Shown: one piece after another, positions 1 to 35,259 of the stretch
Layout: each line of letters opens with the position of its first letter
Numbering within the stretch: position 1 is the stretch's first letter
Source of the DNA: Actinomycetes bacterium
Lineage (GTDB): Bacteria; Actinomycetota; Acidimicrobiia; Acidimicrobiales; RAAP-2
Reading direction: 5' to 3'
DNA: 35,259 nt
Assembly: GCA_021782915.1 (NCBI GenBank)
Contig: JAJXUK010000024.1
Span: 1-35,259, forward strand
Translations under genes and position numbers: made by a program
The notes under the pieces: model-generated
Database searches by the model: none
Seen by the model: only the letters and a program-made list of their open reading frames with translations
What the model was told of the DNA's origin: nothing

Positions 1-209
1 CGGCCGCCTCGCGCAGCCGGCGCGTGGCCTCCTCGCGGCGCACGCGCGAGGCCGCCCCGGCCGCCCGCGAGGTCGTCGCCGCGCCGATCGAGGCGCCCGA
101 GATCGAGCCCGACGAGAGCGTCGAGGACGCCGCGAGCAGTCAGATCGAGGCGGTCGAGGCCGTCGAGGAGACGGCCCCGTCGGGCGCCGACGAGGAGACG
201 GAGAACTAA
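1..209 (+). CDS. rplV: 50S ribosomal protein L22, C-terminal tail only (partial)
   Basis: The open frame enters from the left edge (first full codon at base 3) and stops with TAA at 207-209. Only 68 residues are visible. They begin Arg/Ser/Ala-rich and become strongly acidic, with many Glu and Asp up to the end DEETEN. None of the conserved L22 fold lies in the window, so the name rests on position: rplV directly precedes rpsC in bacterial S10 operons. The stop overlaps the rpsC start by one base (TAATG). Such a long acidic tail is an extension beyond the usual L22 length and may be disordered. Confidence 0.72.
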
Positions 210-1132
210 TGGGCCAGAAGGTCAACCCCTACGGCTTCCGCCTCGGCATCACGACCGACTGGAAGTCGCGCTGGTTCAAGGAGCGCGGCTACAAGGACCT
301 CGTGATCGAGGACTGGAAGATCCGTGACTACCTGACCCGCCAGCTCGAGAGCGCCGCGGTCAGCCGCATCGAGATCGAGCGCAACTCGGACCGCATCCGC
401 GTGGACATCCACACGGCGCGCCCGGGCATCGTGATCGGCCGACGCGGTGGTGAGGCCGAGCGCCTGAAGAAGGAGCTCGAGCGCATCACCGGCCAGAAGA
501 ACAAGATCTCCCTGAACATCCAGGAGATCAAGCAGCCCGAGCTCGACGCGGCCCTCATCGCCCAGGGCATCTGCGACCAGCTGCTGCGTCGCGTGGCCTT
601 CCGCCGCGCGATGAAGCGCGGCATCCAGACGGTGCAGAAGGCTGGGGCGCTGGGCGTGCGCATTCAGGCCTCGGGCCGACTCGGGGGCGCGGAGATGTCC
701 CGGCGCGAGTCCTACCACGAGGGTCGCGTGCCGCTGCACACGCTGCGCGCGGACATCGACTACGGCTTCCGCGAGGCGCGCACCAACACCGGGCGCATCG
801 GCGTCAAGGTGTGGATCTACAAGGGCGACATCCTGCCCTACCAGCTCAACAACGAGGAGAAGATCGTGCGCGAGGCCGCCATGGCGGCCGGCGACGCGGT
901 CCCGACCGGCTCGGCCGCCTCGCCCAAGGGCGTCGTGCGCGCCGGTGGCGGGCGCCGCCGCGTGGCCGCAGCCGCGAGTGAGGAGACCGAGGAGGTGCCC
1001 GGCGTGGCCCCGGCCGACCTGCTGGCCGCGACCGAGGACGTCGAGCAGCGCCTCAGCGTGGAAGAGGAGATCGAGCGTCGCACGACGCCAGATCACACCG
1101 ACACGCCGCACTTCCGAAAGGACGCTGAGTAG
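209..1132 (+). CDS. rpsC: 30S ribosomal protein S3 with long C-terminal extension
   Basis: S3 sits at the mRNA entry of the 30S head. The start [15 protein letters not shown] is the family signature. A type II KH domain follows, with its GxxG loop in [10 protein letters not shown] around residues 72-81. The C-terminal domain ends near KGDILP (residues 205-210). Residues 211-307 are an extra tail of about 97 residues, first Ala/Gly/Arg-rich, then acidic, which makes the protein longer than the common 210-280 residues. The ATG overlaps the preceding stop by one base. The identity is certain; the role of the tail is not known. Confidence 0.97.
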
Positions 1133-1134
1133 CC

Positions 1135-1572
1135 ATGTTGATGCCCCGCAAGACAAAGCACCGCAAGCAGCAGCGCGGCCGGATGGCCGGCATGGCCAAG
1201 GGCGGCACCGAGCTGGCCTTCGGCGACTTCGGCATCCAGTCCCTGGAGGCCGGCTGGCTGACGGCTCGTCAGATCGAGGCGGCCCGTATCGCCATGACCC
1301 GTCACGTCAAGCGTGGCGGCAAGGTGTGGATCCGTGTCTTCCCGGACAAGCCCGTGACCCAGAAGCCCGCCGAGACCCGCATGGGCTCGGGCAAGGGCAA
1401 CCCCGAGTTCTGGGTCGCCGTGGTCAAGCCGGGCAAGGTCCTCTTCGAGCTCGGTGGCGTGGACGCCGAGCTGGCGCGCGCCGCCATGGAGCGCGCCATC
1501 CAGAAGCTGCCCATGAAGGCGAAGTTCATCGTGCGTCCCGGGACCCACGGCGCACCGGAGGTGACGATCTGA
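1135..1572 (+). CDS. rplP: 50S ribosomal protein L16
   Basis: L16 binds 23S rRNA near the A-site tRNA and the peptidyl transferase centre. The 145-residue protein starts [17 protein letters not shown], as in the family, and carries [20 protein letters not shown] and the [17 protein letters not shown] segment with the conserved Gly/Lys residues that face the rRNA. The C-terminus [10 protein letters not shown] is a few residues longer than in many orthologues. It starts two bases after rpsC, and its stop shares a base with the rpmC ATG (TGATG). Confidence 0.97.
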
Positions 1573-1808
1573 TGGCCAAGACGAGAGAGCGTGTGGCGGA
1601 GATGCGTCTGCTGGGTGACCAGGAGCTGCTCGAGCGCCTGAGCGAGTCGCGCCGCGAGCTGTTCAACCTGCGCTTCCAGCTGGCGACCGGCCAGCTGGAC
1701 AACTCCGCACGCCTGTCGGCGGCGCGCCGCGACATCGCGCGCCTGCTGACCTTCGTGCGCGAGCGCGAGATCGCGGCCGCGGAGGCCCTGGAAGGTGGTG
1801 AGGCATGA
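1572..1808 (+). CDS. rpmC: 50S ribosomal protein L29
   Basis: L29 is a small helical hairpin protein at the exit-tunnel rim, where it helps form the docking site for nascent-chain factors. The 78-residue frame beginning [19 protein letters not shown] contains the hallmark [16 protein letters not shown], followed by the conserved Arg-rich helix ending with FVRERE. The ATG at 1572 overlaps the L16 stop by one base, and the end overlaps the rpsQ start as ATGA. A longer open frame extends upstream inside rplP, but the family start is clearly at 1572. Confidence 0.96.
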
Positions 1809-2080
1809 GCGACGAGACGAGCCAGCCGCGCGAGAACCCGCGCAAGGTCCGTGAGGGCATCGTGGTGTCCAACAAGATGAACGCGACCCTGGTGGTGGCG
1901 GTCAACGAGCGGGTGAGCCACCCGCGCTACGGCAAGACCGTGCAGCGCACCAAGAAGCTCTACGTGCACGACGAGAAGAACGAGGCGCGCATCGGCGACC
2001 GCGTGCGCGTCGTGGAGACCCGTCCGCTGTCCAAGCTCAAGCGCTGGCGCCTGAGCGACATCCTGGAGCGTGCCCGATGA
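1805..2080 (+). CDS. rpsQ: 30S ribosomal protein S17
   Basis: S17 is a primary 16S rRNA-binding protein of the 30S body with an OB fold. The 91 residues include [16 protein letters not shown], the H-P-x-Y-x-K motif in [20 protein letters not shown], and [20 protein letters not shown], all typical of bacterial S17. A polar N-terminal stretch of about 12 residues precedes the domain. It overlaps rpmC by four bases (ATGA) and rplN by four bases (ATGA), so the three are probably translationally coupled. Confidence 0.97.
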
Positions 2081-2445
2081 TCCAGCAGGAATCACGACTG
2101 AAGGTGGCCGACAACAGTGGAGCCAAGGAGGTGCTGTGCATTCGCGTGCTCGGCGGCTCGCGGCGACGCTACGCCTCGATCGGGGACATCTTCATCGCCA
2201 CGGTCAAGGACGCGATCCCGGGCGCGGCGGTCAAGAAGGGCGACGTGGTGCGCTGCGTCGTCGTGCGCACCGCCAAGGAGAAGCGCCGCCCGGACGGCTC
2301 CTACATCAAGTTCGACGAGAACGCCGCCGTGCTGATCAACGACCAGCTCCAGCCGCGCGGCACGCGCATCTTCGGCCCCGTGGGCCGCGAGCTGCGCGAC
2401 AAGAAGTTCATGCGCATTATCTCGCTGGCACCGGAGGTGTTGTGA
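2077..2445 (+). CDS. rplN: 50S ribosomal protein L14
   Basis: L14 lies at the subunit interface of the 50S, next to the silencing factor RsfS site. The 122-residue length is exact for the family. [19 protein letters not shown], the [13 protein letters not shown] segment and [20 protein letters not shown] with FGPVGREL are the conserved blocks. It overlaps rpsQ by four bases, and its stop TGA shares one base with the rplX ATG. Confidence 0.98.
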
Positions 2446-2750
2446 TGAAGATCCGCAAGGGTGACGAGGTGCTGGTGATCGCCGGCAAGTACCGCGGCGA
2501 GCGCGCGCGCGTCGACCGGGCGATCCCGAGCCGGAACCGGGTGGTGCTGGACGGGCTGAACATCGCCAAGCGCCACACCAAGCAGACGGGCGCGACCATG
2601 CAGGCCGGCATCATCGACAAGGTCATGCCGATGGACGCCTCGAACGTGGCGCTGTGGTGCGGTGCGCACAAGGGTCCGGCCAAGGCCGGCTGGCGCGCGA
2701 GCGACGGGGTCAAGGCACGCGTGTGCCGCAAGTGTGGGGAGGTGCTGTGA
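2445..2750 (+). CDS. rplX: 50S ribosomal protein L24
   Basis: L24 is an assembly-initiator protein of the 50S. The 101-residue frame starts [18 protein letters not shown], the KOW-motif N-terminus, followed by [12 protein letters not shown]. The C-terminus has a Cys pair in CRKCGEVL plus an upstream WCGAH, resembling the zinc-ribbon-like end seen in many bacterial L24 proteins. The ATG at 2445 is preferred over an in-frame GTG one codon earlier because the family begins with M-K-I-R/K. The end overlaps the GTG of rplE by four bases (GTGA). Confidence 0.96.
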
Positions 2751-3298
2751 CACCGCGTCTGAAGGCTCGCTACAACGAGTCCATCCGCCCGGCCCTCAAG
2801 GACGAGCTCGGCCTGGTGAACATCATGCAGGTGCCGCGCCTGTCCAAGATCGTGCTGAACTCCGGCGTCGGGCGCGCCACCCAGCAGGCCAACCTGATCG
2901 AGGGCGCCCAGCGCGACCTCGAGGTCATCACCGGTCAGAAGCCGGTGGTCACGCGGGCCAAGAAGTCGGTGGCCAGCTTCAAGGTGCGCGAGGGCCAGCC
3001 CATCGGCGTCAAGGTCACCCTGCGCGGGGACCGCGCCTGGGAGTTCTTCGACCGCCTGCTGAGCCTGGCGATCCCGCGCATCCGCGACTTCCGCGGCCTG
3101 TCGGCCAAGTCCTTCGACGGTCACGGCAACTACACCTTCGGGATCAACGACCAGCTGATCTTCCCGGAGGTCAACTACGACAAGATCGACTCTGCGCGCG
3201 GTTTCGACATCACGATCGTGACCACGGCGCAGTCCGACGAGCAGGGCCGCGCGTTCTTGCGCGCCTTCGGCTTCCCCTTCAAGCAGGAGAATCGATAG
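2747..3298 (+). CDS. rplE: 50S ribosomal protein L5
   Basis: L5 holds 5S rRNA in the central protuberance and contacts P-site tRNA. The 183-residue protein reads [20 protein letters not shown], then [18 protein letters not shown], the [20 protein letters not shown] block and [18 protein letters not shown], all diagnostic. The GTG start at 2747 is chosen because it gives the family N-terminus and overlaps the rplX stop as GTGA, a junction type used repeatedly here. Two bases separate it from rpsN. Confidence 0.97.
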
Positions 3299-3300
3299 AG

Positions 3301-3486
3301 ATGGCGAAGAAGGCTCTTCGAATCAAGCAGCAGAAGACCCCGAAGTTCTCCACGCGCGCCTACACGCGCTGCGAGCGCTGCGGACGTCCGCGCTCCGTGT
3401 ACCGCAAGTTCGGCCTGTGCCGCATCTGCCTGCGCACCATGGTGCACAACGGCGAGGTGCCGGGCGTGACCAAGGCGAGCTGGTAG
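3301..3486 (+). CDS. rpsN: 30S ribosomal protein S14, type Z (zinc-binding)
   Basis: This is the short, 61-residue form of S14, a late-assembling protein of the 30S head. Four cysteines, C24-x2-C27 and C40-x2-C43, within RCERCGRP and GLCRICLR, form the structural zinc site. Many actinobacteria also carry a longer zinc-free S14 paralogue used under zinc starvation; none is in this window. It lies between rplE and rpsH as in Gram-positive spc operons. The Shine-Dalgarno for rpsH (AGGAGG) begins at its stop codon. Confidence 0.97.
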
Positions 3487-3496
3487 GAGGATCGCG

Positions 3497-3901
3497 ATGA
3501 CGATGACCGACCCGATCGCCGACATGCTCACGCGCATTCGCAACGCGAACGCCGCCATGTTCGACAACGTCTCGATGCCCAGCTCCAAGCTCAAGGAGAA
3601 CCTGGCCAAGGTCCTGGAGAAGGAGGGCTTCATCGCGGGATTCCGCGTGGCGCCCAACGAGGGCCGTCCGGGCTCGACCCTGGAGATCCGCCTGAAGTAC
3701 TCGGCCGACCGCAAGAAGTCGATCGTGGGCATCAAGCGCGTCTCGACGCCGGGCCTGCGCATCTACAAGAAGTCCGAGCAGATGCCCAAGGTGCTGGGCG
3801 GCGTCGGCGTGGCGGTCGTCTCGACCAGCCGCGGCCTGATGACCGACCGTGAGGCGCGCCGGGCCAAGCTCGGCGGAGAGGTGCTCTGTTATGTCTGGTA
3901 A
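3497..3901 (+). CDS. rpsH: 30S ribosomal protein S8
   Basis: S8 binds the central domain of 16S rRNA and in Escherichia coli is the repressor of the spc operon. The 134 residues include [16 protein letters not shown] at the start and the C-terminal [19 protein letters not shown] with [19 protein letters not shown], the RNA-binding signature. There are two possible ATGs, at 3497 and 3503; the first follows AGGAGG (3485-3490) at a good distance. Whether S8 autoregulates here cannot be read from the sequence. Confidence 0.97.
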
Positions 3902-3928
3902 GCCCGTCGCCCACGAGGAGGTTCGCTG

Positions 3929-4468
3929 ATGTCGCGCATCGGACGCAGCCCTATCGCCGTGCCCGCCGGGGTGAGCGTGAGCATCGCCGAGGGCACCGTG
4001 ACCGTCAGCGGGCCCAACGGCACCATGACGCGCACGCTGCCCGCGGGCATCACCGTCGCCCAGGAGGGCGACGTGCTGAGCGTGCAGCGCGCCAGCGAGG
4101 AGACCAGCCAGAAGGCCCTGCACGGCCTGACGCGCACCCTGGTGTCCAACATGGTCACCGGCGTGACCAGCGGCTGGACCAAGGAGCTCGAGATCATCGG
4201 CGTGGGATACCGCGCCGCGGCCGCCAGCGCGGACGCGCTGGACCTGTCCCTCGGCTTCTCGCACCCCGTCAAGTTCACCGCCCCGGCCGGGATCACCTTC
4301 GAGGTGCCCAGCCCGACGCGCGTGATCGTCAAGGGGGCCGACAAGGAGGTCGTCGGCCAGGTCGCGGCCTCCATCCGCAAGATCCGCAAGCCCGAGCCCT
4401 ACAAGGGCAAGGGCGTGCGCTACCTCGGCGAGCGCGTCCTGCGCAAGGCCGGAAAGGCAGCGAAGTAA
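3929..4468 (+). CDS. rplF: 50S ribosomal protein L6
   Basis: L6 supports the sarcin-ricin region of the 50S near the factor-binding site. It has two related domains: [19 protein letters not shown] opens the first, and the second ends with the signature [20 protein letters not shown]. The length of 179 is standard. A strong ribosome-binding site (GAGGAGG) lies in the 27-base gap after rpsH, one of the larger gaps of this operon. The TAA stop shares a base with the rplR ATG. Confidence 0.97.
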
Positions 4469-4821
4469 TGGCTCGCACCACACTCGAGCTGCGTGAGCGG
4501 CGCCACGCGCGCGTGCGCAAGCAGGTCTCGGGCACGCCCGAGCGACCGCGCGTGGCGGTGTTCCGCTCGCGCAAGCACATCTCGGCCCAGATCATCGACG
4601 ACGTGGCCGGGCGCACCCTGGCGGCGGCCTCCTCGGTCGAGGCCGAGCTGCGCGGGGTCGGTGGCAACATCGAGGGCGCCACGAAGGTCGCCCAGGTCCT
4701 GGCCGAGCGCGCCCGCGCGGCCGGGGTGACGTCCGTGGTCTTTGACCGTGGCGGATTCGACTACCACGGCCGCGTGGCCGCATTCGCGGACGCCCTGCGC
4801 GCCGGTGGACTGGAGTTCTGA
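4468..4821 (+). CDS. rplR: 50S ribosomal protein L18
   Basis: L18 binds 5S rRNA together with L5 and brings it to the central protuberance. The 117 residues contain [20 protein letters not shown], then the Asp/Gly-rich core, and end with [20 protein letters not shown] followed by AGGLEF, the family C-terminus. The Arg-rich N-terminus ([11 protein letters not shown]) is the RNA-binding tail. It overlaps rplF and rpsE by one base on each side (TAATG and TGATG). Confidence 0.97.
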
Positions 4822-5369
4822 TGGCTGAAGAGCAGTTCGAAGAGCGCACCATCAAGGTGAATCGCGTCTCCAAGGTCGTCAAGGGCGGCCGGCGCTTCTC
4901 CTTCACCGCCCTGATGGTCATCGGCGACGGCAAGGGCCGCGTGGGCCTGGGCTACGGCAAGGCCAAGGAGGCCGGCCTGGCGGTCCAGAAGGGCATCGAG
5001 GAGGCGCGCAAGAACCTCTTCGAGATCCCCCTGGCGGGCTCGACCATCGTCTACCCGGTCCTGGGCGCCTCGGGCGCCGGGCGGGTGCTGATGAAGCCGG
5101 CCGCGCCCGGCACCGGCGTCATCGCCGGTGGTGCGGCCCGCGCGATCCTGGAGATGGCCGGCGTCAAGGACATCATCGCCAAGTCCCTGGGCTCCTCGAA
5201 CGGCATCAACGTGGCCCACGCCACGATCGAGGGCCTCAAGCAGCTGCGCCGGCCCGAGGAGATCGCCGCCCAGCGCGACCACGCCCTGGACGAGGTCATC
5301 CCCTCGGGGACCCTGCGCGCCTACCGCGAGCGCCAGCGCGCGGGCGACCTGTTCAAGACGGAGGAGTAG
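4821..5369 (+). CDS. rpsE: 30S ribosomal protein S5
   Basis: S5 lies at the mRNA entry tunnel with S3 and S4 and affects decoding accuracy. The 182 residues show the N-terminal double-stranded-RNA-binding-like domain with [20 protein letters not shown] and [16 protein letters not shown], then the C-terminal domain with [20 protein letters not shown] and [18 protein letters not shown]. The last 20 residues ([15 protein letters not shown] and neighbours) form an ordinary variable tail. It begins at the rplR stop (TGATG). Confidence 0.98.
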
Positions 5370-5371
5370 CC

Positions 5372-5557
5372 GTGGCTCAGCTCAAGGTCACCCAGATTCG
5401 CTCGTCGATCGCCACCAAGCCCAAGCATCGCGGTACGCTGCGCGCACTGGGTCTTCGCGGGATCGGCCAGTCCAACGTGCTGCCCGACCGGCCCGAGATC
5501 CAGGGCATGATCGCCCGGGTGCCGCACCTAGTGAAGGTTGAAGAGGTCGCAGAATGA
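5372..5557 (+). CDS. rpmD: 50S ribosomal protein L30
   Basis: L30 is a small ferredoxin-like-fold protein on the 50S back. The 61-residue frame MAQLKVTQIRSSIATKPKHR followed by GTLRALGLRGIGQSN matches the family, as does the end MIARVPHLVKVEE. It starts with GTG two bases after rpsE. L30 is absent from some bacterial groups but usual in actinobacteria. The end overlaps the rplO ATG by four bases. Confidence 0.96.
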   Translation: MAQLKVTQIRSSIATKPKHRGTLRALGLRGIGQSNVLPDRPEIQGMIARVPHLVKVEEVAE

Positions 5558-6039
5558 AGCTCCACGAACTCCACGCACCCGAGGGCGCCACGCACCGCAA
5601 GAAGGTCGTCGGTCGCGGCATCGGTGGCAAGGGCGGCAAGACGGCCGGTCGCGGCACCAAGGGCCAGAAGGCCCGCCGCCAGATCCCCGCGCAGTTCGAG
5701 GGCGGCCAGCTGCCCCTGATCCAGCGCATCCCCAAGCTCAAGGGCTTCACGAACCCCTTCCGCGTCGAGTACACGGCCGTGAACCTGGACGTGCTCAGCC
5801 GCCTGGACACCAGCGAGCTCACGCGCGAGGCGATCGTCGCGGCGGGCCTGGCCGGCAAGTCCGAGCTGATCAAGGTCCTGGGCCGCGGCAGCGTCGACCG
5901 TGCGCTGCACGTGTCGGCCCACGCCGTGTCGGCCTCGGCGAGGGCCGCCATCGAGGCGGCCGGGGGAAGCGTGAGCATCCTGGCCAAGCCCTTCGCGGTG
6001 CGCCCGCCGGCCGCGGGCAACCAGCACCAGAACCGCTAG
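5554..6039 (+). CDS. rplO: 50S ribosomal protein L15
   Basis: L15 is an early-binding 23S rRNA protein whose long N-terminal arm threads into the 50S. MKLHELHAPEGATHRKKVVG and the Gly/Lys-rich GGKGGKTAGRGTKGQKARR are the arm, and FEGGQLPLIQRIPKLKGFTN is the signature. The globular part includes VLGRGSVDRALHVSAHAVSA. At 161 residues it has a short tail past the usual end. It starts by a four-base ATGA overlap with rpmD and is followed after seven bases by secY. Confidence 0.97.
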   Translation: MKLHELHAPEGATHRKKVVGRGIGGKGGKTAGRGTKGQKARRQIPAQFEGGQLPLIQRIPKLKGFTNPFRVEYTAVNLDVLSRLDTSELTREAIVAAGLAGKSELIKVLGRGSVDRALHVSAHAVSASARAAIEAAGGSVSILAKPFAVRPPAAGNQHQNR

Positions 6040-6046
6040 GTCCACC

Positions 6047-7336
6047 GTGCTGACGCGCCTGGCCAACATCTTCCGCGTCCCGGACCTGCGCAACAAGGTC
6101 CTGTTCACGGTCGCCATCATCGGGCTGTACCAGCTCGGGGCCAACCTGCCCATCCCGGGCGTGAGCTGGTCCCAGGTCCAACTCCTGCAGGCCAAGGCCG
6201 GCGCCAGCGGCGTGCTGGGCTTCCTCAACCTGTTCTCCGGCGGGGCCCTGACGCGCCTGGCCGTCTTCGGCCTGGGCGTGATGCCCTACATCACCAGCTC
6301 GATCGTGATCCAGCTGCTGACCACGGTGATCCCCAAGCTCGAGCAGTGGCGCGACCAGGGCGCGGTGGGCCAGAAGCACATCACCCAGACCACGCGCTAC
6401 CTGACGATCGGCCTGGCGCTGCTGCAGTCCACCGGGCTGGTCTACGCCTTCCACGGCCACGACCAGGCGCTGCTGGGCTTCAACATCGACCTGATCCCCA
6501 AGTTCAACATCTGGCTGGGCCTGTTCATGGTGGCGATCCTGACCGCCGGCACGGCCTTCGTGATGTGGCTGGCCGAGCTGATCACCCAGCGCGGTGTGGG
6601 CCAGGGCATGTCGCTGCTGATCTTCGCCAACGTCGTGGCCGGGCTGCCCTCGGGCGGGCGCGCGGTCTACAGCGAGGGCGGAGCCTTCAAGTTCTTCGTC
6701 CTGCTCGTCGTGTCGATCGCGCTGCTGGTGCTGATCGTCTTCATGGACAACGGCCAGCGGCGCATCCCGGTCACCTTCGCGCGTCGCGTCGTGGGGCGCA
6801 AGGAGATGGGCGGCAACTCCACCTACATCCCGCTCAAGGTGAACCAGTCGGGCGTGATCCCGATCATCTTCGCCTCCTCGGTGCTCTACATCCCGGTGCT
6901 GCTGAGCAACGTGGTGCCCTGGAGCGGCTTTCAGAACTTCGTGAACTCCTCGCTGCACCCGACGAGCCTCTTCTACATCCTCTCGGACTTCCTGCTGATC
7001 CTGGCCTTCACGTTCTTCTACGTGTACATCGCCTTCGAGCCGCACCAGCAGTCCGAGCTGCTGCGCCAGCAGGGCGGCTTCGTGCCGGGCATCCGCCCGG
7101 GCCTGCCGACCGAGAAGTACTTCGCGAGGATGCTCAGCCGCATCACCACCGTCGGGGCCGTCTTCTTGGCCTCGGTGGCCGTGGTGCCGAGCATCCTGAT
7201 GGCCCTGTGGAGCATCAACCGCTTCCCGTACTACGGCACGACGCTGCTGATCGCCGTGGGCGTGGCCCTGGAGACGATGCGCCAGATCGACAGCCAGCTG
7301 ATGATGCGCAACTACGAGGGCTTCCTCAAGCGCTAG
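6047..7336 (+). CDS. secY: Protein translocase subunit SecY
   Basis: SecY is the channel of the Sec translocon in the cytoplasmic membrane, working with SecE, SecG and SecA. The 429-residue protein starts LTRLANIFRVPDLRNKVLFT and has about ten hydrophobic membrane segments, with the typical loops FLNLFSGGALTRLAVFGLGV, MPYITSSIVIQLLT and RGVGQGMSLLIFANVVAGLP. The cytosolic loop with RRVVGRKEMGGNSTYIPLKV and the C-terminal RQIDSQLMMRNYEGF are also conserved. GTG is the start. Placement after rplO is the universal spc order, and adk follows with no gap. Confidence 0.97.
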   Translation: MLTRLANIFRVPDLRNKVLFTVAIIGLYQLGANLPIPGVSWSQVQLLQAKAGASGVLGFLNLFSGGALTRLAVFGLGVMPYITSSIVIQLLTTVIPKLEQWRDQGAVGQKHITQTTRYLTIGLALLQSTGLVYAFHGHDQALLGFNIDLIPKFNIWLGLFMVAILTAGTAFVMWLAELITQRGVGQGMSLLIFANVVAGLPSGGRAVYSEGGAFKFFVLLVVSIALLVLIVFMDNGQRRIPVTFARRVVGRKEMGGNSTYIPLKVNQSGVIPIIFASSVLYIPVLLSNVVPWSGFQNFVNSSLHPTSLFYILSDFLLILAFTFFYVYIAFEPHQQSELLRQQGGFVPGIRPGLPTEKYFARMLSRITTVGAVFLASVAVVPSILMALWSINRFPYYGTTLLIAVGVALETMRQIDSQLMMRNYEGFLKR

Positions 7337-7993
7337 ATGGCACGCCTCGTCCTCGTAATCCTGGGCAAGCAGGGGGCGGGCAAGGGAACCCAGTGCGCCC
7401 GCCTGTCGGCGCGCTACGCCATCCCGCACGTGTCCACCGGGGACATCCTGCGCGGGGCCGTCAAGGCCGGCACGGCGCTGGGCCGGGAGGTCGCCGCGGT
7501 GCTCGCCGCGGGCGAGCTGGTCAGCGACGAGCTGGTCAACCGCCTGGTCGAGGAGCGCCTGGGCCGCCCCGACGCCGCGCCCGGGGTCCTGCTGGACGGC
7601 TATCCGCGCACGACCGGCCAGGCCGCGGCCCTCGATGAGATCCTGGGCGAGGCCGGCGTGAGCCTGTGCGTGGACCTCGAGGTGCCCGTCGAGCTGGCCG
7701 TGGTGCGCCTGTCGAGCCGGCGCGTGTGCGTCGAGTGCGGCACCATCTATCGCGAGAGCGACCCCGAGGCCGTCTCGGGCACGTGCTCCAAGTGCGGCGG
7801 CGACGTGGTGCGCCGCGTGGACGACGAGCCCGAGGCCATCACCGCGCGCCTGAGCGCCTACGAGCGCGACACCGCGCCCCTGCTCGACTTCTACCGCTCG
7901 CGCGGGCTGCTGGTGGGCGTGGACGGCACGCGCGAGGCCGACGAGGTGAGCGCGGCCATCGAGCAGATCGTCGCGGCCCGGGGCCTGGCGTGA
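7337..7993 (+). CDS. adk: Adenylate kinase, zinc-LID type
   Basis: This enzyme interconverts ATP + AMP and 2 ADP in the cytosol. The P-loop GKQGAGKGT is at residues 10-18, the AMP-binding STGDILR at about 33-39, and DGYPRT, the usual DG(F/Y)PR, at 88-92. The LID carries four cysteines, C131-x2-C134 and C150-x2-C153, so it binds structural zinc like the enzymes of Bacillus. Length 218 is the long-LID class. It begins directly after the secY stop, and its own stop overlaps the map GTG (GTGA). The secY-adk-map order is standard. Confidence 0.96.
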   Translation: MARLVLVILGKQGAGKGTQCARLSARYAIPHVSTGDILRGAVKAGTALGREVAAVLAAGELVSDELVNRLVEERLGRPDAAPGVLLDGYPRTTGQAAALDEILGEAGVSLCVDLEVPVELAVVRLSSRRVCVECGTIYRESDPEAVSGTCSKCGGDVVRRVDDEPEAITARLSAYERDTAPLLDFYRSRGLLVGVDGTREADEVSAAIEQIVAARGLA

Positions 7994-8730
7994 GGCGCAC
8001 CCGCGAGGAGATCGCCAAGATGCGCAAGGCCGGGCGCGTCGTGGCCGAGATCCACGAGGCCACGCGCGCGGCGATCCGCCCCGGGATCACCACGGGCGAG
8101 CTCAACGAGATCGCCGCCGACGTGCTCGCCAACCGCGGGGCCCGCTCGAACTTCCTGCACTACCAGGGCTTTCCCGCGGTCATCTGCACGAGTCCGAACG
8201 ACATGATCGTGCACGGCATTCCCGGGAGCTACGTGCTCAGCGAGGGTGACGTGATCTCGGTGGACTGCGGGGCGATCGTCGAGGGCTATCACGGCGACGC
8301 GGCCTACACGGTGGGCGTGGGCGAGATCAGCGACCTGGCCCGCCGGCTCATCGAGGTCACCGAGCGCGCCCTGTGGGCCGGCGTCGACCAGCTCGTCGCG
8401 GGCAACCGCCTGCACGAGGTCGGCCGGGCCGCGCAGCGCGTGGCCGAGGGGGCCGGCTTCTCGGTGGTGCGCGAGTACGTGGGCCACGCCATCGGCACCG
8501 CCATGCACGAGAGCCCCCAGGTGCCCAACTACTGGCCGGGCACGCCGGGGCCGATGCTCAAGACCGGCATGGTCTTTGCCATCGAGCCGATGGTGAACGC
8601 GGGCAGCTTTGACACCTACGTGCTCGAGGACGGCTGGAGCGTCATGACCGCCGACGGGCAGCTCTCGGCGCACTTCGAGCACACGGTGGCCGTCACCGAG
8701 GACGGCCCCGAGGTCCTGACGGTCCTCTAG
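7990..8730 (+). CDS. map: Type I methionine aminopeptidase
   Basis: It removes the initiator methionine from nascent proteins. The GTG at 7990 overlaps the adk stop as GTGA and gives a 246-residue protein beginning RRTREEIAKMRKAGRVV, the usual start. The dinuclear metal site is complete: D92 in VDCGAIVEGYHGDAAYT, D103 in the same stretch, the His in VGHAIGTAMHE, the Glu in FAIEPMV, and the Glu in HFEHTVAVTEDG. The gene ends the first + strand block and overlaps the convergent response-regulator gene by four bases at the 3' ends. Confidence 0.96.
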   Translation: MRRTREEIAKMRKAGRVVAEIHEATRAAIRPGITTGELNEIAADVLANRGARSNFLHYQGFPAVICTSPNDMIVHGIPGSYVLSEGDVISVDCGAIVEGYHGDAAYTVGVGEISDLARRLIEVTERALWAGVDQLVAGNRLHEVGRAAQRVAEGAGFSVVREYVGHAIGTAMHESPQVPNYWPGTPGPMLKTGMVFAIEPMVNAGSFDTYVLEDGWSVMTADGQLSAHFEHTVAVTEDGPEVLTVL

Positions 8731-9374
8731 ACGTCGTAGCCGCGGTGCAGGGACTGCTGGCGCTGGGCGAAGAGGGCGGCCTCGGTGCGCCGCTGGAAGC
8801 CGAGCTTGGCCAACAGGTTGGAGACGTAGTTCTTCACGGTCTTTTCGGCCAGGAACATGACCGCGGCGATCTCGCGATTGGACAGGCCCTCACTGAGCAG
8901 CTCGAGGATGCGCCGCTCCTGGTTCGAGAGGCTCTCCAGGCGCACGTCCTCGCTGATCTGGCGGCGCAGGCGCTCGCGGGCCCGCTCGATCTGGTTGCTC
9001 GACAGCAGCATCTCGCCGTCGGCCACGCGCCGGATGGCCGAGGCCAGCTCCTCGCCGCGCACGTTCTTGAGCACGTAGCCCTGCGCGCCGGCCAGGACCG
9101 AGGCGTTCAGGGCCTCGTTGTCGGCAAAGGAGGTCAGCATCAGGCAGGCCAGACCGGAGTGCTTGGCGCGCAGCGTCCGGCACAGGTCCACGCCGCTGCC
9201 GTCGGGCAGGCGCACGTCGAGCACGGCCACGTCGATGCCCTTCAGGTCCAGGGCCTCGGCCTCGGCCAGGGTGCCGGCCTGGGCGCGCACCTCGAAGTCC
9301 CCGTGGGCCTCCAGGACCTCGCGCAGGCCCCGGCGCACGATCTCGTGGTCGTCCACGAGCAGCAGGCCGATCAT
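8727..9374 (-). CDS. DosR/DevR-like NarL-family response regulator
   Basis: This is a 215-residue transcription regulator with an N-terminal receiver and a C-terminal LuxR-type HTH. The receiver has the acidic pair D8/D9 (VDDHE), phospho-acceptor D53 in VLDVRLPDGSG, T81 and K103. The HTH runs from LSNQERRILELLSEGLSN to LAEKTVKNYVSNLLAKLG. The segment AEKTVKNYVS matches the recognition helix of mycobacterial DosR, with K178, K181 and N182 at the DNA-contact positions. The chosen ATG at 9374 gives MIGLLLVDDHE; an upstream in-frame start would add 14 unrelated residues and overlap the kinase. It lies one base after the kinase gene and surely pairs with it. Confidence 0.9.
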   Translation of the reverse strand: MIGLLLVDDHEIVRRGLREVLEAHGDFEVRAQAGTLAEAEALDLKGIDVAVLDVRLPDGSGVDLCRTLRAKHSGLACLMLTSFADNEALNASVLAGAQGYVLKNVRGEELASAIRRVADGEMLLSSNQIERARERLRRQISEDVRLESLSNQERRILELLSEGLSNREIAAVMFLAEKTVKNYVSNLLAKLGFQRRTEAALFAQRQQSLHRGYDV

Positions 9375-9375
9375 C

Positions 9376-10512
9376 TCAGTCCACCCGGTGCGCGCTCCAT
9401 CGCACCAGTGTGCCACGCCCGACCTCGGACTCCACGGAGAACTCCCCGCCCAGCTCGCGCGCGCGCGAGGCCAGGTTGCGCAGACCCCGCCCCGGGCCCA
9501 CCGGGGCGCCGAAGCCCACGCCGTCGTCGCTCACGGTGATCAGCACGTGCTCGGCCTCCACGCCCACGCTCACGCGCGCGTGGCTGGCCTGGGAGTGGCG
9601 CGCGACGTTCGAGAGCATCTCGCGCAGCGCCTGGACCGCGTGGTGCCCGGCGTGTCGACCCACGAGGTGGTTGATCGTCGGCGCGACGTCGAGCTCGACC
9701 TCGATGCCCAGGCGCGTGCCCATCTCCGAGGCCAGCGTGGACATGCGCTCCTCCAGGCTGCCCGCGTCGAAGTCGTCCTGGTCGATCTCGAAGATGGTGG
9801 TGCGGATCTCGTGGATCGTGGTGTCCAGCTCGTCCAGCGCGGCGTTCACCCGCGCGCGCGAGGACTCGCTGAGCTCATCGTGGAGCGTCACCTGCAGGGA
9901 CAGGCCCACCCCGAAGAGGCGTTGGATGACGGTGTCGTGCAGGTCCCGGGCCAGGCGCTCGCGCTCCTCGGACAGGGTCAGGTCGCGCAGCTCGTGGCGC
10001 AGGGTGGCCTGGTCGATGAGCAGGCCCGCCGCGCGTCCGAAGGACTCGACCACGTCCTGGTCCTGGGCGCTGAAGGGCGCGCCGTCCTCGCGGTCGGTCA
10101 GGTAGAGGTTGCCGTAGACGTGCCCGTCGCCGGTCAAGACCGGCACCCCCAGGAACGAGTGCATCACCGGGTGGTGCGCGGGAAAGCCCGAGGAGCCCTC
10201 GTGGCTCAGCAGCTCGTTGACCCGCACCGGGGAGCCGGTGCGGATGGTCTCGCCCAGCACGCCGTGGCCGTGCGGGTTGTGCCCGATGGCCGCCCGGGTC
10301 GCCTCGTCCACGCCGTAGGTGACAAAGCGCGTCAGCGTCGAGCCGTTGGAGGCCACCACGCCCAGCGCGCCGTAGCGCGCACCGACCAGGCGCGCGGCCG
10401 TCTCGACGACGCGGCGCAGCAGCTCCGAGAGGCTGGCGTCGGCCTCGATCAGCAGGATCGCGTCGATGAGCGCGTGCAGGCGCTCGGGGTCCTCGATGCG
10501 CTGGTAGCTCAC
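9376..10512 (-). CDS. Single-GAF sensor histidine kinase, DosS/DosT-like, probable heme sensor
   Basis: This 378-residue cytosolic kinase has no membrane segment. A GAF domain (about residues 28-168) is followed by a HisKA_3 dimerisation helix with the phospho-acceptor H192 in ARDLHDTVIQRLFGVGLSLQ and an HATPase domain with N302, D330-G331-x-G333 and G341-R-G343. In the GAF domain, HHPVMHSFLGVPV followed by GNLYLT aligns with the first GAF of DosS. H114 falls at the heme-ligand position (DosS H149) and Y137 at the distal Tyr position (DosS Y171), with one inserted residue between. DosS and DosT have two GAF domains; only one is present here. It starts with GTG 17 bases after the flavoprotein gene. 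Confidence 0.88.
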   Translation of the reverse strand: MSYQRIEDPERLHALIDAILLIEADASLSELLRRVVETAARLVGARYGALGVVASNGSTLTRFVTYGVDEATRAAIGHNPHGHGVLGETIRTGSPVRVNELLSHEGSSGFPAHHPVMHSFLGVPVLTGDGHVYGNLYLTDREDGAPFSAQDQDVVESFGRAAGLLIDQATLRHELRDLTLSEERERLARDLHDTVIQRLFGVGLSLQVTLHDELSESSRARVNAALDELDTTIHEIRTTIFEIDQDDFDAGSLEERMSTLASEMGTRLGIEVELDVAPTINHLVGRHAGHHAVQALREMLSNVARHSQASHARVSVGVEAEHVLITVSDDGVGFGAPVGPGRGLRNLASRARELGGEFSVESEVGRGTLVRWSAHRVD

Positions 10513-10529
10513 GACCTCAGCCTGTCACA

Positions 10530-10925
10530 TCAGCTGACGCGCTCTCCGGCGACCACGCTCAGGGGCAGGCCCACCAGGATCGCGCCGTGGGACAGGGCGC
10601 GCGCGAGGGCCTCGCTCAGCGAATCGGGGCCCTCGACCGTGCTGGCCAGGCCCGAGGCGATCACCGACCAGGTCGCCCCGTCGTCTTCCAGCCCGTCGAT
10701 CTGCACCGAGAGGACCTCGCCGCGCGCCGCGGCCACGGCCACGGCCTCCTCGGTGGAGGCCAGCAGGAGCTGCTGGTCGTCGAGCACCTCGATGCGCGCG
10801 GGCAGCGCGGCCGGCAGACAGCGCACCGAGATCAGGACCCGGGCGTACTCGGCACGTCGCAGCAGGTTCAGGCACGTGTCGCGCCCGAGGGTGGTGCGCG
10901 TCACGTGCTGGCGCGGGGTGCCCAT
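10530..10925 (-). CDS. PNPOx-like (pyridoxamine 5'-phosphate oxidase-related) flavoprotein
   Basis: This small split-barrel protein of about 131 residues is probably an FMN- or F420-binding enzyme. The start LGRDTCLNLLRRAEYARVLI, the LPARIEVLDDQQLLLAS stretch and ATWSVIASGLASTV follow the pattern of the Pyridox_ox_2 type. The ATG at 10925 fits this start; a longer open frame upstream has no family likeness and covers the infA promoter. It is the first gene of a three-gene minus-strand unit with the kinase and regulator. Such flavoproteins are common companions of DosR-type systems in actinobacteria, but the substrate is not known. It is distinct from the true pdxH at 25802. Confidence 0.75.
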   Translation of the reverse strand: MGTPRQHVTRTTLGRDTCLNLLRRAEYARVLISVRCLPAALPARIEVLDDQQLLLASTEEAVAVAAARGEVLSVQIDGLEDDGATWSVIASGLASTVEGPDSLSEALARALSHGAILVGLPLSVVAGERVS

Positions 10926-10961
10926 GGGCCCAGCATGAACGGAAATCGCTCGGAGGTGGTA

Positions 10962-10975
10962 GGGTCCCCAGTCAC
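10962..10975. promoter_or_regulatory. Weak candidate DosR-type box upstream of the flavoprotein-kinase-regulator unit
   Basis: GGGTCCCCAGTCAC can be laid on the DosR consensus GGGACTTNNGNCCC with 7 of the 11 specified positions matching. It lies 37-50 bases upstream of the flavoprotein start, where autoregulation would be expected. The match is imperfect and the region is GC-rich, so chance is a real alternative. Confidence 0.25.
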
Positions 10976-11010
10976 AAATGGCGTGGTCGGCGGGGCCGGG
11001 CACCGCCGTT

Positions 11011-11038
11011 TTGCGCTGGCCGAGAAATTCGGTAGAAT
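11011..11038 (+). promoter_or_regulatory. Probable promoter of the infA-rpmJ-rpsM-rpsK-rpsD-rpoA-rplQ operon
   Basis: TTGCGC (11011-11016) and TAGAAT (11033-11038) are spaced by 16 bases in an unusually AT-rich patch between the divergent flavoprotein gene and infA. The expected transcription start is near 11045, giving a leader of about 75 bases. Because the minus-strand insertion cuts the ribosomal operons here, the alpha operon needs its own promoter. Confidence 0.6.
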
Positions 11039-11119
11039 GGTCAGCCGACCTCATGGCACGTCCGTGGGGTCCCAGGCGCGTCGGGAGGACCCGTCGCGTC
11101 GATGTGCCGATCAAGGAGT

Positions 11120-11350
11120 ATGAACCTGAGCAAGCCGAAAGAGGATGCGTTCACCGTCGAGGGGACCGTCGTCGAGCCACTACCGAACGCCATGTTCCGC
11201 GTCGAGCTGGAGAACGGCTACACCGTCCTCGCGCACAGCTCGGGAAAGATGCGCATGCACCGCATCCGCATCCTGCCCGGGGACAAGGTCCAGGTGGAGA
11301 TCACGCCCTACGACATGAGCCGTGGCCGCATCACCTATCGGTACAAGTAA
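11120..11350 (+). CDS. infA: Translation initiation factor IF-1
   Basis: IF-1 occupies the ribosomal A site during initiation. The 76-residue OB-fold protein reads [20 protein letters not shown], then [20 protein letters not shown] and [20 protein letters not shown], with the family end RYK. The ATG at 11120 is chosen because AAGGAGT (11113-11119) lies directly before it and the family begins close to this point; an earlier in-frame start would add only six atypical residues. The ATG is close to the ribosome-binding site, which is unusual but acceptable. Confidence 0.96.
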
Positions 11351-11376
11351 TCAGGTTTCCAGTCGAGAGAGTTGTC

Positions 11377-11490
11377 ATGAAGGTTCGCGCGAGCGTCAAG
11401 CCGATGTGTGAAAAGTGCAAGGTCATCCGCCGGGCCGGTCACGTCCGGGTGATCTGCGAGAACCCCCGTCACAAGCAGCGCCAGGGCTAG
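11377..11490 (+). CDS. rpmJ: 50S ribosomal protein L36, zinc form
   Basis: This is the smallest ribosomal protein, 37 residues starting [19 protein letters not shown]. The zinc ligands C11, C14, C27 and H32 are all present (CEKC and CENPRH). It sits between infA and rpsM as in most bacteria, 26 bases after infA. No zinc-free paralogue is in the window. Confidence 0.96.
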
Positions 11491-11499
11491 GGAGGAAAG

Positions 11500-11877
11500 A
11501 TGGCCCGTATTGCCGGAGTGGACATCCCGCGCGACAAGCGCACGGTGATCTCACTCACCTACATCTTCGGAATCGGCCCGACCACGGCCGAGAAGATCTG
11601 CGCCGAGACCGGCGTGGACGAGTCCACGCGCGTCAAGGACCTGTCCGAGTCCGACGTGAACAAGCTGCGCACCTACATCGACCAGAACGTCACGGTCGAG
11701 GGTGACCTGCGCCGCGACGTGGCCCAGGACATCAAGCGCAAGATGGAGATCAACTCGCTGCAGGGCATCCGCCACCGCAAGGGCCTGCCGGTGCGCGGTC
11801 AGCGCACGCGCACCAACGCGCGCACGCGCAAGGGACCCAAGCGCACCGTCGCCGGGAAGAAGAAGGTTACGAAGTAA
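11500..11877 (+). CDS. rpsM: 30S ribosomal protein S13
   Basis: S13 contacts the P-site tRNA and forms intersubunit bridges with L5. The 125-residue protein begins [20 protein letters not shown] and contains [20 protein letters not shown], then the helix-two-turn-helix region with [20 protein letters not shown] and the basic tail ending KKVTK. A good ribosome-binding site (GGGAGGA) lies just before the ATG. The TAA stop overlaps the rpsK ATG by one base. Confidence 0.98.
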
Positions 11878-12272
11878 TGGCTAAGCCGACCACTGCCCGC
11901 AAGGGCCGTCGCAAGGAGCGCAAGAACGTCGCCTTCGGCGTCGCGCACATCAAGAGCTCCTTTAACAACACGATCGTCTCGATCACCGACCCGGAGGGCA
12001 ACGTGCTCTCCTGGGCGTCCTCGGGCAACGTGGGCTTCAAGGGCTCGCGCAAGTCGACGCCCTTCGCGGCCCAGCTGGCCGCGGAGAAGTGCGCGCGCGC
12101 GGCGATGGAGCACGGTGTGAAGAAGGTCGACGTGCTGGTGCGCGGGCCGGGCTCGGGCCGCGAGACCGCCATCCGCTCCCTGGCCGCCGCCGGCATCGAG
12201 GTCGTGGCGATCAAGGACGTCACGCCGCTGCCGCACAACGGGTGCCGGCCCAAGAAGCGGCGTCGGGGGTAG
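11877..12272 (+). CDS. rpsK: 30S ribosomal protein S11
   Basis: S11 binds 16S rRNA on the platform near the E-site mRNA. The 131 residues include [40 protein letters not shown] and the signature [20 protein letters not shown], ending with [18 protein letters not shown]. Length and order are standard for the alpha operon. It starts at the rpsM stop (TAATG). Confidence 0.98.
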
Positions 12273-12278
12273 TCGGCC

Positions 12279-12923
12279 ATGGCTCGTTACACCGGACCCG
12301 TCTGTCGCCTGTGCCGCCGCGAGCGCACGAAGCTCTACCTGAAGGGTGAGCGCTGCTTCTCGCTCAAGTGCCCCGTCGCCGAGAACTCCGACCGCCAGGC
12401 CCGCGCCTACCCGCCGGGCATGCACGGGCGTGACCGTCAGCGCCAGGGCTCGGAGTACCTGACCCAGCTGCGCGAGAAGCAGAAGGCGCGTCGCACCTAC
12501 GGCCTGCTCGAGAAGCAGTTCCGCAACCTCTACGAGGAAGCCAACCGGCGCCCCGGCATCACCGGCACCAACCTGCTGCAGTTCCTGGAGCTGCGCCTGG
12601 ACAACGTGGCCTACCGGGCTGGCTGGGGTGCCTCGCGCGCCCAGGCCCGCCAGCTGGTGCGCCACGGCCACGTCGCCATCAACGGCAAGCGCGTCACGAT
12701 CCCCAGCTACCGGGTGCGCCCGGGCGAGGTCGTGAGCCTCAAGCCCGTCACCCGCGAGAACTTCAACGTCAAGCGAAACCTGGACGTGCTGGACCGCACC
12801 GTGCCGGGCTGGCTGGAGGTCGCCGAGGGCGGCTTCAACGTCACGGTTCGCATCGTCCCCCAGCGCGAGCAGATCGATGAGCCGATCCGCGAGCAGCTCA
12901 TCGTCGAGCTCTACTCGAAGTAG
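12279..12923 (+). CDS. rpsD: 30S ribosomal protein S4, zinc form
   Basis: S4 nucleates 30S assembly and in Escherichia coli also represses the alpha operon. The N-terminus carries four cysteines, C9-x2-C12, C26 and C31 (VCRLCRRE and RCFSLKC), so this is the zinc-containing form. The S4 RNA-binding domain follows with LELRLDNVAYRAGWGASRAQ and HGHVAINGKRVTIPSYRVRP. The length of 214 is slightly longer than Gram-positive S4 proteins. Six bases separate it from rpsK. Confidence 0.97.
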   Translation: MARYTGPVCRLCRRERTKLYLKGERCFSLKCPVAENSDRQARAYPPGMHGRDRQRQGSEYLTQLREKQKARRTYGLLEKQFRNLYEEANRRPGITGTNLLQFLELRLDNVAYRAGWGASRAQARQLVRHGHVAINGKRVTIPSYRVRPGEVVSLKPVTRENFNVKRNLDVLDRTVPGWLEVAEGGFNVTVRIVPQREQIDEPIREQLIVELYSK

Positions 12924-12950
12924 TCCGGCGAGGAAGTGTAAGGAGCCACC

Positions 12951-13892
12951 ATGTTGATCATTCAGCGACCCACCATCGAGGCTTTGGGCGAAGAGGTCGA
13001 CAATCGTCAGTCCTTCGCCGTCGGCCCGCTCGACCCGGGCTTCGGGCACACCCTGGGCAACTCGCTGCGGCGCACGCTGCTCTCGTCGATCCCGGGCGCG
13101 GCGGCCACGCGCGTCAAGTTCGACGCGGTGCTGCACGAGTTCGGCGTGATCGAGGGCGTCAAGGAGGACGTCCAGGACATCTGTCTGAACCTGAAGGACC
13201 TGCTGGTGCGCGTGCACAGCGACGAGCCCGTGACCCTGCGCCTGGACAAGCGCGGTGAGGGCCCGGTGACCGCCGCGGACCTGTCCACGACGGCCGACGT
13301 CGAGATCCTCAACCCGAGCCTGCACCTGGCCTACCTGACCCAGGCCAGGGCCACGCTCTCCTTCGACCTGACCGTCGAGCGGGGCAAGGGCTACGTCGGC
13401 GCCGAGGGCAACAAGGGCTCCTCGACCATCGGGGTGATCCCGCTGGACGCGATCTTCTCGCCGGTGCGCCGGGTGAGCTTCGAGGTCGAGCCGGTGCGCG
13501 TCGAGCAGTCCAAGGACTTCGACCGCCTGGTCATCGAGATCGAGACCGACGGCTCTATCAGCCCCCGCGAGGCCCTGGCCTCCTCGGGCAAGACCCTGGG
13601 CGCGCTGATCGAGCTGATCGCGCGCTTCGACGAGGAGGCGCCGGCCCTGGAGCTCGGCGACGTGGGCACGGCCCAGGCCGCGGCCAGCGAGCTGGACATC
13701 CGCATCGAGGAGATCGGGCTCACCGAGCGCTCGCGCAACTGCCTCAAGCGCGCCGGCATCAACACGGTCGCCCAGCTGGTCAACGCCACCGAGCGCGACC
13801 TGACCTCGATCACCAACTTCGGCGCGACGTCGCTCAAGGACGTCGTGGACCGTCTCGATGAGCGCGGCCTGAAGCTGCGCGCGGAGGACTGA
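12951..13892 (+). CDS. rpoA: RNA polymerase alpha subunit
   Basis: The alpha dimer scaffolds RNA polymerase assembly, and its C-terminal domain binds UP elements and activators. The N-terminal domain (about 1-230) shows [20 protein letters not shown] and the [20 protein letters not shown] block. A linker rich in Glu and Ala follows. The C-terminal domain (about 250-313) has [20 protein letters not shown] and [16 protein letters not shown], with the DNA-contact Arg region intact. The 313-residue length is normal. An AAGGAG ribosome-binding site precedes the ATG, and rplQ starts one base after the stop. Confidence 0.98.
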
Positions 13893-13893
13893 G

Positions 13894-14256
13894 ATGCGCG
13901 CCACCCCCAAGCGCGGACGTCGCTTCGGCGGCGACAGCGCCCACCAGAAGGCCCTCATGGGCAACCTGGTCGCCTCGATGATCGCGGCCGAGTCCATCGT
14001 GACGACCGAGGCCAAGGCCAAGGCCCTGCGGCCCATCGTCGAGAAGGTCGTCACCGCGGCCAAGCGCTCGCCCGAGGGCTCGGTGCACGCCCAGCGACGG
14101 GTGGTCGCCTTCATTCGCGACCAGGACATGGCCCACAAGCTCTTCGCCGAGATCGCCCCGCGCTACGCGGAGCGTCCGGGCGGCTACACGCGGATCCTCA
14201 AGCTGGGTCCGCGCCCGGGCGACAACGCGCCCATGGCGCGCATCGAGTTCGTCTAG
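13894..14256 (+). CDS. rplQ: 50S ribosomal protein L17
   Basis: L17 lies near the peptide exit. The 120-residue protein contains [20 protein letters not shown], the helix with [20 protein letters not shown], and ends with [20 protein letters not shown], the standard C-terminus. The usual start M-(R/P)-x-x-x-x-G-R-x-F is present as [12 protein letters not shown]. It follows rpoA by one base and is followed after two bases by truA. Confidence 0.97.
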
Positions 14257-14258
14257 TC

Positions 14259-15089
14259 GTGGCCACCGCACGGTGGCGACTGGATCTGGCCTACGACGGG
14301 GCGGCCTTCTCGGGCTTCGCGCTGCAGCCCGAGCACCCCAGCGTCGTCGGCGTTTTGCGCGAGACCCTCGCGCGCACCCTGCGCCTCGCCGAGGCGCCGT
14401 ACTTGACCGGGGCGGGGCGCACCGACGCCGGCGTGCACGCCTGGGCCCAGGTGGTCTCGCTCGATCTGGACGAGGCGGTGCTGGACGACGAGGGTGCTGC
14501 GGGCCTGGTGCGCTCGCTCAACGCCCAGCTCGCCGGGCGCGTGGCGGTGCGCTCGGCGCGGCGCGTGCCCGAGGACTTCGACGCGCGCCACAGCGCGCTC
14601 TGGCGCAGCTATCGCTACCTCATCAGCACGGGGCCCAACGTCGGGCCCGTCTCGCACGTCGCCTGGGCCCTCAACGGCCCCCTCGATCTGGCGGCCATGA
14701 ACGCGGCGACGGGCGCGGTCCTGGGCGAGCACGACTTTCGGGCCTTCTGCAAGCGTCCCGCCGACCGGGGCCCGGATGAGGCCCTGGTGCGCCGGGTGCT
14801 CGAGGCGCGCTGGAGCGCGCTCGAGGACCCCGCCGGGCTGGCCGGCCCGGGCGGTCTCGTGATGCTCAGCGTGCGGGCGAGCTCGTTCTGTCACCACCTG
14901 GTGCGCCGCCTGGTCGGCGCGGTGGTCGCGGTGGGCCAGGGCCGCCTCGGCGTCGAGGTGATCGGCGCGCGCCTGGCCAGTGGATCGGGCGAGGGCCTGC
15001 CGGGGCCCGCGCCGGCGAGCGGTCTGTGCCTGATGGGGGTGGGCTACGAGCCGCGCCACGGCGGAGCGTCCGGGACCTGGACTGTCTAG
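14259..15089 (+). CDS. truA: tRNA pseudouridine(38-40) synthase TruA
   Basis: TruA makes pseudouridine at positions 38-40 of tRNA anticodon stems. The catalytic D56 is in GAGRTDAGVHAWAQVVSL. Other family blocks are LAYDGAAFSGFALQ near the N-terminus, FDARHSALWRSYRYLI, the HDFRAFCK segment, and the C-terminal FCHHLVRRLVGAVVAVGQG. The GTG start at 14259 lies two bases after rplQ; this rplQ-truA order is common in Gram-positive bacteria. The 276 residues are near the family norm. Its TAG stop is also the first half of a possible promoter element for the next gene. Confidence 0.95.
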   Translation: MATARWRLDLAYDGAAFSGFALQPEHPSVVGVLRETLARTLRLAEAPYLTGAGRTDAGVHAWAQVVSLDLDEAVLDDEGAAGLVRSLNAQLAGRVAVRSARRVPEDFDARHSALWRSYRYLISTGPNVGPVSHVAWALNGPLDLAAMNAATGAVLGEHDFRAFCKRPADRGPDEALVRRVLEARWSALEDPAGLAGPGGLVMLSVRASSFCHHLVRRLVGAVVAVGQGRLGVEVIGARLASGSGEGLPGPAPASGLCLMGVGYEPRHGGASGTWTV

Positions 15090-15092
15090 GCT
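15087..15092 (+). promoter_or_regulatory. Possible leaderless -10 element (TAGGCT) for the M13 peptidase gene
   Basis: TAGGCT lies exactly seven bases before the GTG at 15100, and no Shine-Dalgarno sequence is present. The same hexamer and spacing occur before glmS. A caution is that its first three bases are the truA stop codon. No clear -35 is visible. Confidence 0.4.
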
Positions 15093-15099
15093 CGCTCGG

Positions 15100-17037
15100 G
15101 TGACGCTCTCATCTGGCATCAATCCGGCCGACTTGGAGCCCTCCATCCGGCCCCAGGACGATCTCTTCGCCCACGTGAACGCCCGCTGGATCGCCGCGAC
15201 GCCGATCCCCCCGGACCGCTCGGGCTACGGCTCCTTCTACATCCTGGACGAGTCGGCCGAGGTCGCGGTGCGCGAGATCCTCGAGGCCGCCGCCGAGGCT
15301 CCCGACACGCCCGAGGCGGCCGCGGTGGGGGACCTCTACGCGAGCTTTCTGGACGAGGCGGCCTGCGAGGCGCGCGCGGAAGGACCCGTCGCCGAGCGCC
15401 TGGCGTCCATCGGTGCGGCGACGCGCCTCGAGGAGCTGGTGCGGCTCCTGGCGGCTCGTGAGCGCGAGGGCGCGCCGGGCTTCTTTGGCGTCATGGTCGA
15501 CGCCGACCCCGGGGATCCGACGCGCAGCCTCGTGCACCTGGCCCAGGGCGGCATCTCGCTGCCCGACGAGAGCTACTACCGCGACGAGGACTTCGCCGAG
15601 GTGCGCGACGCCTTCGTGGCCCACGTGGGTCGCCTGCTCGGCCTGGGTGGGCTGAGCGAGCCCGAGGCGCGCGCGAAGCGCGTGCTGGAGCTCGAGACGG
15701 CCCTGGCCGGCGGGCACTGGGACGCGGTGCGCGCGCGTGACGAGACGGCGACCTACAACCTGCGCACCGCTTCGAGCCTGCGGGACGCGCACCCGCTGCT
15801 CGCGGCCTGGGCCGAGGAGCTCGGCGCGCCGCTGGACGAGTTCGTGCTGATGATGCCCAGCTACGCCGAGGCCCTGGCCGGACTGCTCGAGGAGTCGCGC
15901 CTCGAGCAGTGGCGCGACTGGAGCGCCTACCGGGTCCTGGCCGCCGAGGCGCCCTACCTGAGCCGCGACTTCGTCGAGGAGAGCTTCGACTTCTACGGGC
16001 GCACCCTGACCGGCCAGCCCGAGCTGCGCGCGCGCTGGAAGCGCGCGGTGGGCCTCGTCGACGCGCTGATGGGCGAGGCGGTCGGGCGCCTCTACGTCGA
16101 GGAGCACTTTCGCCCCTCGGCCAAGACGCGCATGGACGAGCTGGTGGGCCACCTGATCGAGGCCTACCGCTCCTCCATCTCCTCGCTGGGCTGGATGAGC
16201 CCGACGACGCGCGAGCGGGCCCTGGCCAAGCTGGACGCCTTCACGCCCAAGATCGGCTACCCGGATCGCTGGCGCGACTACTCGGGCCTGAGGGTCTCGC
16301 GCGAGGACCTGGTCGGCAACGTGCGCGCCGGCGGCGCCTTCGAGTTCGCCCGCCAGATGGCCAAGGTCGCCCAGCCGGTCGATCGCGCCGAGTGGCTCTG
16401 CACGCCCCAGACGGTGAACGCCTTCTACAACCCGCGCGTCAACGACATCACCTTCCCGGCGGCGATCCTGCAGGCGCCCTTCTTTGACGAGACCCGCGAC
16501 GACGCGGCCAACTACGGCGCGATCGGGGCCATCATCGGCCACGAGATCGGCCACGGCTTCGACGACCAGGGCTCCAAGTACGACGGCCAGGGCCGGCTCG
16601 TGGACTGGTGGCAGGACGCGGACCGCGCGGCCTTCGAGGAGCGCACCGCGGCGCTCATCGCCCAGTACGACGCGATCGTGCCGCGCGGGCTGGACGTGCA
16701 CGTCAACGGGGCGTTGACCGTGGGCGAGAACATCGGGGACCTCGGGGGGCTGGGCATCGCGTGGCGGGCCTACCAGATCAGCCTCGCCGGCACCGAGGCG
16801 GCCCTGATCGACGGGCTCAGCGGGCCCCAGCGCTTCTTTCTGGCCTGGGCCCAGGCCTGGCGGGTGGTGCGCCGGCCCGAGCTGGCCCGCCAGCTCATCG
16901 CGATGGACCCGCACAGCCCGGACGAGGCGCGCTGCAACCAGGTCTCGCGCAACCTCGACGCCTTCCACGAGGCCTTCGCGGTGGGCCCGGACGACGCCAT
17001 GTGGCTGGATCCGAGCCAGCGCGTGGCGATCTGGTAG
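15100..17037 (+). CDS. M13-family zinc metallopeptidase (neprilysin/PepO-like), cytosolic
   Basis: This 645-residue gluzincin probably degrades short peptides. The zinc site is H481-E482-I-G-H485 in IIGHEIGHGFDDQGSKYDG, with the third ligand E543 in ENIGDLGGLGIAWRAY. The substrate-binding NAFYNP is at about residues 436-441. The C-terminus (HSPDEARCNQVSRNLDAF and WLDPSQRVAIW) is also of the family. The N-terminal domain starts with IRPQDDLFAHVNARWI and has neither signal peptide nor membrane anchor, so it acts inside the cell. It lies alone between truA and rplM, an unusual site. The GTG is chosen for its fit to the family start. Confidence 0.92.
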   Translation: MTLSSGINPADLEPSIRPQDDLFAHVNARWIAATPIPPDRSGYGSFYILDESAEVAVREILEAAAEAPDTPEAAAVGDLYASFLDEAACEARAEGPVAERLASIGAATRLEELVRLLAAREREGAPGFFGVMVDADPGDPTRSLVHLAQGGISLPDESYYRDEDFAEVRDAFVAHVGRLLGLGGLSEPEARAKRVLELETALAGGHWDAVRARDETATYNLRTASSLRDAHPLLAAWAEELGAPLDEFVLMMPSYAEALAGLLEESRLEQWRDWSAYRVLAAEAPYLSRDFVEESFDFYGRTLTGQPELRARWKRAVGLVDALMGEAVGRLYVEEHFRPSAKTRMDELVGHLIEAYRSSISSLGWMSPTTRERALAKLDAFTPKIGYPDRWRDYSGLRVSREDLVGNVRAGGAFEFARQMAKVAQPVDRAEWLCTPQTVNAFYNPRVNDITFPAAILQAPFFDETRDDAANYGAIGAIIGHEIGHGFDDQGSKYDGQGRLVDWWQDADRAAFEERTAALIAQYDAIVPRGLDVHVNGALTVGENIGDLGGLGIAWRAYQISLAGTEAALIDGLSGPQRFFLAWAQAWRVVRRPELARQLIAMDPHSPDEARCNQVSRNLDAFHEAFAVGPDDAMWLDPSQRVAIW

Positions 17038-17042
17038 CGAAC

Positions 17043-17072
17043 TTGCCAGTGCGAGCAAAGAGTCTGTAGGCT
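17043..17072 (+). promoter_or_regulatory. Probable promoter of rplM-rpsI
   Basis: TTGCCA (17043-17048) and TAGGCT (17067-17072) are separated by 18 bases, in the gap between the peptidase gene and rplM. Transcription would start near 17079, with a leader of about 43 bases that contains an AAGGAAG ribosome-binding site. Confidence 0.55.
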
Positions 17073-17121
17073 AGAGAGTCCCCTGGGCCCCGTCGCCCGG
17101 CGGTGTCGCGAAGGAAGAGTT

Positions 17122-17568
17122 GTGCGCACTTACACCCCCAAGGCACAGGACATCACGCGCGAGTGGCACGTCATCGACGCCGAGGGCCTGGTCCTGGGCC
17201 GACTGGCCACCGTGGCCGCCTCGCTGCTGCGCGGCAAGCACCGCACCTACTTCGCGCCGCACCTGGACACCGGGGACTTCGTGATCGTGGTGAACGCCGA
17301 CAAGATCGTCGTGACCTCCAACAAGGCCGACCAGAAGTTCGCCTACCGGCACTCGGGATATCCGGGCGGCCTGCGCGCCACGTCCTGGAAGACGCTGCTG
17401 GCCGAGGACCCGGTCGCGCTCGTGACGAGCGCCGTGCGCGGCATGGTGCCCAAGAACCGACTCGGTCGCGCCCAGATGGACAAGCTCTTCGTCTACGCCG
17501 GCCCCGAGCACCCGCACGCGGCCCAGCAGCCGAGCCCCTTTGACACCGCCGCGATCCGTCGCGGCTAA
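17122..17568 (+). CDS. rplM: 50S ribosomal protein L13
   Basis: L13 is an early 50S assembly protein. The 148 residues contain [20 protein letters not shown], the [20 protein letters not shown] block, and [20 protein letters not shown], all diagnostic. The GTG start follows AAGGAAG at a suitable distance and gives the family start [10 protein letters not shown]. It forms a two-gene unit with rpsI, as in nearly all bacteria, with ten bases between them. Confidence 0.97.
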
Positions 17569-17578
17569 GGAGAGAATC

Positions 17579-17971
17579 GTGACCAGCCCTCTGACTCAGT
17601 CCACCGGTCGGCGCAAGGAGGCCGTGGCGCGCGTGCGCCTGCGCCCGGGCTCGGGCACCATCACGATCAACTCGCGCGCCTTCGACGACTACTTCACCTC
17701 CGCGACGCACCGCCAGATGGTCATGGAGCCGCTGCGCCTGCTCGAGTCCCAGGAGACCTACGACGTGGACGCCACCATCGAGGGCGGCGGCGTGGCCGGC
17801 CAGGCCGGCGCGCTGCGCCTGGGCATCGCGCGCTCGCTGCTCGAGCTGATCGACACCGCGCGCCCCCCGCTCAAGAAGGCCGGTCTGCTCACGCGCGACG
17901 CGCGCAAGAAGGAGACCAAGAAGTACGGGCTCAAGAAGGCCCGCAAGGCGCCGCAGTACTCGAAGCGCTAG
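17579..17971 (+). CDS. rpsI: 30S ribosomal protein S9
   Basis: S9 reaches with its C-terminal tail to the P-site tRNA. The protein begins [20 protein letters not shown] and shows [16 protein letters not shown], the [20 protein letters not shown] block and the obligatory end [12 protein letters not shown]. The GTG at 17579 is chosen because AAGGAGAG precedes it and an earlier in-frame ATG lies inside rplM. The length is 130 residues. The stop shares its last base with the glmM GTG. Confidence 0.97.
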
Positions 17972-19269
17972 TGGCCATGGCCGTGCGATTCGGCACGGAC
18001 GGCATCCGTGGGCGGGCCGGGGACGAGGTCACCCTCGACGTCGCCTACCGCCTGGGCTGGGCCGTGGCCCGCGTGCTCGGCGGGCGGGTCTTCGTCGGCC
18101 ACGACACGCGCGAGAGCTCTCCCGCCCTGGCCGCGGCCGTGCTCGAGGGACTCGGCGCCGGCGGGGCCCGCGCGGTCAACCTCGGTCTGTTCACCACCCC
18201 CGGCGTGGCCGTGATCGCTCGCCAGCGCGCGGGCGCCGGCGTGGTGGTCTCGGCCTCGCACAACCCCTACTTCGACAACGGGCTCAAGGTCCTCGGCCTC
18301 GGCGGCGCCAAGCTCGACCTGGCGACCGAGGCCGCCCTCGCCGACGCCCTGGCGGTGGCCCCGGGCCCCGAGCACGTCGCGGCGGCCCCGGCGCGCGACG
18401 AGAGCGCCGAGGCCGACTACCTCGAGCACCTGGCCTCTCGCGTGCCCGTTCAGCTCGCCGGGATGCGCCTGGTGCTCGACTGCGCCAACGGCGCGGCCAG
18501 CACGCTGGGCCCCGAGGCCTTCCGGCGCACCGGCGCCGAGCTGATCGTGCTGCACGATCAGCCCGACGGGCGCAACATCAACGAGCGCTGCGGCTCGACC
18601 AACGTCGACGAGCTCGTGGCCAGCGTGCGGGGCCTGGGCGCGGACCTGGGCCTGGCGCTGGACGGTGACGCCGACCGGCTGATCGCGGTGGACCACCGCG
18701 GACAGGTGCGCGACGGCGACGACCTGATGGTGCTCTTCGCCCTGGACCGGCTGGCGCGCGGCGAGCTCGGCGGGGGCCTCGTGGTCACCTCGATGAGCAA
18801 CCTCGGCCTGCACCGGGCCCTGGCCCGCGCCGGGGTGCCGGTGCGCGAGACCGAGGTGGGGGACCGCAACGTCATGATCGCCCTCGAGGAGGCGGGCTGG
18901 AGCCTCGGGGGTGAGCAGTCCGGGCACGTCATCTTCGCGCCGCACACGCCCACCGGCGACGGTCTGCTGACCGGGCTGAGCCTGGCCGAGCTGGTCGCGC
19001 GACGCGGCCCGCTCTACGAGCAGGCCGAGGCGGCCTGGCAGCGGGTGCCCCAGGCGCTGATCAACGTGGCGCGCGAGGACTTCGAGGCGGCCCACGTGGA
19101 GGAGCTCTTCGCCGAGATCGTCGCGCGCCACGGCGCGAGAAGCGACGAGGTGCGCCTGCTCGTGCGCCCCTCGGGCACCGAGCCGGTGGTGCGCGTGATG
19201 ATCGAGGCGATCGACGCGCGCGTGGTGGACGAGTTCACCCAGCGCCTGCGATCGCGCTATCACGCCTAG
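17971..19269 (+). CDS. glmM: Phosphoglucosamine mutase GlmM
   Basis: It converts glucosamine 6-phosphate to glucosamine 1-phosphate for UDP-GlcNAc and so for peptidoglycan. The N-terminal RFGTDGIRGRAGDE, the phospho-serine S96 in VVVSASHNPYFDNGLK, the metal loop DGDADR (231-236), the sugar-specificity loop GGEQSGH and the phosphate-binding RPSGTEPVVRV are all present. The 432 residues fit GlmM. GTG at 17971 overlaps the rpsI stop; ATG at 17977 is equally possible. rpsI-glmM-glmS is a usual actinobacterial order and supports GlmM over other phosphohexomutases. Confidence 0.95.
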   Translation: MAMAVRFGTDGIRGRAGDEVTLDVAYRLGWAVARVLGGRVFVGHDTRESSPALAAAVLEGLGAGGARAVNLGLFTTPGVAVIARQRAGAGVVVSASHNPYFDNGLKVLGLGGAKLDLATEAALADALAVAPGPEHVAAAPARDESAEADYLEHLASRVPVQLAGMRLVLDCANGAASTLGPEAFRRTGAELIVLHDQPDGRNINERCGSTNVDELVASVRGLGADLGLALDGDADRLIAVDHRGQVRDGDDLMVLFALDRLARGELGGGLVVTSMSNLGLHRALARAGVPVRETEVGDRNVMIALEEAGWSLGGEQSGHVIFAPHTPTGDGLLTGLSLAELVARRGPLYEQAEAAWQRVPQALINVAREDFEAAHVEELFAEIVARHGARSDEVRLLVRPSGTEPVVRVMIEAIDARVVDEFTQRLRSRYHA

Positions 19270-19290
19270 GAGGGCGTGAAACCCCCCGAG

Positions 19291-19296
19291 TAGGCT
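19291..19296 (+). promoter_or_regulatory. Probable leaderless -10 element (TAGGCT) for glmS
   Basis: TAGGCT ends seven bases before the glmS ATG in the only gap of this gene run, and no Shine-Dalgarno sequence precedes the start. That is the geometry of a leaderless actinobacterial promoter, with transcription starting at or next to the ATG. No convincing -35 is visible. Confidence 0.5.
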
Positions 19297-19303
19297 GGGC
19301 CCC

Positions 19304-21145
19304 ATGTGCGGGATCATCGGGGTGGTCGGGCGGACCGACACGCTGGAGACCCTTCTGCAGGGCCTGAGCCGCCTGGAGTATCGCGGCTACGACTCGGCGG
19401 GCGTGGCTCTGAGTGGGCCGGGCACGACCTGGCGCGCGCGCGCCGCGGCCGGCACCGAGTCGGTGGCGGCCCTGCGCGCCGAGTGCGTCGACGCGCCGCG
19501 CGGCTTTCGCACCGGTCTCGGGCACACGCGCTGGGCGACCCACGGCGCGCCCGAGGCGCTCAACGCCCACCCGCACCTGGACTGCAGCGGCAGCGTCGCG
19601 ATCATCCACAACGGCATCATCGAGAATCACGCCGAGATCCGCGAGGACCTTGTGGGCCGCGGGCACGTCTTCACCTCGGTGACGGACTCCGAGGTGCTCG
19701 CGCACCTGATCGAAGAGGCGCGCAAGGCCGGCGAGGACCTGAGCGAGGCCGTGCGCACCAGCCTGCTGCGCGTGCGCGGGGCCTTCGCCCTGGCCGTGCT
19801 GGACGCGACCGAGCCCGACGTCATCGTCGCCGCGCGGCGCATCTCGCCGCTCATCGTGGGCACCGCGCCGGGCGTGAGCTACCTGGCCAGTGACGTGCCG
19901 GCGATCCTGGACCAGGCGAAGACCTTCTACGCCGTCGAGGACGACCAGGTCGTGCGTCTGGGCCCCGAGGGGTTCCGGGCCCTGGACCTGGAGGGCGCGC
20001 CGGTGCGCCTGCGCCAGCTGAGCATCGACTGGGACCTCGAGACGGCCGAGAAGGGCGGCTTCGAGGACTTCATGGCCAAGGAGATCGCCGAGCAGCCCGA
20101 GGCCCTGCGCGCGACGCTGCTCGATCGGCACCGGCGCGACGGGGCGATCTCCTTTGACGAGATGGGCGTCTCGGACGAGGAGCTGCGCGCGGTTAAGCGC
20201 GTCGTCCTGGTCGCCGCGGGCACCTCGAACCACGCGGCCCAGGTGGCCAAGTACGCCATCGAGCGCTGGGCGCGCGTGAGCGTCGAGGTCGACATCTCCA
20301 GCGAGTACCGCTACCGGGACCCCATCGTCGAGGTCGGCACCCTGGTCATCGGGGTCTCCCAGAGCGGCGAGACGATCGACACCATCCAGGCCACGCGTGA
20401 GGCCAAGCGCCGCGGCGCGCGGGTGCTGGCGGTGACCAACATCGTGGACTCCTCGCTGGCGCGCGAGGCCGACGCGGTGATCTACACCCGCGCCGGCCTG
20501 GAGGTCTCGGTCGCCTCGACCAAGGCCTTCGTCGCCCAGGTGGCGGCCCTGGAGCTCTTCGCCCTGCGCCTGGCCCAGCTGCGCGCCACGATGCCCGAGC
20601 GCGACGTCGAGGCGCTCTATCGGGGCCTGCAGGCCGTGGGCGCCCAGGTCGAGCGGGCCCTCAGTCGGCGCGAGGAGGTCGCCGAGGTCGCGCGCGCCCT
20701 CTTCGGGGCGCGCGACTTCTTCTACCTGGGCCGCCACGTGGGCTTTCCGACCGCGCTCGAGGGGGCCCTCAAGCTCAAGGAGCTGACGTACCTGCACGCC
20801 GAGGGCTACCCGGCCGGCGAGCTCAAGCACGGCCCCCTGGCCCTCATCGAGCCCGGGGTGGTGGTCGTGGCCGTGGCCACCGACCCGGCGATGCACGAGA
20901 AGATCCTCTCGAACCTGGCCGAGGTCAAGGCGCGCGGGGCCAGCGTGGTGGTGGTGGCCACCGACGACGACGAGAGCATCGCCGCGGTGGCCGACTTCGT
21001 GCTGCGCGTGCCGGGCACCGAGCCGCTCTTTGCCCCGATGGTCGACATCATCCCCCTGCAGCTCTTCGCCTACCTCACGGCGCGCGCCCTGGGGCGCAAC
21101 GTGGACCGGCCCCGGAACCTGGCCAAGACGGTCACGGTCGAGTAG
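19304..21145 (+). CDS. glmS: Glutamine:fructose-6-phosphate aminotransferase (isomerising) GlmS
   Basis: It makes glucosamine 6-phosphate from fructose 6-phosphate and glutamine, the first step toward UDP-GlcNAc, and feeds GlmM. The N-terminal nucleophile is C2 in MCGIIGVVGRTDTLE; the glutaminase domain also has LGHTRWATHGAPEALNAHPH and HNGIIENHAEIRE. Two SIS domains follow, with AAGTSNHAAQVAKYAIERWA, SQSGETIDT and STKAFVAQ in the first, and GRHVGFPTALEGALKLKELT in the second. The C-terminus RPRNLAKTVTVE is the family end. Length 613 is standard. No glmS ribozyme is visible in the 34-base upstream gap. Confidence 0.97.
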   Translation: MCGIIGVVGRTDTLETLLQGLSRLEYRGYDSAGVALSGPGTTWRARAAAGTESVAALRAECVDAPRGFRTGLGHTRWATHGAPEALNAHPHLDCSGSVAIIHNGIIENHAEIREDLVGRGHVFTSVTDSEVLAHLIEEARKAGEDLSEAVRTSLLRVRGAFALAVLDATEPDVIVAARRISPLIVGTAPGVSYLASDVPAILDQAKTFYAVEDDQVVRLGPEGFRALDLEGAPVRLRQLSIDWDLETAEKGGFEDFMAKEIAEQPEALRATLLDRHRRDGAISFDEMGVSDEELRAVKRVVLVAAGTSNHAAQVAKYAIERWARVSVEVDISSEYRYRDPIVEVGTLVIGVSQSGETIDTIQATREAKRRGARVLAVTNIVDSSLAREADAVIYTRAGLEVSVASTKAFVAQVAALELFALRLAQLRATMPERDVEALYRGLQAVGAQVERALSRREEVAEVARALFGARDFFYLGRHVGFPTALEGALKLKELTYLHAEGYPAGELKHGPLALIEPGVVVVAVATDPAMHEKILSNLAEVKARGASVVVVATDDDESIAAVADFVLRVPGTEPLFAPMVDIIPLQLFAYLTARALGRNVDRPRNLAKTVTVE

Positions 21146-21528
21146 TGGCGACCCTCGGCGTGGGCGTGGACGTGGTGGAGGTGCCGCGCTTCGCCCTGGC
21201 CCTGTCGCGGCGCGCGCGCATGGCCGAGCGGCTCTTCACCGAGGCCGAGCGCGCCGACGCGCGCGGGGCGCCCGAGCGCCTGGCCGCGCGCTTCGCGGCC
21301 AAGGAGGCCGTGATGAAGTCCCTCGGGGTGGGCCTGGGCGCGGCGGGCTTTCACTCGATCGAGGTGCGCAAGCACCCCTCCGGGGCGCCCTACGTGCTGC
21401 TGCACGCCGAGGCCGCCGAGCTGGCGGTTGCGCGCGGCGTGCGGAGCCTGCACCTCTCGCTGAGCCACACGGACCAGACGGCGCTGGCCTACGTGGTCGC
21501 CACCGACGAGCCCGGCCATGCCGGTTGA
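21145..21528 (+). CDS. acpS: Holo-[acyl-carrier-protein] synthase AcpS
   Basis: It moves 4'-phosphopantetheine from CoA to acyl carrier protein. The 127-residue protein begins with LGVGVDVVEVPRFALAL, with metal ligand D9, and has RFAAKEAVMKSLG with E54; the C-terminal part has SLSHTDQTALAYVVA, the usual S-x-S-H motif. The GTG start overlaps the glmS stop (TAGTG). The last 11 bases overlap alr, the longest gene overlap in this run. Order glmS-acpS-alr is known in actinobacteria, where an nnr gene often lies between acpS and alr; it is missing here. Confidence 0.93.
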   Translation: MATLGVGVDVVEVPRFALALSRRARMAERLFTEAERADARGAPERLAARFAAKEAVMKSLGVGLGAAGFHSIEVRKHPSGAPYVLLHAEAAELAVARGVRSLHLSLSHTDQTALAYVVATDEPGHAG

Positions 21529-22669
21529 GGGCGTGCGCCGGCCCGCCTGGGCGGAGATCTCGCGCGGGGCGATCGCGCACAACGTGGGCGTGCTGGACGA
21601 GCTGCTCGGTGAGACGACGCTGTGCGCGGTGGTCAAGGCCAACGGCTACGGCCACGGCGCGCCCCTGGCGGCCAAGGCCGCCCTCAGCGGCGGGGCCGAC
21701 GCGCTGGCCGTGGCCATCGTGGACGAGGGCATCGAGCTGCGCGGCGCGGGGATCTCGGCGCCGATCCTGCTGCTGGCCGAGATCCCGGCCGAGACCATTG
21801 CGGACGCCCTCAGTCACTCCCTGACCCTGACCGTGGGATCCCTCGGCGGGGCCCAGGCCGTCGTGGCCCACGCGGCGCGCCTGGGCGGCCGGCACCGGGT
21901 GCACGTCAAGGTCGACACCGGCATGCACCGCATGGGCGTGGACCCCAGCGAGCTCGACGAGGTGCTGGGCGTGCTGGCTCGCGAGCCCACGATCGACGTC
22001 GAGGGCCTCTACACGCACTTCAGCGTCGCCGACGGGCCCGAGGCCGACGCGCGCGACTTCACCCACCTGCAGATCGCGCGCTTCGGCGCGCTGCGCGAGC
22101 GCCTGCGCCTCGCGGGCACCCTGCCGCGCGTGGTGCACGCGGCCAACTCGGCCGGCGCGCTGGGCTATCCCGACGCGCGCCTGAGCATGGCCCGCGTGGG
22201 CCTGGCCCTCTACGGCTACCTGCCCGACGCGTGGCTGGGCGCGGCCCTGGAGGCCGCCGGCCAGAGCCTGCGCCCGGCCCTGACGCTGCGCGCGCACGTG
22301 GTGGCGGCGAGGCGCCTGGGGGCGGGCGAGCGGCCCAGCTACGGGCGCCGGCGCGCGCTCGCGAGCGAGGCGACGGTGCTGACTGTGCCCTTCGGCTACG
22401 CCGACGGCTACCCGCGCCGGCTCTTCGAGGCCGGCGCCGAGGTGCTGATCCGGGGGCGGCGCTTCCCGCTGGCTGGCGTGGTCACGATGGACCAGATAGT
22501 GGTGGACGTGGGCGACGAGGCGATCGGCGTGGGTGAGGAGGTCGTGCTGCTGGGCCGTCAGGGCGACGAGACCATCAGCGCCGAGGAGTGGGCCCGCTGG
22601 GCCGGGACCATCACCTGGGAGATCCTCTGTGGCATCGGCGCGCGCGTGCCGCGCGTGCTCAGCGACTGA
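21518..22669 (+). CDS. alr: Alanine racemase
   Basis: A PLP enzyme that makes D-alanine for peptidoglycan. The PLP lysine is K40 in AVVKANGYGHGAPLAAKAAL, and the second catalytic residue is Y275 in GERPSYGRRRAL. Between them are VHVKVDTGMHRMGV and HAANSAGAL, and the C-terminal domain has FGYADGYPRRL and VTMDQIVVDVGD. The 383 residues are a normal length. It overlaps acpS by 11 bases, and its stop overlaps the next ATG by one (TGATG). Confidence 0.95.
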   Translation: MPVEGVRRPAWAEISRGAIAHNVGVLDELLGETTLCAVVKANGYGHGAPLAAKAALSGGADALAVAIVDEGIELRGAGISAPILLLAEIPAETIADALSHSLTLTVGSLGGAQAVVAHAARLGGRHRVHVKVDTGMHRMGVDPSELDEVLGVLAREPTIDVEGLYTHFSVADGPEADARDFTHLQIARFGALRERLRLAGTLPRVVHAANSAGALGYPDARLSMARVGLALYGYLPDAWLGAALEAAGQSLRPALTLRAHVVAARRLGAGERPSYGRRRALASEATVLTVPFGYADGYPRRLFEAGAEVLIRGRRFPLAGVVTMDQIVVDVGDEAIGVGEEVVLLGRQGDETISAEEWARWAGTITWEILCGIGARVPRVLSD

Positions 22670-23208
22670 TGCGCGGCCTCGCGGGCCTGGAGACGTGTCG
22701 GGGCTGTGCGCTGGCCGCGGGACGCCAGCGCGTGGTGATCGGCTCGGGGCCCGAGCGAGCCCGCCTCATCGTCGTGGGCGAGGCCCCGGGCGCGAGCGAG
22801 GACGCGGGGGGCGAGCCCTTCGTGGGCCGCAGCGGCCAGCTGCTCTTTGGCCTGCTGGGCGAGGTGGGCCTGACGCGCGAGGCGTGCTACGTGACCAACG
22901 TGGTCAAGTGCCGCCCGCCGGCCAATCGCACCCCGCGCGCCGGGGAGGTGCGGGCCTGTTCGCACTGGCTCGACGCCCAGCTCGAGGGCCTCGGGCCCGC
23001 CCCGCTGCTGGGCCTGGGCCTGGTGGCGGCCCGGCGGCTCTTCGACACCCGCGAGGGGATCGCGAGCCTGCGCGGACGCGTGCTGCAGGCCGGGGCGCGC
23101 CGCGGGATCGTGAGCTATCACCCCGCCGCCGCGCTGCGCGGAGGCTCGCGCGTGCGCGAGGCGCTGGCCGAGGACCTGGGCGTGCTCGCGACGCTGGTGG
23201 CTCCGTGA
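22669..23208 (+). CDS. Family 4 uracil-DNA glycosylase (iron-sulfur)
   Basis: It removes uracil from DNA. The 179-residue protein has the family 4 motif GEAPGASEDAGGEPFVGRSG and, near the C-terminus, the HPAAALR form of motif 2 in IVSYHPAAALR. Four cysteines, C10-x2-C13, C81 in NVVKCRPPANRTP and C97, are placed to hold a 4Fe-4S cluster. The ATG at 22669 gives the short start MRGLAGLETCRGCALA, and it overlaps the alr stop. The likelihood of function is high since every key position is kept. Its stop overlaps the tsaE GTG. Confidence 0.92.
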   Translation: MRGLAGLETCRGCALAAGRQRVVIGSGPERARLIVVGEAPGASEDAGGEPFVGRSGQLLFGLLGEVGLTREACYVTNVVKCRPPANRTPRAGEVRACSHWLDAQLEGLGPAPLLGLGLVAARRLFDTREGIASLRGRVLQAGARRGIVSYHPAAALRGGSRVREALAEDLGVLATLVAP

Positions 23209-23666
23209 GAGCTCAGCGCCACAGCGCCAGCCCGGCGCAGACCGAGTCGGCCGGCGAGGACCTCGCGGGCCTGCTCGAGCCCGGTGACGTCGTGCTGCTG
23301 AGCGGGCCGCTGGGCGCGGGCAAGACGACCTTTGCCAAGGGCGTCGCGCGTGGGCTCGGCGTTCTCGAGCGCGTCACCAGCCCGACCTTCACGATCGTGC
23401 GGCCCCACGAGTGTCACAACGAGCGCGGCGTGGCGGTGCTCTATCACGCCGACCTGTACCGCGTGGCCAGCATCGACGAGGTGGCCGACCTGGCCCTGGG
23501 CGAGCTGCTCGAGGAGGACGCCGTCGCCCTGATCGAGTGGGGCGAGATCGGCGAGGACCTCTTCGGGCAGAACGTGTGGCGCCTGCAGATCGCCGACGAG
23601 GCCGAGGGCCGGGCCCTGGTGCTCGAGGGCCCCGCGCGCGCCGGCTGGCAGGACTGGGCGCGATGA
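23205..23666 (+). CDS. tsaE: tRNA t6A biosynthesis ATPase TsaE
   Basis: TsaE is the ATPase that works with TsaB and TsaD in making N6-threonylcarbamoyladenosine at tRNA position 37. The Walker A is in [20 protein letters not shown], followed by [21 protein letters not shown] and [12 protein letters not shown], all typical. The GTG at 23205 overlaps the glycosylase stop (GTGA) and places the domain about 25 residues from the N-terminus, giving 153 residues. The stop overlaps the tsaB ATG (ATGA). Confidence 0.94.
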
Positions 23667-24328
23667 TCCTCCTGGGCATCGAGACCGCGACCAGCGCCTG
23701 CGCGGCGGGCCTGGCCGGGCCGGGCTGGCTGGACGTGCGCGTGCTCGACACCCAGCGCCGCCACGGCGAGCACCTCATGGCCGGCATCTCGACGATGCTG
23801 GCCGAGCACGGGCTGGTCGCCCGTGAGGTCCAGCGCGTCGTCGTGGACCGCGGACCGGGCCTCTTCACCGGGCTGCGCGTGGGCGTGGCCAGCGCGATGG
23901 CCTTCGCCCAGGCCGCCGGGGCCGAGCTGGTCTCGATCAGCTCGCTGGAGATGCTGGCCCACGACGCCTACGCGCGCGGGCGGCGCGGACGTCTCGTCGC
24001 GGTGCTCGACGCGCGGCGCCACGAGGTCTTCACCCAGGCCTTCGAGCTGGCCGACTCGGTCGTGGCCCTCGAGGCGGCGCGCGTTCAGAGCCCCGAGGCC
24101 CTGGCGCGCGAGCTGGCGCTCAGCCCCAGCGTGATCATCGGCGACGGCGCGCTGCGCTACGCCGATCAGCTGGGCGGGGCTCTGCAGATCGACGAGGTCC
24201 TCGTGCCGGACCTGCGCGCGGGCCTCGCCCTGGCTGAAACGCGCCCGAGTGAGGTCCACGTGAGCCCGCTGTATCTGCGCGACGCGGACGCCGTGGCGAA
24301 CTTCTCCACCCGCGACGCGGGCCGATGA
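23663..24328 (+). CDS. tsaB: tRNA t6A biosynthesis protein TsaB
   Basis: TsaB is the non-catalytic partner of TsaD in the t6A complex, an ASKHA-fold protein. [20 protein letters not shown] at the start and VVVDRGPGLFTGLRVGVASA are the family signatures (G-P-G-S/L-F-T-G-L-R). The protein has 221 residues. It overlaps tsaE and rimI by four bases each (ATGA), so tsaE-tsaB-rimI-tsaD are probably co-translated. Confidence 0.95.
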   Translation: MILLGIETATSACAAGLAGPGWLDVRVLDTQRRHGEHLMAGISTMLAEHGLVAREVQRVVVDRGPGLFTGLRVGVASAMAFAQAAGAELVSISSLEMLAHDAYARGRRGRLVAVLDARRHEVFTQAFELADSVVALEAARVQSPEALARELALSPSVIIGDGALRYADQLGGALQIDEVLVPDLRAGLALAETRPSEVHVSPLYLRDADAVANFSTRDAGR

Positions 24329-24810
24329 GCGTGAGGATCCGACTCGCCGAGCGGCGCGACGCGCGCGAGATCATGCTGATCGAGACCACGCGCTTCGCCG
24401 AGCCCTGGAGCCTGGGCATGCTGCTCGAGGAGATCGCCGACGTCGCCACGCGCCGCTACACGGTCGCCGTCGAGCACGGCCGCGTGATCGGCTACTGCGG
24501 GATCATGTTCGTGCTCGATGAGGAGGTCCACGTCAACACCCTGGGCGTGTCGAGCGCGCACGAGGGCCGCGGCGTGGCCCGTGCGCTGCTGAGCGACGCG
24601 TTGGAGGCGGCGCGCCGGCGCGGCGTGGCCCGCGCGACCCTGGAGGTCGCGGTCTCCAACGAGCGGGCCCAGCGCCTCTACTACGGCTTCGGCTTCAAGC
24701 CGGTGGGCGTGCGCAAGAACTACTACGAGAAGTCCGGCGAGGACGCGCTGATCCTGTGGAACGACGAGCTGGCCTCGGGCCCGCCCGAGCGGCCTACGCT
24801 CGACTCGTGA
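24325..24810 (+). CDS. rimI: Ribosomal-protein-alanine N-acetyltransferase RimI (GNAT)
   Basis: A GNAT acetyltransferase of 161 residues; RimI acetylates the N-terminus of ribosomal protein S18 in Escherichia coli. Acetyl-CoA-binding elements are VNTLGVSSAHEGRGVARALL (R-G-x-A form) and the C-terminal LEVAVSNERAQRLYYGFGFK with PVGVRKNYYEKSGEDALIL, a pattern specific to RimI rather than other GNATs. Placement between tsaB and tsaD is a frequent actinobacterial arrangement. Its 3' end contains the TACGCT element before tsaD, and its stop overlaps the tsaD GTG. Confidence 0.92.
   Translation: MSVRIRLAERRDAREIMLIETTRFAEPWSLGMLLEEIADVATRRYTVAVEHGRVIGYCGIMFVLDEEVHVNTLGVSSAHEGRGVARALLSDALEAARRRGVARATLEVAVSNERAQRLYYGFGFKPVGVRKNYYEKSGEDALILWNDELASGPPERPTLDS
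24795..24800 (+). promoter_or_regulatory. Possible leaderless -10 element (TACGCT) for tsaD
   Basis: TACGCT within the 3' end of rimI ends six bases before the tsaD GTG, and no Shine-Dalgarno sequence precedes that start. The geometry matches the TAGGCT elements before glmS and the M13 peptidase gene. Confidence 0.4.
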
Positions 24811-25805
24811 GCCTGATCCTGGGCATCGAGACGAGCTGTGACGAGACGGCCGCGGCGGTGCTGGACGAGCGCCTGAACGTGCGCTCGTCGATCGTGGAGT
24901 CCTCCATCGAGCTGCACCGGGACTTCGGCGGGGTGGTGCCCGAGCTGGCCGGGCGGGCCCACGTGGACGTGATCGGCTCGGTCGTCGAGCGCGCGCTGAC
25001 CACGGCCGGGCTGAGCGTGACCGAGCCGGGCCTGGCGGCCGTGGCGGTGACCAGCGGGCCGGGCCTGGTGGGCTCGCTGCTGGTGGGCCTGTCGGCGGCC
25101 AAGGCCTACGCCCTGGTCTGGGACGTGCCCCTGGTGGGGGTCAATCACCTGGAGGGCCACCTCTTCGCCCCGCTGCTCGAGCACCCGGACCTGGCCTGGC
25201 CGGTGCTGAGCCTGCTGGTCTCGGGCGGGCACAGCCTGCTCGTTCTGTGCGAGGGCCCCGGGCGCTTTCGCGTGCTCGGCGAGACGATCGACGACGCGGC
25301 CGGGGAGGCCTACGACAAGGTGGCCCGCTACCTGGGCCTGGGATACCCCGGCGGGCCCGTGATCGACCGGCTCGCCGGCGCCGGCACGCCCGGGGCGCTG
25401 AGCCTGCCGGTCTCGATGCAGGGCCCGGGACTGGACCTGTCCTTCTCGGGTCTGAAGAGCGCCCTGGTGCGCGCCGCGGCGGCGCACCCCGAGGTCGCCC
25501 TGGCAGACGTGGCGGCCTCCTTCCAGGCCGCCGTGGTCGAGCAGCTCACCCGCAAGCTGCGCGCGGCCCTGGCCAGTCACGAGGTGGCCGGCGTGGCCCT
25601 GGCCGGGGGCGTGGCGGCCAACTCGGCCCTGCGCGCCTCGGTCGCGGACCTGGCCGAGGAGTTCGCGCTGGCCTGTCACCTGCCGAGCCTGGCCATGTGC
25701 ACCGACAACGCCGCGATGATCGCCGCGGCCGGCTGGTACCGCCTCGGCGCGTACGGCCCGAGCGGCCTGGACCTGTCGGCCGAGCCGAACGGGGTGCTGG
25801 CGTGA
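24807..25805 (+). CDS. tsaD: tRNA N6-adenosine threonylcarbamoyltransferase TsaD
   Basis: TsaD transfers the threonylcarbamoyl group to A37 of tRNAs. The protein begins SLILGIETSCDETAAAVL and carries VTSGPGLVGSLLVGLSAAKA, the metal-binding H-x3-H in GVNHLEGHLFAP, LLVSGGHSLLVLCEG and LAGGVAANSALRASVADL with the final CTDNAAMIAAAG. The GTG at 24807 gives this N-terminus and 332 residues. It overlaps rimI and pdxH as GTGA at both ends. Confidence 0.96.
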   Translation: MSLILGIETSCDETAAAVLDERLNVRSSIVESSIELHRDFGGVVPELAGRAHVDVIGSVVERALTTAGLSVTEPGLAAVAVTSGPGLVGSLLVGLSAAKAYALVWDVPLVGVNHLEGHLFAPLLEHPDLAWPVLSLLVSGGHSLLVLCEGPGRFRVLGETIDDAAGEAYDKVARYLGLGYPGGPVIDRLAGAGTPGALSLPVSMQGPGLDLSFSGLKSALVRAAAAHPEVALADVAASFQAAVVEQLTRKLRAALASHEVAGVALAGGVAANSALRASVADLAEEFALACHLPSLAMCTDNAAMIAAAGWYRLGAYGPSGLDLSAEPNGVLA

Positions 25806-26416
25806 GCCTCTGGCGGGCCTTTGATCTGAGCGACTGTGACGAGGACCCGATGGTCCAGTTCGCCGCGTGGTACGAGGAGGCCGCCGAGTACATGTCCGAG
25901 CGCGAGGCGACCGCGCTGGTGACCGCCACGCCCGACGCGCGCCCCAGCGCGCGCATGGTGCTGCTGCGCCACGTGGGCGAGCGCGAGTTCGGCTGGTTCA
26001 CCAATTACGAGTCGCGCAAGGCCGACGAGCTCGCGGCGAACCCGCGCGCGGGCCTGCTGTGGTACTGCGAGCCCCTGGGCCGCCAGATCCGCGTCGAGGG
26101 CGCGGTGCGCAGGATGGAGCCCTCGGCCTCGGACGCCTACTTCGCCACGCGGGCCCGGCGCTCCCAGCTCGGCGCGCACGCGAGCCACCAGAGCCACCCC
26201 CTGGGCTCGCGCGCCGAGCTCGAGCGGGCCCTGAGCGAGCTGGAGGCCCAGTACGCGGGCCGCCCGGTGCCCCGGCCGGCCAACTGGGGCGGCTACGTGC
26301 TGGACCCGGACGCCTTCGAGTTCTGGCAGCACCGCGAGAACCGCCTGCACGACCGGATCCTCTTTACGCGCCGGGGCGCGGACTGGGCCTGGGACCGGGC
26401 CCGCTTCGCGCCCTAG
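25802..26416 (+). CDS. pdxH: Pyridoxine/pyridoxamine 5'-phosphate oxidase
   Basis: An FMN enzyme that makes pyridoxal 5'-phosphate. The core blocks FTNYESRKADELAANPRAGL, LGRQIRVEGAVRRMEPSASD, YFATRARRSQLGAHASHQSH and the end WGGYVLDPDAFEFWQHRENR with LHDR are those of true PdxH, not of the looser PNPOx-like group. The GTG at 25802 overlaps the tsaD stop (GTGA) and gives 204 residues. Its product PLP is the cofactor of the nearby alanine racemase. It ends this gene run; the groES promoter follows. Confidence 0.94.
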   Translation: MSLWRAFDLSDCDEDPMVQFAAWYEEAAEYMSEREATALVTATPDARPSARMVLLRHVGEREFGWFTNYESRKADELAANPRAGLLWYCEPLGRQIRVEGAVRRMEPSASDAYFATRARRSQLGAHASHQSHPLGSRAELERALSELEAQYAGRPVPRPANWGGYVLDPDAFEFWQHRENRLHDRILFTRRGADWAWDRARFAP

Positions 26417-26445
26417 GCGCGCGGCGCCACCGGGTGCCGGGTGCG

Positions 26446-26475
26446 TTGGCACTCCGGCGCGGCGGCTGCTAAATT
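26446..26475 (+). promoter_or_regulatory. Probable groES-groEL promoter
   Basis: TTGGCA (26446-26451) and TAAATT (26470-26475) are 18 bases apart in the 106-base gap before groES. The CIRCE element begins inside the -10, so bound HrcA would block transcription. Confidence 0.6.
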
Positions 26476-26500
26476 GGCAGTCACAACATTCGAGTGCTAA
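26474..26500. promoter_or_regulatory. CIRCE element (HrcA operator)
   Basis: TTGGCAGTC, nine bases, then GAGTGCTAA. The consensus is TTAGCACTC-N9-GAGTGCTAA, so the right arm is perfect and the left arm matches 7 of 9. Position at the transcription start of groES is the classical one for HrcA heat-shock repression. A further left-type half-site TTGGCACTC (26446-26454) overlaps the -35, and GTGCTA-AC-TAGCAC (26494-26507) forms an extra palindrome with the right arm. Confidence 0.85.
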
Positions 26501-26522
26501 CTAGCACAGGAGGCAACGTACC

Positions 26523-28447
<1,925 letters not shown>

Positions 28448-28466
28448 TCCCTAGCGGGACCTAGTG

Positions 28467-28498
28467 CGAGGGGCCGGGCCTGCGGGCCCGGCCCCTCG
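28467..28498 (+). terminator. Strong hairpin terminator after groEL
   Basis: A perfect 14-bp stem (CGAGGGGCCGGGCC paired with its complement, 28467-28480 and 28485-28498) closes a four-base loop TGCG. There is no real T-tract after it, as is usual for terminators in GC-rich actinobacteria. A small second hairpin, GTCCC-TAGC-GGGAC, lies at 28447-28460 between the stop and this stem. Confidence 0.8.
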
Positions 28499-28903
28499 TC
28501 GTGTGGGCCGAGGAGTCGGGACGCGTCGGTGGCGCGGGGCGTCCTCACGCGGGCGTGTGCGTCTCGTGGCAGGACCCCACGCGCGGGTCACTTGATACTG
28601 TTCACCAATGACTCAGCGCCCCAGAGCCCGCCTCGTGGTCAGGATCGCGCGCGGTGCGCCCACGCGCGCGCTCGCGGTGAGACCGTGCTCGACGTCGCGC
28701 GACTGAGTCGGCGTGTCAGTCGAGAGAGGCCCCCGCGCGGCCCCGGACGCTGAGTCGCCGGCGACCGCGGTGCTCCGAGCGATCGACCGGGCCGGGCCCA
28801 CGGGTGCCCTGAGGCGCGCCCGGCCGGCGGCTGAGCCCACCGGCTCGCTGCGCGGCTCCCTCCTCGGGCCCGCCGGCCAGGCCGTCGTGTCGATCGGTGC
28901 GCG
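28499..28903. other. Intergenic region between groEL and the MFS gene
   Basis: After the terminator there is no convincing intact gene until 28904. The stretch holds a loose inverted repeat GGACGC/GCGTCC (28519-28524 and 28539-28544), a leaderless-type TACTGT-N6-ATG start at 28596-28610, and short open frames discussed as a possible regulator remnant. Confidence 0.6.
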
Positions 28904-28907
28904 GTGA
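28608..28907 (+). pseudogene. Possible decayed regulator gene upstream of the MFS transporter
   Basis: An ATG at 28608 follows TACTGT (28596-28601) by six bases, within TTGATACTGTTCACCAATG, which looks like a TetR-type promoter-operator with TGA and TCA half-sites. The frame is closed by TGA at 28704, but the same frame reopens (28713) and runs to a stop at 28905-28907 that overlaps the MFS GTG as GTGA. A second frame reads ETVLDVARLSRRVS around 28670-28710, which resembles the first helix of a TetR HTH. This fits a regulator shortened and frame-shifted, but no complete domain is visible and the protein family cannot be proved. Confidence 0.3.
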
Positions 28908-30160
28908 GTCTTCGCAGCCTCTCTCGTCGCACGTTCGCGTCGCTGCGCAATCACAACTACCGCCGGTACTTCATCGGCCAGACGGTCTCTCTCGTGGGCA
29001 CCTGGATGCAGGCCACCGCCCAGTCCTGGCTGGTCCTGGTGCTCACCCACTCCGCCACGGACATCGGTGTGGTGGTGGCGCTGCAGACCCTGCCGATGCT
29101 CCTGCTCGGCCCCTACGGCGGTGTCGTGGCGGATCGGGTTGACAAGCGCCGGTTCCAGATCGTGCTGCAGCTGATCATGGGCGTGCAGGCCGCGGTGATG
29201 GCGATCTTGACCCTGACGCACACCGTGAGCTACCTCGAGGTCTGCGTCCTGGCGGTGGTGCTGGGGCTCAACAACTCCTTCGAGTACCCCGCGCGTCAGG
29301 CCTTCATGCTCGAGATGGTCGGCACGCAGGATCTGCCCAACGCGATCAGCCTGAACTCGGCGATGATCAACGCGGCGCGAACGCTCGGTCCGGCGATAGC
29401 CGGCGTGCTCATCGCGACGGTCGGCGAAGGCTGGTGCTTTGCGATCAACGCGTTGAGCTTCGTCGCCGTGGTGGGCTCCTTGCTGGGCATGGATACGACG
29501 CGCCTGAGCCCGACCACTCCGGCCGCGCGCACGCCGGGTCAGCTGCGCGAGGGCGTGCGCTACGTCGTGCGCACCCCCCAGTTGGCGGTGCCGCTGCTCA
29601 TGATGACCCTGGTCGGCGTCTTCGCCTACGAGTTCCAGGTCACGTTGCCCCTGGTGGCGAGCAGCGTCTTCGGGGGCGGGGCAGAGACCTACGGGGCCCT
29701 GACGGCCGCGATGGGCTTCGGGGCCGTCCTCGGGGGCCTGACGACGGCGACGCGGGGGCGCACCGGTCTGGGGCCGATCACCTCGGCGGTCACGGCCTTC
29801 GGCATCTTTCTCGTGGTGGCCGCGCTCGCGCCGATGCTCAGCATCGAGTACCTCGCTCTGGCGGCGGTGGGCTTCGCGGGCGTGCTGTTTCAGGCAGTGG
29901 GCAACGCGACCATGCAACTGGTCGCCGAGCCGCAGATGCGCGGGCGGGTGATGGCGCTGTGGTCGGTGGCGTTCTTCGGCTCGACGCCCATCGGCGGGCC
30001 GCTCATCGGCTGGGTCACCAGCGTGGCCGGCGCGCGGACCGGACTGGCCGTGGGGGCCGTGTCGTGCCTGGTCGCCGCAGCCATCGCCCTGGGGTACCGC
30101 TCCGTCAGTCGCACTCGCGCCGCGGGACTGGACTCTGCGTCAGAGTCGGACGCGTCCTGA
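28904..30160 (+). CDS. MFS transporter (MFS_3 / enterobactin-exporter-like)
   Basis: A 418-residue membrane protein with about 11-12 hydrophobic segments. It begins FASLRNHNYRRYFIGQTVSL and VGTWMQATAQSWLVL, a start typical of the MFS_3 group that includes EntS-type exporters; the loop motif GPYGGVVADRVDKRR between helices 2 and 3 is MFS motif A. The 'EYPARQAF' stretch and the 'GRVMALWS' stretch are further family marks. GTG at 28904 overlaps a possible decayed upstream frame (GTGA). The exported compound cannot be deduced; drug or metabolite efflux is the usual assignment. No obvious terminator follows. Confidence 0.85.
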   Translation: MSLRSLSRRTFASLRNHNYRRYFIGQTVSLVGTWMQATAQSWLVLVLTHSATDIGVVVALQTLPMLLLGPYGGVVADRVDKRRFQIVLQLIMGVQAAVMAILTLTHTVSYLEVCVLAVVLGLNNSFEYPARQAFMLEMVGTQDLPNAISLNSAMINAARTLGPAIAGVLIATVGEGWCFAINALSFVAVVGSLLGMDTTRLSPTTPAARTPGQLREGVRYVVRTPQLAVPLLMMTLVGVFAYEFQVTLPLVASSVFGGGAETYGALTAAMGFGAVLGGLTTATRGRTGLGPITSAVTAFGIFLVVAALAPMLSIEYLALAAVGFAGVLFQAVGNATMQLVAEPQMRGRVMALWSVAFFGSTPIGGPLIGWVTSVAGARTGLAVGAVSCLVAAAIALGYRSVSRTRAAGLDSASESDAS

Positions 30161-30224
30161 TGCGGCGGGCCGCGGGCGCGACCGGTGGTGCCTCGCGAGC
30201 TGGGGCGCAATGTTGCCGGGTACC

Positions 30225-30253
30225 TTGACACGTCCTCCCGGGGTGGCTACCAT
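30225..30253 (+). promoter_or_regulatory. Promoter of the catabolic cluster (TTGACA-17-TACCAT)
   Basis: A consensus -35 TTGACA (30225-30230) and TACCAT (30248-30253) are 17 bases apart, in the 232-base gap between the MFS and binding-protein genes. Transcription should start near 30260. This is the best -35/-10 pair in the window apart from the similar one at 34851. Confidence 0.75.
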
Positions 30254-30266
30254 GCCCAGTTGCAGG

Positions 30267-30285
30267 AGGTCAGAGGTCAGGGACC
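30267..30285. promoter_or_regulatory. Candidate operator with tandem AGGTCAG repeats
   Basis: Two head-to-tail AGGTCAG copies (30267-30273, 30274-30280) run into GGTC-AGG-GACC (30275-30285). It lies just downstream of the expected transcription start. The nonamer TCAGAGGTC within it (30270-30278) is repeated at 34887-34895, downstream of the second promoter of the cluster. Confidence 0.5.
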
Positions 30286-30326
30286 ACCGGAGTGCGGCGG
30301 GGTCGTTCAGAGTTCTTTGCGCGATG

Positions 30327-30377
30327 ACCGGCGAGGCCGGTGGCGTCTGGGTCAGATTGTGCTGTATCGAGCTACAG
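30327..30377 (+). other. Leader hairpins before the binding-protein gene
   Basis: The 130-base leader has a perfect ACCGGC-GAG-GCCGGT hairpin (30327-30341) and a CTGTA-TCGAGC-TACAG hairpin (30362-30377) that ends a few bases before the GGGGGA ribosome-binding site. GTCTG (30345-30349) could pair instead with CAGAC (30375-30379). I do not recognise a known riboswitch. Confidence 0.4.
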
Positions 30378-30392
30378 ACTTGGGGGAAATCA

Positions 30393-31439
30393 ATGAGGTT
30401 CTTTGAAGGTGGTCGCTTCTGGCGAGCGAAGTTGGTGACAGCCGCGGTGCTGACAGCCAGCGGAACGTTCGCGGTGTACGCGACGGGCAATGCCGGTGCG
30501 GCGGCACAGCGTTTGACGACCATCAACGTCGGGCTTGCGCTGTCGCCTCCCAAGGCGGTGTTCTTCGCGCCCTACGTGGCCCAGGCCAATGGGTACTTCA
30601 AGCGCATGGGCTTGAAGGTCAATCTGATCTCCATGCCGAACGGGCTCAGCACCGAGCTGGGCGCGACGTCGGGATCCATCAACTTCGGGCTGAGCTCGGC
30701 GACGGACTCGGTGGAGGCCGCCGCGGCCAAAGCGCCGATTCACGCCATTGCCTCGTACGGAACCACCCTCGACACCGAGTGCGTGGCCCTGCCGGGATTC
30801 ACCACCGCGGCGGAGCTGAAGGGCCAGCCGGTGGGCACGACGGGCGCTGGTGGCTTCGCGGGCACCACGCTGGCCGCGTGCTTGAAGCCGCTGGGCCTCA
30901 CTCTCAATGACGTGACGCCGATCGTGATGACGCGCTCGCAGTTCCCCGGTGCGATGGCCTCGGGTGCGATCAAGGTCGCGGCGTTCCACGCGGACGACGC
31001 GTACGTGGTGCTGCACTCCATTCCCGGCACGCAGGTCATTGACAAGCAGTATCTGACCCTGCCGAACTGGTGGTACGGCGGCATCGCGTCGCTGGACTCC
31101 TACACCGCGGCACACCCGCTGGTCACGGAGCACTTCCTGGCGGCGCTGATCATGGCCGACAAGTGGATGAACAATCCCAGGAACACGAACCAGCTCATCA
31201 ACATGGGGGTCAAGTGGAGCGGTGAGAGCCGCGCCGCGGTCGACTACGCCGTTCACTTCCTGCTGCGGGCCAAGTCCTACAGCACCGCGGTCATCCCGTC
31301 GATGGTGAACTGGACCTCTCAGGAGTGCGTCACGGTGGGCGACATCACGGGACCCGCACCGACCTACTCGCAGATCGTGAACACGAGGTACCTGAAGGTG
31401 GCCAACCAGATGGTCGCCAAGATGAAGTTCAAGGGCTGA
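30393..31439 (+). CDS. SsuA/THI5-like ABC-type substrate-binding protein, secreted
   Basis: A 348-residue periplasmic-type binding protein of the NMT1/THI5 (SsuA, TauA) fold. ATG at 30393 is chosen because GGGGGA precedes it and it gives a clear Sec signal peptide: basic start up to K13, hydrophobic core LVTAAVLTASGTFAVYA, and an AGA/AAA cleavage region near residues 36-38. The mature part starts with INVGLALSPPKAVFFAPYVA and has ANGYFKRMGLKVNLISMPNG, the typical start of this family. There is no lipobox Cys, unlike most Gram-positive binding proteins. No permease or ATPase gene is in the window. The ligand is unknown; relatives bind sulfonates, taurine, nitrate or pyrimidine precursors. Confidence 0.85.
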   Translation: MRFFEGGRFWRAKLVTAAVLTASGTFAVYATGNAGAAAQRLTTINVGLALSPPKAVFFAPYVAQANGYFKRMGLKVNLISMPNGLSTELGATSGSINFGLSSATDSVEAAAAKAPIHAIASYGTTLDTECVALPGFTTAAELKGQPVGTTGAGGFAGTTLAACLKPLGLTLNDVTPIVMTRSQFPGAMASGAIKVAAFHADDAYVVLHSIPGTQVIDKQYLTLPNWWYGGIASLDSYTAAHPLVTEHFLAALIMADKWMNNPRNTNQLINMGVKWSGESRAAVDYAVHFLLRAKSYSTAVIPSMVNWTSQECVTVGDITGPAPTYSQIVNTRYLKVANQMVAKMKFKG

Positions 31440-31498
31440 GCCGCAGAGCTCAGTCGAGTGAAGTGACGCGGTGATGGTCGCGACGGAGAGGGCTGCCA

Positions 31499-32287
31499 GT
31501 GGCAAGCGATAGAGGGCGCAACGCTCGATTTGACGAGCTGACGAACCCCGAGATCGTGGCAGCCCTCTCCGAGCGGCCGTTGGTGCTGGTGCCCTGCGGC
31601 AGTACCGAGCAGCACGGCGCCCACCTACCCACGGGAACGGACTACTTCGCCAGCCTCGCGGTCTGTGACCTCGTGGCCGACACGATCGGTGGGCTGGTCC
31701 TCGGGGGCATGCAGTTCGGCATCACGCCCATACACATGGGCTTCGCCGGCACGGTGACGGTGTCGGCGGCCACGTTCGAGCAGATCCACCTGGACGTCGC
31801 GGCCTCGCTCGCGGCCCACGGGGTCAAGGAGATCGCCTACGTCAACTGGCACGAGGGCAACATCGGCTCACTGACGACCGTGGCCAGCCGCGTCACCCAG
31901 GAGCTGGGCCTGAACGTCGTGGTTGCCCAGGCGTGCTACGTGGCCGAAGAGCTCTACGGCGAAGAGATGGCGGGCCTGACCCACGGCGGGGCGATCGAAG
32001 CGGGCGCGGTCATGGGCTGGCGCCCCGAGTTGGTGCGCTACGACCAGCTCGACCCGGCCGAGGACTCCCCGGGTGAGCGCTCCGCGGACCACGCCCGTCG
32101 CACTCGCTCCTTCCAGACGATCCTGCGCGACATTCGAGAGATCAGCTCGTCGGGTTGGTACGGCTCGGCCGAGCGCGTCAGTGAGGAAAAAGGCGCCGAG
32201 CTGCTGACGTCGGTGGCCGACGTGGTCGCGCGCGAGCTGCAGGAACGCTTCGGTCGTCTGCGCGCGCTTCGTTCGGGCGACCAGTAG
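31499..32287 (+). CDS. Creatininase-superfamily amidohydrolase-like protein
   Basis: A 262-residue metal hydrolase. The metal motif is PCGSTEQHGAHLPTGTDYF, with E37, H39 and D48, and the second part is N116-W-H118-E-G-N121 (usually NGHGGN). HGGAIEAG gives H162 and E167, a variant of HAGExETS. Family members open cyclic amides (creatinine) or act on other ring or C-C bonds, for example mycofactocin MftE and ring-opening hydrolases of inositol breakdown. GTG at 31499 follows GGAGAG. The gap after the binding-protein gene is 59 bases. Its stop overlaps the cupin GTG, so these two are co-translated. The substrate cannot be named. Confidence 0.85.
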   Translation: MASDRGRNARFDELTNPEIVAALSERPLVLVPCGSTEQHGAHLPTGTDYFASLAVCDLVADTIGGLVLGGMQFGITPIHMGFAGTVTVSAATFEQIHLDVAASLAAHGVKEIAYVNWHEGNIGSLTTVASRVTQELGLNVVVAQACYVAEELYGEEMAGLTHGGAIEAGAVMGWRPELVRYDQLDPAEDSPGERSADHARRTRSFQTILRDIREISSSGWYGSAERVSEEKGAELLTSVADVVARELQERFGRLRALRSGDQ

Positions 32288-32652
32288 TGGCTCGGGTGCT
32301 GCGTCTGGGCGACGCCGAGCGACTGGAGTTGCGCGGTCGCGTGGCCACGCAGATCCTGCGCGGCGCCGAGGCGGCCGATCAGATGACGGTGCGCGTCGTC
32401 GAGGTCGCCCCGGAGATCGCCGGTGAGACGGCGCGTCCCCTTCACGTGCACGACGGCGTGGGCGAGTTCATTTGGATCCTGAAGGGCGCCGGCACCCTGC
32501 ACTGTTCCGACGGGCTCGTGCCGGCCGAGAGCGGTGACGGCATCTACATCCCGCCGGGCGAGAGTCACAAGATCGTGCCCCGCGGGGCCGAGCCGCTGCA
32601 TCTGCTCTGTTTCTTTCCCACTGGCGACATTGCCGCGCGAACGCGAGAGTAG
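32287..32652 (+). CDS. Small single-domain cupin protein
   Basis: A 121-residue beta-barrel protein. Cupin motif 1 is PLHVHDGVGEFIWILKGAGT (H53, H55, E60), and motif 2 is GDGIYIPPGESHKI (H94). These four residues make a usual metal site. Such proteins act as isomerases, dioxygenases or sugar-acid-binding accessory proteins; nothing here fixes which. GTG overlaps the upstream stop (TAGTG). It lies between the creatininase-like and dehydrogenase genes and is likely part of the same pathway. Confidence 0.82.
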   Translation: MARVLRLGDAERLELRGRVATQILRGAEAADQMTVRVVEVAPEIAGETARPLHVHDGVGEFIWILKGAGTLHCSDGLVPAESGDGIYIPPGESHKIVPRGAEPLHLLCFFPTGDIAARTRE

Positions 32653-32654
32653 CG

Positions 32655-33644
32655 GTGAGCGCCTCGCAGCCTTCGCCGGCCGTTCTGTGCCTTCGCCCGC
32701 AGCGCGACTTCGACCAGGTCGGAGTGAGAGTCCCGGCTGAGCTGGCCGTGCGCTTCGTCGAGAACGAGAGCGCGCTGAGCGAGATCGGTCCCGAGGTGCA
32801 GTGCCTGGTTCTGCCCTCGGCGGGCCCGGCGCTCTCGGCGGATCTCTTTGACGCCGCGAGCGGTCTTCGACTTGTGCAGTACACGGGCGCGGGCGTTGAT
32901 CGAGTGTCCGATGAGATTCTCGACGAGCTGGGCTGTGCGGTCTGCAACGTTCCGGGCGCGAGCGCTCCCGACGTTGCCACGTACGTCGTTCTCGCAACGG
33001 GCGTGCTGCTGCGACGGCTCCTGCTGGGTGATCAGCTGGTCAAGTCGGGTCACTACGCCGAGGCGCGCGCCCAGATGGTGCCGGCGCGGGTGCGAGGATT
33101 CCGCGGCCTGCGCGTCGGCGTCGTGGGCTTCGGGGGCATCGGCACGGAGGTGGCTCGGGTGTTTGGCGCGTTGGGCGCCCACGTGCGCTGGTTTGATCCG
33201 GCGCCCGCGTCCCCAGAGCCCGCGGCGCAGTTCGAGCGCAGCTCGCTCGAGGAGCTGCTGGCTCTCAGCGAGGTGATCACCCTGCACGTTCCCCTGGTGG
33301 ACGCCACGCGAGGGCTGCTGGACGCGAGCGCGCTCGCGCAGCTTCCCCAGGGTGCGATCGTGGTGAACGCCTCACGCGGTGGCGTGCTCGACGAGGCGGC
33401 CCTGATCGACGCGCTGGACTCTGGTCACCTGGGCGGCGTGGCCCTGGACGTCTACGAGACCGAGCCCCTCGCGGCGGACTCGCCGCTGCTCGGTCTCGCG
33501 GCGCGTCACCCCGACCGAGTGCTCATGACCCCGCACATCGCGGGTGTCACGCCCGAGGCGTCGCGCGTTCTCTTTGAACGCGCGTGGGACAACGTGCGCG
33601 GAGTGCTGATCGAGGGTCGCGCACCGCAGAATCGACTGCGCTGA
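32655..33644 (+). CDS. D-isomer-specific 2-hydroxyacid dehydrogenase
   Basis: A 329-residue NAD(P)-dependent oxidoreductase linking a 2-hydroxyacid and a 2-oxoacid. The nucleotide loop is VGVVGFGGIGTEVARVFGAL (residues 154-173), with D181 at the end of the second strand pointing to NAD preference. The catalytic set is R241 in NASRGGVLDEAALIDAL, E270 in DVYETEPL and H294 in TPHIAGVTPEAS. GTG starts two bases after the cupin stop. One relative of this family, SlcC, oxidises (S)-sulfolactate; phosphoglycerate, glyoxylate and other substrates are equally possible. Confidence 0.9.
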   Translation: MSASQPSPAVLCLRPQRDFDQVGVRVPAELAVRFVENESALSEIGPEVQCLVLPSAGPALSADLFDAASGLRLVQYTGAGVDRVSDEILDELGCAVCNVPGASAPDVATYVVLATGVLLRRLLLGDQLVKSGHYAEARAQMVPARVRGFRGLRVGVVGFGGIGTEVARVFGALGAHVRWFDPAPASPEPAAQFERSSLEELLALSEVITLHVPLVDATRGLLDASALAQLPQGAIVVNASRGGVLDEAALIDALDSGHLGGVALDVYETEPLAADSPLLGLAARHPDRVLMTPHIAGVTPEASRVLFERAWDNVRGVLIEGRAPQNRLR

Positions 33645-33751
33645 GCGGTGTGCAGTGCTGTAGTGACGACGGTCGAGCAGACGGCGTGTCGTCTCGGGGG
33701 TGTCTACAGGTGTGGCACCCGCGAGGGGACCGGTAAAGGAGAGACAGAGAC

Positions 33752-34837
33752 ATGGGCGGCACGAAGGTGAGCGCACGAGCGCGACTGGCGGCGGTGGGTC
33801 TAGGGCGATGGGGTCGCATCATGGCCTCGGCGTACGTCAACAGCGAGGCCGTGGAGCTGGTGAGCTGCTTCAGTCGCGACGCCGAGCGCCGAGGTCGCTT
33901 CGCCGCGGACTACGGCTGCGGTGAGGACGAGTCCCTGGAGGCCCTCCTGGCGCGTGAGGACATCGACGGCGTGGTGGTGACCGTGCCCAACGATCAGCAC
34001 GCACCGGTGATCGAGGCGGCCGCACGAGCCGGCAAGCACGTCTTCGTCGAGAAGCCCGTGGCGGTGCAGGTCGAGCACGTCAAGCGCATTCAGAGGGCCG
34101 TCGCGGAGTCGGGCATCGTGTTCGCCTGCGGGCACAGCGCGCGACGCTTGGCGGGCGTTCGAGAGATGCGTCGGAGCCTGGACTCGGGCGAGCTCGGCAC
34201 GCCCTCGATGGTGGAGGCGGTCTTTTCCAACGAGCGCGGTCTGGAGCTGAGAGAGGGCGACTGGCGAGGCGACCCCGCTCAGTCCCCCGGTGGACCACTG
34301 ACCCAGTTGGGGATCCACCAGATCGACAACCTGAACTACCTCTTCGGGGTGCCCACGCGGGTCGTGGGCGTGGGACGCAAGGGTGCACCCCGGGTCGCCA
34401 ACACGATGGTGGTCGGGGCCCTGTTGGAGTACGACGACGTGGTCGGCTTCCTCGGAACTGACTGGCTGACCCCGGGGGCCTTCACGATGGACCTCTACGG
34501 GACGCGGGCCCGTCTGCGCTACGAGTTGGACTTCAGCTGGTGGAGTGACTCGGCCGACACGGACGCGCACGCGCGACTCATCAAGGTGCACATCGAGTCC
34601 GACAGTGACGACCCCGACGCGCGCATCCTGTCCGAGCAGCCCGTTCAGCTGGCCGCCCGCAATCACCTGCGCGAAGAGGTCGAGGAGTTCGGCCGGGCCC
34701 TACGCGGGCAGGCTCAGGTGGAGGTCGGCCTATCGAGCGCCGTGGCCAACGTGGCGGTGGTGCTGGCCACGGCCCGGGCGATCGAGCAGGGCCGCGCGGT
34801 GGACATCGCCGAGCTGCAGAGCGAACTCAGCATCTGA
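33752..34837 (+). CDS. Gfo/Idh/MocA-family oxidoreductase
   Basis: A 361-residue NAD(P)-dependent dehydrogenase of sugar- or cyclitol-type substrates. The Rossmann loop is AVGLGRWGRIMASAYVNSEA; the catalytic lysine K101 is in FVEKPVAVQVEHVKRIQ. The C-terminal active site GGPLTQLGIHQIDNLNYLFG keeps H189 and D192, but where inositol dehydrogenases have Asp the residue is Q186. ATG follows AAGGAGAG after a 107-base gap that holds no obvious promoter or terminator. It is probably part of the cluster begun at 30225. The substrate is unknown. Confidence 0.88.
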   Translation: MGGTKVSARARLAAVGLGRWGRIMASAYVNSEAVELVSCFSRDAERRGRFAADYGCGEDESLEALLAREDIDGVVVTVPNDQHAPVIEAAARAGKHVFVEKPVAVQVEHVKRIQRAVAESGIVFACGHSARRLAGVREMRRSLDSGELGTPSMVEAVFSNERGLELREGDWRGDPAQSPGGPLTQLGIHQIDNLNYLFGVPTRVVGVGRKGAPRVANTMVVGALLEYDDVVGFLGTDWLTPGAFTMDLYGTRARLRYELDFSWWSDSADTDAHARLIKVHIESDSDDPDARILSEQPVQLAARNHLREEVEEFGRALRGQAQVEVGLSSAVANVAVVLATARAIEQGRAVDIAELQSELSI

Positions 34838-34850
34838 GCCTGAGCGGTGA

Positions 34851-34879
34851 TTGACAGGCGGATAGTCGGATGCTAGCGT
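34851..34879 (+). promoter_or_regulatory. Second promoter of the cluster (TTGACA-17-TAGCGT, extended -10)
   Basis: Consensus TTGACA (34851-34856) and TAGCGT (34874-34879), 17 bases apart, with TGC directly before the -10 (extended -10). It has the same architecture as the promoter at 30225. It starts 14 bases after the oxidoreductase stop and should drive the SAF-domain gene and those beyond the window. Confidence 0.72.
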
Positions 34880-34886
34880 GCCCTTA

Positions 34887-34901
34887 TCAGAGGTCTGACC
34901 T
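34887..34901. promoter_or_regulatory. Candidate palindromic operator AGGTCTGACCT
   Basis: AGGTC-T-GACCT (34891-34901) is a perfect palindrome, overlapped by TCAGA-GG-TCTGA (34887-34898). The form GT-N3-AC resembles operators of GntR/FCD-type regulators such as FadR. It lies at the expected transcription start, and it shares TCAGAGGTC with the candidate operator at 30267. No regulator gene is in the window. Confidence 0.55.
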
Positions 34902-34904
34902 ATT

Positions 34905-34935
34905 GCCGGCAGAGTCGCCGGCGGCGGTCGGCGAC
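34905..34935 (+). other. Leader with two mutually exclusive hairpins
   Basis: GCCGGC-AGAGTC-GCCGGC (34905-34922) can form a hairpin. GTCGCC (34914-34919) can pair instead with GGCGAC (34930-34935). The two share bases 34917-34919, so only one can form. They precede the SAF gene in its leader. Confidence 0.35.
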
Positions 34936-34966
34936 AGTGCAACACGTAGGAAGCTAGAGGCAGAAG

Positions 34967-35259
34967 ATGAGTGAACAGTTGTCATTTCTGGCGCACCATC
35001 AGGGAGACATGGTGGCCGTCGCGGTGCGGGACGTGGCGCCCGGAGCCGCGGCGTACGCGTTCCTCGACTCCGAGGAGTGGAGTCAGATCCACGTGCTCGA
35101 GGCGATCCCGCTGGGCCACAAGGTGGCCCTAGTCGACATCGCCGAGGGCGCTGAGGTTATCGAATACGGACAGCGCGTGGGCGTGAGCACGGCAGCAATT
35201 TCGGCGGGCGCGATGGTGCACGTTCACAACATAAGGAGCACAAAATGGCAAGTGGCCTG
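34967..35259 (+). CDS. SAF-domain small subunit of the UxaA/SuyA type (3' end outside window)
   Basis: The frame is open to the right edge, giving 97 residues. FLAHHQGDMVAVAVRDVAPG at the start, IPLGHKVALVDIAEGAEVIE in the middle and GAMVHVHNIRSTKW at the end are the marks of the SAF-fold subunit found in altronate and galactarate dehydratases and in (R)-sulfolactate sulfo-lyase (SuyA). In two-gene versions this small chain is about 90-100 residues and is followed by the large catalytic subunit, as here. ATG at 34967 is preceded by a modest ribosome-binding site (AGAGG). The start F-L-x-H-x-x-G-D-x-V is shared by SuyA and UxaA-like subunits, so the substrate cannot be fixed. Confidence 0.8.
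   Translation, partial: MSEQLSFLAHHQGDMVAVAVRDVAPGAAAYAFLDSEEWSQIHVLEAIPLGHKVALVDIAEGAEVIEYGQRVGVSTAAISAGAMVHVHNIRSTKWQVA
35244..35259 (+). CDS. First codons of the next gene, probably the UxaA/SuyB-type large subunit
   Basis: ATG at 35244, after AAGGAG (35232-35237) at a seven-to-eight-base distance, begins M-A-S-G-L in a different frame from the SAF gene. Since the SAF protein should end at about this point, the two genes very likely overlap. Only five codons are visible, so the large-subunit name is inferred from the usual small-large pairing. Confidence 0.4.

Follow-up and report, generated by a model that had tools for sequence, protein, structure and literature searches.

The cluster at the end of the window, as we call the whole 35,259-nucleotide stretch of DNA that was analysed, probably belongs to an 11-gene, jointly controlled set with which an uncultured actinobacterium takes up a carbon compound that contains sulfur and degrades it as far as pyruvate and sulfite. 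Six same-strand genes with two conserved promoters are present before the contig end cuts the cluster, the other genes lie on further contigs of the genome (Table 1), and in a close relative the identical gene order is found on one contig. The first-pass annotation had described six co-directional genes with short gaps or overlaps and two matching promoters, and this holds, the spacing from SBP to SAF being, in order, a 59 bp gap, a 1 bp overlap, and gaps of 2, 107 and 129 bp; its starting position, 30225, is that of the promoter rather than of the first gene. The large lyase subunit and the ABC permease and ATPase genes, which it proposed to look for downstream, are indeed there.

Table 1. 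Features of the cluster in the window and on the contigs that continue it (G000:C46, G000:C10).
Feature	Position	Strand	Description
Promoter, binding-protein operon	30225..30253	+	TTGACA-17-TACCAT
Operator-like repeat GGTCAGAGGTCAGGGACC	30268..30285	.	14 bp past -10
SBP	30393-31439	+	NMT1/SsuA-superfamily substrate-binding protein, ABC importer; NMT1 PF09084, 66 bits
CRE	31499-32287	+	Creatininase-family metal hydrolase; PF02633, 178 bits
CUP	32287-32652	+	Small cupin
DHG	32655-33644	+	D-2-hydroxyacid dehydrogenase; Arg, Glu, His motifs retained
GFO	33752-34837	+	Gfo/Idh/MocA dehydrogenase; EKP motif retained
Promoter, SuyAB-like operon	34851..34879	+	TTGACA-17-TAGCGT
Palindromic operator-like site AGGTCTGACCT	34891..34901	.	
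SAF	34967-35259	+	SuyA-like small subunit, 97 aa; stop codon spans contig end, completed on next contig
UXA, first five codons	35245-35259	+	SuyB-like large subunit; overlaps SAF
UXA, remainder	G000:C46 (L005:3008-4162)	minus	SuyB-like large subunit
LVI	G000:C46 (L005) 1648-2955		LVIVD propeller; after UXA
ATP	G000:C46 (L005) 658-1515		ABC ATPase; after LVI
PER	G000:C46 (L005) 3-674 (start), G000:C10 (end)		ABC permease
GntR regulator gene	G000:C10		Same contig as PER end

Operator-like sites follow both window promoters, and such sites are also common to relatives. The layout of the SBP promoter recurs in L016, L013 (=L017), L014 (=L030) and L018, and a GGTCAGAGGTCAGGGACC-type site stands at equal spacing from the promoter in five distinct loci, the window included; no operator-like repeat was found before SBP in L015 or L021. 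On the next contig, a site similar to AGGTCTGACCT occurs upstream of ATP. As related operator-like sites are thus present at three promoters, the genes for the importer, SuyAB and the remaining enzymes appear to form a single regulon. From proximity alone, we infer that the GntR/FCD regulator is paired with these predicted sites, and it would act at the related sites of all three operons.

What had been read as a UxaA/SuyA-type lyase is represented in the window by its small subunit, SAF, which adjoins the GD_AH large subunit UXA, the arrangement expected of a SuyAB pair. UXA is placed in a SuyB-like clade (49 rows; support 100, as SH-aLRT and not bootstrap), which includes SuyB from known degraders of sulfolactate or DHPS and stands apart from the sugar-acid dehydratases; the trees were made by a quick method, and trees, structure jobs and fold searches are each single runs. 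UXA shares 58.4% identity with the large subunit that adjoins hpsN/hpsO in Cupriavidus pinatubonensis HN-2, and 58.9% with its counterpart in Sinorhizobium mexicanum; PMC12890257 names SuyAB for C. pinatubonensis JMP134, and S. mexicanum is listed as a carrier of SuyA/SuyB homologues in PMC12421959. Among the best 50 of 313 plasmid records, 13 are 55-74% identical to UXA and the others about 40% or below. An HpsN-type gene, a TauE or sulfate exporter, or a sulfite oxidase accompanies eight of the nine annotated SuyB-clade plasmid loci, and the ninth has a hydroxyacid/Ldh dehydrogenase pair alone; no UxaA-type gene was present among 33 features at 150-190 kb of the Ruegeria pomeroyi megaplasmid. 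On the strength of its clade, the predicted SAF–UXA enzyme resembles a SuyAB-type (R)-sulfolactate sulfo-lyase; SuyB-clade genes could have drifted to a different substrate.

GFO, CRE, CUP and DHG form a recurrent quartet. All four core genes lie within 4.5 kb in 63 of the 79 loci that were fetched with the creatininase-like hydrolase, and hydrolase, Gfo and 2-hydroxyacid dehydrogenase are together in 70 of them. The module recurs in Actinomycetota, Pseudomonadota and Bacillota, and named isolates with the quartet include Nocardioides caldifontis (L093), Conexibacter sp. CPCC 206217 (L068) and Amorphus coralli (L035). The grouping is more than chance: contrary to the refuting case named in the first-pass annotation, these genes are linked in other genomes too. 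CRE belongs to the creatininase superfamily, as its Pfam match and its fold (Z 27.5 to 3no4) indicate, and scores 97.6 bits with the creatininase model TIGR04448 (cut-off 235). It shares the fold of creatininase (1q3k, 1j2t; Z about 26) at an identity of just 27-28%, and its residues E37, H39, D48, H118 and E167, invariant in 45 sequences, match what we take to be the metal-ligand pattern of that enzyme. The nearest solved structure to GFO is 3db2.

We consider it likely, with some reserve, that the genes constitute a jointly regulated organosulfonate catabolic cluster, in which import is followed by conversion to sulfolactate by the quartet, and SuyAB then yields pyruvate and sulfite. The NitT/TauT-type ABC importer (SBP, ATP, PER) would take up an anionic, probably sulfonated compound, which GFO, CRE, CUP and DHG, perhaps together with LVI, would turn into sulfolactate. 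In the order that we infer, GFO would oxidise a hydroxyl, CRE would hydrolyse the bond activated by GFO (the C-C bond of a beta-dicarbonyl, a lactone or an amide), DHG would reduce or interconvert a 2-oxo/2-hydroxy acid, and SAF and UXA would eliminate sulfite from sulfolactate, leaving pyruvate. The sulfonate and sugar-acid/cyclitol readings had initially both been left open; the former has gained from the SuyB clade, the ABC genes and the conserved neighbourhood, SlcC and a sulfite exporter found no support, and the oxidise-hydrolyse-reduce sequence of the latter is still a fair sketch of the upstream part. The supposedly SsuA-like binding protein does belong to the NMT1/SsuA superfamily, but the likeness is distant (37.7 bits with the SsuA aliphatic sulfonate binding protein model TIGR01728, cut-off 163.5). 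Judged by eye, its N-terminus is signal-peptide-like.

In the portions of the literature at hand, the described SuyAB routes begin with DHPS, sulfolactate or sulfo-sugars and proceed via named enzymes. With two of these, HpsNOP-SuyAB and SlcC-ComC-SuyAB for DHPS and sulfolactate, the cluster shares the SuyAB-type lyase pair and GntR regulators, and a NitT-type ABC importer lies alongside SuyAB in Paracoccus versutus and P. ferrooxidans as it does here. Unlike those routes, however, the cluster is without HpsN, HpsO, HpsP, SlcC and ComC, and instead has a Gfo, a creatininase-like protein, a cupin, a different 2-hydroxyacid dehydrogenase and an LVIVD propeller. HpsN was not found in this 97% complete MAG, whose sole homologue is in two pieces, 34-35% identical, and lacks the GRY[AS]H motif; the ComC model NF040650 had no match in this genome at E 0.001. 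Neither a sulfite exporter nor an oxidase was seen among the identified cluster genes. DHG, for which SlcC had been considered, is not in the clade formed by four SlcC-type references (support 99); these references were assigned from their place, and deep branches of the tree are weak. With DHG placed apart from SlcC, and neither ComC nor HpsN found in the genome, this is not the textbook route. The same placement makes it unlikely that the cluster serves plain sulfolactate catabolism, with DHG as SlcC, GFO in the place of ComC, this two-enzyme sulfolactate racemase acting before SuyAB, and CRE and CUP freeing sulfolactate from an ester or amide. Pairs of a hydroxyacid or NAD(P)-dependent dehydrogenase with an Ldh family member, taken as SlcC and ComC, do adjoin SuyAB in other species, but in L168 they are also found next to a UxaA pair that is not in the SuyB clade. 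DHG is 44% identical over 245 residues to the dehydrogenase in L099, and L022 combines quartet and SuyAB with an Ldh_2 gene that is 60% identical to one adjoining SuyAB in Paracoccus aestuarii and scores 176 bits with the ComC model (cut-off 500); against this, the quartet mostly occurs without SuyAB.

In the Thermotoga inositol pathway IolG-IolM-IolN, too, a Gfo dehydrogenase is clustered with a creatininase-family hydrolase. A specific chemistry with an IolN-like step, to which we give a low probability, is a hydrolytic route of the retro-Claisen kind: an imported sulfo-sugar acid would be oxidised to a 2,4-diketone by GFO together with a partner, CRE would cleave C3-C4 with water like IolN to give sulfolactate and hydroxypyruvate, DHG would reduce the latter to glycerate, recycling NADH, and SuyAB would desulfonate sulfolactate. 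If this is true, loci without SuyAB would either apply such chemistry to non-sulfonated analogues or end with the export of sulfolactate. Similarly improbable is a sugar-acid or cyclitol pathway, in which a cyclitol would be oxidised by GFO and its ring opened by CRE in the manner of IolN, DHG would carry out a reduction, and UXA, as a dehydratase of the altronate/galactarate type, would form a KDG-like product. The best NCBIfam model for GFO, inositol 2-dehydrogenase (107.5 bits, cut-off 355), the score of CRE with the IolN 3-dehydro-scyllo-inosose hydrolase model NF041098 (57.3 bits, cut-off 245) and the sole NCBIfam match of UXA, galactarate dehydratase TIGR03248 (139.1 bits, cut-off 730.85), point in this direction, but GFO and CRE are far under the cut-offs and the lyase, in contrast to the Thermotoga pathway, is SuyB-like: UXA is inside the SuyB clade, whereas dehydratases with sugar-acid neighbours (L166, L167, L169) are outside, at 36-40% identity. 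Nor was a KDG-type aldolase or kinase, which the first-pass annotation had proposed to look for, seen among the identified cluster genes. The sulfonate reading is better supported than the sugar-acid one.

The association of quartet and SuyAB can be followed beyond this genome. Quartet-linked rows are scattered across the SuyB-like clade with 6 label changes, at least 4 of them forced (row L140, which shares its contig with quartet locus L075, counted as quartet-linked), and SuyB is present in 9 of 25 alphaproteobacterial genomes with the quartet against 33 of 384 in the class sample (p 3e-4), a comparison of genomes found through CRE, L041 with CRE alone excluded, with a random Alphaproteobacteria sample. 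Inside that sample CRE was found only in the centre, 1 genome of 385. On contig G244:C331, a Gfo and a divergent homologue of creatininase accompany HpsN, HpsO, ABC genes and SuyAB. UXA is absent within 8 kb at 64 of the 79 loci, many cut by contig ends, and of 50 genomes that carry a CRE locus, 30, mostly incomplete MAGs, have no SuyB-clade gene; other substrates or end products are therefore possible for the quartet. TauE adjoins the quartet in 9 loci, with SuyB in just 1 of those genomes; as a genome marker TauE/SafE was discarded, the family being in all 14 control genomes and its 4 copies here uninformative. Outside SuyAB loci, neighbours gave no consistent substrate and are confined to sub-groups (glutathione-transferase, OsmC, Amidohydro_2, FrsA-like, FAA-hydrolase, other transporters, CoA-ligase-like and LeuA-like genes). 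A general role of the quartet in the use of some non-sulfonated natural product, with SuyAB adjacent merely through shared travel in catabolic islands, is very unlikely: the varied transporters beside it (NitT-type ABC in some loci, another binding-protein-dependent permease set, Opp-like by eye, in L063, a sodium:sulfate symporter family member in L059) and the many loci without SuyAB would fit, but linkage changed repeatedly on the tree, operons in relatives have related sites in common, and SuyB is enriched at genome level.

Organosulfonates make up an important share of the carbon and sulfur cycles. The SuyAB-type lyase here appears to be fed by a recurrent four-enzyme module distinct from the named feeder enzymes, and with importer, sites and enzymes defined, the substrate should be findable; its identity could point to an environmental sulfonate that has so far gone unrecognised, or to a new way of cleaving a bond. 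In the open-licence literature, we did not find the creatininase family tied to sulfolactate, sulfoquinovose or organosulfonate, creatininase with Gfo/UxaA or in gene clusters with 2-hydroxyacid dehydrogenase/cupin, or sulfonate, creatininase family and LVIVD in combination. For LVI, the VIA list is full of WD40 propellers (Z 30-32), which makes the absence of enzyme families there uninformative. Its top Foldseek match is the phosphotriesterase of Sphingobium TCM1 (5hrm), with the alignment covering parts only, and 5hrm and 5ioj, which carry the same molecule name, are its only sequence-profile matches in the PDB at E 0.01 (E 2.3e-14).

The gene cluster appears to represent a novel form of SuyAB-based sulfonate catabolism in which a widely conserved, unassigned module stands upstream, and no description of this gene set was found in the open-licence literature searched. 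The co-directional genes pointed out in the first-pass annotation are a real cluster; their order is kept in a close relative, and four of the genes stay linked in most fetched loci. The genome comprises 2.15 Mb in 84 contigs and is 97% complete; the window is its contig C7, whose final 30 bases match the end of contig C46 in reversed orientation, and the other end of C46 overlaps imperfectly with contig C10. Across these joins the order is an NMT1/SsuA-superfamily binding protein, a creatininase-family hydrolase, a small cupin, a D-2-hydroxyacid dehydrogenase, a Gfo/Idh/MocA dehydrogenase, the SuyA-like and SuyB-like lyase subunits, an LVIVD propeller, and an ABC ATPase and permease, followed by a GntR gene on the opposite strand. 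Both joins are supported by an Actinomycetes MAG (L016; large subunit 95% identical) that keeps the order from binding protein to permease on a single contig, with the GntR gene after the permease. The large subunit starts inside the small-subunit gene, as in a coupled pair. An MFS transporter gene just upstream of the cluster may travel with it, as homologues lie upstream in L016 (82%) and in L021 (61%, other strand).

Pfam assigned NMT1, Creatininase, Cupin_2, 2-Hacid_dh, GFO_IDH_MocA and SAF to the window proteins, and the GD_AH second and C-terminal domains, LVIVD, ABC_tran and BPD_transp_1 to those of C46; the L016 regulator, 89% identical to ours, is a GntR protein with FCD. None of the four core proteins (both dehydrogenases, hydrolase and cupin) and neither lyase subunit reached an NCBIfam model cut-off. 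The predicted hydrolase structure (pLDDT 91.6) matches creatininase-family structures at Z 24.5–27.5, the next entries being at Z 8.0, and neither residues E37, H39, D48, H118 and E167 nor a WHEGN motif vary across 45 sequences, some of which had been retrieved through this very motif. The closest solved relative of the Gfo/Idh/MocA protein is the putative oxidoreductase 3db2 (400 bits). The LVIVD protein has a predicted beta-propeller fold (pLDDT 88.5) with TCM1 phosphotriesterase, also hit by profile (E 2.3e-14), as its top Foldseek match (E 1.3e-15); with H134, H235, H284, H347, H350, E300 and E351 invariant in 13 sequences, we infer that it is perhaps a metal-dependent enzyme.

Of the readings left open in the first-pass annotation, a sulfonate substrate is now judged better than a sugar acid or cyclitol, one support being a lyase of the SuyB clade. 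Passages of the respective sources describe SuyAB as a lyase that needs Fe(II) and releases pyruvate and sulfite, and HpsN as producing R-sulfolactate (PMC11382572), let SlcC and ComC feed SuyAB in a sulfofucose degrader, with S. mexicanum among the homologue carriers (PMC12421959), and credit SuyAB to C. pinatubonensis JMP134 (PMC12890257). A plasmid search with the large subunit (tblastn) gave 313 records, and among the best 50, 13 had 55–74% identity and the others about 40% or less. Twelve of the 13 loci were fetched, three of them unannotated; eight of the nine annotated ones carry an HpsN-type gene (our reading, some being annotated as histidinol dehydrogenase), a sulfite oxidase, or an exporter of the TauE or sulfate type, and in the ninth, from Rhodococcus koreensis (L096), there is just a hydroxyacid/Ldh dehydrogenase pair. 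Of four dehydratases from below the identity gap, three stand beside sugar-acid genes and the fourth has as neighbours a dehydrogenase pair and a protein of the tripartite tricarboxylate transporter type, so that such a pair alone is no sulfonate mark. The SuyB-like clade comprises 49 of the 62 proteins in the tree (support 100). On this tree, presence at quartet loci requires six changes, at least four of them forced by strong branches (shuffled mean 15.2), and SuyAB and the quartet of core genes were thus joined or separated several times. Neither the hydrolase nor the Gfo/Idh/MocA protein had a match in the six SuyB-like plasmid loci checked or in the S. mexicanum locus.

At E 1e-30, the hydrolase was found among 61 genomes in our own, in 3/36 further species of its genus and in 0/24 of the same order, a patchiness which suggests that the cluster is accessory; the three congeners have all ten proteins, two with the ATPase–permease block inverted and one more reordered. 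A scan of public genomes with the hydrolase alignment yielded 79 loci, labelled as Alphaproteobacteria, Gammaproteobacteria, Actinomycetes, Acidimicrobiia, Clostridia, Chloroflexi and others. The four core genes lie within 4.5 kb in 63/79 and both dehydrogenases with the hydrolase in 70/79, in several gene orders, and the large lyase subunit and the propeller occur within 8 kb of the hydrolase in 15/79 and 14/79, fractions that are not random-sample rates because the loci were picked by two peptide patterns (best 80 of 116) and three of them repeat genomes of the genus. The 2-hydroxyacid dehydrogenases fall into three groups (tree of 47), and strongly supported branches still allow one origin; if the slot was refilled, their reaction belongs to the pathway.

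Genome-wide, a SuyB-clade gene was present in 20 of 50 searched genomes with a hydrolase locus (two in pieces or as a fragment; from 75 loci first chosen), and seven more had weaker relatives only; leaving out six genomes in which at least one of the two dehydrogenases and the hydrolase is missing within 4.5 kb, the count is 18/44. Among alphaproteobacterial quartet genomes, so counted by record label and place (one labelled Proteobacteria, one Acidobacteria), it is 9/25 vs 33/384 in the class sample, centre left out (p 3e-4), and among 395 Actinomycetota without our genome 2/5 with the hydrolase vs 11/390 without (p 0.009), both p values ignoring kinship. SuyB genes remote from the quartet are accompanied by SlcC- and ComC-type genes (L177, L179, L184), by HpsNOP (L178, L182), solely by a ComC-type gene (L176, L180), or by neither set (L181, L183). 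At nine quartet loci a TauE/SafE gene, tested in one member from each of two groups, stands in place of SuyAB, and SuyB was present in just one of the genomes concerned.

ComC was not found in our 97% complete genome, and its single HpsN homologue (34–35%) was without a detectable HpsN motif; neither described supply of sulfolactate is therefore evident, which leaves the core proteins and the propeller for this role. GFO- and creatininase-type genes are tied to C3 sulfonates by their company: an actinobacterial contig (L187) combines HpsN, HpsO, an ABC importer and SuyAB with a 35% Gfo/Idh/MocA and a divergent 28% creatininase homologue, and L022 has beside SuyAB and the quartet an Ldh_2 gene (60% to a Paracoccus aestuarii gene), which reaches 176 of the 500 bits required by the ComC model. 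However, SuyAB is not seen at most quartet loci, and neighbour sub-groups point different ways. In inositol breakdown by IolG and IolN, a creatininase-family enzyme cleaves a C–C bond of a 1,3-diketone. In parallel, a substrate imported by the ABC system, as its genes suggest, would be oxidized by the Gfo/Idh/MocA enzyme and hydrolyzed, the same cut on a sulfo-sugar acid giving sulfolactate and hydroxypyruvate; the latter would be reduced by the D-2-hydroxyacid dehydrogenase, a reaction common in this family. This C–C cleavage is hypothetical, and lactone or amide hydrolysis by the hydrolase is equally open.

Judged from operator-like sites, the operons of the binding protein, lyase and ATPase look like one regulon, and the nearby GntR gene is the natural candidate for its regulator. 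GGTCAGAGGTCAGNGACC follows the −10 element of the binding-protein promoter at equal distance in the window, L016, L013, L014 and L018, and is absent in L015 and L021, where the binding protein comes after the lyase. AGGTCNGACC-type sites precede the small subunit and the ATPase in our genome and relatives, some with at least one mismatch. There are 17 exact copies of GGTCNGACC in 198 kb (ten loci, several from near relatives), where base composition predicts 7.9; by our reading, 14 lie just upstream of these two genes, two elsewhere, and one was not displayed.

Further neighbours were observed at quartet or hydrolase loci. A flavoprotein in four loci, related with scores under the cut-offs to the alpha subunit of adenylyl-sulfate reductase and to fumarate reductase, could serve sulfite handling or be an unrelated reductase. 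The additional genes of the Firmicutes loci suggest a CoA-dependent ending, and the marine alphaproteobacterial loci are a distinct, putative catabolic island.

Coordinates of genes and gene groups in the window and in fetched loci
Feature	Locus	Coordinates
MFS transporter gene	window	28904-30160
HpsN–HpsO–SuyAB region	L187 (G244:C331)	72000-91000
LVIVD propeller beside SuyAB	L186	4484
LVIVD propeller near hydrolase (examples)	L024	7595-8788
	L035	12299-13543
Flavoprotein and ferredoxin-like partner near hydrolase	L025	6172-8153
	L093	4236-6292
	L094	1721-3744
	L092	
Firmicutes quartet: LeuA/homocitrate-synthase-like gene, ATP-grasp CoA-ligase gene with presumed partner	L057	9995-16567
	L059	9971-18770
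	L060	
Marine alphaproteobacterial quartet: 2-3 glutathione-transferase-like genes, OsmC-domain proteins, NitT-type ABC genes	L028	2240-4833
	L037	12209-13977
	L049	10816-12602
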